Position numbers and translations under genes: made by a program | Source of the DNA: Rhodospirillales bacterium | Lineage (GTDB): Bacteria; Pseudomonadota; Alphaproteobacteria; Acetobacterales; Acetobacteraceae | Direction: 5' to 3' | DNA: 58,728 bases | Assembly (NCBI GenBank): GCA_025351925.1 | Contig: JANXVC010000186.1 | Coordinates: 1-58,728 of the forward strand | The notes under the pieces: generated by a model | Told to the model about the DNA's origin: nothing | The model's database searches: none | What the model saw: only the letters and a program-made list of their open reading frames with translations | Part shown: piece by piece, positions 1 to 58,728 of the stretch | Position numbering within the stretch: position 1 is the stretch's first letter | Layout of the letters: every line of letters starts with the position of its first letter

Positions 1-1792
1 GATCAAATGCGCCGCCATCCCAATTGCGCTGCGGACGCTCGCCATCCGCCAGGAACACTAGGAAGCGCGCTAGACTGCCGTCGATCATCGCGCCGCCCTG
101 CAACGCCTCCCAAAATCGGTCAGGTGTGGTCGCGCCATACAAGCAGGTGCATGGCTGGTTGATATCGACGCGCGGGTTCTCCTTCTTGTTCGCATATTCC
201 GTGCCGCGATACATACCCTTGGCCCGGCTGTAGAGCTTCATCAGCTCCGACATGATTTCCGCCCGGTGCGTCGGCACCTTCCGTCCGGCTACGCCGTCCA
301 GGAACAGGCCAAGCTCATCAACCAGAAATAGCTTAGCAGGATGCCCTTCCATGGCGGATAGCAGCGCCCGCCCGGATGCGATGGTCTCGCCGCTTAGGTA
401 GCGATCAAGCCCAGCCGCGTCGATGGCGCGGCGGGCAACTTCCATAGGATGATCCTTGCCGCCGCCGCTCGGCGCGATGGCAGCGATATAGATGTTTGTC
501 CGCAGGTCAGTCTCTGTCCGATACTTCCGCCCCGCCAGCACTCCAACGGCGCATATCGCTGCGCCCAGCGCTAGGAACGGTTGCGGGTAAGGCGCACTGG
601 CGACGCACTCATCAACAAAAAACCGCAACACGCCATCCACGTCCAGCAATGTCGCCGGCACGATCGGCTTGACCGCAGCCTTGGCTTGGGCGGCGGCGAT
701 TTTTTCCTCAGCAGCCGCCAGCATCGCCTCGCGCTTGTCTTCTTGGCGCGCAAGCAGGTTGGCCGCGATCTGCCCGCCGTGTGCGGTGGCCTTCTCGTTT
801 TCAGTCGCCTTGTTCAATCCATCACGGAAACTATTGCGCAACGTCTGCATGGCCTTGGCGAAATCATCGCAATCCGCACGGCGGCTCTCGGCTGCAGCTG
901 CCAATTCCTCCCACCCCAAGGCTTCCTCAAGGTTGCCGCGCCGGACCTGCCCGGCAACGTCCATCGCACCATCGCGAAAAGCGTTGTGCTTGCCGCCATC
1001 GCCAGCGCTCCGAATTTCGTAGCACCGTTGCCGCAGCACGGCGCGCCCAAGCTCGGTGCCGCCCTCGGGTGCTTGCCGTGCGGGGAGGTCGAAAGATAGC
1101 AGCAACGCAGGCGCATCGTCCTTCTTCGGCGGCTGGAACGGCAATGCGCCTGCGTCCAGATCATCCGCCTCATCAACCGCGCGCCCCTCTATCACGCGCA
1201 TCTCGAATGTCTTGTCCAACGCCCGCCCGTAAAAATACCCTTGGCTCAGCGTGAAGCTTTCACCTGCCAGGATGCCTCCAAGCACGCCGTTGACACGCCC
1301 CATCATAGCGTTGCGACGATGCTCAAGCTCTTCATCGCTCTCACCCGGCGCGCGCACGATCGTGTTCGCGAGCGGCAGCAACAGCCTCCATTTCGGCTCT
1401 TCGGGGGTATAGCGCCCGGTAGTATAGGCGATGCACGCCAAGCCGGCTTCTTCCATCCGGCGGCAGCCTTCCGCAAACGGCATGACTTTGCCATCGTAAT
1501 CTGCCTCGATGCCGTCGAGGGTCAGCACGTTGCCTTTCCAATGTAGGTTGCCGCTGATCTTATCCGGGTCCGGCTGATCGCCATAGGTGCCCAGCACCAA
1601 CAGCGGCAGCGCCACGCGCGTAGGCGCCGTGGTGTTTTCGATAAAGTCTGCCAGGGTTCGGAGCGACAATTCGCGAGGCTTCGGCGGGTTAAAGTTCACG
1701 TTGTCGAACGTCGCGATATCAAGCACGCGGTCGAGGGGATTGACCGTTTCGGGCACCACATCGGCGCAGAAGGTGAAACCGAGCGCAGCCAT
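1..1792 (-). CDS. phage/satellite-type primase-helicase (AEP-like primase plus DUF3987-like ATPase), C-terminus outside window
   Basis: An uninterrupted minus-strand frame of about 597 codons runs off the left edge. Residues about 85-145 resemble a mobile-element AEP primase: an acidic motif GIEADYD is followed by a segment ending AYTTGRYTPEEPKWRLLL. Near residue 420 is a Walker A-like IAPSGGGKD, followed by a Walker B-like LFLVDELGLFLD, as in DUF3987-type helicases. It would prime and unwind DNA during element replication. The ATG overlaps the upstream gene's stop (TGATG), so translation is probably coupled. The frame has no start-to-stop interval inside the window and is easily missed. Family assignment is from motifs only. 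Confidence 0.8.
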   Translation of the reverse strand, partial: MAALGFTFCADVVPETVNPLDRVLDIATFDNVNFNPPKPRELSLRTLADFIENTTAPTRVALPLLVLGTYGDQPDPDKISGNLHWKGNVLTLDGIEADYDGKVMPFAEGCRRMEEAGLACIAYTTGRYTPEEPKWRLLLPLANTIVRAPGESDEELEHRRNAMMGRVNGVLGGILAGESFTLSQGYFYGRALDKTFEMRVIEGRAVDEADDLDAGALPFQPPKKDDAPALLLSFDLPARQAPEGGTELGRAVLRQRCYEIRSAGDGGKHNAFRDGAMDVAGQVRRGNLEEALGWEELAAAAESRRADCDDFAKAMQTLRNSFRDGLNKATENEKATAHGGQIAANLLARQEDKREAMLAAAEEKIAAAQAKAAVKPIVPATLLDVDGVLRFFVDECVASAPYPQPFLALGAAICAVGVLAGRKYRTETDLRTNIYIAAIAPSGGGKDHPMEVARRAIDAAGLDRYLSGETIASGRALLSAMEGHPAKLFLVDELGLFLDGVAGRKVPTHRAEIMSELMKLYSRAKGMYRGTEYANKKENPRVDINQPCTCLYGATTPDRFWEALQGGAMIDGSLARFLVFLADGERPQRNWDGGAFD

Positions 1793-2058
1793 CACACCGC
1801 CCCTGTCTCACGAGCCGCACGCCGGGCACGCTTCGCCGCGGCAGACGCATAAGCTCCGTGCGCTTTTGCAGGGTAGCTTGTGCTCGACAACATCTCGGCC
1901 GCGGCGGGTATGGCGTCGGCGTCGGCAAACCAATTTGCGCCAATGCGCTTGCCCGGGATGCCCCCCGCGACGACGGCGCGAAAGACGCGGTTATAGCTGA
2001 TCAGGCGGTCGGAGACTTTGTTCAACTCGAAAGTGTAGATCGGAAGGGAAAGAAACAC
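1792..2058 (-). CDS. small excisionase/AlpA-like helix-turn-helix protein
   Basis: A protein of about 88 residues. The segment RVFRAVVAGGIPGKRIGANW followed by a small hydrophobic stretch resembles the winged-helix fold of excisionases and AlpA-type regulators, which read a recognition helix then a V/I-G-x-x-W turn. The C-terminus is Ala/Arg rich. I chose the GTG at 2058 because CAGGAG lies about 7 nt upstream; the same frame is open to an ATG at 2127 that has no ribosome site. It is translationally coupled to the primase-helicase gene by a 1-nt overlap. It probably controls excision or early transcription of the element. Confidence 0.6.
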   Translation of the reverse strand: MFLSLPIYTFELNKVSDRLISYNRVFRAVVAGGIPGKRIGANWFADADAIPAAAEMLSSTSYPAKAHGAYASAAAKRARRAARETGAV

Positions 2059-2601
2059 GGCGAGGCTCCTGCAAGTTCGTTGAACCGCCAAGGAACAAAA
2101 GTTTCGTTGCGGGGTTGACCCCGACACCGAAACGCGCCATGTTGAAATCGTCGCTCCAACATGACTTTAGTTCCCCGTCCCGGCGCATTTGCAGTGCGCC
2201 GGGTTCGGTGCTGCGCACGGAATGCACGCAACGATTTGCACTTGGGAACAATCCGCTATCGTTTCAAGTGCTGACCCACACCGCACGATTCGGGTCAACA
2301 CAATTTTGCAGGCGAAATGACCTATTTGCTTGGGTTTTGCCCTATCAGCCGTCATACTTCGATGCGTGCATACCTGTCACGCAATGAACGCATGGATGCG
2401 GTGGGTGTTGTTTAACGTATAGCTTGCTGTCAAGCATTGCGTTTCGCTCATAGCTTGTTCTGAGGCTTGCAGCCAGTCGCACAGTGCCGCCCGTTCCTAT
2501 CGGCTTCCATATATCTGCATCGTGGGCAAAGCGGCCCGTTCCCACACGGGCACTCTCATGCGATTTTGGTTGAAGGCATTCAACCTGCACGAGAGCGCAA
2601 T
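2059..2601. promoter_or_regulatory. divergent control region between the HTH/primase operon and the integrase
   Basis: There are 543 bases between the two divergent starts and no convincing gene. The stretch is lower in GC than the flanks in places (2270-2440) and must hold both promoters. A palindrome GGGGT-tg-ACCCC lies at 2111-2122 and a longer inverted repeat at 2138-2163 is listed separately. Short open frames here have no recognisable product. Confidence 0.5.
2138..2163. promoter_or_regulatory. inverted repeat CATGTTG-N12-CAACATG, candidate operator
   Basis: Perfect 7-base arms (2138-2144 and 2157-2163) are separated by 12 bases, about 80 bp upstream of the HTH gene start. The spacing suits a dimeric DNA-binding protein such as the neighbouring HTH product. 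Function is inferred from position only. Confidence 0.35.
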
Positions 2602-3642
2602 ATGGCCCGCCCGAAAGCCGAACAACCCACCTTCTCTCTCGCGCTCCGATCCCGGCGCTACTACGTCCAGTATTGGGAAAATGGCGCGACGCAGCGGGTC
2701 TCCTGCCGAACAAGCGTCGCCTCGGAAGCTCGCCGCTTCCTAGCGGAATTCGAAGCCGGACGCGCTGCGCCACTGGTGCCGGATAGCCCGACTGTTGGCG
2801 ACGTTCTAGACGGCTACCAGGCCGAACGTCAGTTGAAGCCTGTCAGCCCGACGCTGGGCTACAACGTCGCGCGGCTGAAGTCCTTTCTGGCCGATCTGCC
2901 GGTTGACCTCATCACGAAAGAGCGCGTCCGGCACTATCTTGCGACACGGCGCAAAGCGGGAGCTGGCGGGGCACCGTCGAAGCACAGGAAGGCCCCCAAG
3001 CCCCTAGCCGACGCTACGCTGCGTCGCGAGCTGCTGACGCTCCGGGCGGCTCTCGTCTGGGCGCAGCGCGAGGGCTGGATTGCAAATGTCCCGCACATCG
3101 AGGCGCCTGGCGCTGGTGCCGCACGTGATCGCTGGCTTACGCGCCCAGAAGCAGCAAATCTGCTCGCCAGCGCAAAGCATCTTCACGTCCGCGTGTTCAT
3201 CGCCTTGGCGATCTACACGGCAGCACGTGCCGGCGCGCTATTGGACCTCACGTGGGATCGCGTGGACTTCGAGGGCGGTGTGATTGACCTTGGGAATGGC
3301 CGTGGAAACAAACGCCGCGCCGTCATCCCGCTGCACCCTGCGTTGCGGCCCGTGCTGATCGAGGCAGCGGAAGCTCGCACCTCCGAATGGGTTGTCGAGC
3401 ACGGTGGGCAGAAGGTCGGCAGCGTCAAAGTCGGGTTCCGCAACGCCGCGGAGCGTGCCGGACTGGTTGGTGTGACGCCGCATGTCCTACGGCACACCGC
3501 CGCCACTTGGATGGCGCAGCGCGGCGTCAGCCTAGAGCGGATTGCCGCATACCTGGGAAACAACGCCGCCACCGTGGAGCGGGTCTACGTCAAGCACACG
3601 CCCGATTTCATGGCGGAAGCGACTGCCGCGCTGTCCGACTAA
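2602..3642 (+). CDS. int: tyrosine recombinase / integrase
   Basis: A 346-residue phage-type integrase. An N-terminal Arm/core-binding region is followed by a catalytic domain with Arg209 (TAARAGALLDL), the H-x-x-R-H box at 294-298 (HVLRHTAATW) and nucleophile Tyr329 (VERVYVKHTPD). The ATG at 2602 was preferred over an upstream in-frame codon at 2467 because the protein then begins MARPKAEQP, typical of the family, with a purine-rich GAGAG before it. The gene stops 66 bases before the 3' end of tRNA-Thr, the usual arrangement for an integrase recombining into a tRNA gene. It should catalyse site-specific integration and excision of the element to its left. Confidence 0.95.
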   Translation: MARPKAEQPTFSLALRSRRYYVQYWENGATQRVSCRTSVASEARRFLAEFEAGRAAPLVPDSPTVGDVLDGYQAERQLKPVSPTLGYNVARLKSFLADLPVDLITKERVRHYLATRRKAGAGGAPSKHRKAPKPLADATLRRELLTLRAALVWAQREGWIANVPHIEAPGAGAARDRWLTRPEAANLLASAKHLHVRVFIALAIYTAARAGALLDLTWDRVDFEGGVIDLGNGRGNKRRAVIPLHPALRPVLIEAAEARTSEWVVEHGGQKVGSVKVGFRNAAERAGLVGVTPHVLRHTAATWMAQRGVSLERIAAYLGNNAATVERVYVKHTPDFMAEATAALSD

Positions 3643-3679
3643 CCGAGTTTCCAAGGTTTCTTTGCCTTGAAAACGTTCG

Positions 3680-3694
3680 TTGCAGAAGCTGCAA
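3680..3694 (-). terminator. inverted repeat downstream of tRNA-Thr
   Basis: TTGCAG-aag-CTGCAA forms a 6-bp stem between the integrase and the 3' end of the minus-strand tRNA. It could end the tRNA transcript, but no T-run follows directly on the minus strand. Confidence 0.3.
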
Positions 3695-3708
3695 GTTACT
3701 GAAAAAAT

Positions 3709-3783
<75 letters not shown>

Positions 3784-4200
3784 ACGGGGCCTTCGTTGGC
3801 CTGGAGTTTCCTACGGGTTCGGACGGGCAGACGCAAGCTCTGCGACGGTTAGGCTGACCGGCACCTGACAAAGCGGCGTTGCAGGAAGCCAGGGTGCCGG
3901 ACCGGCTTGGGCGAGCGCCCAGATTTTGGTAAAGCGGCACTCAACACTGTTACAACTTGAAATTGTATCACTGTTTGTTTTTCTCTTTTTCGTAGGCAGC
4001 ACGGCCGATAACCCGGGTCACACCCATTCGTGACCACTTTATTTTTGTTTCGTAAAGGAATGCTTGCCAAAAGTTGAGACTAATAGCGTAATAACGAACG
4101 TTCCAGCGACGGATCGGAGCGCGGATGGTTTCTCGGTGCAAGATGCCGAGGAGACTGACGCGGCCGTTCCATCCTAGCCGGTTTGTTTGTGGAGGATGGG
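3784..4200. promoter_or_regulatory. intergenic region upstream of the Crp/Fnr gene, with palindrome at 3951-3967
   Basis: No gene was recognised. TACAA-CTTGAAA-TTGTA at 3951-3967 is a near-symmetric 17-bp palindrome in an AT-richer stretch and could be an operator. It does not match the classical FNR/FixK half-site pattern well. A T-rich segment at 3976-3994 lies nearby. Confidence 0.3.
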
Positions 4201-4914
4201 TTGTTTGATATCGAAACTGTAGGGCCAGGCTGGCCTTCCACGGATGTGTTGCGAGTGGAGCAGCGATTTGCCCCTCGCAACACCTCGATGGCGCGCGCTG
4301 GCGAGTCAGGCGTCCGTGTCCGTGTCATTGCCTCCGGTTGGGCCTATCGCTATCGGACGCTGCACGACGGCCGCCGGCAGATCCTCAACGTGATGCTGCC
4401 TGGCGACACGTTCGGGCTCGAGACGCTGTTCAACCAGCCGACGCAGGCCTCGGTCCAGACCTCCACGGCGCTGACCTACTTCGCCCTGTCTTCGTCCGAC
4501 CTGACCAGCGCCTTCGATTTGCTGCCGGAGTTCCGCCGGCAGCTTTTCCAGATCATTCTGGCCGAGAAGGCTGCAACGGAAGACTGGCTGGTCCGGCTCG
4601 GGCAGTTCGACGCCGAGGAGCGCACGGCTGGACTGCTGATGTCGCTGCATAGCCGCTTGCAGCAATGCGGTCTGGCCTCCGGACCCAGCTTCGTCCTGGA
4701 GTTGACGCAGCAGGAGATGGCGGACGTGTTAGGCCTGCACGTCATCCACGTGAACCGGGTGCTTGGCCGGTTGCGCGCCCGCAAGCTGCTATCGACCAGC
4801 GGCAAGACCGTCACACTGCACGATCTGTCACGGTTGGCCGAGTTGGTGCCGCCGTTGCGGCAAGCCGGGACGTCGGCCGGAGTACTAGCAACCGACGATT
4901 TTATCACTGCATGA
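4201..4914 (+). CDS. Crp/Fnr family transcriptional regulator
   Basis: About 237 residues. The N-terminal half is a cyclic-nucleotide-binding-type beta roll (YRYRTLHDGRRQILNVMLPG, then GDTFGLE), followed by a long dimer helix. The C-terminal winged HTH (LTQQEMADVLGLHVIHVNRV, then LGRLRARKLL) matches the HTH_CRP family. No N-terminal cysteine cluster is visible, so it is not a classical oxygen-sensing Fnr. TTG at 4201 follows GGAGG by 5 bases; in-frame TTG 4183 and GTG 4189 are alternatives that lack an upstream ribosome site. It is monocistronic. Ligand and targets are unknown. Confidence 0.88.
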   Translation: MFDIETVGPGWPSTDVLRVEQRFAPRNTSMARAGESGVRVRVIASGWAYRYRTLHDGRRQILNVMLPGDTFGLETLFNQPTQASVQTSTALTYFALSSSDLTSAFDLLPEFRRQLFQIILAEKAATEDWLVRLGQFDAEERTAGLLMSLHSRLQQCGLASGPSFVLELTQQEMADVLGLHVIHVNRVLGRLRARKLLSTSGKTVTLHDLSRLAELVPPLRQAGTSAGVLATDDFITA

Positions 4915-5295
4915 CGCCCCGGCGCCACCCGGCGCAATGGCCGGACTTCCCGGCCGGACACGTCCAAAGTTCCTTCTGCTCGTGCCGGTAGCGTTAATTA
5001 GCATCTGCATCTTTCCGCTCTCGACTTTAGACAAAAAGCTATGCTTTCAAACATACTACAAAATATTGCTAAAATCTAGTAGCATTAGTTAGTTCAATAC
5101 TTTTATTCCAAGAGTAATTTTAGATCTTAGCAATCACTTAGTAGTTTTCACAGTAAGAAGAGTAGATTTTTTATTGCATATTACAATTTTCTATAAATTT
5201 CAGATGAATAACTCATTGTTTTTACAAAGCAGCATGATGATTGCAACGTAACGTTTTGGCTCACCGGTCCATATTGTTTGGAAAGGACAGCCGAA
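4915..5295. promoter_or_regulatory. AT-rich intergenic region before the PEP-CTERM gene
   Basis: 380 bases without a gene. The first 60 are GC-rich and contain a hairpin (4939-4955). From about 4990 to 5270 the composition drops sharply to AT-rich, unlike the rest of the window, and presumably carries the promoter of the PEP-CTERM gene. Confidence 0.4.
4939..4955 (+). terminator. GC-rich hairpin after the Crp/Fnr gene
   Basis: GGCCGG-acttc-CCGGCC, a perfect 6-bp stem 25 bases after the stop codon. There is no T-run, so it is at best a weak intrinsic terminator. Confidence 0.35.
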
Positions 5296-5928
5296 ATGGA
5301 AAGTTTTGATATGAACAAGTTTTTGCTTGGCTCGTTGGCGCTTGCGGCATCCGTATCGGTTGCTTCAATGGCGCAAGCAGCCCCGATTAATTTTTCGTTT
5401 GCTGGACCAAACCAGGATCTGGGCGCAACGCATTCCTACACGGCCGGCACACCACTCCTAACGGTGCTTGCAGCTGGATTTAGCGGCACAAAACCCGTCC
5501 ATCTCTACGGTAAAGACCTCGGTGGCAACGAACGAGGCGTCGGTCTCGTAAACGACCCAAGCAAGCAGCATGAGATCACGCCGGGCAGCTTCGTCCAGCT
5601 CGACGTGCAGGGCCTGATCGGCAATGTGGCCAGCATGAGCGTTATGTTTGGTTTCAACAGCGCGACCGATGGCGAAGAATATGCTGTTTACGGTTCCAAT
5701 GTCTCCGGCACGCTTGGAACGCTTCTCACCTCAGGCTTTGACCAGACATCGCATAACCTCCCGCATTTCTCTGACTACAAATATTACGATTTTGAATCAT
5801 TGCATGGCAACGTGTTGCTGCACGAGATCTCAGCAAACCAAGAAGTTCCGGAACCCGCAAGCATGGCGCTGGTCGGAGTCGGGCTAATTGGCCTGGGTTA
5901 CATCCGTCGCCGGGCTATCCGGGGCTGA
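5296..5928 (+). CDS. PEP-CTERM sorting-domain exported protein
   Basis: About 210 residues. It has an N-terminal signal peptide (MNKFLLGSLALAASVSVASM, cleavage near AQA) and a C-terminal PEP-CTERM tag: VPEPASMALVGVGLIGLGY followed by basic IRRRA. Between them is a Gly/Ser/Thr-rich, beta-rich domain of unknown function without cysteines. PEP-CTERM proteins are processed by exosortase and usually exported to the envelope or extracellular matrix; no exosortase lies in this window. The start at 5296 has AAAGGA 8 bases upstream; ATG 5311 is an alternative. The AT-rich upstream region and isolated position suggest independent control. Confidence 0.88.
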   Translation: MESFDMNKFLLGSLALAASVSVASMAQAAPINFSFAGPNQDLGATHSYTAGTPLLTVLAAGFSGTKPVHLYGKDLGGNERGVGLVNDPSKQHEITPGSFVQLDVQGLIGNVASMSVMFGFNSATDGEEYAVYGSNVSGTLGTLLTSGFDQTSHNLPHFSDYKYYDFESLHGNVLLHEISANQEVPEPASMALVGVGLIGLGYIRRRAIRG

Positions 5929-5936
5929 CGCAACGT

Positions 5937-5961
5937 CCAGCCAGGTGAGTCACTTGGCTGG
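5937..5961 (+). terminator. 12-bp-arm palindrome after the PEP-CTERM gene
   Basis: Arms 5937-5948 and 5950-5961 (CCAGCCAGGTGA / TCACTTGGCTGG) are complementary except for one G-T pair. They fold as a hairpin 8 bases after the stop. A second small stem ATCGGT/ACCGAT with an A-rich loop follows at 5974-5990, and a T6 run lies at about 6006. A transcription terminator is the likeliest role. Confidence 0.5.
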
Positions 5962-6080
5962 GCCATGGCGCGGATCGGTAAAAAACCGATTCCGACCAGC
6001 CACGCTTTTTTGGCGTCTTGCCTCGCATGCATCGCGGGCGCACGCTTGACGGGCTGCCGAGACCGGCATTCCCTACCGCC

Positions 6081-6242
6081 ATGGACGACACACCCCGCCT
6101 GACCGCCGCCGCTCCGTCACGCACGGAAACCACCCGGGACGCCCGCCTAGAGCGTGAAGCCGCGGCACTTCGGGAAAACCTGCGCCGTCGCAAGCAACAG
6201 GCACGCGAACGGGCGGGACCGCCCAAGCCCGAATCCACCTGA
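6081..6242 (+). CDS. small charged helical protein of unknown function
   Basis: About 53 residues starting MDDTPRL. The C-terminal half is an Arg/Lys/Ala-rich helix (LEREAAALRENLRRRKQQAR). Small proteins with the pattern ALRxNLRRRKxQ occur in other Alphaproteobacteria and are often annotated hypothetical. It precedes dcd by 57 bases in the same direction, so it may share its transcript. The frame is open upstream to 6018, but the ATG at 6081 gives the conserved-looking part. No function can be assigned. Confidence 0.55.
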   Translation: MDDTPRLTAAAPSRTETTRDARLEREAAALRENLRRRKQQARERAGPPKPEST

Positions 6243-6299
6243 CGTTTGCCGCCCAGCGCCGTCCGCGCTAGACGCAACGAGCAGCTACCAGGTGCGACT

Positions 6300-6854
6300 A
6301 TGTCCGTAATGCCCGACCACTGGATACGCCGCATGGCGCAGGACCACGCCATGATCGACCCGTTCGTCGAAACCCAGCAGCGCGACGGCGTCATCAGCTA
6401 CGGCCTGTCCAGCTACGGCTACGACGCCCGCGTCGCCGACGAGTTTAAAGTTTTCACCAACGTTGACAGCGCCGTGGTCGATCCCAAGGCGTTCAGCCCA
6501 GACAGCTTTGTCACCCGCGTCGGTCCCACCTGCACCATCCCGCCAAACTCCTTCGTTCTCGCCCACACCGTCGAGTATTTCCGCATCCCGCGCGACATCC
6601 TGGTGATCTGTCTCGGCAAGAGCACCTACGCCCGCTGCGGCATCATCGTGAACGTGACGCCGCTGGAGCCCGAGTGGGAGGGCCAGGTGACGATCGAGAT
6701 CAGCAACACCACGCCGCTGCCCGCCCGCATCCACGCGCATGAGGGCATCTGCCAGTTCCTGTTCCTGCAGGGATCAAGCCCGCCCGAGGTCAGCTATGCC
6801 GACCGGGCTGGCAAATATATGCGCCAGCGCGGCGTCTCGCTGCCGCGAATGTAA
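6300..6854 (+). CDS. dcd: dCTP deaminase
   Basis: 184 residues, the usual size for Dcd. It converts dCTP to dUTP with release of ammonia, feeding dTMP synthesis in the cytosol. Family signatures are [15 protein letters not shown] near the N-terminus, the nucleotide-binding [11 protein letters not shown] and the catalytic-Glu segment [18 protein letters not shown]. The C-terminus [14 protein letters not shown] matches the closing lid. The ATG at 6300 gives [13 protein letters not shown]; the codon at 6309 (MPDHW) is also possible. murA begins 12 bases downstream, so the two are probably co-transcribed. Confidence 0.95.
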
Positions 6855-6866
6855 GGGAAAAGCCGC

Positions 6867-8120
6867 ATGGACCGTATTCGAATCCGCGGCGGCCGGCCGC
6901 TGCACGGCGACCTGCAGATTGGCGGCGCAAAGAACGCAGCTCTGCCGCTGATGACCGCCGGGATGCTGACCGACGACCGTCTGCTGCTCGGCAACGTGCC
7001 GCGGTTGGCCGACATCGCCACCATGTCGGCGCTGATCGCGCAGCACGGCGTCGCCGTCGTGCCCGATGGGCGCACGCTGTCGATCGGCGGACCCATAACC
7101 AACACCGAGGCGCCCTATGAGATCGTGCGCAAGATGCGCGCCTCCATCTTGGTGCTCGGCCCCTTGCTGGCGCGGGTGCGGGAGGCGCGGGTGTCGCTCC
7201 CCGGCGGCTGCGCCATCGGCACGCGCCCAGTCGATCTGCACCTCAAGGGCCTGGAGCAGATGGGCGCGCTGATCCGACTCGACGGCGGCTATGTGCACGC
7301 TGCCGTGCCGGGCGGGCTGCGCGGGGCGGTGATCGTGCTACCCTTCGCCTCGGTCGGCGCCACCGAGAATCTGCTGATGGCCGCGACCCTCGCCGACGGC
7401 CGGACCGAGATCGCCAATGCGGCGCGCGAGCCGGAAATCAGTGACCTCGCGACCTGCCTGATCGCCATGGGCGCCCGCATTGAAGGCGTCGGCTCCGACA
7501 AGCTCGTGGTGGACGGCGTCCCCCGGCTGCACGGCGCCGAGCACCCGATCGTCGGCGACCGCATCGAGACCGGCACCTACGCCTGCGCCGCCGCCATCAC
7601 CGGGGGCGAAATCCGGCTGCTGGGAGGACAGCTCGCCCATCTCGGCGCGGTCGCCGCAGCGCTGCGGACCGCGGGCGTTGAACTGACGGAGCAGGACGGC
7701 GCATTGATGGTCCGGCGCCGGAACGGCCTGCGCGGCGCCGACGCCATGACCGAGCCCTATCCAGGCTTCCCGACCGATATGCAGGCGCAGTTCATGGCGC
7801 TGATGTCGGTAGCCGAGGGTGCGGCCATGGTAACCGAGACGATCTTCGAAAACCGCTTCATGCATGTGCCCGAGCTGAACCGCATGGGTGCCAACATCAA
7901 CGTGCACGGCTCCAGCGCCATCGTGCGCGGCGTGCGCGGCTTGTCCGGCGCCCCGGTGATGGCGACGGATCTGCGGGCGTCGGTTTCGCTGGTGCTCGCG
8001 GGCTTGGCGGCGCGTGGGGATACCATCGTCAACCGCGTTTATCACCTCGACCGCGGCTACGAGGCGCTGGAGCAGAAGCTGGCGGCGTGCGGTGCGGACA
8101 TAGAACGCATCCCCGGTTGA
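6867..8120 (+). CDS. murA: UDP-N-acetylglucosamine 1-carboxyvinyltransferase
   Basis: 417 residues, full length. It transfers enolpyruvate from PEP to UDP-GlcNAc, the first committed step of peptidoglycan synthesis. The N-terminus has [11 protein letters not shown] with the catalytic Lys, and the loop [16 protein letters not shown] puts the PEP-binding, fosfomycin-target residue exactly at Cys115. The second lobe contains [14 protein letters not shown] and [15 protein letters not shown]. It starts 12 bases after dcd and precedes hisG. The murA-hisG-hisD-infA-maf order is typical of Alphaproteobacteria. Confidence 0.97.
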
Positions 8121-8181
8121 GGGTTTCGGCCGTGGACGCCGGGTGCTAGACCGCGCTCCTATCTCACGGCCAGGAGCCCGC

Positions 8182-8886
8182 ATGACTGCCCCCTTTCCGG
8201 CCGCATCCCTCGCGCCGGAGGCCCAGCACCCGATTATCTTGGCACTGCCCAAGGGCCGCATCCTCGCGGAGTGCGCGCCGTTGCTGGAGCGTGGCGGGGT
8301 GCGTCCGGCTACAGACTACGCTGACGAGGACAGCCGGCGGCTGCGCTTTCCGACCAATGACCCGGCGCTTGACGTCGTGCGGGTCCGCCCATTCGACGTC
8401 GCGACCTTCGTGGCGTTTGGCGCAGCGCACATCGGCATCTGCGGCGCCGATGTGCTGATGGAGTTCGACTATCCGGAGATCTACGCGCCCCTCGACCTCG
8501 GCATCGGGCAATGCCGGGTCAGCGTGGCGGAGCCCGCGGCCACCGTCGGCAGCGACGACCCTTCAACGTGGTCCCGCGTCCGGGTCGCCACGAAATATCC
8601 GAACATCGCCCGCCGGCACTACGCGGCGCGCGGGGTGCAGGCGGAGATCGTGCACCTGAACGGCGCGATGGAGCTGGCGCCAGGGCTAGGCCTGTCCCGC
8701 TTGATCGTTGACCTCGTGCAGACCGGCAGCACGCTGCTCGCGAACGGACTGCAGGAGACGGAGGTGATCGCGCACGTGACCAGTCGTCTGATCGTGAACC
8801 GTACCGCACTGAAAACCCAGCCGGAGGCCATCGGCGCCTGGATCGCCCGCTTCCGCGCGGCCCAGCTTGCATCCGAGGCGATATGA
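8182..8886 (+). CDS. hisG: ATP phosphoribosyltransferase, short form
   Basis: 234 residues. It catalyses the first step of histidine synthesis, ATP plus PRPP to phosphoribosyl-ATP. ILALPKGRI at the N-terminus and DLVQTGSTLLANGL at the PRPP-binding site are diagnostic. It lacks the C-terminal regulatory domain of long HisG, so it belongs to the HisG_S type, which needs the regulatory partner HisZ; no hisZ is in this window. The start at 8182 follows CAGGAG by 7 bases. It overlaps hisD by 4 bases (ATGA), implying coupled translation. Confidence 0.96.
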   Translation: MTAPFPAASLAPEAQHPIILALPKGRILAECAPLLERGGVRPATDYADEDSRRLRFPTNDPALDVVRVRPFDVATFVAFGAAHIGICGADVLMEFDYPEIYAPLDLGIGQCRVSVAEPAATVGSDDPSTWSRVRVATKYPNIARRHYAARGVQAEIVHLNGAMELAPGLGLSRLIVDLVQTGSTLLANGLQETEVIAHVTSRLIVNRTALKTQPEAIGAWIARFRAAQLASEAI

Positions 8887-10184
8887 GACGGTTTTCGACG
8901 ACGGACGCCGATTTTGCCGAGGGCTTCCGCAGCCTGCTGCTGGAGAGCCGCGACACGACCGCCCGGGTCGATGGCGTGGTCGCTGCGATCATCGCCGCCG
9001 TACGGGACCGCGGCGACGCGGCGCTGTGCGAATACACTCTGGCTTTTGACCGTCAAGACCTTACGCCGGCGACCCTACGCGTCTCGCCCGAAGAGATTGC
9101 CGAGGCCTCGGCCGCTATCCCGCACGAGCTGGCAGCCGCGCTCGATCTCGCGGCTCAGCGCATCGAGGCGTTCCATCGCGCGCAGATGCCTGCCGACCTG
9201 CAGATGCAGGACGCGGCCGGGCTGACCCTCGGCATGCGCTGGGGGGCGCTCGACGCAGTCGGGCTGTATGTCCCGGGCGGCAAGGCGGCCTATCCGTCTT
9301 CGGTGCTGATGAACGCCCTGCCCGCCCGTGTCGCCGGCGTCGGACGCATCGCCATGTGCGTGCCCTGCCCCGGCGGCGTGCTGAACCCCCTAGTGCTGGC
9401 CGCAGCCCGGCGCGCCGGCGTCACAGAGATCTACCGTATCGGCGGCGCGCAAGCCGTCGCGGCGCTGGCTTACGGCACTGCCAGCATCGCCGCCGTGGAC
9501 CGCGTTGTCGGGCCCGGCAACGCCTACGTCGCCGAGGCCAAGCGTCAGGTGTTCGGCCGCGTCGGTATCGACAGCATCGCTGGGCCATCCGAGGTGGTCA
9601 TCCTCGCCGACGCCGCCAATGATCCGCGGCACGTGGCGGTGGACCTGCTCGCGCAGGCCGAGCATGACGAGGCGGCCCAGAGCATCCTGATTACCACCGA
9701 TATAGGCTTCGCCGACGCCGTGGCACGGGCCGTTGAGGCGGAGCTGCCGACCCTCCCGCGCCACGCCATCGCTGGCGCGAGCTGGCGGGATCACGGCGCC
9801 GTCATTCTGGCTCGTGACTGGAACGAAGCTGTGGCGCTCACCAACGACTTGGCACCCGAGCACCTGCAGATCATGGTGGCTGACCCAAAGACGCTGTTCT
9901 CCCAAATCCGCCACGCTGGGGCGGCGTTCCTTGGCCGCAACTGTCCCGAGGCGGTCGGCGACTACGTGGCTGGTCCCAACCACGTGCTGCCGACCGGACG
10001 GACGTCGCGCTTCGCCTCGGGTCTGTCGGTGTTCGATTTCCTGAAGCGCACCACCTGGGTCATGGCGGACCGTGCCGCGCTTGGAGAAGTCGGCCCGGCG
10101 GCCGTTGCGCTGGCCGAGGCCGAGGGGCTGCAGGCGCATGCCCGGAGCGTTGCATTGCGCCTGGGCCAGACCGCTGCGACTTGA
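8883..10184 (+). CDS. hisD: histidinol dehydrogenase
   Basis: 433 residues, full length. It performs the last two NAD-dependent oxidations of histidine synthesis, L-histidinol to L-histidine. Signatures include GLYVPGGKAAYPSSVLMN, GNAYVAEAKRQVFG, IAGPSEVVILAD and the zinc/catalytic segment LLAQAEHDEAAQ. The C-terminal VFDFLKRTTW is also conserved. Its ATG overlaps the hisG stop, so the two are one operon. The gap of 74 bases to infA leaves room for a separate promoter. Confidence 0.97.
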   Translation: MRRFSTTDADFAEGFRSLLLESRDTTARVDGVVAAIIAAVRDRGDAALCEYTLAFDRQDLTPATLRVSPEEIAEASAAIPHELAAALDLAAQRIEAFHRAQMPADLQMQDAAGLTLGMRWGALDAVGLYVPGGKAAYPSSVLMNALPARVAGVGRIAMCVPCPGGVLNPLVLAAARRAGVTEIYRIGGAQAVAALAYGTASIAAVDRVVGPGNAYVAEAKRQVFGRVGIDSIAGPSEVVILADAANDPRHVAVDLLAQAEHDEAAQSILITTDIGFADAVARAVEAELPTLPRHAIAGASWRDHGAVILARDWNEAVALTNDLAPEHLQIMVADPKTLFSQIRHAGAAFLGRNCPEAVGDYVAGPNHVLPTGRTSRFASGLSVFDFLKRTTWVMADRAALGEVGPAAVALAEAEGLQAHARSVALRLGQTAAT

Positions 10185-10258
10185 CCCAGTGACCAGCCGT
10201 CATCACATTCCGGCTAGAAATCAATTTTAAATATTGTTGCAATTTATCAAGGAACCTG

Positions 10259-10477
10259 ATGTCCAAAGAAGACATGATCGAATTTAGCGGGACGGTGTTG
10301 GAGCTGCTTCCCAACGCCATGTTTCGTGTGAAGCTCGACAACGAACACAGCATCCTCGCGCATACCTCGGGGAAGATGCGCAAAAACCGTATCCGCGTGC
10401 TGGCTGGGGATCGGGTGAACGTCGAGATGACGCCGTATGACTTGTCCAAGGGCCGGATCACGTTCCGCTTCAAGTAG
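10259..10477 (+). CDS. infA: translation initiation factor IF-1
   Basis: 72 residues, exactly the usual IF-1 length: a single S1/OB-fold domain ([46 protein letters not shown]). It binds the ribosomal A site during initiation. The ATG follows AAGGAA by 6 bases, and an AT-rich stretch before it (10215-10250) may carry a promoter. The maf gene starts 26 bases downstream. Confidence 0.98.
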
Positions 10478-10503
10478 GGCGCCCCTCGCCCAGCGGGCCA
10501 GTG

Positions 10504-11088
10504 ATGGTCCACTCAGCATCCGCGCCGTTGATTCTAGCCTCGGCCAGCCCGCGCCGGCTCGCGCTGCTGGCGCAGATCGGGGTTAGCCCGGACCGCGTCC
10601 TGGCACCCGACATCGATGAGACGCCGCACCGGAACGAGGCTCCCCGCCTGTATGCGGCGCGCATGGCGCTTGAGAAGGCACACAGGAGTGCGGAACCTGG
10701 CGCCTTTGTCCTGGCGGCCGACACGGTGGTGGCGCTGGGCAGCCGCATCATGCCAAAGGCCGCCGACCGCGAGGACGTGCGCGCCTGCATGGCCCTGCTA
10801 TCCGGCCGGCGGCATCATGTGCTGACAGCACTGACGCTGATCGGTCCGGACGGGCGCGTCGGCAATCGTCTTTCCAACAGCGTCGTCGCATTTTCCCGTA
10901 TCGCGCCCGCGCAGCTCGACGCCTATGCGGCTTCCGACGAGGGCGTGGGCAAAGCCGGCGGCTACGCTATCCAGGGCCGTGCCGCGGGGTTCGCCCGCTT
11001 TCTGTCTGGCAGCTATAGCGGCGTGGTTGGTCTGCCGCTGTTCGAGGTGGCACAGCTGTTGCGCGGACGCGGCTATCCGGTGCCGTGA
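10504..11088 (+). CDS. maf: Maf-family nucleoside triphosphate pyrophosphatase
   Basis: About 194 residues. Maf/YceF/YhdE proteins hydrolyse non-canonical or methylated NTPs to monophosphates, a pool-cleaning role. The three signature motifs are present: LASASPRRLALLAQIG at the N-terminus, DETPHRNEAP, and VLAADTVVALG with the catalytic Asp. KAGGYAIQGRAAGFARFLSG completes the pocket. GTG 10501 directly before ATG 10504 is an equally possible start. It overlaps the next gene by 4 bases (GTGA). Confidence 0.93.
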   Translation: MVHSASAPLILASASPRRLALLAQIGVSPDRVLAPDIDETPHRNEAPRLYAARMALEKAHRSAEPGAFVLAADTVVALGSRIMPKAADREDVRACMALLSGRRHHVLTALTLIGPDGRVGNRLSNSVVAFSRIAPAQLDAYAASDEGVGKAGGYAIQGRAAGFARFLSGSYSGVVGLPLFEVAQLLRGRGYPVP

Positions 11089-12203
11089 GCGCGCACATCC
11101 TGGTCGCGTGCAGCCCCGGCGAGCTGCGGGTGGCGGCGGTGCAGGACGGCGCGCTGCTCGACTATGCATTGTGGCGGCCGGGCTGCCCGGATGGCATGGG
11201 CGATCTGTATCGTGGGCGGGTCGCCGCTTGCATGCCCGCCATGGCCGGCGCGTTCGTGGCGCTGCCGGGCGCCGAGGGCTTCCTGCCGGACAGCGAGGGC
11301 GCCGACGCGCTGTCGGACGGCATGGCCGTAGCCGTGCGCATCACCCGATCGGCCCAGGGCGGCAAGGGCCCGCGCCTTACTGCCCGGGTCTCCGACGCCG
11401 ACCGGGCGCTGGCCGGCGCCGGGCCGCCCGCGTTGCTGACCCGTGGACCCGGCGCTGTCGAGCGGCTAGCCGCGTTGCACCCTTCCGCGCCCATACGGAT
11501 CGACGATCCCGGCATGGTCGCGGCGCTGCGGCCATTGCTGGGGGAGCGGCTCGCGGTGGGCGCCGTGCTGGACGACGAGCTTGCCGGCTGGATCGACGCG
11601 CTGGCCGACAGCAGCGTCGATCTGCCCGGCGGCATGCGCGCGAGCATCCATCCCACGCCGGCCTTGATCGCCATCGACGTGGACGCGGGCGGCGCCAGTG
11701 CCGACCGGCGGCCCAAGCGCACCGCGCAGGCGGCGGCGAACCGCGCCATGCTGCCCGCATTGGCTCGGCAAATTCGGCTGCGCAACCTATCCGGCGCGAT
11801 CGTGGTGGACGTGGCTGGGCTGGCGCTGCGTCACCGGACCGTCCTCGCGCCGGACTTCGTGACGGCGCTGGCCTCCGACCCCGCCCAACCGCGGTTCCTC
11901 GGGTTCTCGGCGCTCGGCCTGGCGGAGATCATGCGGCCCCGCAGGCATCCGCCGCTGCACGAGCTGCTGGCCGGGCCGCATGCGGCGGGCCTTTCAGCGC
12001 TGCGGGCGATCATGCATGCCGCGTGCGCCGAACCCTCGGCAGCTTTCCGGTTGCGCGCTGCCCCGGATGTCGCAGCGGCCCTCGCGGCAGACCGGGTTGC
12101 TCTGCCCGACCTTGCGCGGCGCACCGGGCGTCCCCTGATGGTGGCGTCCGACCCGTCTCTGCCGCCGGGCCGTACTGCGATCGAAAGGACAGCCCGTGAC
12201 TGA
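11085..12203 (+). CDS. compact ribonuclease E/G-like protein
   Basis: 372 residues, starting GTG over the maf stop. The N-terminus LVACSPGELRVAAVQDG, then GDLYRGRVAACMPAMAGAFV, aligns with the S1-containing start of RNase G. IAIDVDAGGAS and GAIVVDVAGLA correspond to the two Asp-bearing catalytic strands of RNase E/G. It is shorter than E. coli RNase G (489 residues), has no CPxC zinc-link motif, and the central domain looks reduced. Its place between maf and yacG is the standard alphaproteobacterial context. It probably processes RNA 5' ends, but the reductions leave its activity uncertain. Confidence 0.82.
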   Translation: MSAHILVACSPGELRVAAVQDGALLDYALWRPGCPDGMGDLYRGRVAACMPAMAGAFVALPGAEGFLPDSEGADALSDGMAVAVRITRSAQGGKGPRLTARVSDADRALAGAGPPALLTRGPGAVERLAALHPSAPIRIDDPGMVAALRPLLGERLAVGAVLDDELAGWIDALADSSVDLPGGMRASIHPTPALIAIDVDAGGASADRRPKRTAQAAANRAMLPALARQIRLRNLSGAIVVDVAGLALRHRTVLAPDFVTALASDPAQPRFLGFSALGLAEIMRPRRHPPLHELLAGPHAAGLSALRAIMHAACAEPSAAFRLRAAPDVAAALAADRVALPDLARRTGRPLMVASDPSLPPGRTAIERTARD

Positions 12204-12432
12204 ACCGTCGTCGCCAAGATCATCTCCCCCCTGCCCGATCTGCGGCAGGCCAGTTCCTACCGAGGGTGCGCAGGCGGCTCGGCTGCGCCCGTTCTGCTCG
12301 GTCCGGTGCGCCGAAGTTGACCTGGGCCGCTGGTTCGGCGGCGCCTACGCGATCCCCGGCCCACCGCCCGAGCTGGACGAGGACCCGCCGGACAGCAGTC
12401 CGGGAATGCCGGACGTCACATATCGGACCTGA
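12196..12432 (+). CDS. yacG: DNA gyrase inhibitor / zinc-binding protein YacG
   Basis: 78 residues with the YacG zinc ribbon: CPICGRPVP followed by FCSVRCAEVDLGRWFGGAYA. YacG binds one zinc through four cysteines and in E. coli inhibits DNA gyrase. The C-terminal tail is acidic and Pro-rich, typical for the family. The GTG start overlaps the RNase-like gene by 8 bases, and tRNA-Phe lies 77 bases downstream, a conserved neighbour. Confidence 0.92.
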   Translation: MTEPSSPRSSPPCPICGRPVPTEGAQAARLRPFCSVRCAEVDLGRWFGGAYAIPGPPPELDEDPPDSSPGMPDVTYRT

Positions 12433-12509
12433 GCGGCCGGGCGGGCTTGATCCGCGGGATCGGCTGGGGTAGCAAGCCGCTCCGGCGGACTGGCTTCGGT
12501 CCGGTCAGG

Positions 12510-12585
12510 GCCCAGGTAGCTCAGCTGGTAGAGCATGCGACTGAAAATCGCAGTGTCGGCGGTTCGACTCCGTCCCTGGGCACCA
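12510..12585 (+). tRNA. tRNA-Phe(GAA)
   Basis: Complete cloverleaf. Acceptor GCCCAGG/CCTGGGC, D-arm GCTC...GAGC, anticodon stem TGCGA/TCGCA with loop CTGAAAA (anticodon GAA), T-arm GGCGG/CCGTC, and encoded CCA at 12583-12585. Confidence 0.97.
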
Positions 12586-12614
12586 TTCTTTCCTATTAGA
12601 CGATAGATGGCTTC

Positions 12615-13217
12615 ATGGTCCGCAACCTGCTGAAATACGGTGTCCTTGCGCTGTCGCTGGTCAGCAGCCTGGACGCTGCCGCGCAGACGACCCGCCGGGT
12701 TCGCGGCACTGTCGAACGGCTCGACGGCGACACGCTGATCGTGCAGTCCCGCCAGGGCGAGGCGCTGCGGATCGACCTGGCGCCAAACTTCACCGTAGGC
12801 GCATTGAGCAAGGGTGACCTGTCGGCTGTGCAGCCCGGCGCCTATGTCGGAATCGTCAGCACCGGTCCGCGCGACCGGATGCGCGCCGCTGTCGTCACCG
12901 TGTTCCCCGAAGGTGCGTCGCGCGCCAATGAGGGTCAGTTCGCCTGGGACACTCTGCCGAACAGCTTGATGACCAACGCGCCTGTCGAGTCCGAGGTGAC
13001 CGGCAAGAATGGTCACGAGCTGATGGTATCGGTCAAAGGCGAGAAGCTGGCCGTCGAGGTGCCGTCCGACGCGATCATCGCCGTCACCACGGCGGGCAGT
13101 CCGGCGATGGTGACGCCAGAGTCGAAGGTGATCGTATTTGCACAGATGACGGAAAACGGCGCGTTGTCGGCGTCCCGCGTCAATGTCGGCCGCGACGGCT
13201 TTACGCCGCCGATGTAA
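12615..13217 (+). CDS. exported protein of unknown function
   Basis: 200 residues. The N-terminal MVRNLLKYGVLALSLVSSLD up to AAA-QT is a clear signal peptide. The mature part is a small beta-rich protein with two similar units (RVRGTVERLDGDTLIVQSRQ near residue 28 and VTGKNGHELMVSVKGEKLAV near 130), as in OB-like/DUF5666-type periplasmic proteins. No catalytic motif or cysteine is seen. Its last 17 bases overlap the convergent acetyltransferase gene. No function is assigned. Confidence 0.75.
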   Translation: MVRNLLKYGVLALSLVSSLDAAAQTTRRVRGTVERLDGDTLIVQSRQGEALRIDLAPNFTVGALSKGDLSAVQPGAYVGIVSTGPRDRMRAAVVTVFPEGASRANEGQFAWDTLPNSLMTNAPVESEVTGKNGHELMVSVKGEKLAVEVPSDAIIAVTTAGSPAMVTPESKVIVFAQMTENGALSASRVNVGRDGFTPPM

Positions 13218-13914
13218 ACCCCGCCCTGATCTCGGCCAGACCGCGCCGGGCAGTGCCGTCCGGCGCAAAGTTGGCGGGATCTAGCCAGGCCAGTAATGCA
13301 TCTCGACAGGGCGGCCACTCGTCGCCGACGATGCTGAAATAAGCGGTGTCCCGCAGACGCGCCTTCATGACGTATTGTGCCCGCAGCATGCCTTCGTAGG
13401 TAAAGCCAAGCCGCTCCGCCGCCCGTCGTGACGGCGCATTCAGTGCGTTGCACTTCCAGACCAATCTACGGTAGCCGAGGTCGTCGGCCGCGAGCCGCAG
13501 AAGCATGAACATCGCCTCTGTCGAAGCGCGGGTGCGCTGCATGCGCGGCGCGAACCAGATGTGACCAAGCTCGATCGCCGCATGGGCCGGCTGTATGTCC
13601 ATCAGCGTGAGCCAGCCCGAAACGATGCCGGTCGAGACCGGGCGCACCGCCCAGGCCATCGGGTCATGCGTGCTGGCGAAGCCTGTGACGAAGACCGCCA
13701 TCGCGTCAGCGGAGGCGAACGGGCCATAGCCCATGTAGTCCCAACTGCTGTCCGCCGCCGGGTCCTGCTGCGTGGCCTCCCAAAGCTCCTCGGCATGGCG
13801 GCGGTGCAGCGGCTCGAGCACCACGGACTGGCCGCGCAGCGTGATGCGGGCCGGCAGCGGGCGTGGTGTGGGATCGACGGGTATTCCAAGCGGGCGATCG
13901 GTCATGTCCGGCAT
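13201..13914 (-). CDS. GNAT-family N-acetyltransferase (RimJ/RimL-like)
   Basis: 237 residues. The fold order is recognisable: VVLEPLHRRHAEELWEA at the N-terminus, IELGHIWFAPRMQRTRASTE at the acetyl-CoA pyrophosphate site, then CNALNAPSRRAAERLGF and TYEGMLRAQYVMK, all typical of the RimJ/RimL/YjaB-like group that acetylates protein N-termini or small amines. It uses acetyl-CoA in the cytosol; the substrate is unknown. It converges on the exported-protein gene with a short overlap. Confidence 0.9.
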   Translation of the reverse strand: MPDMTDRPLGIPVDPTPRPLPARITLRGQSVVLEPLHRRHAEELWEATQQDPAADSSWDYMGYGPFASADAMAVFVTGFASTHDPMAWAVRPVSTGIVSGWLTLMDIQPAHAAIELGHIWFAPRMQRTRASTEAMFMLLRLAADDLGYRRLVWKCNALNAPSRRAAERLGFTYEGMLRAQYVMKARLRDTAYFSIVGDEWPPCRDALLAWLDPANFAPDGTARRGLAEIRAGFTSAA

Positions 13915-14062
13915 CTTGCCATCGCTGGCACCCCGACGCGCGGCCTAATTCGCTGACGGCCCCACTGATTTGCCGGTTCGCTACGCACCACTTTGTTTTG
14001 TGATGCATAGTCCGCATTGCCAAAAGTGGGTTCCCAGGACTTGCCTGGCAGTGGAGGCTACC

Positions 14063-15653
14063 ATGAAACGATGGGCATCCGTGGCGGCATCCGTGGCGGC
14101 GCTGGCGTTGCCAGCAATCGGACGGGCACAGTCCAGCCGATTGCTGAAATTCGTCCCGCAGGCCGACTTGGCCGTGCTCGACCCCGTCTGGACCAGCGCC
14201 TACGTAACCCGCAACCACGGCTACCTCGTGTTTGACACACTCTACGGCCAGGCCGGGCCGGAGGGCGGCTACAGGGCGACGCCATAGATGGTGGCCGGGC
14301 ACGTCATCGAGGACGACGGCAAGACCTGGAAGCTGACGTTGCGCGACGGGCTGCTGTTCCACGACAGGCAGCCAGTGCTCGCGCGCGACTGCGTTGCCTC
14401 CATCCGACGCTGGGAAGCACGCGACGCGCTCGGATAGGCTCTGCTGCAGCGCATCGATGAGATCTCCGCACCTGACGATCGCACAATCCAGTTTCGCCTC
14501 AAGAAGCCCTTCCCGTTATTGCCGGATGCTCTCGGCAAGACGGCCAGCAACATGTGCGCGATCATGCCGGAGCGGCTGGCCGCCACGGAACCGTTCAAGC
14601 GGGTGACCGAGATGGTCGGCAGCGGCCCCTACCGCTTCAAAGCAGACGAGCGGGTGCAGGGCTCGCGCTTCGTCTACGAGCGCTTTCAGGACTACAAGCC
14701 GCGCGAGGATGGCGGCGCTCCGGAGTGGACCTCGGGACCCAAGGTCGCGCACTTTGACCGGGTCGAGTGGCACGTCATTCCCGACCCGGCAACTGCGGCG
14801 GCGGCGTTGCAGCGGGGCGAGATGGACGGATGGGAATTGCCGATCAGCGACTTGCTGCCGATGCTCGAACGCGACCGCAAGCTCAAGCTGGAAACCGTCT
14901 ACGACACCGGCTTCTGCATGCTGATGCGGCCCAACCACCTCATCCCGCCTTTCGACAACCCAGCAGTGCGGCGTGCGCTCCTGGGCGTCGTCGACCAGAC
15001 GGAGGCCATGATCGCGGCGATGGGCGAAGACCCCGCGCTACGGAAAGTGCCGTGCGGCTTCTTCCCGCCGGGCTCGCCGATGGCCAGCGACGCCGGGATG
15101 GCGGTGCTGGACGGCAAGCGCGACTACGACCGGGCCGAGCGGGACCTGCAAGCGGCGGGCTACGAGGGCGAGAAGATCGCTCTGATGGTCCCTACCGATT
15201 ATCCGCTTGCGAAGGCCGCATGCGACGTTTCCGCCGACATGATGAAGCGGGCCGGCATGAACGTGGACTACCAAGCGGTCGATTGGGGGCACGGTGGTGC
15301 AGCGGCGCGCCAACAAAAGCCCTCCCGCCCAGGGCGGTTGGAACGCGCTCTGCACCTTCTTCTCCGGAGGCGACTTCTTCACCCCGGCCACCCACCTGCC
15401 GCTGAGCGGCAACGGCGACCGGGCCTGGTTCGGGTGGCCAGCCAGCCCCAAAATCGAGGCGTTGCGGGACCAATGGTTCGACGCGCCCGACCCGACCGCG
15501 CAGAAGCGGATCGCGGCCGAACTCCAGGCACAGGCTTTTGAGGACGTGCCTTACCTTCCGCTCGGCCTCTACTATACTCCTAGCGCTTACCGTGCCGACC
15601 TGACCAGGGTCCTGCACGGCTTCCCGATCTTCTGGAACATGCTGCGGACATAA
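14063..15653 (+). pseudogene. family 5 extracellular solute-binding protein (DppA-like), interrupted
   Basis: About 530 codons that together read as a complete peptide/nickel-type ABC substrate-binding protein: signal peptide, LKFVPQADLAVLDPVWTSAY, WKLTLRDGLLFHD, KPFPLLPDALGKTA, and the C-terminal LGLYYTPSAYRADLTRVLHG. Three lesions break it: TAG at 14285-14287, TAG at 14435-14437, and a +1 shift in the G5 run at 15285-15289, where W-G-T-V-V needs only four G. Both stops sit where Gln (CAG) would be expected. The downstream part stays open from 14519. Without the lesions it would bind oligopeptides or similar ligands in the periplasm. No permease genes adjoin it. Confidence 0.85.
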
Positions 15654-15695
15654 ACAGTTAGGTGGGCCGGAATACCGGTCCCGGCCCATCGATGG

Positions 15696-15884
15696 CTATT
15701 TGGCCAGCATGGCAGCAGCAGGTGCGGCAACGGGATGCACGGACGCAATCGGCTTGAGCACGCGGTGCCGCAGCGTCGTAGCATGATGGCCCGGAGCGAG
15801 CGCCGCGGTGTGGCTTTGCGCCAGGGCCGGCAACGCCAGCGTGCCCATGAGCGCGGTGGCGAGCATCAGGCGAGAGATGGTCAT
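15696..15884 (-). CDS. small exported peptide of unknown function
   Basis: 62 residues starting MTISRLMLATALMGTLALPA, a strong signal peptide with cleavage likely after ALA. The mature part of about 38 residues is His/Ala-rich (several H, no Cys). GGAC about 7 bases upstream could be the ribosome site. It is read toward the pseudogene end and away from prpE. It may be a real small secreted protein or a chance frame. Confidence 0.45.
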   Translation of the reverse strand: MTISRLMLATALMGTLALPALAQSHTAALAPGHHATTLRHRVLKPIASVHPVAAPAAAMLAK

Positions 15885-16028
15885 CGGAACAGGTCCTTCG
15901 GTCGCCAGCGTCATTGCCAGCACCTTTAATGAAGCGTCTGTTCAAGGCGCCAGAAGGGCGTGATCATGGCTCCATGAAGGCGCATTACTCGAGGCGCACC
16001 ATGATACCAGGCACCGCGGAGCCCAACC

Positions 16029-17924
16029 ATGACCAAGACCGAACCGACCAGCTCCTACCCAGCAGCTTATGCAAGCTGGCAGGCCGATCCCGAGGCGTGG
16101 TGGGCCCAGGCGGCTGAAGGCATCACCTGGACCCGCCGCTGGGACCGGGCCTTCGACCAACAGCTCGGCGTAGCCGGCCAATGGTTCGCCGGCGGCACGC
16201 TCAACGTGGCAGAAAACTGCCTAGACCGGCACGTGGACGCCGGCCGCGGCGAACAGGCGGCGTTGATCTGGGACAGCCCGATGGCTGGCGAGATCCAGTC
16301 GTTCACCTACACTGGGCTGCGCGACCGCGTAGCCCGCGTTGCCGGGGCGCTCGCAGCCCTGAACGTCCGACCCGGCGACCGCGTGGTGATCTACATGCCG
16401 ATGGTGCCGGAGGCAGTCATTGCGATGCTGGCCTGCGCGCGGCTGGGCGCAGTGCATTCCGTCGTGTTCGGCGGTTTCGCCGCCGCTGAGCTCGCCAAGC
16501 GCATCGAGGATGCCGAGCCGCGGGCGATCATCTCGGCATCCTGCGGCCTGGAGCCCGGCCGCATCGTGGCCTACAAGCCTCTGCTGGACGCCGCCATCGC
16601 CTTCAGCGCGCACAAGCCCGAGGCCTGCCTGATCCTGCAGCGCCCGATGCTGGCCGCCGCCATGTCGCCGGGCCGCGACCACGACTTTGCAGAGGCCGAG
16701 GCCGCCGCCACGCCGCACGCGCCCGTCCCGGTCCTCGCCACTGACCCGCTCTATATCCTCTATACCTCGGGGACCACGGGCAAGCCGAAAGGCGTGGTGC
16801 GCGACACCGGCGGCTATGCCGTCGCGCTGCAGATATCGATGCACATGATCTATGGCGCGCTGCCCGGCGACGTCTATTGGTGCGCCAGCGACGTCGGCTG
16901 GGTGGTCGGCCATTCCTACATCGTCTATGCGCCGCTGCTCGCCGGCTGCACGACGGTGCTATACGAGGGCAAGCCGGTCGGCACGCCCGACCCCGGCGCG
17001 TTCTGGCGCGTCTGTGCCCAGCACGGCGTGCGCGTGCTGTTCACCGCGCCCACCGCGCTGCGCGCCATCAAGCAGCAGGACCCGGACGGGCTGCACATGG
17101 CACGCTACGACCTCAGCGGCCTCGACGCGCTGTTCTTGGCTGGAGAGCGCTGTGACCCGCCGACCGCTCACTGGATCGCCGGCAAGCTCGGTCGGCCCGT
17201 CGTGGACCATTGGTGGCAGACCGAGACCGGCTGGCCGATCACCGCCGGGTTCCGCGGCTATGGTTTGTTCCCCTTCAAGCCCGGCGCCGGCGGACGCGCC
17301 TGCCCCGGCTATGACGTGCGCGCGCTGGACGACAGCGGCGTCCTGCTGCCGGCGGGTGAGACCGGCAACCTTGCCATCCGCCTGCCGCTGCCCCCGGGCT
17401 GCGCGCCGACGCTGTGGCGCAATGCGGAGGGGTTCCGCACGGCGTATCTGCTGGACTACCCCGGCTGGTATCGCACCGGCGACGCCGGACAGGTTGATCG
17501 GGACGGCGACGTCTGGGTCATGGGCCGCACCGACGATGTGATCAACGTCGCTGGGCACCGCCTGAGCACCGGCGCGATGGAGGAGGTGCTGGCAAGCCAT
17601 CCGGATGTGGCGGAGTGCGCCGTGGTGGGCGCGGCCGACGCGCTGAAGGGCCAGGTTCCGCTGGGCCTCGTGGTGCTGAAGGCCGGCGCGGACCGGGACC
17701 ATGCGACGGTCGCGAAGGAACTTGTGGCGCTGGTCCGCGAGCGCATTGGGCCGGTGGCGGCGTTCAAAGACGCCCGCGTGGTGGGGCGCCTGCCCAAGAC
17801 CCGCTCGGGCAAGATCCTGCGCAACAGCATACGCAAGCTGGCCGACGGCGACGACGCCCCTGCCCCGCCTACGATCGACGACCCGGCGATCCTCGACGAA
17901 ATCCGCGCCTTATTGTTTAAATAA
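16029..17924 (+). CDS. prpE: propionyl-CoA synthetase (propionate-CoA ligase)
   Basis: 631 residues, the length of PrpE. It adenylates propionate, or another short acyl, then forms the CoA thioester. The AMP-binding core reads YTSGTTGKPKGVVRDTGGYA (the Thr-Thr form and VVRD are PrpE-typical), followed by DHWWQTETGWPI and WYRTGDAG. The catalytic Lys is in RLPKTRSGKILRNS. The N-terminal domain starting YASWQADPEAWWAQAAEGI is the ACAS-N cap. Its 3' end overlaps the convergent yqaA-like gene by 8 bases. Confidence 0.93.
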   Translation: MTKTEPTSSYPAAYASWQADPEAWWAQAAEGITWTRRWDRAFDQQLGVAGQWFAGGTLNVAENCLDRHVDAGRGEQAALIWDSPMAGEIQSFTYTGLRDRVARVAGALAALNVRPGDRVVIYMPMVPEAVIAMLACARLGAVHSVVFGGFAAAELAKRIEDAEPRAIISASCGLEPGRIVAYKPLLDAAIAFSAHKPEACLILQRPMLAAAMSPGRDHDFAEAEAAATPHAPVPVLATDPLYILYTSGTTGKPKGVVRDTGGYAVALQISMHMIYGALPGDVYWCASDVGWVVGHSYIVYAPLLAGCTTVLYEGKPVGTPDPGAFWRVCAQHGVRVLFTAPTALRAIKQQDPDGLHMARYDLSGLDALFLAGERCDPPTAHWIAGKLGRPVVDHWWQTETGWPITAGFRGYGLFPFKPGAGGRACPGYDVRALDDSGVLLPAGETGNLAIRLPLPPGCAPTLWRNAEGFRTAYLLDYPGWYRTGDAGQVDRDGDVWVMGRTDDVINVAGHRLSTGAMEEVLASHPDVAECAVVGAADALKGQVPLGLVVLKAGADRDHATVAKELVALVRERIGPVAAFKDARVVGRLPKTRSGKILRNSIRKLADGDDAPAPPTIDDPAILDEIRALLFK

Positions 17925-18495
17925 ACTTCAGCAGCAATACGCCGCCGACGATCCCAGCTGCGGTGAGGCTGGTCACCAGGGTCAGCCGGCGCTCGATGAA
18001 CGCCCGCACCGGCTCGCCGAACTGCCGGATCAGCCCGGCGACCAGAAAGAACCGCGCGCCGCGGGTCAGCACGCTGGCCGCCATGAACACGCCGAAGTTG
18101 AAGTGCGCGAGGCCGGAGGTGATGGTGACGATCTTGTAGGGGATCGGCGTCAGGCCTTTGATCAGGATCACCCAGAGGCCGTATTGGTTGAACTTGTCCA
18201 CGAACGCGTCGGCGGCGGCCTCGTAATGGTAGAAATGGATGAGCGGCGCCGCGACCTGGTCATACAGCGCGTAGCCGATCAGGTAGCCCAGCATGCCGCC
18301 GGTCACGCTCGCCAGAGTGCAGATCAGCGCAAAGCGGTAGGCACGGTCCGGCCGGGATAGCGCCATCGGCACCAGCAGCGCGTCGGGCGGCACCGGGAAG
18401 AAGCTGCTCTCGGCAAAGCTGATCAGCGCCAGCCACACCGGCGCGCGCCGGTCGGCGGATAAGGCGAGGATTCGGTCGTAGAGGCGTCGAAGCAT
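17917..18495 (-). CDS. YqaA/DedA-family inner membrane protein
   Basis: 192 residues from ATG 18495; the frame is open further upstream but the extension is not hydrophobic. It contains ALISFAESSFFPVPPDALLV, the E-x3-PVP-E/D motif of the DedA/SNARE-associated superfamily, then IKGLTPIPYKIVTI and GARFFLVAGLIRQFG, both conserved. Four to five membrane segments are predicted. Members are thought to act in lipid or envelope homeostasis. The start is divergent from the exported-protein gene at 18618. Confidence 0.88.
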   Translation of the reverse strand: MLRRLYDRILALSADRRAPVWLALISFAESSFFPVPPDALLVPMALSRPDRAYRFALICTLASVTGGMLGYLIGYALYDQVAAPLIHFYHYEAAADAFVDKFNQYGLWVILIKGLTPIPYKIVTITSGLAHFNFGVFMAASVLTRGARFFLVAGLIRQFGEPVRAFIERRLTLVTSLTAAGIVGGVLLLKFI

Positions 18496-18617
18496 GGCGG
18501 TTTCCGATACGATGGGCGTGCCATGCCACGCTGTGCCGCCCACTGCAAATCCCGCAGCTTCCGTGTGGACCGCCCGGCGGCTAGTCTCTGCGAAACTTTC
18601 GGCATGGGACCTCGACG

Positions 18618-19085
18618 ATGCGCCGCTCCGCCTACCAAATTGCCGCCGCACTGCTGCTCGCCGCGGCCGTCGTGCCGCCGAATGCTTCGGCCGCGGCGCA
18701 GGACGCCAGCCTGCCGCCGCACGCCTGGCTGTTCGGCACCTGGACCGGCGGCATCTTCCCGATACCGAACGGCTTATCGAACCAGGCTTGCCTGTCGCAG
18801 CCGGTGGTGATCTTCACCCGCGACCTCGTGCTCCGTGCGACCATCACCGAGCAGGAGCTCACCCAACGCGAGGTCGAGACGGTGCGAAGCTCCTCCCAGG
18901 GGGCCGAGTTCCGCTTCGCAGCCACCGGCAGCGGCGGGTCAGGCCTGCTGGGCGGCGGTCGCGCAAACGGATTCGGCTGCGCCTCGCCGGACGAACTGCA
19001 CGTGCAGCGCCGCGGCGAGAACGAGATCGCCTTCCCGGGCTGCGCCGACTTTCCCAACCCGCTCGTGCGGTGCCATACGCGTTGA
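18618..19085 (+). CDS. exported protein of unknown function
   Basis: 155 residues. An N-terminal signal peptide (AYQIAAALLLAAAVVPPNAS) precedes a mature domain with WLFGTWTGGIFP and four cysteines (QACLSQ, GCASPDE, PGCADF, VRCHTR), which could form two periplasmic disulfides. I recognise no family. The glycosylase gene follows almost at once. The ribosome site is weak. Confidence 0.7.
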   Translation: MRRSAYQIAAALLLAAAVVPPNASAAAQDASLPPHAWLFGTWTGGIFPIPNGLSNQACLSQPVVIFTRDLVLRATITEQELTQREVETVRSSSQGAEFRFAATGSGGSGLLGGGRANGFGCASPDELHVQRRGENEIAFPGCADFPNPLVRCHTR

Positions 19086-19134
19086 CCCACTTGCTCGCAT
19101 TTACCTGAGCGCGTTCCCGCACCCGCCCGCGCCG

Positions 19135-19797
19135 ATGCGCGCCGCGTTGGACACGCTAATTGCACGCGATCAACGGCTGGCGCGGATCGAGACGGCGGCC
19201 GGTCCGCTGCCCTGGCACACCCGCGCCGGCGGATTTGCTGGATTTTTGCAAATTGTCGTCGGGCAGCAGATCAGCAACCAGGCGGCGCTGGCGATCTGGC
19301 GTCGTCTGGCGGCGCTGCCGGACGTGCTGGAGCCGGCGGGGCTGCTCGCGCTCGATGAGGCAACCCTGCGCGGCGCCGGCCTATCACGGCCCAAGGTGGC
19401 GCATGCGCGGTCGCTCGCCGCCGCGTTCGCCAACGGGCATCTATCCGCCGCCGCCTTGGTGTCGCTGCCCGACTCTGAAGCCACCGCCGCCATCACCGCG
19501 GTGCGCGGCCTGGGCCCTTGGACGGCGGAGGTCTATCTGCTGTTTGCGCTGCAGCGGCAGGACGTGTTCCCGGCCGGAGACATCGCATTGGCCGGTGCCG
19601 CCGCCGATATTATTGGCCTGCCCCTTCGGCCAAACCCGAGGACGCTGCGTCTGCTTGCCGAAGCCTGGCGCCCAAGCCGTGCCCTCGCGGCCCGGCTGCT
19701 TTGGCACCATTGGCGGCACTTGACGGGCCGGCCAAGCTTTGACGACGCGCCGCTTACCCCGATGCCTCTTAACCCGGCGTTCATCCCTGCAGGCTAA
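19135..19797 (+). CDS. DNA-3-methyladenine glycosylase II (AlkA-like)
   Basis: About 220 residues. The helix-hairpin-helix-GPD core is clear: VVGQQISNQAALAIWRRL near residue 40, the hairpin AVRGLGPWTAEVYLLFAL and the following DVFPAGDIAL with the catalytic Asp. The protein excises alkylated purines at the start of base-excision repair. It lacks the N-terminal domain of E. coli AlkA, like the short bacterial AlkA group. ATG 19135 is the first conventional start; the frame is open further upstream through weak codons (TTG/CTG), so the true start may be slightly earlier. Confidence 0.9.
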   Translation: MRAALDTLIARDQRLARIETAAGPLPWHTRAGGFAGFLQIVVGQQISNQAALAIWRRLAALPDVLEPAGLLALDEATLRGAGLSRPKVAHARSLAAAFANGHLSAAALVSLPDSEATAAITAVRGLGPWTAEVYLLFALQRQDVFPAGDIALAGAAADIIGLPLRPNPRTLRLLAEAWRPSRALAARLLWHHWRHLTGRPSFDDAPLTPMPLNPAFIPAG

Positions 19798-19829
19798 AAT
19801 CACGTCCTGAGCTCTCAGGACCGCATCGC

Positions 19830-20837
19830 ATGGACCTTCCAACCCCGATCCCATCGCATCAATCCGCCACCTTTCAGGAGCGGGGAGTCTGCGTGCCTTT
19901 CACGACTCCGGCGCTGGCTGGCGCGCGGGTGCGGCGGGACGCACGGCATGGATTGGCGCTGCTGGTGCCCAATCCATCGGGCGGGCGGGGCATCTATGTC
20001 CTGCCCTGGTCCGGGGTGCGCGACATGTGTCACCCTACGCTGCATGACTGCATGCTGCATGATGCCATCGCCGCCTCCAAAGCCGCATTGGTCTCACCCG
20101 GCGTGGTGCGCGCGGCGGCCCGGCGCGTCGCCGGCGACGGTGCGGCGGGCCGGGCTGCGCATGCGGCAGCGGTAAAAGCCATCCAGATCGAAAGCGAGTC
20201 GCGGCAGGCGACCAACCGCTATTTGCTCTATGCTCTGGCCGCCCAGACAACGATACAGGCCAGCGCGGCGGAGGTTGCGGCCCTGGCGGACGTTGTCGAT
20301 GAGATCGGCATCGGGCCCTATGCAGCACGGGCCGGCATTCCCATCCGCCTGGCACAGGTCGAGGGTCTGCGGGCGGCACTTGCAGCCTGGTCGAACATGG
20401 GCGCCGATGAGCCCGGCTATGTGTCCCTGGTCTGCGGCATGGCGGACCTCGCGATCCGTTGCGGTCGGCATGTCATCGGGGCAGCGCGGGATCGGGTTGC
20501 CGATGTCGAGGGATTGCTGATCGACTGGCGCGCCCGGGCCGAGGATGTCGCCGCCGTATTCAGCCGCCCTGCCTGGGTGCTGGACGGCTGGAGCCTGCCT
20601 TGCCTGCTCTGGGGCGCGGCGTCCGGCGTCGTGGCGCAGCGTGCGGCGCTCATCGAGATCGGCCAGATGCTGGCGGTACTGCCGAAGGAGGCCGGCCATT
20701 GGATCGGCGCCTCGATCGAGGCGGAGGCGAACCAGGCCATTCGCCCGATGGTGGGCCTGAACCAGGACTGGCGCGCAGGGCTCAATGCGCTCGATCTAGT
20801 GGCCCGGAATGAGCAGTTTCGCGCATTGGCCGCGTAG
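19830..20837 (+). CDS. protein of unknown function (first of a pair)
   Basis: 335 residues. I do not recognise the family. The N-terminus (GVCVPFTTPALAGARVRRDA, then LALLVPNPSGGRGIYVLPW) looks globular and beta-rich. The remainder is Ala-rich and helical with no membrane segment or signal peptide. CAGGACC precedes the ATG. The stop is one base before the ATG of the next gene, so the two products are probably made together and may form a complex. Confidence 0.75.
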   Translation: MDLPTPIPSHQSATFQERGVCVPFTTPALAGARVRRDARHGLALLVPNPSGGRGIYVLPWSGVRDMCHPTLHDCMLHDAIAASKAALVSPGVVRAAARRVAGDGAAGRAAHAAAVKAIQIESESRQATNRYLLYALAAQTTIQASAAEVAALADVVDEIGIGPYAARAGIPIRLAQVEGLRAALAAWSNMGADEPGYVSLVCGMADLAIRCGRHVIGAARDRVADVEGLLIDWRARAEDVAAVFSRPAWVLDGWSLPCLLWGAASGVVAQRAALIEIGQMLAVLPKEAGHWIGASIEAEANQAIRPMVGLNQDWRAGLNALDLVARNEQFRALAA

Positions 20838-20838
20838 G

Positions 20839-22047
20839 ATGACCCAGACGGCACAAACCGCGATCCGTCCGGTGGCCGACGTCCAGCGCAAGTTGCGCCG
20901 GGCGGCAGACGAGCAGGTCGCCCAGGTTTTGGCATTGGTGGATGCAATGCCGGTGCGCGGCGCGGCGGATGCGTTGATTGCACCGCTGCGCGGCCGTTTG
21001 GCGGCCATCGAGCCGATACGGCCGCTATCGGTCACCCGCCTGTTGTTCCGGCCGCTTGACCCCGTGATCACCACCGGCCCACGCTGGCGACCCGGCGCCC
21101 CTGCCGTGCCACGGACGGCGCTTCCCACGATCGGTGATGCGGTGATTGCGCAGCTCGGCCCATTCGCGCGGTCGATCCAGGCGAGCATCGCCGGGCGCGA
21201 CGGAAAAGAGCACGCGATCGTGAACCAGGCTGGCGCAAGCCTGTGGCCGCCGGCTGCGGCCCTGCTGGCGCAAATGCCAATCCCCGCGGACTGGGGCCTT
21301 GCCACCGGGCTGCCCAACGCCTGCTACCCCGAAATCCGGACAAACATCGCGGCGGTGCTGCACCAGGCGATCCCGCTCAGTCAGCGGACACGGGACGCTG
21401 GCGGCGCTGATCCTACGCCTGCCATCAGCGCGATCTTGCATGCCACCCAGGCTGACTATCCCGCCGGATTGGGCATCGTCCTTGCCGTGCTGCTGGCCGA
21501 CGGCGTCACCGCGGCCCCGGTGCTGCTCGCGGCATTGGCGATGCCGGGCATACCGGTCGATCTGGCGGTTGAGCATACTCTGGACCGCGCACAGCACATG
21601 CTGACGGCCGTGCTCCCGTTGGTTGGGCTTGCCGCCGCATCGTTCCAGGCGGCGCATATTGCAGCGTTGCTCGACGCGATCGAGGGACCCGACGCCCGCC
21701 CAACGCTGCGGTCGCACGCCCAGCGCATCCGGCAGGTGGCGGACGAGGCCTGTCGAAGCCGGCTGCTCCAGGCGTTGGACCAGGAATTTCTGCCCAAGCT
21801 GGCCACAGCCGGCGTCGCACTGGATGACGCTGCTGTAACCGGACTTGAAAGCGTGGCGCGCGGCTTGCGGCGATTGGCCCTGGCAGGTCGCCGGTTCGGC
21901 GCAGCCGCGATGTATGACAAGCTGCTGGGCCGCACCGCTGCTGGCGCCTGCGCATCGATTAACAGTACGCTGACCCGCATGGAGCGGCTGCGTCTGGCCG
22001 AGCTGCTGGTTGGGTCTGATGCCGCGCTGAAGCTGCCTGCCGTTTGA
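20839..22047 (+). CDS. protein of unknown function (second of a pair)
   Basis: 402 residues, mostly helical and Ala/Leu-rich, with a recurring arrangement of helical pairs (for example RLLFRPLDPVI, DRAQHMLTAVLPLVGLA, RLRLAELLVG) reminiscent of armadillo- or HEAT-like proteins. That likeness is an impression, not a family match. There is no signal peptide, cofactor motif or cysteine cluster. The ATG at 20839 directly follows the upstream stop. Function unknown; its link to the preceding gene is the best clue. Confidence 0.75.
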   Translation: MTQTAQTAIRPVADVQRKLRRAADEQVAQVLALVDAMPVRGAADALIAPLRGRLAAIEPIRPLSVTRLLFRPLDPVITTGPRWRPGAPAVPRTALPTIGDAVIAQLGPFARSIQASIAGRDGKEHAIVNQAGASLWPPAAALLAQMPIPADWGLATGLPNACYPEIRTNIAAVLHQAIPLSQRTRDAGGADPTPAISAILHATQADYPAGLGIVLAVLLADGVTAAPVLLAALAMPGIPVDLAVEHTLDRAQHMLTAVLPLVGLAAASFQAAHIAALLDAIEGPDARPTLRSHAQRIRQVADEACRSRLLQALDQEFLPKLATAGVALDDAAVTGLESVARGLRRLALAGRRFGAAAMYDKLLGRTAAGACASINSTLTRMERLRLAELLVGSDAALKLPAV

Positions 22048-22372
22048 AGGTCGGCGAAGCGGGCCGAGTCGTGGGTGGAGACAAGATGGACCCCGGCGGC
22101 GACGACCCCCGTGCCAAACCCGAACAGGCACACGGCCTCGTCCACCCTGGCCTCCCATGCCCCATCCAGAGAGGGCACGCGGGCGACGATGGCGTGCTCG
22201 CAGGCGTCCTTCCCGTCTCCGGTTGCGGCCCATACAACGGCAAGCAACGTAGTAAGCAGCACGGCGCTCAGGCCGAGGCGCCAGGCGCCAGTTGCGGCGC
22301 CGTGCGGGCCCAGGCGTTGGCCGCCCGCGCCCCATTCAGGCTCCGGCCGCGGCGTGGGTGCGGCCGGACTCT
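22048..22372 (-). pseudogene. probable gene remnant encoding an exported Cys-containing protein
   Basis: On the minus strand the frame reads a hydrophobic start (LGLSAVLLTTLLAVVWAATG) followed by DACEHAIVARVPSLDGAWEA and VDEAVCLFGFGTGV, which looks like genuine protein: a signal-anchor then a domain with paired cysteines. No good start codon is present upstream (a TAG lies near 22373). Downstream the frame runs antisense into the 20839-22047 gene, so the C-terminus appears lost. Read as a truncated copy; low confidence. Confidence 0.3.
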
Positions 22373-22393
22373 AATTTTGAACAAACCATGGAG

Positions 22394-22680
22394 TCATTTC
22401 AAGAACTGTGCAATCTTGAGGTCCCTTCGCGGGTCGTCGATGCGGCGTGCGATCAGCTCCAAGCGGCAAGTGTTATAGACCAACGGCGCGTTCATGCCCC
22501 CTGCCTCCGCCGACATGCGGAAGCCGCACTCGTCGTCAGCAAAGGTTACCCAGGCGCGCTTGGCCCGGCGCAACCTGCCTGCCGCTCGGGGCTGACGGCA
22601 GCCAGGACCTGCTTGTAAATCCTGGTCAGCATCGCTTCGCGGCGCCTCAGTTCGGCAGCGTCGCAATCCTTGAGACCCAT
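22394..22680 (-). pseudogene. frameshifted LprI/DUF1311-like protein remnant
   Basis: The first part reads LKDCDAAELRRREAMLTRIY up to SPERQA, then the frame changes near 22574-22580. It resumes as LRRAKRAWVTFADDECGFRM, then MNAPLVYNTCRLELIARRID. This order, with RAW-x-F-x-D-x-EC and C-x-x-x-L, is the LprI/DUF1311 domain of small secreted proteins. One base seems to be missing. The signal peptide is also absent because the gene begins at the same CATGG as the divergent neighbour. A sequencing error could explain the shift but not the missing N-terminus. Confidence 0.6.
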
Positions 22681-23287
22681 GGCGTTTTATCTGGTCCATG
22701 CCGGAGACGGTCAGGCTAGACAACGGCACTACGACGGCACAGAAAGCTTCATGACCACTTGCTCCCCCGAGGAAATAGGGCATTGGGCCGCAGCGGCACG
22801 GCTATTGGTCGAGGGTGTGCCACCGGTGTTTTGCTTCGACGTCCTGAAAGCGCGCCGCTGGGCCTGTGTCGCGGTCGAGGACGAGCTGGAGAACGGCGCT
22901 GCCGCACGACTGGCACAGGCTTGTGCAGCGCATGGCCTTGTTGCTGGCTGGTCGTTGGAAATTCCCTGGGAGCCTGGACCCTGGACTCCGGCTGCGCACC
23001 GCTTCACTCTTTCTGCGACGGGGTTTACGGCTTTGAGCAAGGATGCCTACTTGGGCTCGTGCTTTGTCTTGGCGGAAGACGAGAGCCGCTTTGCGGTGAC
23101 GAGTGACGGGGACCTATATTGGATGCTGGCCGGCCCGCAAACGTTTGTGGAAGCCGCGCTCGGCGTATCTGTCGAGACGCAATTGCAGACCTTCAGCAGG
23201 GTGGTTAGAGCCTACGATGGTTCGCTTGCTGGCCAGCGCTTGGCCGCTGTTCAAATGGTTGCTGTTGCGGCTTGTGCCGCTGTTTAA
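22679..23287 (+). CDS. protein of unknown function
   Basis: 202 residues starting MAFYLVHAGDGQARQRHYDG. There is no signal peptide or membrane segment. It has scattered cysteines and a C-terminal hydrophobic patch (AAVQMVAVAACAAV). The ribosome site is poor and the gene lies between broken genes, so its expression is uncertain. A GAGCC-acc-GGCTC stem follows the stop near 23299. I recognise no family. Confidence 0.6.
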   Translation: MAFYLVHAGDGQARQRHYDGTESFMTTCSPEEIGHWAAAARLLVEGVPPVFCFDVLKARRWACVAVEDELENGAAARLAQACAAHGLVAGWSLEIPWEPGPWTPAAHRFTLSATGFTALSKDAYLGSCFVLAEDESRFAVTSDGDLYWMLAGPQTFVEAALGVSVETQLQTFSRVVRAYDGSLAGQRLAAVQMVAVAACAAV

Positions 23288-23397
23288 AGTTGACGTGCGG
23301 AGCCACCGGCTCGGCTAAGCTCCATGTTGCACCGCAGCAACGAAAATTCGTGTCTCGACGGAGCTGGCACTGAGGGAAATCAATCAACCCGGCATCG

Positions 23398-24264
23398 TTA
23401 CGCCATCTGCACCGTCTGCACCGCCGCCTCCAGCTCCGCAAAGCTCGGCATGTGCTGGTTCGGCGCCATCTTGCGGCCGGTCTCCACGCTGATCTGCGGC
23501 GCGTTGCCGTGCAGGTGCGCGACCAACACGGCGCGGATGACCTCGTAATACTTGCTCTCCTCCTCCACGACCCCCTTCAGCCGGGCCGCAAAGGGCCCAG
23601 CCATGCCATAGGCCATCAGGACGCCGAGGAAGGTGCCGACCAGCGCGCCACCGATCATGGCGCCCAGCACCGCCGGCGGCTCGTTGATGTGCGACATCGT
23701 CTTGATCACGCCCAGCACCGCCGCAACAATCCCGAGCGCGGGCAAAGCGTCCGCCATGCTCTGCAGCGCGTGGGCGCCGTGCAGCTCCTCGTGCATCGTC
23801 TTCTTCAGCTCACGGATCATCAGATCCTCGATCTGGTGCGGGTCGTCGGCGTTCATGCCGATCATGCGCAGGTAGTCGCAGATCATCGCCGTCGCGTGAT
23901 GGTTGGCGAGAATGCGCGGGAACTTCTGGAAGGCGCTGCTTTCCGTCGGGTTCTCGATATGCGGTTCCAGCGCCATGGCGCCCTTGGTGCTGGCCAGGCG
24001 GGAGAAGAAGAACAGCAGGCTCAGCAGCTCGATGTAGTGCGGCTTGGTGAATGACGCGCCGCCCATGATCTTTTTGAAGCCGGCCAGTGTGTGCTTCACA
24101 TCGTGCATGCTGTTCGACATCACAAAAGTGCCGATCGCCGCGCCGCCGATCGTCAGCAGCTCGAACGGCATCGCTTCGAGCAGCGGCTCGAGGCTGCCGC
24201 CGGACAGCATGTAGCTGCCGAACACGCAGACCAGCAGGAAAACCAGGCCGCCAATGGTCAGCAT
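23398..24264 (-). CDS. motA: flagellar motor stator protein MotA
   Basis: 288 residues with four membrane segments, full MotA length. The start LTIGGLVFLLVCVFGSYML, the cytoplasmic loop with FKKIMGGASF, and the TM3-TM4 block ALGIVAAVLGVIKTM, GALVGTFLGVLMAYGM are family hallmarks. With MotB it forms the inner-membrane ion channel that powers the flagellar rotor. motB is directly upstream, 3 bases apart, so this is a motBA-order operon. No other flagellar genes are in the window. Confidence 0.96.
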   Translation of the reverse strand: MLTIGGLVFLLVCVFGSYMLSGGSLEPLLEAMPFELLTIGGAAIGTFVMSNSMHDVKHTLAGFKKIMGGASFTKPHYIELLSLLFFFSRLASTKGAMALEPHIENPTESSAFQKFPRILANHHATAMICDYLRMIGMNADDPHQIEDLMIRELKKTMHEELHGAHALQSMADALPALGIVAAVLGVIKTMSHINEPPAVLGAMIGGALVGTFLGVLMAYGMAGPFAARLKGVVEEESKYYEVIRAVLVAHLHGNAPQISVETGRKMAPNQHMPSFAELEAAVQTVQMA

Positions 24265-24267
24265 GAT

Positions 24268-25314
24268 TTAGTGCGCCTGGGCCGCGGGCCGGTCCCGCAG
24301 GACCAGGATGGCGATGCGCCGGTTTGCCGCCGCCAGCGGATCGGCCGGCAGCAGCGGGTCGCGGTCGGCATGCCCGGCCACGCTGCGTATCCGCAGCTCC
24401 GGCAGGCCCGCATCGGTCAGCAGCCGGCGCGTGGCGTTGGCCCGCTCGGCCGAAAGGTCCCAGTTGCTGCGGTCCGTGCCGCGATAGGGCGCTGCGTCGG
24501 TATGGCCGTCGATGGCGACCGGCTGGGTCAGGCGCAGCAGCACCGGCGCCACCTTGGATAGCAGCGCCCGCGCCCGGTCGTTCAGCGCGGAGGCGCCAAG
24601 GGCAAACATCGGCGTCCGGTCTTCATCCATGATCTGAATGCGCAGCCCCTCGGGCGTAAGTTCGATCGCGAGCTGCTTCGCGAGGCCCGCCAGCGCCGGA
24701 TCGGACCGCACGGCCTCCCGGATCTGCTCCGCGGCCTGCTCAAAGCCAGCACGCTCGCGCTGTTCCCGCTCGGCCTCTGCCTCGGCTGCTTTGGCTGTGG
24801 ACGGCGGCGCACGTTCGGCGGCGAACGGATTGACCGACGTGTGCGCCGCGTCGGATGGCGCGGTTGCTTGGGTGCTGACCGGGGCCGCGGCGCCATCCTG
24901 GGCCATCGTCAGCAAGGTTGGCCCGCTAATATGCTGTTTCGGCGACATGATCGGGGTGTCTTCCTCGCTTTCCTCCATGTCGATAATCGGGCGGGTCGGC
25001 CCGGTCGTGAGCTGAACCGCGCCGCGGTCGGAGGCGAGCGATCCCTCAAGATTTGGCGTCAGCCCGCCAAACGGCGCGCCAAAGCCGGAATTGCTGCGCG
25101 ACGTCAGGTTGTTCGGGCTGAAATAGTCGGCAAGTCCGCGCCGCTGCTCCTGGGTGGTCGCGTTCAGCAGCCACATCAGCAGGAAGAACGCCATCATCGC
25201 CGTGACGAAGTCGGCATAGGCGACCTTCCAGGCGCCGCCATGATGGCCGCCCTCGATCACCTCTTCCCGACGAATGATGATCGTCGGCTTTGCATTCTTC
25301 TTCGTGCCGCTCAT
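24268..25314 (-). CDS. motB: flagellar motor stator protein MotB
   Basis: 348 residues. The single N-terminal membrane helix WKVAYADFVTAMMAFFLLMW carries the ion-binding Asp35. A long linker rich in Ala/Pro/Glu follows, then the OmpA-like peptidoglycan-binding domain (VAIDGHTDAAPYRG, WDLSAERANATRRLL). It anchors the stator to the cell wall. ATG 25314 gives the standard MSGTKKNAKPTIIIRRE start, preceded by a GGTCGGGT stretch. It precedes motA by 3 bases. Confidence 0.96.
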   Translation of the reverse strand: MSGTKKNAKPTIIIRREEVIEGGHHGGAWKVAYADFVTAMMAFFLLMWLLNATTQEQRRGLADYFSPNNLTSRSNSGFGAPFGGLTPNLEGSLASDRGAVQLTTGPTRPIIDMEESEEDTPIMSPKQHISGPTLLTMAQDGAAAPVSTQATAPSDAAHTSVNPFAAERAPPSTAKAAEAEAEREQRERAGFEQAAEQIREAVRSDPALAGLAKQLAIELTPEGLRIQIMDEDRTPMFALGASALNDRARALLSKVAPVLLRLTQPVAIDGHTDAAPYRGTDRSNWDLSAERANATRRLLTDAGLPELRIRSVAGHADRDPLLPADPLAAANRRIAILVLRDRPAAQAH

Positions 25315-25379
25315 ACCCGACCTCGCCCATGTCAGGGCAAGATGCAGCAGAAAGCTTAATGTTTGACTAAAGCGGCGCT

Positions 25380-26348
25380 TTACCCCGCCAAGGCGCGCGC
25401 GAACACCGCCGGGTCCACGTTGCCGCCGCTCAGCACCGCACCCACCACGCGGCCGCGCGCGTCGAAACGGCCTGACAGCAATGCCGCCAGGCACACCGCG
25501 CCGCCGGGCTCCACGACCAGCTTCAGATGGGTGAACGCGAACGCCATCGCGGCCAGCACCTCGGCGTCCGTCACGGCGACTGCGCCGGCTAGCCGGGTGC
25601 GGTTTATCGCGAACGTCAGCTCCCCCGGCATCTTGGCCAGCAGCGCGTCGCAGAGCTGCGAGCCGCCGGGCGGGTTGTCCTCACGCCTGCCGCTGCGGAG
25701 TGAGCGCAGCGTATCGTCCGAGCCCTCGGGCTCGACAGCGATGATCTCGGCGCCGGGCCGCACGCCCTCGGCCGCCAGCGCGCACCCGGCGATCAGGCCG
25801 CCGCCGCCCGTGCAAACGAGCAGCGCGTCGATCGGCAGCTCGGCTGTGTCCTTAAACAATTCCAGCGCCAGGGTGCCCTGCCCGGCGATGACGTGCGGAT
25901 GGTCGAACGGCGGGATCAGTGAGGCGCCGGTGCGATCGGCGTACTCTCTTGTCAGGGCCTCCCGGTCGTCGGTGAGGCGGTCATAGTGCACGATCTCGGC
26001 GCCCCAACGCCGCGTGCTGTCGATTTTTACCCCTGGCGCGTCGCGCGGCATAAAGATTGTGGCTTTTACGTCAATAGATTGCGCGGCGCAGGCCAAAGCC
26101 TGTCCATGGTTGCCGGAGGAATGCGTCACCACGCCGGCCTGCCGTTCCGCCGCCGAGAGCTGCAGCGCGGCGTTGGTTGCGCCCCGCAGCTTAAAGCTGC
26201 CGGTTCTCTGAAGCACCTCCGCCTTCAATAGCACGGTGCCGCCGGTCAGCTGATCCAGCAGCGCATTGCGCAGCATCGGGGTGCGCACGATGCGGCCAGC
26301 AATCCGCTGAGCCGCGGCGGCAACGTCGTCATGGGTCGGAAGCTGCAC
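25380..26348 (-). CDS. PLP-dependent threonine/serine dehydratase-like enzyme
   Basis: About 322 residues, fold type II PLP enzyme. The Schiff-base Lys lies in RTGSFKLRGATNAAL, the substrate loop is SSGNHGQALA and the phosphate-binding loop is TGGGGLIAG. These match biosynthetic or catabolic threonine dehydratase and serine racemase. There is no C-terminal ACT domain, so it is the TdcB/serine-racemase size and not allosteric IlvA. I chose GTG 26348 because GGAG lies about 7 bases upstream. It overlaps the end of the glycosyltransferase gene by 20 bases. Confidence 0.88.
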   Translation of the reverse strand: MQLPTHDDVAAAAQRIAGRIVRTPMLRNALLDQLTGGTVLLKAEVLQRTGSFKLRGATNAALQLSAAERQAGVVTHSSGNHGQALACAAQSIDVKATIFMPRDAPGVKIDSTRRWGAEIVHYDRLTDDREALTREYADRTGASLIPPFDHPHVIAGQGTLALELFKDTAELPIDALLVCTGGGGLIAGCALAAEGVRPGAEIIAVEPEGSDDTLRSLRSGRREDNPPGGSQLCDALLAKMPGELTFAINRTRLAGAVAVTDAEVLAAMAFAFTHLKLVVEPGGAVCLAALLSGRFDARGRVVGAVLSGGNVDPAVFARALAG

Positions 26349-27786
26349 TGCGCTCTCCTGCGTGCGGTAGGCGGATGATCGGGGCGCCCGGCCGTGGTGT
26401 TGCACGATAGACGCGGAACCTCTCGGCCTCCACCCCGCCCGGCACGTCGCCTCGGGTGCGGATGACCTGGCCGATCTCCTCGGCCGTCGCCCAATATGCG
26501 GGGTCGGGCGGCTCGGAGCGTCGCTGGCTGATGAGGAGCAGCCCGGGCCCAGCGTCGTCCGAGTGCCGCAGGCGGAACAGCGCCCAGCGGTCCGCCGCCC
26601 CCAAGACCGGCACGCCCAGCGGCGCTCGCCAGGCCAGCATGCTTGCAGCGCCGTACGCCTCCGAGGCGATCCAACCCACGCTCTGTTGACGGCGCATCGC
26701 CTCCAGGTCGCGGGACACCCCGTCCCAGCCGCCGAGCCGGATTAGCGTCGGGTCCAAACGACGCGGCAATGGGAAAGGCGCAGCCGCACCCTGTACATAG
26801 ACCAGCCCAGTGATCGCCAAGCCGAGCGCCACCGCGGGCCGCCATAGGCGCCAGCCCAGCCCGGCGGCGCAGATCGCCGCAGCGGGATAGACGATGGCCG
26901 GCCAGTTCGCCTGCACCCGGTCGCCGACCGCGTGCTCCAGGAACACCAGCAGACCCGGCAGCGTCATCGCTGCGAGCAGCGACCAGGCCGGGTCCCGCAC
27001 GGCCGCACGGCGGGCAGCGACCCACACGCCGGCAGTCAGCAGGAGGAACACCAACGGCGTTGCCAGGCCCGCCTGCCCGCCCAGCAGTTCCAGCACATGG
27101 CCCAGCGCGGCGCTGGGATGCCAGTCGCCGGTCCGGCTGCCCTGCTTGGCAAAGCTGGCCCAGCCGTGCTCAGCGTTCCACAGCACCACCGGCGCGAACG
27201 CCGCCAACGCCAGGGCGCCGCCGAACCATAGATAGACGCTGCGGAACCAGCGGCGCTGACCAGGCACCCAGGCAAGCCACAGCACGATGCCGACGCCGAG
27301 AAACCCGCCGGTATATTTGCTCGTCATGGCGCAGCCGGCAGCAAAGCCGACCCCCAGCCACCAGCGGCCATCGCCGGACTGCAACAGCCTCGCCAGCGCC
27401 CACAGCGTCGCGGCCCAGAACAGCAGCAGCGGCGTGTCCGGCGTCATCGTCACCGCCCCCGCCCCGATCAGCAGCGTGCCGTTCAGCAACGCCGCCGCCG
27501 GCACGCCCAACCGCCGGCCGGGAAACAGCAGCTCGGCGGTCTGCGCCACCAGCACCGATCCGGCCGCGGCCGAAAGCGGGCCCAGGAGCCGCACGCCCAG
27601 CGCATCCTGCCCCGCCAGCCAAGTGCCCGCCCGGATCCACAACGCCACCATCGGCGGATGGTCGAGGTAGCCCGGCGCCAGCGCGTGCGACCAGACCCAG
27701 TAGTACGCCTCGTCCTCCGACAGAGGTGTCGCGGCGGCCACGACAAGCCGCAGCACCGTCAGAACAAACAGCGCGAAGAGTGCCAT
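26329..27786 (-). CDS. ArnT-like family 39 membrane glycosyltransferase
   Basis: About 485 residues with roughly eight to ten membrane helices. The first periplasmic loop has PLSEDEAYYWVWSHALAPGY, followed by HPPMVALWIRAG. The DE pair and the HPP-x-x-x-W motif are diagnostic of polyprenyl-phosphate-sugar-dependent transferases (GT39/GT83, PMT-2). It would move a sugar from an undecaprenyl carrier to a lipid or protein on the periplasmic face. ATG 27786 follows GGAGGGG by a few bases; an earlier in-frame ATG at 27831 is possible. It is co-directional with the dehydratase gene. Confidence 0.9.
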   Translation of the reverse strand: MALFALFVLTVLRLVVAAATPLSEDEAYYWVWSHALAPGYLDHPPMVALWIRAGTWLAGQDALGVRLLGPLSAAAGSVLVAQTAELLFPGRRLGVPAAALLNGTLLIGAGAVTMTPDTPLLLFWAATLWALARLLQSGDGRWWLGVGFAAGCAMTSKYTGGFLGVGIVLWLAWVPGQRRWFRSVYLWFGGALALAAFAPVVLWNAEHGWASFAKQGSRTGDWHPSAALGHVLELLGGQAGLATPLVFLLLTAGVWVAARRAAVRDPAWSLLAAMTLPGLLVFLEHAVGDRVQANWPAIVYPAAAICAAGLGWRLWRPAVALGLAITGLVYVQGAAAPFPLPRRLDPTLIRLGGWDGVSRDLEAMRRQQSVGWIASEAYGAASMLAWRAPLGVPVLGAADRWALFRLRHSDDAGPGLLLISQRRSEPPDPAYWATAEEIGQVIRTRGDVPGGVEAERFRVYRATPRPGAPIIRLPHAGERSAASDP

Positions 27787-27899
27787 GCCCCTCCGATCCG
27801 CCGACAAAGCCGACGCGTCAAGCCGCCTCAACGTGTTATCTGGACGACCCCAGGGCCGCCAGGTTATGACCGCGCAATCAACACGGCTGGAGTGCTCCC

Positions 27900-28157
27900 A
27901 TGTTCTCGTTCATCGGCGCCATCATCATTGGCGGCCTGGCCGGACTGGTCGCCAAGTTCCTGACACCGGGCCGTGACCCCGGCGGGTTCATCATCACCGT
28001 CCTGCTCGGCATCGCCGGCGCGATGGTCGCGACGTTCCTCGGTCAGGCGTTGGGCTGGTATCGAGAAGGCGAGTCGGCCGGGTTCATCGGCGCAGTCGTC
28101 GGCGCAGTCATCATCCTGCTGGTCTATCGCGCGGTCGCACGCCCCCGGATCAACTGA
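27900..28157 (+). CDS. GlsB/YeaQ/YmgE-family stress-response membrane protein
   Basis: 85 residues, three short hydrophobic helices with glycine-zipper spacing (FSFIGAIIIGGLAGLVAKF, GGFIITVLLGIAGAMVATF, GFIGAVVGAVIILLVYRAV). This is the transglycosylase-associated/GlsB family of inner membrane proteins, linked to envelope stress; the biochemical role is not settled. It stands alone, convergent with the lrp-like gene 14 bases away. Confidence 0.92.
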   Translation: MFSFIGAIIIGGLAGLVAKFLTPGRDPGGFIITVLLGIAGAMVATFLGQALGWYREGESAGFIGAVVGAVIILLVYRAVARPRIN

Positions 28158-28171
28158 CCGGTCCGACTCCG

Positions 28172-28663
28172 CTAGAGCGGCACGCCGGCCAGGCTGCGGC
28201 TGGTCCGGATTGTCTGCAGCGTCTGCACCCGGCTTACCGAAGCCGCACCGGTCAGCCGCCGGGTCAGCGCGTTCTCATGCGCCGTGTCCCGCGCCACCAG
28301 CCGCAGCAGGAAATCGCCGCCACCGCGAATCATGTGGCACTCCCGCACCTCGGGCCACTCCGCCACCTCCGCCTCGAACGCCGACAGCACCGTCTCCTTC
28401 TGGCTATCCAGCCCGATCAGCGCGAAGAACACGATCTCCCAGCCGAGCCGGGCCGGATCGGTGTCGGCGTGGTAGCCGCGGATGATGCCGGCCTCCTCCA
28501 ACCGCCGGACCCGGCGCAAGCAGGGCGGCGCCGTAATGTCGGCGCGGCGGGCCAGCTCGACGTTGGTCATGCGGCCGTCCACCTGCAGCTCGGCGAGGAT
28601 ACGCCGATCGATCTCATCCAATTCCGCGACTTCGTCGCCATCCAGCTTCATAGGCCCGTTCAT
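28172..28663 (-). CDS. Lrp/AsnC-family transcriptional regulator
   Basis: 163 residues. The N-terminal winged HTH (LDEIDRRILAELQVDGRMTN, then RRADITAPPCLRRVRRLEEA) is followed by the RAM/ACT-like ligand domain (GYHADTDPARLGWEIVFFAL, ECHMIRGGGDFLLRLVARD). Such proteins bind amino acids and assemble as octamers on DNA. It diverges from trxB with 121 bases between starts; the lrp-trxB pairing is common in Alphaproteobacteria and suggests linked control. Confidence 0.94.
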   Translation of the reverse strand: MNGPMKLDGDEVAELDEIDRRILAELQVDGRMTNVELARRADITAPPCLRRVRRLEEAGIIRGYHADTDPARLGWEIVFFALIGLDSQKETVLSAFEAEVAEWPEVRECHMIRGGGDFLLRLVARDTAHENALTRRLTGAASVSRVQTLQTIRTSRSLAGVPL

Positions 28664-28784
28664 CCGATTTGCCGCGCAACAATATTACGGAAGTCCTGCC
28701 ATGAATACCCTGATGGGCGGCCTCGCTTGCGCGGCACTCCGGCCCGCCGATATGGTCGATTGAGGACAAAGGAACCGCGTCGCC

Positions 28785-29765
28785 ATGCCAGAGACGATCC
28801 ATACCCAAGTCTTGATCATCGGCGCCGGGCCCGCCGGCTACACGGCGGCCATCTACGCGGCGCGCGGCGGTCTGGACCCGGTGCTGGTTTCCGGCCTGCA
28901 GCCCGGCGGCCAGTTGATGATCACGACGGACGTCGAGAACTACCCAGGATTCGAGACTGCCATCCAGGGTCCCTGGCTGATGGAGCAGATGGCGAAACAG
29001 GCCGAGCACGTCGGCACGCGGGTGATCAGCGACTTGCTGATGAACGTCGATTTCTCATGTCGGCCGTTCCGCTGCGTGGGCGACTCGGGCGACGTTTACC
29101 TCGCCGAAACCGTGGTGATCGCGACTGGGGCGCAGGCGCGCTGGCTTGGCCTTCCATCGGAGAAGCGGCTGCAGGGCGCGGGCGTGTCGGCCTGCGCGAC
29201 CTGCGACGGGTTTTTCTATCGCGGCAAGCAGGTCGCGGTCATCGGCGGCGGCAATACAGCGGTCGAGGAGGCGCTGTATCTCACCCATCATGCCGACAAA
29301 GTGACGCTGGTGCACCGCCGCGACAGCCTGCGCGCCGAGAAGATTCTGCAGCGTCGCCTGTTCAGCCACCCCAAGATCACGGTCGTGTGGGACAGCGCGG
29401 TAGAGGAGGTGACGGCCGGTGGCCAGCCTGAGGTCGTGAACGGCGTCACGCTGCGCAACGTCCGCAGCGGCGCATTGAGCCACCTGGCGGTTGACGGGGT
29501 GTTCATCGCCATCGGCCATATGCCCAACACAACGATCTTCCGCGGCCAGGTCGAGCTGGACGACGAGGGTTATGTGCTCACCAAGCCCGGCTTGACGCAG
29601 ACCTCGGTGCCCGGCGTGTTCGCGGCCGGCGACGTGCAGGACAAGCTTTGGCGTCAGGCGATCACCGCCGCCGGCACCGGCTGCATCGCCGCACTCGAAG
29701 CGGAAAAATTCCTGACGCTCCAGGCGCTGCCGACGGTGCAGGCAGCGGCCCAGGCGGCGGAATAG
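28785..29765 (+). CDS. trxB: thioredoxin-disulfide reductase
   Basis: 326 residues. The N-terminal FAD site is IIGAGPAGYTAAIYAARGG, the redox pair is Cys137-Ala-Thr-Cys140 in VSACATCDGFFYRG, and the NADPH site is VIGGGNTAVEEALYL with HRRDSLRAEKI. The second FAD motif is GVFAAGDVQDKLWRQAITAA. It transfers electrons from NADPH to thioredoxin in the cytosol. A LysR gene of the LsrB/VtlR type follows by 81 bases, a conserved neighbour. Confidence 0.97.
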   Translation: MPETIHTQVLIIGAGPAGYTAAIYAARGGLDPVLVSGLQPGGQLMITTDVENYPGFETAIQGPWLMEQMAKQAEHVGTRVISDLLMNVDFSCRPFRCVGDSGDVYLAETVVIATGAQARWLGLPSEKRLQGAGVSACATCDGFFYRGKQVAVIGGGNTAVEEALYLTHHADKVTLVHRRDSLRAEKILQRRLFSHPKITVVWDSAVEEVTAGGQPEVVNGVTLRNVRSGALSHLAVDGVFIAIGHMPNTTIFRGQVELDDEGYVLTKPGLTQTSVPGVFAAGDVQDKLWRQAITAAGTGCIAALEAEKFLTLQALPTVQAAAQAAE

Positions 29766-29846
29766 CCACTTGCCTGTTTTCCTGTTTAGGCTATCGGGGA
29801 ACCTTACGCCGATTCGGCGCCGGGTGGACAGAGGACGGGTAAGGGC

Positions 29847-30731
29847 ATGGATTGGGATAAGCTGCGCGTATTCCATGCCGTCGCCGAGGCGGGCAGCTTC
29901 ACCCACGCCGGAGAAACGCTGAACCTCAGCCAGTCCGCGGTCTCCCGCCAGATCTCAGCGCTGGAGGAGGCGCTGCAGGTCCCGCTGTTCCACCGGCACG
30001 CCCGCGGCCTGATCCTGACCGAGCAGGGCGAAAGCCTGAACCGCACGGTGCGGGAGGTGTTTGCCAAGCTGGCCATGACCGAGGCGCTGCTGACCGAGAG
30101 CAAAGAGAAGCCGGCGGGGCGGCTGAAGGTGACGACGACGGTTGGCTTCGGCTCCGCTTGGCTGGCGCCGCGATTACAGGGCTTCCTCGAGATGTATCCC
30201 GACGTCACGATGACGTTGCTGCTCGACGACACCGACCTCGACTTGGCGATGCGGGAGGCCGATGTCGCCATCCGTATGCATCCGCCGAAGCAGCCGGACC
30301 TCGTGCAGCGGCATCTGCTGCAGATCCAGTGGCTGGTGGTGGCGCATCCGGACTACCTTGCGAAGCACGGCACGCCGACCCGGCCGGAAGAGCTGGACGA
30401 CCACAAGATCATCCTGTTCGGCGACTACCGCCCGCCGGTCGCCGATATCGATTGGCTAGCAGAAGCCGGGCGCCGCGCCGGGCAGCCACGCCGGGCGCTG
30501 CTGGAGGTTAACAGTCTGCACGCGATGGCGCTGGCGATACGCTCCGGCATGGGGATCGGCGTATTGCCGGACTGGATGACGGACGACCTCGATGGCCTGA
30601 CGCGGCTATTGCCCGACCTCAAGGCGCCGAAGGTTGAGGTGTACTTCGTCTATCCCGAGGAGCTGCGCAACTCAAAGCGCGTTGCGGTGTTCCGCGACTT
30701 CCTGCTGGCGCGGCTGCAGGAGCTGCATTAG
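29847..30731 (+). CDS. LysR-family regulator of the LsrB/VtlR type
   Basis: 294 residues. The HTH start MDWDKLRVFHAVAEAGSFTH, followed by LSQSAVSRQISALEEALQVP and LFHRHARGLILTEQGE, closely matches LsrB (rhizobia) and VtlR (Brucella). The effector domain follows (GRLKVTTTVGFGSAWLAPRL ... HAMALAIRSGMGIGVLPDWM). LsrB proteins have been linked to thiol/redox control in rhizobia, yet I find no cysteine anywhere in this one. The last 60 bases overlap the convergent amine-oxidase gene. Confidence 0.93.
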   Translation: MDWDKLRVFHAVAEAGSFTHAGETLNLSQSAVSRQISALEEALQVPLFHRHARGLILTEQGESLNRTVREVFAKLAMTEALLTESKEKPAGRLKVTTTVGFGSAWLAPRLQGFLEMYPDVTMTLLLDDTDLDLAMREADVAIRMHPPKQPDLVQRHLLQIQWLVVAHPDYLAKHGTPTRPEELDDHKIILFGDYRPPVADIDWLAEAGRRAGQPRRALLEVNSLHAMALAIRSGMGIGVLPDWMTDDLDGLTRLLPDLKAPKVEVYFVYPEELRNSKRVAVFRDFLLARLQELH

Positions 30732-31985
30732 CCGGGCTGCGGCGGCTTTACCGCTTGCGAACGCACCTCCGACCGTGCCGGCCAGCCCATCGGTGCGGCA
30801 GGCCTCGCCGGCGAATAGCAGGCGCTCCCCCAGGAACGCCGCCTCTAGCTGCCGCCGCATCCCGGCCTGACCCGGCGGCGCGTAGCTGTAGGCGCCGAGC
30901 GTGAACGGGTCCGCAGCCCAGCCGGTCACCACGGCCCCGTCCGCCAGACGCGCGCCACTGCCGAGCATGGCGCCCAGCTCGGCTCGTGCCAGCGCCTCGG
31001 CGGCGGCTGGGTCACCCGCCATTTCCCAAGCGGCCCGCCCGCCGACGAAGCCGATGACGTGGTCCGCGTCCTGCGGCCAGGCGATGAACGCCATGTTGGC
31101 TCGGCCTGCACGCATTTGCCGAACCAAGCTGGTGTTTGCGGGCAACCCAAGGCGGTCTCCTCCGGCCGCTGGGAGCGCCACCTTCGACAGCAGCCCCATT
31201 GGCAGCCCGGCGATCGCCGCCTGCACGTCATGCGGCAGGACCGGGGTGAAACGGATCATGCCCGACACAAGGATGCCGGTGGATACCGTGACGATGCAGG
31301 CCGTCGCACGGATCGTTCCGCGCGCGGTCTCGACCTCGACGCCCGCCATGCCGTCCCAGGCAATCGCGGTCACCGGCGTATCGAGATCGACATCGGTCGC
31401 CAAACGGCGCGCGATGAATGCACCCAGGCCGCCGCGCACGTTCAGGTTTGCGCCATCCAGCCGGTTCTGGTGCCAATCCCGTACGCTGAGCGCGCCGGCA
31501 TCGGCGGCTGCGATGATTGCGCCTTCCCATCCCGCGACTGTCGCCGCCCACGGATCACCCCACATAGGCGCCATCGCCTCGGCGAGGCTGCGGTCCGGCT
31601 GGTCCTGCGCCAAGGCCGGGGCAACGACCTCGTCGAGGCGGTCCCAGGCGGCGTCGTAGGCCCTCTTCTCCGCGGCATCGGCGGGACGGTCGGCGACAAA
31701 CAGCCGCTCGCTCCGGACTGCGTCGGAGTCGATCAGCGTGTCCTCGGCGGGATCAGCCAGCGCCACCAACGGATTGCGCTCGGCCGCGTGCAGCCAGGAT
31801 GCGCCGTGGTCGAACTCCGCATGGCGGAGCACGGCCGGGCGCAACGTGAAGGCGCGACCGCCGATGCGGTCAGATGCCTCCAATAGTGTGACCGGCACAC
31901 CGTGCTGGCGCAGATGACGCGCGGCGGACAACCCGGCCACCCCTGCCCCAACGACCACCACGCCACCGTCGCGAAGCGCGCTCAC
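30672..31985 (-). CDS. FAD-dependent amine oxidase
   Basis: 437 residues. The N-terminal dinucleotide site GGVVVVGAGVAGLSAARHLR, then LLEASDRIGGRAFT, and the C-terminal LLFAGEACRTDGLAGTVGGA are hallmarks of the monoamine/polyamine oxidase superfamily. It would oxidise an amine, releasing H2O2, in the cytosol. The substrate cannot be told from sequence. The 3' end overlaps the LysR gene by 60 bases. An NRAG-like LDGANLNVRGGLGAFIARR segment lies in the substrate domain. Confidence 0.9.
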   Translation of the reverse strand: MSALRDGGVVVVGAGVAGLSAARHLRQHGVPVTLLEASDRIGGRAFTLRPAVLRHAEFDHGASWLHAAERNPLVALADPAEDTLIDSDAVRSERLFVADRPADAAEKRAYDAAWDRLDEVVAPALAQDQPDRSLAEAMAPMWGDPWAATVAGWEGAIIAAADAGALSVRDWHQNRLDGANLNVRGGLGAFIARRLATDVDLDTPVTAIAWDGMAGVEVETARGTIRATACIVTVSTGILVSGMIRFTPVLPHDVQAAIAGLPMGLLSKVALPAAGGDRLGLPANTSLVRQMRAGRANMAFIAWPQDADHVIGFVGGRAAWEMAGDPAAAEALARAELGAMLGSGARLADGAVVTGWAADPFTLGAYSYAPPGQAGMRRQLEAAFLGERLLFAGEACRTDGLAGTVGGAFASGKAAAARLMQLLQPRQQEVAEHRNAL

Positions 31986-32165
31986 GAAGCGGTCCGGATT
32001 GCGGAACGCTCGCGACTGGTCCGCTTTTCGGTACTCAGCAGCATCGGGCCCTCAATACCATTCCGGCACCGCGGCGCCAATGGACGGTGTTTCCAGATAG
32101 TGCCGCTGACCTGTTGAGCGACGTGCCACGGTGCTAGTATGCCGCAGCCTGCATGCGGAGTTGAG

Positions 32166-33053
32166 ATGCCGGACTTCTTTAAGGGTTTTGAACTCACGAC
32201 CGCCCGGGTAGGCGACGGCGAACTCCGGCTGCGTCGCGGCGGCTCCGGTCCGCCGCTGCTCTTGCTGCACGGCAATCCGCAGACGCACGCCATGTGGCAC
32301 GCCGTCGCCCCAGTCCTGGCGCGGGACCATACGGTGGTGTGCCCCGACCTGCGGGGCTACGGCGGCAGCTTCAAGCCGGGACCGACCGCCGACCATGCCC
32401 CGTATGCCAAAACCGCCATGGCGCGCGATATGGTGGAGCTGATGGCGACGCTCGGCCATCGACGGTTCAGCGTCGTCAGCCATAATCGCGGCGCGCGGGT
32501 GGCGCATCGGCTGGCGATCGACCATCCCGCGGTCGTGGAATCTCTCACGGTCATGGACATCGTGCCGACGATCGAGCACTTTGAACGCGCCGACATGGCG
32601 TTCGCGCTCGGTTACTACCATTGGTTTTGGTTCGCCCAGCCGCACCCATTTCCCGAGAACCTGATCAATGCGGCGCCGGAAATCTGGTTCCACGCCCATA
32701 CGTCTCGCGAGCCGAAACCGCCGGGCTTCTTCCGCGAGGAGGCAATGGCGGATTATCTGGCGGCTGCCCGGACGCCCGAAGCCATCGGCGGCATGTGCGA
32801 GGACTACCGCGCTGCGGCCACGATCGATCTGGAGCATGACCGCGCGAGTCGTGCCGAAAGACGGCAAGTGGAGTGCCCGATGCTAGTGCTATGGGGCAGC
32901 AAGGGGCACGTCGGCAATTGGTACGACCCGCTGGCGATCTGGCGCGGCTACTGCAGCGCCGAGGTGACCGGCGGCGCCGTGGATAGCGGGCACTATCTTG
33001 CCGAGGAGGCGCCCGAGCAGGTCCTGACGCATCTGCGCGCGTTCCTGCCTTGA
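32166..33053 (+). CDS. haloacetate dehalogenase-like alpha/beta hydrolase with Asn at the nucleophile position
   Basis: 295 residues, clearly of the fluoroacetate dehalogenase type: LLLLHGNPQTHAMWHAVAPV, DLRGYGGSFKPGP, LDIVPT-like MDIVPTIEHFER, halide-site YYHWFW, EDYRAA and GHYLAEEAP with the catalytic His. The nucleophile elbow, normally GHDRGGR, reads SHNRGARVAH with Asn107 (AAT) in place of the catalytic Asp. The flanking Arg residues are kept. Activity as a dehalogenase is therefore doubtful unless Asn107 deamidates. ATG 32166 follows GGAG by 6 bases. The enoyl-CoA hydratase-like gene follows by 35 bases, likely one operon. Confidence 0.9.
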   Translation: MPDFFKGFELTTARVGDGELRLRRGGSGPPLLLLHGNPQTHAMWHAVAPVLARDHTVVCPDLRGYGGSFKPGPTADHAPYAKTAMARDMVELMATLGHRRFSVVSHNRGARVAHRLAIDHPAVVESLTVMDIVPTIEHFERADMAFALGYYHWFWFAQPHPFPENLINAAPEIWFHAHTSREPKPPGFFREEAMADYLAAARTPEAIGGMCEDYRAAATIDLEHDRASRAERRQVECPMLVLWGSKGHVGNWYDPLAIWRGYCSAEVTGGAVDSGHYLAEEAPEQVLTHLRAFLP

Positions 33054-33088
33054 AGCCGGCCGTCGCACCCAATCCAGGAGAAACCGCC

Positions 33089-33862
33089 ATGTCCGACGAA
33101 GCTCCCCTGCTCCGGCGCGATCAGGACGGGACCGCTTGGCTGACCCTGAACCGCCCGGCCACCCGCAATGCGCTGTCCGTGCCGTTGATGACCGCGCTGG
33201 AGGCGGCGCTGACCGATGTCGCGGCCGATCCCTCCATCCGGGTCGTGGTGATCGCCGGCGCCGGACCGGCTTTCTGCGCCGGGCATGACCTGCGCGAACT
33301 GCGCGGGTTGGATCGGGATGCGCAGGCGGCACTGTTCACGCAGTGCTCCCGCCTGATGCAAAGCATCGTTGGGCTGCACGTGCCGGTGATCGCTCGGGTG
33401 CATGGCATCGCGACCGCAGCCGGCTGCCAGTTGGTGGCGAGCTGTGACTTGGCGATCGCGGCGGACACCGCGCGCTTCGCGACCCCCGGCGTCAACATCG
33501 GCTTGTTTTGCTCAACGCCCATGGTGGCGCTGTCCCGCGCCGTGGGCCGCAAAGCCGCGATGGAGATGCTGCTGACTGGCGAAATGCTGGACGCGACCCG
33601 GGCGGCGGCGCTTGGCCTAATCAACCATGCGGTGCCCGAGGCCGCGCTCGACGACGCCGTCCGGAGGCTGGCACAGACAATTGCGTCGAAGAGCCCGGTC
33701 ACGGTCGGCCTCGGCAAGCCAGCGTTCTATGCCCAGGCGGAGATGCCACTTGCCGACGCCTACGACTACGCCGCCGCCGTGATGCTGCGCAACATGCAGG
33801 AGCAGGACGCGCATGAGGGAATCGACGCGTTCCTGGAGAAGCGCGCCCCGGTCTGGGGATAA
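33089..33862 (+). CDS. enoyl-CoA hydratase/isomerase-family protein
   Basis: 257 residues, crotonase fold. TAWLTLNRPATRNALSVPLM at the start, the oxyanion hole AGAGPAFCAGHDLREL, then GIATAAGCQLVASCDLAIAA. In the second half FATPGVNIGLFCSTPMVALS lacks the canonical second Glu position and resembles the ECHDC3 group. Substrate and reaction are uncertain. CAGGAGA lies before ATG 33089. Probably co-transcribed with the hydrolase upstream. Confidence 0.9.
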   Translation: MSDEAPLLRRDQDGTAWLTLNRPATRNALSVPLMTALEAALTDVAADPSIRVVVIAGAGPAFCAGHDLRELRGLDRDAQAALFTQCSRLMQSIVGLHVPVIARVHGIATAAGCQLVASCDLAIAADTARFATPGVNIGLFCSTPMVALSRAVGRKAAMEMLLTGEMLDATRAAALGLINHAVPEAALDDAVRRLAQTIASKSPVTVGLGKPAFYAQAEMPLADAYDYAAAVMLRNMQEQDAHEGIDAFLEKRAPVWG

Positions 33863-33901
33863 TGCGCTAAACGGCAGGTCCGCGCCGATCCCCTCACGAC
33901 T

Positions 33902-36154
33902 TCAGCCCAGCAAATCCTCAATCAGGATGGGCGTCTTGCGCACGCGGATGCCCGTGGCGTGATAGACCGCGTTGGCGATCGCGGCCGGCATGCCGACGAT
34001 GCCGATCTCACCGACCGCCTTGGCGCCGATCGCGTTCACCACCGTGTCCGTCTCATCCACGATCTCCGCCGTGACCTCGCCGATGTCGGCACACGAAGAA
34101 ATGTGGTAGCCCGCGAGATCCTGGTTGGCGAAGCGCGCGCGGGGATGGTCCACCTGGCTTTGCTCCAGCAAGGCAAAGCTCGCACCCCAGACCATGCCGC
34201 CGGCCAGGTTGCTGCGCGCCGTCCGCGGATTGATGATCCGGCCGCAGGCGAAGGCACCCACCATACGGGACACGCGGATCGTGCGCAGCAGCGGATCGAC
34301 CCGAACCTCGGCGAACTGCGCGCCGAACGAGTAGATGGCGTGGGTCTTAGTGACCGGGCCTTCTAGGGCGAAACCACCCAGCAGGCTGGCCTGCATCTTC
34401 TCGGCGTCCATCAAATCCGGCTTCCATTCGGCGCTGGCATCCAGCGATCCGGCCGGCGACGCCTTCAGGATGTCGGCCAGGCTGTGCGCCGTGCCGTCGG
34501 CGCCGACGACATGGCCGCTGGCGAACTGCAGCGTGGCCGGATCGCGCCCGGCAAACGGGCCCTTCGCCGCCGTTGCGACCAAAAGCAGCTTCTCGCGCAG
34601 TGCCATGGCCGCCATGTGGACCGCAGACCCCGCCGACCCGGTCGTAACCGAGCCGCCGGACATCGGGCCAGATGGAAGATCACTGTCGCCCAGCTCCACC
34701 CGCACATGCTCATCCGCGATGCCCAGCACGTCGGCCGCGACCTGGCCCAGCACGGTGTAGGCGCCGGTGCCGACGTCATGCGCCGAGGTGCGCACCCGCA
34801 GCAGCCCGTCCGCCGACAGCGCGACGTGGGCGGCAGCCGGCACCATCGCCGACGGATAGGTGGCGGTGGCGCAGCCATAGCCGATTAGCACGCCGTCATC
34901 AGTCTGCATCGAGCCGACGCCAGGCGTGCGCTTGTCCCAGCCGAACAGCTCGGCACCGCGGCGGTAGCACTGCACGAGCGAGCGGCTGCTCCAGGGCAGG
35001 CCCTTCACCGGATCGACCTTCGGCTCGTTCTTAATCCGCAGCTCGATCGGGTCCATACCGAGCGCGACCGCAAGCTCGTCCACGGCGCTCTCAAAGGCGA
35101 AGAACGAAGAGGCTTCGGCCGGCGCGCGCTGGAAGCCCGGGGTGTTCACGTCGGTCGCGATAGTCGATTCGGACGTCTTGATGTTCGCGATGTCATACAT
35201 CCGCGAGGTGACATTGGTGCCGGGGAAGGCGATGTGATCGACCTCCGCGGTCTGCCCCACCGCCTCGTGGACCATCGCCACCATCGTACCGTCGCGCTCG
35301 GCCCCGAATGCAATGCGGTTGCGGGTGGCGGGTCGGAACGAGCCGACGGTGAACATCGCGTCGCGCGGCACCACGAGCTTCACCGGCCGGCCGAGCCGCC
35401 GCGCCGCCGCGGCAACCAGCACGGTGTGCGGCAGCAGCGTCGCCTTGCAGCCGAACGCGCCGCCGATGTAGGGGGAGACGACATGCACCTCCTCGGCCGC
35501 GATGCCGAAGATGGTCGCCAATGCGGCGCGCTGGCCCATGACCCACTGGCTCGGCGAGTGCACCGTCAGCTTGCCGTCGTTCCAGCTCGCGGTGGTCGCA
35601 TACAGCTCCATCGGGTTGTGGTGCTGCGCCGGGGTCGAATACTCCTGATCGACGCGCACGGGAGCCTTGGCCATCGCCGCGTCCGCATCGCCGACCGTGA
35701 TCTCTGGCTTCTCTACGGTGTTCTTCGTCCGGCCAGGATCATCAATCGAGGCGAACCCGTGCTGGGCGGCGTATTCGAGATTGAGCACCCGCGCCGCCTG
35801 CTCCGCCGCCTCCGTCGTGTCGGCCACCACGAGGCCGACGATCTGCCCGGAGTAGTGCACCTCGTCCGAGGTCAGCGGCATGAACGAGGACTGCATATGC
35901 CCACCCTTCATGATGAAGGTCTCGGCGCCGAGGTCCTGGTTCATGTCGCGGTGGGTAAGCACGAGCTGCACGCCGGGCACGGCCTCGGCGGCGGCGGTGT
36001 CCACGCGGGTGATGCGGCCGCGCGCCACGGAACTCAGCTTCAGCGCGGCGTAGGCAGTGCCGGTGTGGCCGAAGTCCGCGGCGTACTGCGCGGCGCCGGT
36101 AGCCTTGGCCATGGCGTCGCGACGGGGAATGGGGGTGCCGATGCTGCCGTCCAT
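33902..36154 (-). CDS. xanthine dehydrogenase-family molybdopterin-binding subunit (PaoC-like)
   Basis: 750 residues, the large catalytic subunit of a molybdenum hydroxylase. The start GTPIPRRDAMAKATGAAQYA, the substrate channel SPYIGGAFGCKATLLPHTVL, GYGCATATYPS, DVGTGAYTVLGQVAADVLGI and the C-terminal AIGAKAVGEIGIVGMPAA with the catalytic Glu are typical. The set resembles the aldehyde oxidoreductase PaoABC, but the true substrate is unknown. It follows the FAD subunit with 2 bases between; no PaoD/XdhC maturation factor is adjacent. Confidence 0.94.
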   Translation of the reverse strand: MDGSIGTPIPRRDAMAKATGAAQYAADFGHTGTAYAALKLSSVARGRITRVDTAAAEAVPGVQLVLTHRDMNQDLGAETFIMKGGHMQSSFMPLTSDEVHYSGQIVGLVVADTTEAAEQAARVLNLEYAAQHGFASIDDPGRTKNTVEKPEITVGDADAAMAKAPVRVDQEYSTPAQHHNPMELYATTASWNDGKLTVHSPSQWVMGQRAALATIFGIAAEEVHVVSPYIGGAFGCKATLLPHTVLVAAAARRLGRPVKLVVPRDAMFTVGSFRPATRNRIAFGAERDGTMVAMVHEAVGQTAEVDHIAFPGTNVTSRMYDIANIKTSESTIATDVNTPGFQRAPAEASSFFAFESAVDELAVALGMDPIELRIKNEPKVDPVKGLPWSSRSLVQCYRRGAELFGWDKRTPGVGSMQTDDGVLIGYGCATATYPSAMVPAAAHVALSADGLLRVRTSAHDVGTGAYTVLGQVAADVLGIADEHVRVELGDSDLPSGPMSGGSVTTGSAGSAVHMAAMALREKLLLVATAAKGPFAGRDPATLQFASGHVVGADGTAHSLADILKASPAGSLDASAEWKPDLMDAEKMQASLLGGFALEGPVTKTHAIYSFGAQFAEVRVDPLLRTIRVSRMVGAFACGRIINPRTARSNLAGGMVWGASFALLEQSQVDHPRARFANQDLAGYHISSCADIGEVTAEIVDETDTVVNAIGAKAVGEIGIVGMPAAIANAVYHATGIRVRKTPILIEDLLG

Positions 36155-36156
36155 AA

Positions 36157-37140
36157 TCAGATCCTCTTGCTGGCGACCAGGGCCGCGCGCGCGACGGCGC
36201 GGGCACCCAGCTCGATCTTGAAGCCGTTCTCGGCCAGGGGTCTCGCATCCGCAAAGCCGGCATGGCCAGCCGCGAGCGCGGTCTGTTCATTCAGGGTGAC
36301 GCCGGTGAGCGCTGCCTCCGCCGCATGCGAGCGCCACGGCTTGGTGGCGACGCCGCCCAGCGACACGCGGGCGCTCTGCACCACATCCCCCTGCATCTCC
36401 AGAGCCACGGTGGCGGAAACCACGGCGTAGGCGTAGCTCTGCCTGTCGCGCACCTTAAGGTAGGTGGAGCAGCGCCCGGCCGGGGTCGCCTGCACCAGGA
36501 TAGCGGTGATAATCTCGCCCCGGCGCAGCGTGGTCTCGACCGCCGGATCATCCCCGTAAGCGACGTGCAGCTCGGCAAACGGGATCGTGCGGGTGCCACT
36601 GGCAGAGCTGACCTCGACCGAGGTGTCGAACGCAGCGAGCGCGTTGCCCCAGTCGCCGGGGTAGGTGGCGATGCACTTTTCGGAGGTGGCGAACAGCGCC
36701 ATGTCGCGGGTGATGCCGTCCAGCGCGCTGCAGCCACTGCCGGGCACGCGCTTGTTGCAGGCGGACACGCCGTCGCGGAAATACACGCACCGGGTCCGCT
36801 GCAGCATATTGCCGCCGACCGTCGCCGCATTGCGGAGTTGCTGCGAGGCGGCGAGCTGCAGACTCTCGGCCAAAGCGGGATAGGCGCTCAGCAGGGTGGC
36901 GTCTTCGGCAACGTCGGCCATGCGGGCCAGGGCACCGAAGCGCAGCACCGGGCCGGAGGTGTCGAACGCCGCAAGCTCGTTAAGGTGGCCGATATCGACG
37001 ATGCTGGACGGGGCGGTGAGGTCGCCGCGCATCAGGTCAACCATGGTGGTACCGCCCGCCAGCAGCGCGGCCCCCGGCTGCTGCGCCAAGGTGAAGGCCT
37101 CGGTGAGCGAGGCCGGGCGGGCATAGGTGAATGGCTGCAT
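36157..37140 (-). CDS. FAD-binding subunit of molybdenum hydroxylase, with 4Fe-4S cysteines (PaoB-like)
   Basis: 327 residues. FAD-binding motifs are AALLAGGTTMVDLMRG and QLRNAATVGGNMLQRTRC. Four cysteines, C118, C128, C137 and C156, sit in an insertion (RTRCVYFRDGVSACN ... GSGCSALDG ... SEKCIATYPGDW) that in PaoB-type subunits holds an extra 4Fe-4S cluster. It passes electrons between the molybdenum centre, 2Fe-2S clusters and FAD. ATG 37140 is one base after the upstream stop, so translation is probably coupled. Confidence 0.93.
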   Translation of the reverse strand: MQPFTYARPASLTEAFTLAQQPGAALLAGGTTMVDLMRGDLTAPSSIVDIGHLNELAAFDTSGPVLRFGALARMADVAEDATLLSAYPALAESLQLAASQQLRNAATVGGNMLQRTRCVYFRDGVSACNKRVPGSGCSALDGITRDMALFATSEKCIATYPGDWGNALAAFDTSVEVSSASGTRTIPFAELHVAYGDDPAVETTLRRGEIITAILVQATPAGRCSTYLKVRDRQSYAYAVVSATVALEMQGDVVQSARVSLGGVATKPWRSHAAEAALTGVTLNEQTALAAGHAGFADARPLAENGFKIELGARAVARAALVASKRI

Positions 37141-37141
37141 G

Positions 37142-37639
<498 letters not shown>

Positions 37640-37791
37640 TTTTGATCCCTTGGCTGTGTCGGGAGCGCTGGACGGTTGGCCCAGCGCTATGGGACGGAGG
37701 TGGGAGGCTGCTTAAATGACGGCCGCAATGCGGCAGCATCGAGGGAAGGGTGTATCGCGAGATCGGAACACCCTTGCTCAAAAGAAAGACC

Positions 37792-39447
37792 TCATCCAGT
37801 CGGTGGGCGATGCATGGCGTAGTCGAACCGGCGTTCCAATGCCCGGCCGATAGCGAGCGCCGGCGCCTCGTCGAACACGCCGCTCCAGACGCAGATCGTG
37901 TGCGGTACGTCGTGCTGCAACCCTGACTCTGCCTCCCCGAGATCAAGCCTTGCGCGAGCGAGCGACATCGTTCCGCGTGTGGGGGCCTGCTGCAGGCCGG
38001 TCGGCAGGCACAGGCAGGGGTGCCCGGTGAAGTTGGTGATCACCAGCATCGGGCCGGTCAGGCTGGGGCCGATGACGGCGTCCACGTCGCGGAACATCTC
38101 AGCCGTCACCTGCATAACCATTCGACGGAACCGGTCGAGCTGCACGTGGTCCACCGCAGAGAGGAAACGCGCCTTGCGGAACGCGTTCGGCCATGCCTCC
38201 TTCGACTGCCAGGTCAGGACGTCGTCGCGACCTGTTAGTGTCAGGTGCTCGAACGAGGCGGCCGCCTCGGCGAACAGCACGCTCATCAGCGCGTCGTACG
38301 GCAGGTCGGGCCGGGTCAGCGGGACCAGCGTCACGCCGAGTTCACCCGCCGCCTGCAGCGCCGCCCGGTCCATCGCGTGGCCGTCGGCGAAGTCTGCCTC
38401 GACGTAGCCCAGCCGCAGCCCGGCGACCCCGCGCGCGCTGTCCCAGCCGAACGGCGCATCGATCTGGAAGGGATCGAGCGGGTCGGCGCCGCAGATGCTG
38501 TCCAGCACCAGCGCGGTGTCCTCGACCGTGCGGCAGATCGCGCCGATCTTGTCGAGCGACGGGCACAGCGCCATCGCCCCGCGGCGTGACACGCGGCCGA
38601 AAGTCGGACGCAGCCCGACGGTGCCGCACCGCGTGGACGGGGCGACGATCGACCCCAGCGTCTCGGTGCCGATCGAGAATCCGACCAGCCCGGCCGCCGT
38701 CGCCGAAGCGGAGCCGGCGCTCGATCCGCTCGAGCCCTCCTCGGTGTTCCAGGGATTGCGCGTGCGCCCGCCATACCAGAGGTCGCCGTACGCCAGGGCG
38801 CCCACCGTCGTCTTGCCGAGCAGGACCGCGCCGGCCTGGTGCAGCAGCGTGGTGATGTGGGCGTCGTCCGTGGGCACCTGGCCGCGATACGGCTCCGCAC
38901 CCCACGCGGTCTCAACGCCTGCCGTGTCGATGATGTCCTTCATTCCATAAGGGATGCCGTGCAGCGGGCCGAGCCACCTGCCGGCCAGCAGCATCTGGTC
39001 CAGCTCCGCCGCGCGCGCCTGGGCGGCGGCGGACGTGACTACGGAGAAGCACTCGAGCCTTGGGCCGATCGAGGCGATGCGGGCGAGATAGATGTCGGTG
39101 AGACGCGCGGCGGTCAGTTGACCACGACGGATCCAGGCGCCCTGATGGGTAACGGGCGCATAGGCGATCGCGACGTCGTCGTCCGGGAGCGCCGGAGCAT
39201 CGTCGGACAGGCGCAGCTCGCCCGGCGGCGGCATGACGAAGCCGGGCAGCCGCGGGTCGAAGCGGGTGGCGGGCGCCAGTGCGGCGGGCAGCGATATTGC
39301 GCGCCGACGCAAGGCGAGCTGGGTCTGTGCCAGCAGGTTGTCCGCCATCAGCTCGCGTTCCGCATCGGTGTAGCTGACGCCCAACAGGCTTTCGGCGGCC
39401 ATGATGGCCGCTGATGAGGGCACCGCCGTCGCATCAAACTCCACCAT
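37792..39447 (-). CDS. amidase-signature family hydrolase
   Basis: About 551 residues. The amidase core is complete: the general-base Lys in GIPYGMKDIIDTAG, the cis-Ser in GSSGSSAGSASATAAGL and the nucleophile in IGTETLGSIVAPSTRCG. This gives the Ser-cisSer-Lys triad. The N-terminal 130 residues (DPRLPGFVMPP) are longer than in GatA. It hydrolyses an amide; the substrate is unknown. ATG 39447 was chosen for its conserved-looking start; ATG 39402 (MAAESLLGV) is possible. It diverges from the S9 peptidase gene. Confidence 0.9.
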   Translation of the reverse strand: MVEFDATAVPSSAAIMAAESLLGVSYTDAERELMADNLLAQTQLALRRRAISLPAALAPATRFDPRLPGFVMPPPGELRLSDDAPALPDDDVAIAYAPVTHQGAWIRRGQLTAARLTDIYLARIASIGPRLECFSVVTSAAAQARAAELDQMLLAGRWLGPLHGIPYGMKDIIDTAGVETAWGAEPYRGQVPTDDAHITTLLHQAGAVLLGKTTVGALAYGDLWYGGRTRNPWNTEEGSSGSSAGSASATAAGLVGFSIGTETLGSIVAPSTRCGTVGLRPTFGRVSRRGAMALCPSLDKIGAICRTVEDTALVLDSICGADPLDPFQIDAPFGWDSARGVAGLRLGYVEADFADGHAMDRAALQAAGELGVTLVPLTRPDLPYDALMSVLFAEAAASFEHLTLTGRDDVLTWQSKEAWPNAFRKARFLSAVDHVQLDRFRRMVMQVTAEMFRDVDAVIGPSLTGPMLVITNFTGHPCLCLPTGLQQAPTRGTMSLARARLDLGEAESGLQHDVPHTICVWSGVFDEAPALAIGRALERRFDYAMHRPPTG

Positions 39448-39536
39448 CAAGCACCACACCCCTGATTGCCGCGTTGATCGGACGGTATAATAGTGCCGTC
39501 CCGTCTTGGCAGTCACAAGCTTGGAGCTCCTTCCGC

Positions 39537-41312
39537 ATGATTGATCCGTCCGCCTGGACAGCCATCGGCGGCGCGTCCTCTCCTAGTTTTTCCATAGACG
39601 GCGAGACCATTTTCCACCTGCGCGGCGCAGGCCTCATGCAGGTCTGGTCGATGCGCCGGGACGGCAGCTCCGCACGCCCGCTGGCGAGCCAGGACGAATG
39701 CGCCGTCAAGCTCCGCCGCGCGCCCAATAGTGACCAGCTTTTGTGGGGCATCGACGCAGGCGGCGACGAGCGTCAGCAGATTTGGCTGCTCGATCCCGCC
39801 GGCACGCCCCGCGCGCTGACCGCTGAACCCGCAGCCAGCCACGAGGCCGGCGCATTCTCACCGGACGGCGGGAGCATCGCATTCGCCGCCAACGACCGTG
39901 ACGCGGCGTGCTTCGACATCGTCATCGTGGATCTCGCCACCGGCGACCGTAGGCGCGTTCTTGAGGGTGCGGGCGGGCGCTCGGTCACCAACTGGACCGG
40001 CATCCGCCTGGTCGTCATCGAGGACCGCAGCAGCAGCGACCAGGCGCTCTGGACCATCGATGCCGAGACCGGCGCCGTGCACGAGGTGCCCCGCCCCGGC
40101 CTTGCCCGCTACGCTTCCGCCCGGTTTGCCAAGGATGGCGCGCATCTCCTGGCGCTCTCGGACCAGGGCGGCGCGGACTTCATGCGCCTCTGCCGAATTG
40201 AGCCCGCGAGCGGCGATCTGCAGCCGGTATTCGAGCCCGCCGGGCGCGACGTCGAGGCTTGGGCGCTGTCTCCGGACGAATCGCTGCTCGCCACCGTCGA
40301 GAACGACCGCGGCTACGGCGTGCTGCGTGTCGGCGCCATGGGCGGCGAACGGGACGTCGTCGCCGACGTGCCGCATGGCGTCGCCGGTGATCTCGCCTGG
40401 TCGCCCGACAGCCGGACACTGGCCTTTGCCGCCGAAGGGCCGACCGCGCCGCCGGGCCTATATCTGTGGGATGGTGGCGTCACCCGGCCCATCTGGCGGC
40501 CGGACCCGCAGGCGGAGGCTGGGATCGACGCAGCGCAGCTCATCGGGTTCACGCTCGTGTCATGGCCGGGCCTGGACGGCCAGAAGGTGCCCGGCTCGCT
40601 CGCCATGCCGCGCGGTGAGGCGCCGGCGCGCGGGTTCCCCTCCGTCGTCTCGGTGCATGGCGGACCGGCCGCGCAGAGCCGTGCCAAGTTCCGACCCGAC
40701 ATGCAGATGCTGCTGTCCCAGGGCTTCGCTGTCCTCATGCCGAACGTGCGCGGCAGCACCGGGTATGGCCGGGCCTGGATGGAGAGCGACGACTTCGAGA
40801 AGCGCCAGGTCGCCATCGACGACCTCGTCGCAGCCCGGCACTGGCTGGCTGAACAACCGGGCATCAACCCCTCGCGCATCGGCATCATGGGCCAGTCCTA
40901 TGGCGGCTGGATGGTCCTCGCCGCCATCACCCGGCACTCCGAGCTATGGCGCGCGGCGGTGGACTACTACGGGATCGCCGACTGGTTCACCCTGCTGCGC
41001 GACACCGGACCCTGGCGCCGCCAACATCGCGCGCTTGAGTACGGGGTGCCCGGCCGGCACGATGCCGTATTGCGGGAGTTTTCGCCAATCCACGGCGTCG
41101 CCGCCATCTCCGCGCCGCTGCTCGTTGCCCATGGCGACCGTGACCCGCGCGTGCCGATGAACGAGAGCGAGCAGTTTGTAGCCGCGATGGAGCGGCACCA
41201 GAAGCGCGTCAGCTATGAGCGCTTCACCTACGCCGGGCACGGCTTCATCCGCCCAGACCACCAGCAACGGATCTACGCCGCTGTCGCGGAGCACTTTTTG
41301 CAGCATTTATAG
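39537..41312 (+). CDS. S9-family (prolyl oligopeptidase-like) serine peptidase
   Basis: 591 residues. The N-terminal half is a beta-propeller (SFSIDGETIF, AFSPDGGSIAFAAND, AWSPDSRTLAFAA). The C-terminal alpha/beta hydrolase has VSVHGGPAAQS, nucleophile Ser454 in GIMGQSYGGWMVL, the Asp in AHGDRDPRVP and the His in YAGHGFIRP. No signal peptide is seen, so it should be a cytosolic oligopeptidase or acylaminoacyl-peptidase. GGAG lies 11 bases before ATG 39537. Confidence 0.93.
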   Translation: MIDPSAWTAIGGASSPSFSIDGETIFHLRGAGLMQVWSMRRDGSSARPLASQDECAVKLRRAPNSDQLLWGIDAGGDERQQIWLLDPAGTPRALTAEPAASHEAGAFSPDGGSIAFAANDRDAACFDIVIVDLATGDRRRVLEGAGGRSVTNWTGIRLVVIEDRSSSDQALWTIDAETGAVHEVPRPGLARYASARFAKDGAHLLALSDQGGADFMRLCRIEPASGDLQPVFEPAGRDVEAWALSPDESLLATVENDRGYGVLRVGAMGGERDVVADVPHGVAGDLAWSPDSRTLAFAAEGPTAPPGLYLWDGGVTRPIWRPDPQAEAGIDAAQLIGFTLVSWPGLDGQKVPGSLAMPRGEAPARGFPSVVSVHGGPAAQSRAKFRPDMQMLLSQGFAVLMPNVRGSTGYGRAWMESDDFEKRQVAIDDLVAARHWLAEQPGINPSRIGIMGQSYGGWMVLAAITRHSELWRAAVDYYGIADWFTLLRDTGPWRRQHRALEYGVPGRHDAVLREFSPIHGVAAISAPLLVAHGDRDPRVPMNESEQFVAAMERHQKRVSYERFTYAGHGFIRPDHQQRIYAAVAEHFLQHL

Positions 41313-41334
41313 CCGAGCCTTGCCGCCGGAGAAC

Positions 41335-41742
41335 CATTGCGATCTCCGCCGTCTGTGACCGCAGCTGCAAGCCGAACGGGTTGCGCTGCCCCCAGCGGTT
41401 GATGGATGTCGTGCAGTCGATGGCGCGCACCGGCTGTCCGTCGTGAAAGCGCAAGCCGTCCCGCAGCGTGAACTCCCAGGTTAGGCGGTCATCCGAGACC
41501 GTATGGCCGGCGCACATCTGCGGCTGCGGCGCCAGCGCGTTGTCGATGCTGTAGAGCGTGTCCCAGACCATGTAGCCGTGGTTGATGGCGACGGTGGCCG
41601 TGGTCCAGACCGGATCGGGATTGGCGAGATCAGCCTGTGGAACGAAGCGCAGAGTGCGGACGGGCTGCGCGATGGACGGGCGCGAGAGGGCGGATGCCAG
41701 GCTGCTGCCCGAGGCGCCGGCCAGTAACGTCCTACGATACAT
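41335..41742 (-). pseudogene. truncated family 5 solute-binding protein (paralogue of the broken gene at 14063)
   Basis: About 135 codons from ATG 41742. It reads a Tat-like signal (MYRRTLLAGASG), then RTLRFVPQADLANPDPVWTT, INHGYMVWDTLYSIDNALAP and EFTLRDGLRFHDGQPVRAID, which match the N-terminal quarter of DppA-like proteins and the pseudogene at 14063. Similarity ends near 41335 (QTAEIAM) and the frame continues antisense into the S9 peptidase end. Some three quarters of the protein is missing, so it cannot bind substrate. No insertion sequence is seen at the break. Confidence 0.8.
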
Positions 41743-41970
41743 CTTGGTCCCCTTCTCGACAGAGCGGCCAGCATGGCACAGCAAACCGGCTGACCGGGTC
41801 CGCATTGCGGCCGGTGCATACTCAACTCACTGCAATGGGACCTTTGTAACCCTGATGTGACAACCAGCGGCTGCATCCCCGCGGCAAGGTTGTGGACAGC
41901 GCAGGACGTTGAACCTTGCCGGGTAAAAAGCCGGCCGTGGTCCGCCTTGTCCAACCTTGGGGAGACGACG

Positions 41971-42360
41971 TTGAAGCACCGCCGGCCCGAAACCTGCCTG
42001 CTGCGACGAGTGAAACAACCTCGGGCACCGGGCACCAATCACCTCGCCTTGGTTGCAATGCTGCTGTTCGCCGGTCGGGCCTATGCGGCGCCACCGCCCG
42101 ATGCCGACCCGGCGCTCGCACCGTGGTTTCGCGGCCTGCAGGCACCCGATACCGGCCAGTCCTGCTGCTCAATCACCGATTGCCGCCCGACAGAGGCCCG
42201 GACTCGGGACAATCACTACGAGGTCCTGATCGGCGACCGATGGCTGACCGTACCGTCCGAAAAGGTCCTGAGCCGCACCGACAACCCCACTGGCCGCGCT
42301 GTCGTCTGCTGGACGCCGACGCTCGGGATCATGTGTTTCGTGCACGGACCGGAGGGCTGA
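41971..42360 (+). CDS. small exported protein of unknown function
   Basis: About 129 residues. A hydrophobic stretch (NHLALVAMLLFAGRAYAAPP) is a probable signal peptide. The mature part has SCCSITDCRPTEAR, a CC...C cluster, then DRWLTVPSEKVL and VVCWTPTLGIMCFV. Proteins with this Cys pattern occur widely in Alphaproteobacteria without assigned function. TTG 41971 follows GGGGAG by 7 bases; a later ATG at 42060 is an alternative. It lies just before the copper-related block. Confidence 0.65.
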   Translation: MKHRRPETCLLRRVKQPRAPGTNHLALVAMLLFAGRAYAAPPPDADPALAPWFRGLQAPDTGQSCCSITDCRPTEARTRDNHYEVLIGDRWLTVPSEKVLSRTDNPTGRAVVCWTPTLGIMCFVHGPEG

Positions 42361-42462
42361 TGGTGAGCCTGGAGCGGGCGGCGACCGCGCTGTCCTAAGC
42401 TTTGCAATTGCTGTGTCGATCAGCTTCACAGTACACTGGAACGTGCTATCGTTGCAATATTG

Positions 42463-42864
42463 ATGGAATCGAAAGCTCCTGCCGGCCCGCGCTGCTCCAT
42501 ACTCGGCCCACTCGCGGCCGTGCTGGCACTGCTCGGTCAGATTGCTTTCGGCTCGATCTTGCCCAACCCGGCAGTGCTCCCGGACACGGTCCTTTTTGCC
42601 GACGTGCCGATCTGCCACGCGGGAGCGCCTGACAACCCAAATAACGGGGCACCCGCGGGGCACGCGCAGCACGGGACGCAATGTGCGCTCTGCCCGGCCT
42701 GCCATGCGCTCACGGCGGACGTGTTCCTGCCCACGCCGCCAGCGCACACGCTGGCGCCGTCCATGGCGCTCGCCGCCCGGCAGACCTGGCCGCCGCCCGC
42801 CCGGGCGCCACCCCTCGCCGTTTTCGCCGCCGCCTATCCTACTGGACCACCGAACCTGGCCTGA
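42463..42864 (+). CDS. DUF2946-like Cys/His-containing protein of a copper-related block
   Basis: 133 residues. After a hydrophobic N-terminus (ILGPLAAVLALLGQIAFGSI) comes ADVPICHAG and then HGTQCALCPACHALT, which is the metal-binding-looking signature of DUF2946 proteins. The family is often next to copper-handling genes, as here with copC and copD. The remainder is Pro/Ala-rich. Its exact role is unknown; copper binding is an inference from the Cys-x2-Cys-x2-Cys-His cluster and the neighbours. Confidence 0.65.
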   Translation: MESKAPAGPRCSILGPLAAVLALLGQIAFGSILPNPAVLPDTVLFADVPICHAGAPDNPNNGAPAGHAQHGTQCALCPACHALTADVFLPTPPAHTLAPSMALAARQTWPPPARAPPLAVFAAAYPTGPPNLA

Positions 42865-42935
42865 CCGGAGCTTTCCCTGCGGCGCTGCACATTGCGCGGC
42901 TGCCCCTTCCGTTCCGAATGCCAGGAGCACATTCC

Positions 42936-43925
42936 ATGATGCGCACGACAATTGCCGTAGCAACGGCCGTTTGCCTATCCGTCCTGCCCAGCGGGCCGGC
43001 GGCCCACGCGCACGCCATCGCCGGCGCCCGCGTCTTCCCTGTCACCCTGACCCTCGACGACCCCGGCGTCGCCGACGAGGCGTCGATCCCGACCTTCAGC
43101 TTCCAGCAGCAGCCGAACGATGCGGACACCGGACGCGGATATCAGTACAATCTGGCCGCCGAGTTCAACAAGCGCATCACCGAGCACCTGGGCATCGGCG
43201 TCACCGGCGGCTACACGGTCCGCACGGCGCAGTTCGGCAAGACGCAAACGGGATTCCAGAATCTCAACGTCACCCTGAAATACCAGGCCTGGGTCAACGC
43301 CCCGCACGAGGCCATCCTGTCTCTCGGCGTCATCCGGGAACTCGCCCGCACCGGCACCGCCCATATCGGCGTTGATCAGTTCGGCAGCACGACGCCTACG
43401 GCCTACTTCGGCAAGGGCTTCGGCGACCTGCCTGTCCCGGCGCTCCGCCCATTCGCGATCACCGGCACGGTCGGCTACACGATTGCCGACAAGAAGCTGA
43501 AGGCGATTGGTGGCGGCCCGTCAGACCTGGGCGCCAACGGCACAGGCGGCCTGACCGGGCTGGCGGCGCAGCAGTTCAACACCGGCTACGCCAACCGCTG
43601 GGTCGGCGGGCTGTCCCTGCAGTATAGCCTGCCCTACTTGCAGTCCCAGGTGCGCGACTTCGGGCTGCCCGGCTTCGTCAATCGCCTGACCCCACTGGTC
43701 GAGGTCGCCTACTCCTCGCCAGCGTCCAGCCCCAGCAATCTCGGCACCCAGGTCGTCGTCGCACCCGGCGTCATCTACGGCGGCGACAGTTTCCAGGTCG
43801 GTCTCGAAGCGCTGATCCCGGCCAATCGGGCTTCCGGCCGGTTCGTGGGGGTGATCACGCAGATGCACGTGTTCTTCGACGACCTATTCCCAAACAGCCT
43901 CGGCAAGCCGCTGTTCGGCTACTGA
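42936..43925 (+). CDS. exported beta-barrel-like protein in the copper block
   Basis: 329 residues with a signal peptide (TTIAVATAVCLSVLPSG, cleavage after AHA). The mature part starts HAIAGARVFPVTLTLDDPG and consists of amphipathic strands with aromatic ends (YQYNLAAEFNKRITEHLGIG, RWVGGLSLQYSLPYLQSQVR), ending VFFDDLFPNSLGKPLFGY. That pattern suggests an outer-membrane barrel, though there is no terminal Phe. CCAGGAG precedes ATG 42936. copC begins 14 bases downstream, so they are likely one transcript. Confidence 0.75.
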   Translation: MMRTTIAVATAVCLSVLPSGPAAHAHAIAGARVFPVTLTLDDPGVADEASIPTFSFQQQPNDADTGRGYQYNLAAEFNKRITEHLGIGVTGGYTVRTAQFGKTQTGFQNLNVTLKYQAWVNAPHEAILSLGVIRELARTGTAHIGVDQFGSTTPTAYFGKGFGDLPVPALRPFAITGTVGYTIADKKLKAIGGGPSDLGANGTGGLTGLAAQQFNTGYANRWVGGLSLQYSLPYLQSQVRDFGLPGFVNRLTPLVEVAYSSPASSPSNLGTQVVVAPGVIYGGDSFQVGLEALIPANRASGRFVGVITQMHVFFDDLFPNSLGKPLFGY

Positions 43926-43939
43926 TCTGGGAGAACACC

Positions 43940-44302
43940 ATGCAAGCAGTCATCCGCGCCATCGCAATGGCACTCCTGCTACTGGCACCCGCCTCCGCGT
44001 TCGCGCATGCGCAGCTACGGCGGGCCGATCCGCCGGTGGGCGGGACGGTCCACGGCTCGCCGGCTGAGCTGGAGCTGTCCTTCAGCGAAACCATCGAGCC
44101 ACGCTTCAGCACCGTCACGGTAGCCGACGCGGCCGGTGTCCAAGTGGACAAACGCGACCTGCACGCGGTGCCGGGCGACGCCAAACACCTCGCCGTCAGC
44201 CTTGGTGCCCTTCCGCCCGGCGTGTACACAGTCGTCTGGCATGCGACCTCGGTGGACACCCACAAGACCGAGGGCACTTTCAGCTTCACCGTCGCACCCT
44301 AG
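43940..44302 (+). CDS. copC: periplasmic copper-binding protein CopC
   Basis: 120 residues. The signal peptide ends ...ASAFA, leaving mature N-terminal His23 (HAQLRRADPPVGG), the usual first Cu(II) ligand. SPAELELSFSETIEPRFSTV and SVDTHKTEGTFSF (His108) complete the beta-sandwich and Cu(II) site. There is no Met-rich Cu(I) loop, so it belongs to the Cu(II)-only CopC type. It sits 17 bases before the copD-like gene; CopC typically hands copper to CopD for uptake. Confidence 0.95.
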   Translation: MQAVIRAIAMALLLLAPASAFAHAQLRRADPPVGGTVHGSPAELELSFSETIEPRFSTVTVADAAGVQVDKRDLHAVPGDAKHLAVSLGALPPGVYTVVWHATSVDTHKTEGTFSFTVAP

Positions 44303-44319
44303 GCAAGGGAGGGGAGCAC

Positions 44320-46188
44320 GTGTTTCCCGTCGAAGGCGGGCTCACACTCGTTCTCGTGCGAGGTGCAGCGGATGCGGCGCTGCTGTCGCAGTTCGGGGCG
44401 CTGCTGGCCCTGACCTGGCTCGCTCCGCCCGTGTTGGCACTGTCGGGCTGGGGCGCGCCGGCGGTGGCCAAGCGGCTGGCGTGGGTGGCCGGGCTGTCCA
44501 TCATCGCGGCCCTGCTGCTGAGTGCAGGTTGGCTTGCGGTGCAGAGCGCGACGCTCGCCGGCACTATGGCCGACGCGCCCCTGGTGTTGCAGGAGACTCT
44601 GTTCGGCCACCTCGTATTGGCACGCCTGGGTCTCCTGTGCTTGACCGGACTTGCCCTGGTTCGGCATCGGCTGTGGCTCGCCATTGCGCTGGCCGGCGCC
44701 GCCGTGGCGAGCCAGGCCGGGCACGCCCATGCCTGGGCCATGTATGAGGGGCCGAGCTGGCTGCTGCTGTCCGGCGCGGTCCACCTGCTGGCGGCAGCGG
44801 CCTGGCTGGGCGGCCTGCTGCCGCTCCTGTTGCTGGTTGCGGCGGCGCCGCCTGAGGTGGCGGCCCTCGCGGCCATGCGCTTCGCACCGCTGGGCACCAT
44901 CAGCGTGCTCCTGCTGGCCGGCACGGCGTTGTTCCAGGCCTACGTCCTGGTCGGAACGCTGCCGGGCCTGGTCGGGACTGGCTACGGCCTGGTCGCGCTG
45001 GCCAAACTCGGCGGGTTCCTGGGGCTGCTGGGCTTTGCCGCACGCAACCGGTTCCGACTGACCCCGGCGCTCGGCGACGGAATGCCCGAAGCGACCAAAC
45101 GTCGATTGACGCACAGCATCGCTGCGGAAACCGTGACGGGCCTGCTGGTCGTCCTTGCCGCGGGTCTCCTGACGAGCCTGCCGCCGGCCATGCACGAGCA
45201 ACCGCTATGGCCTTTCGCATGGCGATTGAGCCTGGATGCAGTGCGGGAGGATGCGTCGCTGCTCCAGGAGGCCACGCTGGCCGCTACCGTCCTTGCGACG
45301 GCGGCGGTTTTGATCGCCGCCGCATTCCTATGCAGGTTGCGCGCCCGCTGGCTCGTCGCGCAGGCCGGCGCCGTCGCTGCCTTTCTCGCCATGCCGCATT
45401 TTGACGGGCTGCTGGCCGAGGCATACCCAACTCAGTATTGGCGATCGCCCACAGGCTTTGCGAGCGCCGCAATCGCGAACGGCAACGCGCTTTACCCCGC
45501 GCACTGCGCCAGCTGCCATGGCGCCAAGGGTCACGGCGACGGCCCGACCGCGAGCGGACTCCCCATACCGCCCGTGGACCTGACGGTCGAGCATCTGTGG
45601 GCGCATGAGGACGGTGAGCTGTTCTGGTGGCTGTCGCACGGCATTGCGGCGCCCGACGGCAGTGTGGCCATGCCGGGCTTTGCGGACGCGCTCACCGAGG
45701 ACCAGCGCTGGGCGCTGATCGACTGGCTCCGGGCCAATAATGCAGGAGCTGCCTTCGCGGCAACTGGCGCATGGCCGCGGCCGGTCCAGGCGCCTAACCT
45801 GGAGGCGTTGTGCCCGGACGGGCGCCTTATGACGCTCGAAGCCTTGCGCGGCCAGGTGGTCCGGATCGTGTTCGGGCCAGCTCGCCCCATGCCCGGCGCG
45901 GTTACGATCCAAGCGACCTCCAGCTCGCCCGTCCAGCCAAGTACGGAAAACTGCACTGCCGGCGAGGACGCGGTGCTGGGTGCCTATGCGGTGTTGACCG
46001 ATGGATCGCCAGACGGATTGGCCGGCGCACAGATCCTCATTGACGGCGGGGGCTGGCTACGCGCCTTGCAGCGGCCCGGTGCCGCGCCGGGCTGGGATGA
46101 TCCCAGCACGCTCGCCGACGCGGTCCGCGACATCGAGGCACACCCGCTCGCCGAGAGCCCGCGCAGTCATGCGGGAATGCGGATGTAG
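44320..46188 (+). CDS. CopD-like copper membrane protein fused to cytochrome c
   Basis: 622 residues, with GTG start after GGGAGGGGAG. Residues about 1-370 are CopD-like with nine or more membrane helices (LVLVRGAADAALLSQFGALL, GHAHAWAMYEGPSWLLLSGA, VHLLAAAAWLGGLLPLLLLV). Residues about 385-480 are a class I cytochrome c: Cys396-Ala-Ser-Cys399-His400, then a Met ligand in SVAMPGFADAL. About 150 further residues form a thioredoxin-like or unassigned domain with two cysteines. CopD moves copper across the inner membrane; the heme suggests coupling to redox. Confidence 0.88.
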   Translation: MFPVEGGLTLVLVRGAADAALLSQFGALLALTWLAPPVLALSGWGAPAVAKRLAWVAGLSIIAALLLSAGWLAVQSATLAGTMADAPLVLQETLFGHLVLARLGLLCLTGLALVRHRLWLAIALAGAAVASQAGHAHAWAMYEGPSWLLLSGAVHLLAAAAWLGGLLPLLLLVAAAPPEVAALAAMRFAPLGTISVLLLAGTALFQAYVLVGTLPGLVGTGYGLVALAKLGGFLGLLGFAARNRFRLTPALGDGMPEATKRRLTHSIAAETVTGLLVVLAAGLLTSLPPAMHEQPLWPFAWRLSLDAVREDASLLQEATLAATVLATAAVLIAAAFLCRLRARWLVAQAGAVAAFLAMPHFDGLLAEAYPTQYWRSPTGFASAAIANGNALYPAHCASCHGAKGHGDGPTASGLPIPPVDLTVEHLWAHEDGELFWWLSHGIAAPDGSVAMPGFADALTEDQRWALIDWLRANNAGAAFAATGAWPRPVQAPNLEALCPDGRLMTLEALRGQVVRIVFGPARPMPGAVTIQATSSSPVQPSTENCTAGEDAVLGAYAVLTDGSPDGLAGAQILIDGGGWLRALQRPGAAPGWDDPSTLADAVRDIEAHPLAESPRSHAGMRM

Positions 46189-46202
46189 CGCGCCAGGCCG
46201 CG

Positions 46203-47084
46203 TTAGCGACCTGAGGCGCCTGCAAAGGCGGGCGATGCGGCGGTGACGGGACGGCCGAGGTCGGATCCTGTCCACATCAGCGTCGCTGGGCTGATCGGAG
46301 CGCCACGGGCGGCCAGTTCCGGCGCGGGCAGCACGTCGCAATTCGGCCACAGACCCGTCTCGAGCGCACCGGCGTAGCCCTCCGGAAGCCCGGCCTGCCG
46401 CATCGCTCCCGCGGCGCTCCGGTAATCGTAGTCGAACGCGACGTGCTCGATGGCGAGCCCGTCCGGCCCTGGGGACAGCACGCTGAACCAGACGCGAGGT
46501 GTGCCGTCATTGGCGGGCATCCCGACCGCGCCGCTATTATGCCAAAGCCGGCCCTCGACAGTTCGGGTGAACGGCAGGCCGCAATGCCCGGCGACGACGC
46601 CGTCATAGCCGGGCGGCACGGCGGTGCTCGTTGAGGCAAAGACGAACTCGTTGATCACGCCGGCGCTGCCATGCACGACGGCCAGCCGGAAGCGCCCGAT
46701 TTGCAAATCAATCTGCCGCGGCAGCGCACCCATCCAGGCCAGCGCCGAACCATCCAGCGCCGCCGACGCATGGGCGAACCACGCCCCGGATAGCAGGTCG
46801 CACGCCGAGCCCGGTGCGAACCCGCAGCCGCAATCCGCGGCGCCTGCGGCCAACTGCTCCTCGCAGTTGCCCATCACAACGTGCATGCCCGCATCCCGCA
46901 CCAGCGCCACGGTCGCCGCCGGGTCCGCACCGTAGGCCACGACGTCGCCGGTGCACACCATCCGGTTCGGCGGGATGCTGCGACGTGCGGCGTGCGCCAG
47001 CAGCGCCTCGGTCGCCTGGAGATTGCTGTAGCAGCCGCCGAACACCAGCACGGCATCGTCGGCATTGATCTCGGTATGGGCCAT
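46203..47084 (-). CDS. calcineurin-like metallophosphoesterase
   Basis: About 293 residues. Motifs in order: VFGGCYSNLQAT (site I), TGDVVAYGADP (site II), GNCEEQLAAG (site III, GN-x-E), VVHGSAG and AGHCGLPFTR (GH-x-x-x-P). The first D-x-H metal ligands are replaced by G-x-Y, a variant seen in some bacterial members, so metal use may differ. It should hydrolyse a phosphate ester in the cytosol. ATG 47084 is used; the frame is open to 47174. Confidence 0.85.
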   Translation of the reverse strand: MAHTEINADDAVLVFGGCYSNLQATEALLAHAARRSIPPNRMVCTGDVVAYGADPAATVALVRDAGMHVVMGNCEEQLAAGAADCGCGFAPGSACDLLSGAWFAHASAALDGSALAWMGALPRQIDLQIGRFRLAVVHGSAGVINEFVFASTSTAVPPGYDGVVAGHCGLPFTRTVEGRLWHNSGAVGMPANDGTPRVWFSVLSPGPDGLAIEHVAFDYDYRSAAGAMRQAGLPEGYAGALETGLWPNCDVLPAPELAARGAPISPATLMWTGSDLGRPVTAASPAFAGASGR

Positions 47085-47139
47085 GGTGGCAGCATAGCCT
47101 GTCGCATTCCGCATCGCCACTATGCGGCGGCGGCGAAAC

Positions 47140-47530
47140 GGTTTTTTTACAAGCTGAATATCATAGAGCGACACGACGGCAAGGAGGCCATTATTGGCGA
47201 TACAAAATGTGGGGTGGCGATCAAGAGCGACCCAAGGTTTTTAGCGAGTGCGGAAAAAGTATCCAAGAATCAGGTAGTATGCAAAACATTGGGGGCAATC
47301 TGGGCAATGCAGTTAATGTTACAGGGAGTGAAGTGACGGGATTAGCCTTATCAAAAATGCTAAGCAGAATCCTTATAAAAGGTTGTCTCCCAATTTTATA
47401 CCATCAATGCATAGTAAATTTATAGGCAATGTCAACCAAGCAAACGGCATGATAGCATTGGTCAATATTATTAGTATTGTATCTGGTGTTTCACATCATT
47501 TAGCCTAAGTATTTACAATATAAAAGATTA
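47140..47530. other. low-GC patch with decayed coding remnants
   Basis: About 390 bases far more AT-rich than their surroundings. On the plus strand one frame (from 47207) reads MQNIGGNLGNAVNVTGSEV and then stops at 47425. Another frame reads NPYKRLSPNFIPSMHSKF, then IGNVNQANGMIALVNIISIV, ending at a TAA near 47508. Together they look like a small frameshifted foreign gene. No family was recognised and no promoter is obvious. The rest of 47085-47652 holds no gene. Confidence 0.4.
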
Positions 47531-47652
47531 GCGCAGTTTGGCGCGCAGCCGCATTTTGGCTGCTCGCTCGGGTATCCATTCCAGAGCGGCCCGTACGCTT
47601 GCAAAGATCTGCACGGCCCCGTGTCGTTGCATCGCAAATACTCTCCGCAACA

Positions 47653-48231
47653 TCACTCAGCCGAAGGAGCCGACGCTGGGCCAGGCAGCGCTCCCGACCC
47701 TGGCTTGATCGTGCCGTCCGGTTGCGGCACCGCAATCGGCGCGACAATGACCGAAGCGACACCCTCGCGGCTGCCTATGCCGATCTGGTCGGCCGTGGCT
47801 TTCGACAAATCAACCGTCCGACCGTTCACATACGGTCCGCGATCCTCGACCGTAACCACGGCGGTCCGGCCACTCGCAAGGTTTGTCACCTTGGCGACCG
47901 TACCAAGCGGTAGCGTCTTGCTCGCAGCCGCATGTCCGGCGTGGTCGAAGGATCGCCCATTGGCCATGCGCCGGCCCTGGAACGTGGGTGCATAAACCGA
48001 GGCCTTGCCGGCCTGCTTACGTCCGCTGCGATCCTCGACCACTCGGCGTCCGGTTGCCGGTGGCACAGCAGGCTGCTCGGCCAGCTTGCGGGCTTCCGCC
48101 TGCACCTGCGGGCTGCTCAGGCTGAACGGAACGCCGCCTGCCTGCGACGCCGGAGCCGTTTCCGAATGGGCGAAAGTTGCCGTCAGGCATCCCAGGACAA
48201 AAAAGGCTGCAGCCCGGCCGCGTTGGTTCAT
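47653..48231 (-). CDS. rlpA: RlpA-like lytic transglycosylase/septal protein
   Basis: 192 residues. A signal peptide (FFVLGCLTATFAHSETA) precedes a double-psi beta-barrel: GKASVYAPTFQGRRMANGRS, AAASKTLPLGTVAKVTNLAS, VTVEDRGPYVNGRTVDLSKA. These are the RlpA hallmarks, including the catalytic-type Asp-Arg-Gly. RlpA cleaves denuded glycan strands at the septum in some Gram-negatives. There is no C-terminal SPOR domain, so septal targeting may rely on other proteins. No lipobox is visible. Nothing is recognised in the 284 bases upstream. Confidence 0.9.
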   Translation of the reverse strand: MNQRGRAAAFFVLGCLTATFAHSETAPASQAGGVPFSLSSPQVQAEARKLAEQPAVPPATGRRVVEDRSGRKQAGKASVYAPTFQGRRMANGRSFDHAGHAAASKTLPLGTVAKVTNLASGRTAVVTVEDRGPYVNGRTVDLSKATADQIGIGSREGVASVIVAPIAVPQPDGTIKPGSGALPGPASAPSAE

Positions 48232-48515
48232 GAACGTATTTCTCCCATAGGCGCACGCAGCGCAGGCACGCAGAGAATGCCCGGTTCGACCGATTCGATC
48301 TCTTTAAATAGACATTATCGTGCGGTGAAATCGGCATCAAATGTAGGACATCACTGCAAATACCGGACAAGGACTGTGCGCTCGAACCGGAACCCCATTG
48401 GGTCACGATGATCGCAGGTCATCCTTACGGCCCTAAGTCGCCGCGTCGTAGTCGCTAATTACGATAACAAAAACCAGGCAGTGCAGGGTCGTGTCCGGGC
48501 GCTATCGGCCGCCTG

Positions 48516-49319
48516 CTAAAGCATCTCCAACGACCGCTTCTGCCGCGGCGGCGGAAACGCCGCATCGATCTCCGCCAAATCCTGCACCGTCAGCTGCAGC
48601 GTCGCTGCCGCCGCGTTCTGCCGGACATGCGCGCTATCCCCCGCCTTCGGAATCGAGACCACGCCCGCCTGCGCCAGCGTCCAGGCAATCGCGACCTGCG
48701 CCGGGGTGGCCTCGTGCCGCCGGGCGATCTCCACCAGCCCCTTCGAACGCAGCAAAGCCCCGCCCTGCCCCACCGGCGAATACGCCATCACCGGCATCCC
48801 ACGCTCGCGTGACCAAGGCAGCAGGTCGAACTCAATGCCCCGGGTTCCGACGTTATACAGCACCTGGTTTGCGCCGCACCCCGGCGGCAGCTCCGCCATG
48901 TCGTCCACATCGAAATTGGAAACACCCCAAGCCCGGATATACCCGGCCTCCCGCAGCGCCTCGAACCCGGCGACAGTCTCGGCGAGCGGCGTGCCGCCCC
49001 GCCAATGCAACAAATAAAGATCCAGGCAGTCGGTCCGCAGCCGCTTCAGGCTGCGCGCGCAGGCCGCCGCCACCCCGGCGCGGCTGGCATTGTGCGGATA
49101 GACCTTTGACACCAGGAACACCCGGTTCCGCTGCCCAGCGATGGCCTCGGCCACAACCTCCTCCGCCGCGCCCTCGCCATACATCTCCGCCGTGTCGATC
49201 AGCGTCATGCCGAGGTCGATGCCCAGCCGCAGCGCCGCTACTTCCTGCGCACGCCCATGCTGCCCCTCGCCCATGCGCCAGGTCCCCTGCCCCAGCCGCG
49301 GCATCGCCCCATCAGGCAT
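48516..49319 (-). CDS. aldo/keto reductase
   Basis: 267 residues. The AKR barrel is recognisable: [20 protein letters not shown] with catalytic Asp/Tyr, [12 protein letters not shown] with the Lys, [12 protein letters not shown] with the His, then AWGVSNFD. Near the C-terminus [13 protein letters not shown] binds the NADPH phosphate. It reduces an aldehyde or ketone with NADPH in the cytosol. It overlaps the dipeptidase stop by 8 bases and is the last gene of a three-gene operon. Confidence 0.92.
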
Positions 49320-50367
49320 CGGCGACCTCCTCGGCCCGGCGCAGCAAGCGTAGGAAGTTGCCGCCCCACAGCGCCCCGATCTCGGCCGCATCGTAACCGC
49401 GGCGCACCAGCTCGGCGGTCAGATGCCCGCTCTCCGAAGCGTCGCGCCAGCCGGAGAAGCCGCCGCCGCCGTCGAAGTCCGAGCTGATGCCGACATGCGC
49501 CAGGCCGCAGCGCTTCACCACGTAGTCGATGTGATCGACGTAGTCGGACACCGTCACCCCGTCGGCGCGCCCGCCAGGCCGGACGAAGCTCGGCACCGCC
49601 GTGATGTTCACCATGCCGCCGCAATCGCGCAGCGCGTCCAGCATCAGGTCGTCCACGTTGCGCGGCACGTCGCACAATGCCCGCACGCAGGAATGCGTCG
49701 CCAGCACCGGGGTGCGCGACAGCATGGCCGCCTGCAAGCCACCCTGCGCCGACACGTGCGAGATATCGACCAGCATCCCCAGCCGGTTCAGCTCCAGCAC
49801 CGCCGCCCGGCCAAGCTCGCTGAGCCCGCCGTGCAGCGTCTCCGCGTCGCCCAGATCCTTGCGCGGGTTGCTGCTGTCGGCCAGTGCGTTGTGCCCGTTA
49901 TGTGTGAGCGTCAGGTAACGCGCACCCTTCGCCCGGAACGCGGCGAGCAGGCCGAGATCCTCGCCCATCGCGTGCCCGTTTTCGACCGCGGGGATGATGA
50001 TGGTGGCACCATCCCGATGCGCCGCCTCGATCGCATCCACGGTGCTGGCGACCCGGGTCTCGACGCCATCGGCGTCGCGCGTCATGCCATTGATCGCGTC
50101 CAGCATGGCGTGCGCCCGGCTGCGGGCGGCCTCCCACCCCTCCGGAGTGCGCGGCCCCTGCGGCACATAGGCGATGAAACAGCCGGCCTTCATGCCGCCC
50201 GCCCGCATCTTCGGCAGGTCCACCCGGCGCCCGGTCTGGTCGCGCGGGCTGTCCGTGAAAAAGTCCGGGCCGGCCGGCCAGGGGATATCGATATGCGTGT
50301 CGAGCGCCAGCAGCGACGCGTGCAGGGCAACAGGGTCCATTCCCAAGTTCATCTCCGAATCCATCAT
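49312..50367 (-). CDS. membrane-dipeptidase-like (peptidase M19) enzyme
   Basis: 351 residues. The zinc ligands of renal-dipeptidase-like enzymes are present: DTHIDIP, the bridging Glu in [20 protein letters not shown], and [11 protein letters not shown]. It hydrolyses dipeptides, often with a D-residue. Two ATGs abut the upstream stop (50367 and 50364). No signal peptide is evident, so it is cytosolic. It sits between the BKACE enzyme and the aldo/keto reductase with overlaps on both sides, suggesting a shared catabolic role. Confidence 0.92.
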
Positions 50368-51296
50368 TAAAATCCCACGCGGTCCCCGCCCTTGAGATGC
50401 AGGATCGCCCGCGCCTCCTGCGGCGTCGCGATCTCCAGGCTCAGCTCCTCCAAGATATGCTTGATCTTCGCAACCTGCTGCGCGTTCGACTTGGCCATCT
50501 GACCCTTGCCGATATACAGGCTGTCCTCCAGCCCGACGCGGACGTTGCCGCCCATGATGCCGGCCATCGTCGTGAACGCCATCTGGTGCCGCCCAGCCGC
50601 CAGCACCGACCAAACGTAGTCGCGGCCAAACAGCCGGTCCGCCGTCTCTTTCATGAACATCAGGTTGCGGTGCTCCGAGCCGATGCCGCCGAGGATGCCG
50701 AAGATCGTCTGCACGAACAGCGGCGGCTCGACGATCTTGCGCTCCAGCATGTAGGCCAGGTTATACAGGTGCCCAACGTCGTAGCACTCGAACTCGAACC
50801 GAGTGCCATGACCCTTGCCGAGCGTGCCAACGATGCCCTCGATATCCCGAAAGGTGTTGCGGAAAATGTGGTTGTCGGTGCCGGCGAGATAGGGCTTCTC
50901 CCAGTCGTGCTTCCAATCAGTGATCTTATCGGCAGCGCGGGAAATATTGAAATTCATCGAGCCCATGTTGAGGCTGCACATCTCGGGCTTGGCCTGCATC
51001 GGCGCCGCCAGACGCTCCTCCAGCGTCATTTTCAGGCCGCCGCCGGTGGTGATGTTCAGCACCGCGTCGGTCGATTGCTTGATGGTGGGCAGGAAGCGCA
51101 TGAACACGGCCGGGTCGGGCGTGGGCTCGCCGGTCTGCGGGTCGCGGGCATGCAGATGGATGATGGCGGCGCCAGCCTCCGCGGCCTCGATGGAGCTTTG
51201 GGCGATTTCTTCTGGTGTGATCGGCAGCGCGTCCGACATGCTGGGCGTGTGAATGGCGCCGGTGATGGCGCAACTGATGATGACTTTGTTCGGCAT
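50367..51296 (-). CDS. BKACE (beta-keto acid cleavage, DUF849) enzyme
   Basis: 309 residues of the family typified by 3-keto-5-aminohexanoate cleavage enzyme Kce, which uses acetyl-CoA to cleave a beta-keto acid. Features: VIISCAITGAIHTPSMSDAL, the zinc His pair in IIHLHARDPQTGEPTPD, ECYDVGHLYNLAYML, and GGNVRVGLEDSLYIGKGQMA near the C-terminus. The exact keto acid is unknown. It is first in the operon with the dipeptidase and aldo/keto reductase; about 100 bases separate it from the tRNA-Arg. Confidence 0.93.
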   Translation of the reverse strand: MPNKVIISCAITGAIHTPSMSDALPITPEEIAQSSIEAAEAGAAIIHLHARDPQTGEPTPDPAVFMRFLPTIKQSTDAVLNITTGGGLKMTLEERLAAPMQAKPEMCSLNMGSMNFNISRAADKITDWKHDWEKPYLAGTDNHIFRNTFRDIEGIVGTLGKGHGTRFEFECYDVGHLYNLAYMLERKIVEPPLFVQTIFGILGGIGSEHRNLMFMKETADRLFGRDYVWSVLAAGRHQMAFTTMAGIMGGNVRVGLEDSLYIGKGQMAKSNAQQVAKIKHILEELSLEIATPQEARAILHLKGGDRVGF

Positions 51297-51398
51297 GGAC
51301 GGCTTCCTCGTGATGGCGTTGCCGTAAGTCTGCACCGGCGCTGCCCAGCCCGCCACCCTTGTCGGCGCACCCCGCCTGCCTGTATGCTGTTGAGGTGT

Positions 51399-51715
51399 GT
51401 CCGCGTAGCTCAGCAGGATAGAGCACAGGATTCCTGGTTGCGAAATTGGGCGCAGCGCCCGGAAACGGCGCTGTGGATCCGCTCAAAGTCGGGGAACGCT
51501 TCGGCCGCTTGCGCCATGCCGATCCCGAGCCAAGCCGCGGCGAAAGCCGTGGACGGTGTAGAGACTGGATGGGCGGCACCTAAGGGCCCCGGGCAAACCG
51601 GAGCCTAGGGTGAAGGGACAGTCCAGACCACGAACGCCCCAAGCGCGGGGCGGCGGCGAAAGCCGAAGTGGTATGAATCCTGGGGCCGTGGGTTCGAATC
51701 CCGCCGCGGACACCA
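51399..51715 (+). tRNA. tRNA-Arg(CCT) interrupted by a group I intron
   Basis: The two exons make a complete cloverleaf. Exon 1 is 51399-51435 (acceptor GTCCGCG, D-arm GCTC...GAGC, anticodon stem CAGGA, loop TT-CCT). Exon 2 is 51676-51715 (AA, stem TCCTG, variable GGGCC, T-arm GTGGG/CCCGC with TTCGAAT, acceptor CGCGGAC, A, CCA). Joined, the anticodon loop is TTCCTAA with anticodon CCT. The 240-base insert lies directly after the third anticodon base, the position of known group I introns in this tRNA. Confidence 0.93.
51436..51675 (+). ncRNA. group I self-splicing intron in tRNA-Arg(CCT)
   Basis: 240 nt with no reading frame. The 5' site follows the exon U (CCU|GG) and the last intron base is G (ggtatG|AA), as group I splicing requires. 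GGG at 51448-51450 can pair with CCU as a 3-bp internal guide, with the U-G wobble at the splice site. The P7 core is GACTG (51563-51567) with CAGTC (51619-51623), flanked by GGTGTAGAGACTGGATGG and AGGGTGAAGGGACAGTCC, the R and S elements. The size and place resemble the 234-nt intron of Agrobacterium tRNA-Arg(CCU). Confidence 0.9.
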
Positions 51716-51741
51716 AAAACGGGTTGGACGCCAGCCGCGCC

Positions 51742-51927
51742 TTAATCCGCGGTCAGCATGTCGCTCGTTGGCGTGAGATGGATGCCGGCGTAGTCCAGCA
51801 GCACCAGCAGCGCGAACGTCATGGCGACGATTGTTGCCATAATCAAAAAACTCTGTGCCCCAAGGCGCACTGGATCGCTCAGCCGGCCCCATAGACCGAC
51901 CGGCTCGATGAGGCTCATGGCTGGCAT
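51742..51927 (-). CDS. small single-span membrane protein
   Basis: 61 residues from ATG 51927, preceded by CGGAGAT. One hydrophobic helix (SFLIMATIVAMTFALLVLLD) follows a short polar start (MPAMSLIEPVGLWGRL). An earlier in-frame ATG at 51990 overlaps the upstream small gene. No family is recognised. It is second of two tiny tandem membrane-protein genes. Confidence 0.5.
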   Translation of the reverse strand: MPAMSLIEPVGLWGRLSDPVRLGAQSFLIMATIVAMTFALLVLLDYAGIHLTPTSDMLTAD

Positions 51928-51983
51928 GCTGATCTCCGATTCAGCCAGTCGGCCGCGGGCTTCGCGCCCATCGATCGAGTGGG

Positions 51984-52175
51984 TCAGCATGGCTCAGCCG
52001 CCGCCTGCGCCACGCAGGCCAAGTTATGGCCAGGATAGTCGCAGGCCATCGCCATCACAAACGCGACCGCCACAATAGCCAGCAAGACGATCTGAAAACC
52101 TAGGATGCGGCGATCCTGCACCTCCGCCGCGTCGTCCTCCTGCGTCCCCGGTGGAATCCAGTTCGAGATATGCAT
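51984..52175 (-). CDS. small single-span membrane protein
   Basis: 63 residues starting MHISNWIPPGTQEDDAAEVQ. A hydrophobic helix (FQIVLLAIVAVAFVMAMACD) is followed by a Cys-containing tail (LACVAQ, EPC). Its stop lies within 7 bases of a start of the next small gene. The pair lies between the tRNA and the S41-type gene. Function unknown. Confidence 0.5.
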   Translation of the reverse strand: MHISNWIPPGTQEDDAAEVQDRRILGFQIVLLAIVAVAFVMAMACDYPGHNLACVAQAAAEPC

Positions 52176-52251
52176 GGCCGCCGCTCCTATCCGTGGCCGC
52201 CGACCGGCCACGCAGGCAGCTATACGCGCGGCGCATCGAGGCGGCTGTGAC

Positions 52252-54072
52252 CTAGGTCACTGCGATATCCAGGTTGCGCGCACTCACCAGCACGCCGTCC
52301 GCATAGCCGCGCAGGCCGAGCCGCCCCTCGCCCGGCAGCGGGACATGAATCTCCTCGCCCGGCGCCACGTCGCGGGACAGCGTGGGCCGGCCGTTCCACA
52401 ACACGTCCAGCCGGTCCGAGTGGCGCAGTCGGATGGTCGCCATGCGGCCTGGGCCCAGCGTCACGTCGAGCGGATAGGGCGTGCGCTGCATCAGCAGCCG
52501 GGCGGCGTGCGCGATGAGGTCGGGATCACCCTCCAGCAGGTCGCGCCGGGTCAGCTCGTGCAGGACATCCGGCACCACGCCGCGCTCCTCCAATTCCAGC
52601 CCGGCGTGCGGGCCGACCCGCAGGCTGCGGCGCAGCGCCACGCGGAGCTCGGCGCCCTGCGGCAGGCCGGGCACCGCATCCGTTTCCGCAAGCGCACTCC
52701 GCAGCACGGCGAACGGCCACACATTTGCGCCGCCCGCGCCGGTGCAGGCGTGCACGCCCAGCACAGGTCCGATCCCGTGGTCCTGAAGCCCAGCGGCGAA
52801 GATGTCGGTCGCGCTGTAGCACAGTGCGCTGGTCAGCAGCACGACCGGACCGTGATAGCGCTGGCCGATGGCGTTGCAGGCCTCGGGCGACGTCATCGGC
52901 AACGCGGCCGAGTACATCGCGCCGGTTTCCAGCGCGTGCTCGACCGAGAGGTACCAGGGCGACAGGTCCGTCACCCGGTATGGATTGGCCGGTCCCTGGC
53001 TGCGGCACAGCGCCAGCGTGGCCGGGGTGGCGCGCAGCTGCATCGGCGCCGGCTCGATCCGGCCGGGGGTCAGCAGCTGCAGGCAGCGCTCGGCCGCCTC
53101 CACCAGGCCGCCGCCATTGTCGCGCACGTCGAGGATCAGGCCGCGCGGCGGCAGCAGCGCGAGCAGCCGGGCGAACTCGGCCACGAAGGCGTCGGCGTCA
53201 TGCGTCACGAAGGTCGGAATGCGCAGATAGCCGACATGGATGCGGCCGATCCGCAGCGCAGCCGCCGTGAACTTGTGCGGCGGTTCGGTCGGCACTGGAG
53301 CCTTGAGCTCGGTAGCACCACCCGTCGTCAGCAGTCCGCGGGCATGGAACAGCCGGCCGCGGCTGCGGCGCAGCGCGTCCGACTGCACGTCGAGGCTCGC
53401 TGCCCGCCGCTCGTCGCGCGCAGTCAGCGTCAGCACCCGCCACACCGCGCGCACCTCCCGCAGCTTTGCGCCTTGGCTCGGGCGGATTTGGATCGCCACC
53501 CAGTCCTCGTCGGGCGGCGGCCGCTTGGCCAGTGGACGCAGTGTCATGGCAGCCAGGGCATGCGCGCGCTGGGCGCAGGCGTTGGCGCCGGCGGTGCGCG
53601 CCGCTGCGCGTTCCAGCGCACGCAGGATCGGCACCCCGCTCCAGGCAACCACCTCCTCGCCCGGCGCCGCGTCCAGGAATCCCGCCGACACCCGCGTCAC
53701 GATGACCCGCTGCCGCCCGGCCACGCAGTACTCGCCCAATTGCAGCGGCAGAAACGCCACCGCCTGCGCCAAGGCGGACGGCAGCAGATAGTTGGTATGC
53801 AGGTCCAGCAGCGCGTCGAACACCTCGGTCAACGCCGCATGGAACCCGGCGGCGCTGTCCAGCATCGGCGAGCGGCGGCGCAGTGCGCGCAGCTGGGCCA
53901 GCGGGTCCACGCCGTGGCTCGCCTGTTTCTGCGGCAGGTGCACGTAGTAGTCGGCCAGCAGCCGGATGGCGGCATCGACGAGGGTCTGCCGCTCGGCCGG
54001 CGAGAGAGTGGGGATCGTAGCGCGGAAGCGGGCCAGCGTCTCGGCGCGGTGCCAGCGCCAGGTGGTCGGCAA
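52252..54072 (-). CDS. S41-type (tail-specific protease-like) peptidase
   Basis: 606 residues. The catalytic domain shows IGYLRIPTF-like HVGYLRIPTFVTHDADAFVA, then LPPRGLILDVRDNGGGLVEA, VVLLTSALCYSATDIFAAGL with the presumed nucleophilic Ser, and GVHACTGAGGANVW. These are S41 hallmarks, as in CtpA-like proteases. There is no signal peptide (start MPTTWRWHRAETLARF) and no clear PDZ domain, so it may act in the cytosol. It diverges from the cyclase gene with about 120 bases between starts, which hold both promoters. Confidence 0.82.
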   Translation of the reverse strand: MPTTWRWHRAETLARFRATIPTLSPAERQTLVDAAIRLLADYYVHLPQKQASHGVDPLAQLRALRRRSPMLDSAAGFHAALTEVFDALLDLHTNYLLPSALAQAVAFLPLQLGEYCVAGRQRVIVTRVSAGFLDAAPGEEVVAWSGVPILRALERAAARTAGANACAQRAHALAAMTLRPLAKRPPPDEDWVAIQIRPSQGAKLREVRAVWRVLTLTARDERRAASLDVQSDALRRSRGRLFHARGLLTTGGATELKAPVPTEPPHKFTAAALRIGRIHVGYLRIPTFVTHDADAFVAEFARLLALLPPRGLILDVRDNGGGLVEAAERCLQLLTPGRIEPAPMQLRATPATLALCRSQGPANPYRVTDLSPWYLSVEHALETGAMYSAALPMTSPEACNAIGQRYHGPVVLLTSALCYSATDIFAAGLQDHGIGPVLGVHACTGAGGANVWPFAVLRSALAETDAVPGLPQGAELRVALRRSLRVGPHAGLELEERGVVPDVLHELTRRDLLEGDPDLIAHAARLLMQRTPYPLDVTLGPGRMATIRLRHSDRLDVLWNGRPTLSRDVAPGEEIHVPLPGEGRLGLRGYADGVLVSARNLDIAVT

Positions 54073-54194
54073 CGGGGCTGCGGAGTCGAAACCGGACAGG
54101 ATGCGCCTCCTGGTTCACCTATGGCGAGTTCTCTTCTATTCTGCCGGCGCTGCCAATTGCGGTTGGCGGCTGAACCCAGATCACGGGACGCATT

Positions 54195-57100
54195 GTGCGC
54201 TGTTCGCGTTGCGATATCGAGAACCCTGAGGATGCCCGCTTCTGCGACGGCTGCGGCGGCTCCCTGTCGCGCGCCTGCCCAGCCTGCCAAGCCGTGGCCC
54301 GCGCTCACGCCCGGTTCTGCAGCCAGTGCGGCACCGCGCTTGAGATGCCTGCCGAGCCTGCTGCGCCATCGATGGTCAGCCAGCAATCACCAAGTATCGG
54401 CCAACGCAAGCACGTCACCATCCTGTTCGCCGACGTCCGCGGCTCCACCGAGCTGGTCCGCGCGCTCGACCCCGAGGAGGCGCTTGCCCGCATTGACCCG
54501 GTCGTGCAGGGCGCGGTCGCCGCCGTCACCCGCTTTGGCGGCATCGTCAACGAGGTGCAGGGCGACGGGCTGATGGCGCTGTTCGGCGCGCCGCTCGCCG
54601 CCGAGGACCACCCAGTCTGCGCCTGCCTCGCAGCCCGCGCGATTCTGCAAGGACTGCCGCCGGGCATCGAGATGCGGGTCGGCGTGCACTCGGGCGAGGT
54701 CGTGATCCGCCCCTCCGGCCGGGACGCGTCCGACTACGCCGCCATCGGACCCGCCGTCTATTTCACCAAGCGGCTCGAACAGGCCGCCGAACCCGGCACC
54801 GCGCGCCTCAGCGCCGACACCGCCCGCCTGACCCGCGGCTACACCGACCTGCGGCCACTGGGCCTGGTCCAGGCCAAGGGCTGGGACGAGCCGGTCGAGA
54901 TGTTCGAGCTGCTGCACGCCACCGACCGGCCGAGCTGGGAGGTGCGCTCCGCCGGCAGCCTGAGCTGCTTCGTCGGGCGCGAGGCGGAGCTCGCCGCGCT
55001 CTCGTCGGCGCTGATGCGTGCGACGCTTGGGACGATGCAGGCGGTGACGCTGGTCGCCGACGCCGGAGTGGGCAAGTCCCGCCTGGCGCACGAGTTCCTG
55101 CACGGCCCGGCGGCCCGCGGCATCCGCGTGGTGCGCGCCGCCGCCGCCGCCCATGCCGGCAACGCCCCGTTCTACGTCGCGGCCGAGCTGCTGCGGTCCT
55201 GGATCGGCGCCGTGGCGGGCGACGACCGGGCGGCGCTGGCCCGCCGCCTGGACCAGGCCATCGCCGTCAACCTAACCCAGGGCGTGACGCCGGACGCGGC
55301 GGCGCTGCACTCCCTGCTGAACCTGTCGCTGCTGGAGTTGCCGGCGCCGGAACAGGCCGCCTGGACCTCGCTGGATCCCGCCCGCCGCCGCCAGCGCCTG
55401 ATCGACGTAACCCGCGGCGTCCTGCTGCGGGAGGCAGCGCAAAATCCGTTGATCGTGCTGGTCGAGGACCTGCACTGGGTTGATGAGGCGAGCCGCGAGC
55501 TGCTCGCGGCGCTAGTCGCCGGCGCCGGCGCGACCCGCCTGCTGCTATTCGCCACCACCCGCCCAGGCGGCCAGCCGGAATGGGCCGCCCGCAGCAACAG
55601 CGTGGTGCTTCGGCTGGAGCCGCTGGACCGCGCCCAGTCCGAGACGCTGCTGCAGCGTCTGGTCGGCGACGCGCCGGAGCTCGCCGTGCTCCGGGCCCGC
55701 ATCATCGCCCAGGCGGAGGGCACGCCGCTGTTCCTGGAGGAGATGGCCCGGTCGCTCACCGAGAGCGGCGCGCTGGTCCACGCGCCCGCCCAGGTCCACC
55801 TGACCGAGCGGGCGGAGGGCATCAGCATCCCGGCCTCGGTCCAGGGCATCGTCGCCTCCCGCCTGGACCGGCTGCCGGCCACGCAGCGCCGGCTCTTGCA
55901 GGTCGCGTCGGTGCTGGGCAAGGACGTTCGCACCGACGTGCTGCGCGTGCTCTGCCATGTGCCGCCTGCGCAGATGGACGCGGACCTCACGGCGCTGCAG
56001 GCGGCCGAGTTCCTGTATGAGACGAGCCTGGGCAGCCGCGAGGTCTATAGCTTCAAGCACGCCGTCACCCAGTCTGTCGCCTACGACACCCTGCTGCGCG
56101 CCGAGCGCCGCGCCCTGCACGCCGAGACGCTGTCCGCGCTGGAGCAAATGACCGGGGACCGCCTGGGCGAGATGCTCGAGCGCCTGTCGGACCACGCCGC
56201 CGCCGGCGAGGTCTGGGCGGCTGCGCACCGCTACAGCCTGGGCGCCGGCCGCCGGGCCAATGAACGCTTCGCCTGGCTGGAGGCGATCGGCTATTTCGAC
56301 CGCGCCCTGGACGCGATCAACCATTTCGAGGACGCGCACGAGGCGGCGCTAGCCGGCATCGAGGTCCGGCTGGGTCTCCGCACGGCGTTGGGCGCCACCG
56401 GCAATTTGGACCGCTGCCTGACGGTGATGGAGGACGCGCGGCGGCTGGCGGCGTGGACCGGCAACACGATCCAGGTCGCGCAGATCGACGGCTATGCCTG
56501 CATGCTGCTGACCAGCCTCGGCTCGCTGGACCGGGCGGTGGCGGCGGGCCGGCGCGGCGCCGTGGCCGCAGCCGGGCACCCGCCCTCGACGCTGAACCTC
56601 GCCTTCGGGCTGGGGCAGGCCTACTGGTTCCAGGGCCGCTTCGGCGACGCGGCCAGAACGCTGTCCAGCAGCTTGCCCAGCGTCCGCGGCGCGCTGCGTC
56701 TGGCCGCGACCGGGACCATCGGCACCGTGTCGGTGCTGACTTTGGTGGCATTGTCCAAGACCCACGCCATGATAGGCGAGTTCGACCTCGCACTGACGCT
56801 CGCAGCGGAGGCGCAGGCCATCGCCGCCGAGACGCAACGCCCCTATGACGTCGCCTATGCCAGCGTGGCGCCGGGCTTTGCCCATATGATGCAGGGCGCG
56901 CACGACGACGCGGTCGCCGTCATGGAGGAGGGGCTGCAGGTCGCGCGCCGCGCCGGCATCCTGCTGCTGCTGCCGTCGATCGCGCGCTATCTCGGCCGGG
57001 CGCACGCCGCGGCGGGCTCGGCGGACAAGGCGCATGCCCTTCTGCACGAGGCGCTGGCGCTGACCCGGCGTCAGCGGCTGACCGGGCTGACGGCATGGTG

Positions 57101-57521
57101 CAGCGCTGCTTTGGGCCACGCCCACATGGGCGGCGACGCTGCCCTGGCCGAGGCCGCACTGCAGGAGGCGCTGGCGATGGCGGCCGAGCATGGCTACGCT
57201 CCCGTGCAGGCGCAGACGCTGCGTGCACTGGGCGAGTTGCGCCTGCGCGCCGGCGACGCCGTGGCGGCCGAGGCCAGCCTGCGCCAGGCAGCGGCCCTGG
57301 CCGAGGCAATGGGCATGCGTCCCGACCTGGCGGAGACGCGCCGCCTGCTGGCCGACGCGCTCCGCGCCTTAGGCCGGCTCGCGGAGGCGTGTGCAGAAGA
57401 CGCGGCGGCAACGGCGATCGCCCTTGCACTGCGTCCGCTTGAGGATAAAGGTCAGTACGGTAACAGTCGGGACGGTAGCGGTCCGGCGCTGTTGCCCAAT
57501 CGAACGGAGCACCCGGCGTGA
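54195..57521 (+). CDS. zinc-ribbon / class III nucleotide cyclase / NTPase / TPR signalling protein
   Basis: 1108 residues in order: double zinc ribbon (Cys3/6/17/20 and Cys28/31/42/45, twice CxxC-x10-CxxC), then a class III cyclase domain at about 70-240 (LFADVRGSTELV with Asp80, VNEVQGDGLMALFG with Asp124, then GPAVYFTKRLEQAA). Next is an AAA-like NTPase with Walker A ADAGVGKSRL (Lys294) and Walker B LVEDLHWVDEAS (about 423), and TPR-like repeats from about 680 to 1080. The usual cyclase Asn before the Arg appears to be missing. GTG start at 54195. Its stop overlaps the next start by 4 bases. Confidence 0.9.
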   Translation: MRCSRCDIENPEDARFCDGCGGSLSRACPACQAVARAHARFCSQCGTALEMPAEPAAPSMVSQQSPSIGQRKHVTILFADVRGSTELVRALDPEEALARIDPVVQGAVAAVTRFGGIVNEVQGDGLMALFGAPLAAEDHPVCACLAARAILQGLPPGIEMRVGVHSGEVVIRPSGRDASDYAAIGPAVYFTKRLEQAAEPGTARLSADTARLTRGYTDLRPLGLVQAKGWDEPVEMFELLHATDRPSWEVRSAGSLSCFVGREAELAALSSALMRATLGTMQAVTLVADAGVGKSRLAHEFLHGPAARGIRVVRAAAAAHAGNAPFYVAAELLRSWIGAVAGDDRAALARRLDQAIAVNLTQGVTPDAAALHSLLNLSLLELPAPEQAAWTSLDPARRRQRLIDVTRGVLLREAAQNPLIVLVEDLHWVDEASRELLAALVAGAGATRLLLFATTRPGGQPEWAARSNSVVLRLEPLDRAQSETLLQRLVGDAPELAVLRARIIAQAEGTPLFLEEMARSLTESGALVHAPAQVHLTERAEGISIPASVQGIVASRLDRLPATQRRLLQVASVLGKDVRTDVLRVLCHVPPAQMDADLTALQAAEFLYETSLGSREVYSFKHAVTQSVAYDTLLRAERRALHAETLSALEQMTGDRLGEMLERLSDHAAAGEVWAAAHRYSLGAGRRANERFAWLEAIGYFDRALDAINHFEDAHEAALAGIEVRLGLRTALGATGNLDRCLTVMEDARRLAAWTGNTIQVAQIDGYACMLLTSLGSLDRAVAAGRRGAVAAAGHPPSTLNLAFGLGQAYWFQGRFGDAARTLSSSLPSVRGALRLAATGTIGTVSVLTLVALSKTHAMIGEFDLALTLAAEAQAIAAETQRPYDVAYASVAPGFAHMMQGAHDDAVAVMEEGLQVARRAGILLLLPSIARYLGRAHAAAGSADKAHALLHEALALTRRQRLTGLTAWCSAALGHAHMGGDAALAEAALQEALAMAAEHGYAPVQAQTLRALGELRLRAGDAVAAEASLRQAAALAEAMGMRPDLAETRRLLADALRALGRLAEACAEDAAATAIALALRPLEDKGQYGNSRDGSGPALLPNRTEHPA

Positions 57522-57778
57522 CCGACAAGCAAAACGTCCCTCGCCCCGCGACCCTAAAGGACCTGCAGGACATCCTGGCCCACGCCGCGAACCATCCGGC
57601 TGAGCGCCAGAGGCTGGCCGTCGCGCCAGAGGATGCGTTGCAGCGGGCCGGCCTGATTGCCACGCCGGACGCCGTTGATTTCCTCCGCAGCCTCGGCAAT
57701 GCGAAGTTCGATGAGGCCGCCCAGGGTCAGACATCAGGAACGATCGACCCGCTTAAGGGCGGAGCGGGCGAGATGTGA
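57518..57778 (+). CDS. candidate RiPP precursor peptide (NHLP/Nif11-like leader)
   Basis: 86 residues, GTG start with GGAG 8 bases upstream and a 4-base overlap with the cyclase stop. LKDLQDILAHAANHPAERQR, then LAVAPEDALQRAGLIATPDA and VDFLRSLG, has the helical NHLP/Nif11-clan leader pattern. The C-terminal 25 residues (NAKFDEAAQGQTSGTIDPLK, then GGAGEM) are disordered-looking, have no Cys, and contain three Thr/Ser. A C-methyltransferase radical SAM gene follows in 10 bases. Assignment is by leader pattern and context; no known core is recognised. Confidence 0.55.
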   Translation: MTDKQNVPRPATLKDLQDILAHAANHPAERQRLAVAPEDALQRAGLIATPDAVDFLRSLGNAKFDEAAQGQTSGTIDPLKGGAGEM

Positions 57779-57788
57779 CGCCCGCCCG

Positions 57789-58728
57789 ATGCATCGGCAG
57801 GCCGACGCGGGCCGGGTGATATTGGTGTCGATGCCGTTTTCGTCGCCGCACTACCCGAGCCTTGCACTCGGCCTGTTGAAGCCGTTGGCCGAGCAGGCGG
57901 GCGCCGCGTGCGACGTGCGTTATTTCTCGCTGGATTACCTGGAATGGTTGGGCGCCGACGCCTACGCGCTCCTGACCGAGCCGTCGATCTACATGGCGCA
58001 GGCCGGCGAGTGGGTGTTTGCCGCCGCGGCCGACTCGCGGATCGACCCGGACGGCGTCGGGTTCCTCACCGATGTGCTGCTTCGGTACCATCCCGAAGCC
58101 TACCGTCCGCCTTTGCTTATGGCCTTGCTCTCGGCGCGGCAGGACGTTGCCGCCTTCATCGAGCGGTGCTTCGAGAGCGTCGCTTGGGAACGCTACGCCC
58201 TGGTCGGCCTCACCACGTCGTTCCAACAGACCATGGCGTCGCTCGCCCTCGCACGGCGGATCAAGGCCCACCATCCCAGCGTTGCGATCGTGTTGGGCGG
58301 CGCCAACTGCCAGGACGCGATGGGGCTGGAGCTGCTGGCCCAGTATGACTGCATCGACGCGGTCTGCCTGGGCGAGGGCGAGCACGCCTTGCGCGAAATT
58401 ATACGCCACATCCAGGCGGATACCCCGCTGCATGGCATCCCGGGCGTCGCAGTCCGCGGCCAGCCCGCCCCGGCGCCGGCCGCCCGCACCGATGTCGAGG
58501 CGCTGCCGTATCCCGACTTCGATGCGTTCTTCGCCCAGCACGCAGCGACCCCGGCCGCCGCGGCCTACCCACCCGCCGTGGTGTTCGAAACCGCGCGCGG
58601 CTGCTGGTGGGGCGCCAAGCACCACTGCACCTTCTGCGGCCTGAATGGCACCAGCATGGCGTTCCGGTCGAAGTCACAGGACCGGGCCTATGACGAGTTG
58701 ACCTATCTGGTTGCCCGGCACGAATGCG
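57789..58728 (+). CDS. B12-binding radical SAM RiPP C-methyltransferase, C-terminus outside window
   Basis: About 313 codons before the right edge. The N-terminal cobalamin-binding-like part has GLTTSFQQTMASLALARRIK, VAIVLGGANCQDAMGLELL and VCLGEGEHALREII. The radical SAM site is FETARGCWWGAKHHCTFCGL, Cys272-x7-Cys280-x2-Cys283, then NGTSMAFRSKS. The CX7CX2C spacing and GLNGTSM are typical of RiPP maturation radical SAM C-methyltransferases (rSAM_ocin_1/PoyC-like), which methylate unactivated carbons in peptides. It lies 10 bases after the precursor-like gene. ATG 57789. Confidence 0.9.
   Translation, partial: MHRQADAGRVILVSMPFSSPHYPSLALGLLKPLAEQAGAACDVRYFSLDYLEWLGADAYALLTEPSIYMAQAGEWVFAAAADSRIDPDGVGFLTDVLLRYHPEAYRPPLLMALLSARQDVAAFIERCFESVAWERYALVGLTTSFQQTMASLALARRIKAHHPSVAIVLGGANCQDAMGLELLAQYDCIDAVCLGEGEHALREIIRHIQADTPLHGIPGVAVRGQPAPAPAARTDVEALPYPDFDAFFAQHAATPAAAAYPPAVVFETARGCWWGAKHHCTFCGLNGTSMAFRSKSQDRAYDELTYLVARHEC

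Follow-up and report, generated by a model that had tools for sequence, protein, structure and literature searches.

The right-hand end of the DNA stretch studied here raises the question of why a large cyclase-like protein should be encoded together with a small precursor-like protein and a B12-dependent radical SAM (rSAM) enzyme. The stretch, hereafter the window, is one entire contig (G000:C160, 58728 bp) of an alphaproteobacterial assembly. The initial annotation had proposed three ORFs with their coordinates and order, a GTGA overlap, a 10-base gap, and a Cx7Cx2C motif, all of which we re-derived from the sequence. The features concerned are as follows:

52252..54072, minus strand: S41 (CPAF-like) serine peptidase without evident signal sequence (PF03572; CPAF model best)
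54073..54194, no strand: intergenic region of 122 bp between the divergent S41 and cyclase genes (position only)
54195..57521, plus strand: protein of 1108 aa with double zinc ribbon, class III cyclase homology domain, AAA_16/STAND NTPase and TPR superhelix (Pfam, AlphaFold model, adjacent homologue in 12 related loci)
57518..57778, plus strand: predicted NHLP-clan (Os1348-like) precursor protein of 86 aa (fold match, profile of relatives, tail motif)
57789..58728, plus strand: B12-radical SAM C-methyltransferase of RiPPs, incomplete at the contig end (TIGR03975, PF02310, Cx7Cx2C)

The cyclase ORF runs from a GTG at 54195 to a TGA at 57519-57521, and an in-frame stop at 54171 makes 54195 its earliest possible start. 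The 86-aa ORF begins with the GTG at 57518, so that the two genes share the four bases GTGA, and ends with a stop at 57776-57778; its G+C by codon position (0.74/0.47/0.79) is similar to that of the adjoining genes and indicates that it is coding. The ATG of the rSAM gene follows at 57789, 10 bases past the end of the small ORF, and the gene is incomplete because the window ends where the contig ends; no match to the missing C-terminal half was found in the rest of the assembly. The 122-bp intergenic region likely carries the promoters of both the S41 and the cyclase genes. Further to the left, positions 44320-46188 hold a single ORF with a CopD copper-resistance domain and cytochrome c (cbb3-type subunit III) domains.

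Even with its N-terminal half alone present, the rSAM protein passes the TIGR03975 (rSAM_ocin_1) model (304.6 bits versus a cut-off of 281.85), which places it in a family of RiPP C-methyltransferases and bears out the earlier reading of the downstream gene as a peptide-modifying enzyme. It has the cluster motif GCWWGAKHHCTFC (Cx7Cx2C) and a B12-binding domain (PF02310), and is 58-60% identical to the full-length protein of locus L014. Among related rSAM_ocin_1 loci on rhizobial plasmids, Nif11 precursors and epimerases occur, one locus also has NHLP exporters, and no neighbouring cyclase is annotated. A tandem pair of rSAM_ocin_1 genes, also without a cyclase, was observed in L193 (G1086:C8:275963-279504). 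In rSAM_ocin_1 loci of Paracoccus and Sedimentitalea (L040:9571-9963 and L076:7255-7728), the small ORF upstream contains repeated Cys pairs (...CVRPCVISQCTVISQCIRPC...) and a Gly-rich tail, and is probably another type of precursor.

The small gene had been described as NHLP/Nif11-like. A fold match to Os1348 and the annotation of a relative support a precursor-like protein of the NHLP clan, whereas the window protein itself scores below the cut-off of the Os1348-family NHLP clan model NF038399 (21.9 bits versus 40), which its relative in L023 passes (40.2 bits). The AlphaFold model of the window protein, of modest confidence (pLDDT 69), consists of helices from residues 13 to 72 followed by a disordered tail from about residue 72. 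Its top three PDB matches with Foldseek were chains of Os1348 (6lk7; probability 0.97-0.98), with E-values (0.4-0.55) that are weak for a short protein whose model is only moderately confident, and lower-scoring matches included nitrile hydratase alpha subunits and a proteusin precursor. An Os1348-like fold is thus predicted for the window precursor, with a leader at approximately residues 10-72 and a tail at residues 73-86 (...GTIDPLKGGAGEM). A profile built from the small proteins convincingly matched a single protein per genome, the one at the cassette; this held also for G013, which lay outside the profile, and no further convincing copies were found. The same profile also matched proteins in actinobacterial loci that we recognized by eye from their sequences as nitrile-hydratase-alpha-like. 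Such genes were seen in the actinobacterial rSAM_ocin_1 loci L064 (15658-16272), L070 (15688-16302), and L048 (14585-15199), where adjoining ORFs on the opposite strand are weakly similar to the window cyclase protein.

The tails of the precursors offer two candidate cores. In all eight Rhodobacterales/Rhizobiales precursors the tail DGVIRPRC is invariant, even though their leaders are mostly only 36-68% identical (the exceptions being the close pairs L017/L018 and L025/L026), which would favour a conserved partner over a diversifying toxin. In the group of the window, TIDPLKGGAGEM resembles THDPIKLAGDM of G013 and HPDPSLGMAEC of L014, and the candidate core can be written as DP[LI]K..AG[ED]M; the tails of L015 and L016 differ. 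In polytheonamide and bottromycin, Cx7Cx2C B12-rSAM enzymes place methyl groups on Cbeta, PoyC on that of a valine (PMC5682303). Plausible methylation targets are therefore V-I of DGVIRPRC and, for the window tail, T-I or L.

Relatives of the locus were retrieved through the incomplete window rSAM alone, by a scan of a genome collection that yielded 79 loci and by a search of related genomes that added more. At 12 loci besides the window, a cyclase homologue adjoins the precursor-rSAM pair. These loci belong to Acetobacteraceae/Roseomonadaceae-type bacteria, Rhizobiaceae, and Roseobacteraceae. Among the window's relatives (L014, L015, L016, and G013), the three genes are co-directional in the order cyclase, precursor, rSAM, while in Rhodobacterales/Rhizobiales (L017, L018, L019, L021, L023, L025, L026, and L028) the cyclase gene is divergent from the other two. 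Overlap between cyclase and precursor genes is specific to the window; judging from coordinates, the gap is about 17 to 150 bp in its co-directional relatives. The same trio is carried by a plasmid of Ruegeria sp. B32, where PGAP names the products adenylate/guanylate cyclase domain-containing protein, Os1348 family NHLP clan protein, and RiPP maturation radical SAM C-methyltransferase. Wider sampling of Rhodobacterales revealed no additional cassette.

When neighbouring ORFs were clustered, cyclase and rSAM alone recurred in 12 of 12 loci; the small precursor is not retained by the length and identity filters used there, and its recurrence was checked by profile. These three genes are the only ones common to the 12 relatives, while their flanks vary and their arrangement flips. 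A homologue of the S41 peptidase, with invariant His92 and Ser420, occupies the same divergent position in L014, L015, and L016, and is absent from G013 and from the Rhodobacterales/Rhizobiales loci; it is possibly a leader peptidase and an optional member of the cassette. Neither an epimerase nor an NHLP exporter is conserved in the 12 relatives, and no other conserved exporter was found among them. As nothing beyond the three genes is conserved in the relatives, further export or maturation genes are not expected to the right of the window's contig end, where the visible sequence stops.

Phylogenies of both large proteins pointed to a shared history. In the rSAM tree (86 rows), the window and the 12 linked loci make up 13 of the 15 members of one supported clade. 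The other two, both without a cyclase, are L022 (Thiobacillus), which has a YydG-like epimerase and a C11-type peptidase gene, and the long-branched L089. In the cyclase tree, the linked proteins account for 13 of the 19 rows of a supported group, where they form two subclades that match those of the rSAMs, and a branch of eight Rhodobacterales/Rhizobiales members consists of linked cyclases throughout. The best genome-wide match to the window cyclase was the rSAM-adjacent one in every searched genome but G219. Pairwise distances of rSAMs and cyclases were strongly correlated (r = 0.97), a value that also carries ordinary shared ancestry. With a few such cyclases in a genome of several thousand genes, we put the probability of chance adjacency per locus at roughly a fraction of a percent. 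Judged from these comparisons, the three-gene cassette is a real, conserved linkage. The initial annotation had suggested looking for the trio in related genomes, where it does recur, and the opposite pattern, in which the small gene would always accompany the cyclase gene and never an rSAM gene, or the downstream gene would not be peptide-modifying, is not what the recurring loci show. A close relative of the window cyclase in G007 (L118/L119), split across two contig ends, adjoins neither precursor nor rSAM, and the small-protein profile found no precursor in that genome, which suggests that the large protein is able to exist without the peptide.

Pfam assigned the domains DZR, Guanylate_cyc, AAA_16, and TPR_12 to the 1108-aa protein. 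Its AlphaFold model (pLDDT 82) was closest in the PDB to the STAND-TPR protein 6mfv (E-value 1.4e-13, with a global TM of only 0.27-0.40), followed by the class III cyclases CyaC, CyaB, Cya2, and Rv1900c. With Walker A and B motifs kept, a repeat sensor domain, and a STAND fold, it has the features that define STAND NTPases, and we refer to it as the switch protein. An active class III cyclase is expected to have two metal-binding Asp, a purine-site Lys (Glu for GTP), and a transition-state Asn and Arg. The window domain departs from this canonical set: it keeps both Asp and the Arg, has Glu at the purine site, like the guanylyl cyclase Cya2, and Tyr in place of the Asn. The purine-selecting Lys is missing from all linked cyclases, with Arg, His, or Leu in those other than the window; at the Asn position, the window's group and some others have Tyr or His, and at the Arg position the linked Roseobacteraceae cyclases have Lys or Thr. 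At least one canonical catalytic residue is therefore replaced in every linked cyclase, which puts cyclic-nucleotide production in question, and on these residues canonical cyclase activity of the switch protein is doubtful. There are active class III cyclases in which such residues are unusual. For the large cyclase-ATPase-TPR family, we know of no established signals. A second cyclase-AAA-TPR paralogue of the same genome (G000:C172:6367-9384; L112, L120) adjoins a phosphatase-like gene.

What, then, might the cassette do? The reading that we favour, with modest confidence, is a compact RiPP-type cassette in which an NHLP/Os1348-clan precursor is accompanied by a B12-rSAM predicted to C-methylate its tail and by a dedicated STAND-type switch protein. 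The families, gene order, conserved linkage, and parallel divergence are seen in the sequences; beyond these, we infer a mechanism in which the rSAM would bind the helical leader of the precursor and methylate its flexible C-terminal tail. In the Acetobacteraceae-type loci, release of this tail may fall to the S41 peptidase. Through its TPR superhelix, the switch protein would bind the precursor or the modified peptide inside the cell, and NTP-driven assembly would then alter the state of the cyclase-like domain. If binding is intracellular, an exported bacteriocin would be a less likely product than a signal or ligand that acts inside the cell or at short range. Recurrence in three alphaproteobacterial groups likewise points towards a small peptide-signalling cassette and away from a classical antibiotic cluster, with a direction of signalling that we infer. 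Counting against this signalling cassette are the G007 cyclase without precursor or rSAM beside it, the rSAMs of L022 and L089 without a cyclase, the score of the window precursor below its family cut-off, and a cyclase domain without canonical residues. More speculatively, and in our view improbable in this full form, the methylated invariant-core peptide would be kept in the cell as the ligand of the STAND receptor in a hormone-like system, with the degenerate cyclase domain making an unusual nucleotide signal or giving a non-catalytic output.

It is unlikely, in our assessment, that the STAND-cyclase instead acts upstream, sensing the state of the cell and controlling expression of the precursor-rSAM pair through a cyclic nucleotide or direct interaction, with the peptide as an ordinary effector. 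Operon overlap in the window and the divergent arrangement in Rhodobacterales would suit such a regulator, and its zinc ribbon could contact nucleic acid, but ribbon aside Pfam recognized no DNA-binding domain, and all linked cyclases lack the purine-site Lys and have a transition-state residue replaced. In L014 the rSAM gene is immediately followed by a Crp/Fnr-type gene, which would also fit but is not conserved: L015 has a more distant one, and we rejected such a gene as a shared partner since it is next to the rSAM only in L014. Less probable still, the large protein would help in maturation by serving precursor and rSAM as a docking scaffold or as a chaperone driven by ATP. TPR proteins bind peptides, and tight linkage, parallel divergence, and the lack of any other conserved maturation gene agree with a scaffold; however, no such gene lies near the related rSAM_ocin_1 systems whose precursors are of Nif11 or other types, and a scaffold needs no cyclase domain. 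The scattered distribution of related rSAM genes, present in about 1-2% of the genomes sampled, the copy on the Ruegeria plasmid, and the differing flanks would be compatible with genes that merely co-travel on mobile islands without functional interaction, yet we find this very unlikely given that these three alone stay together while flanks change and relative orientation flips, and that the link is kept in two diverged lineages. A defence system like Pycsar or Avs, in which the cyclase would generate the alarm signal, is the least credible reading, since against the weak PycC matches, a low-scoring Avs3 match of the switch-protein model, and the patchy distribution stand the generic nature of the PycC matches (reflecting only the shared class III cyclase fold), the lack of a conserved effector gene nearby in the 12 relatives, and an rSAM without a PADLOC match.

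In the favoured signalling cassette, a molecular-switch protein and a peptide C-methyltransferase are brought together in a unit of three genes without a conserved exporter. Its two candidate cores are well delimited: DGVIRPRC for Rhodobacterales/Rhizobiales and DP[LI]K..AG[ED]M for the window's group. Should the peptide be the ligand, this would give a function to part of the cyclase-ATPase-TPR family and a signalling role to a B12-rSAM-modified peptide. A literature search joining NHLP, radical SAM, and adenylate cyclase found no description of this combination, so the union of STAND-cyclase, NHLP-clan precursor, and B12-rSAM appears undescribed in the papers searched, although its individual parts are recognizable.

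Among known systems, the TOMM kinase/cyclase fusion (TIGR03903) is likewise a cyclase-ATPase-TPR protein encoded in a RiPP locus next to a precursor of the NHLP type, and a large Ser/Thr kinase accompanies NHLP-Burk precursors (Haft 2010, PMC2887384). The window protein aligns to positions 268-1253 of the 1267 of this profile, but has a zinc ribbon in place of the kinase, and the modifying enzyme of its cassette is a B12-rSAM instead of a cyclodehydratase. We rejected it as a TIGR03903 member (253.7 versus 705.75 bits, no kinase); many unlinked cyclases score higher, and it therefore represents another branch. After rSAM_ocin_1 in G219 (L124:9200-15129) come an ORF of 58 aa and a cyclase-AAA-TPR gene that has a SAM domain and belongs to the TIGR03903-like branch. 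This locus was set apart from the cassette, as its cyclase comes from a different branch and no Os1348-like precursor was seen, and is possibly an independent rSAM-cyclase pairing. Cyclase-ATPase-TPR proteins thus appear to have joined RiPP loci at least twice, perhaps three times counting G219.

Proteusins such as polytheonamide (PoyB/PoyC) share with the cassette an NHLP-clan precursor and a Cx7Cx2C B12-rSAM C-methyltransferase. On the other hand, the combination of NHLP leader, epimerase, and NHLP exporter by which proteusin clusters are defined is not that of the cassette, in which no epimerase, dehydratase, C11/C39 peptidase, or NHLP exporter is conserved, the tail is short and in one lineage invariant, and a STAND-cyclase is dedicated to the pair. 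Os1348 of Pseudomonas sp. Os17 (PMC7726476; PDB 6lk7) is likewise a small protein of 85-86 aa with the fold predicted for the precursor; its neighbours Os1349-1351 are an acetyltransferase, a putative peptidase, and a SagB-type dehydrogenase, with efflux genes too and no rSAM or cyclase named (PMC7726476). Finally, the domain architecture of the switch protein is that of the class III cyclase-AAA_16-TPR regulators common in alphaproteobacteria, from which the linked cyclases are set apart by forming two subclades tied to the precursor-rSAM pair.
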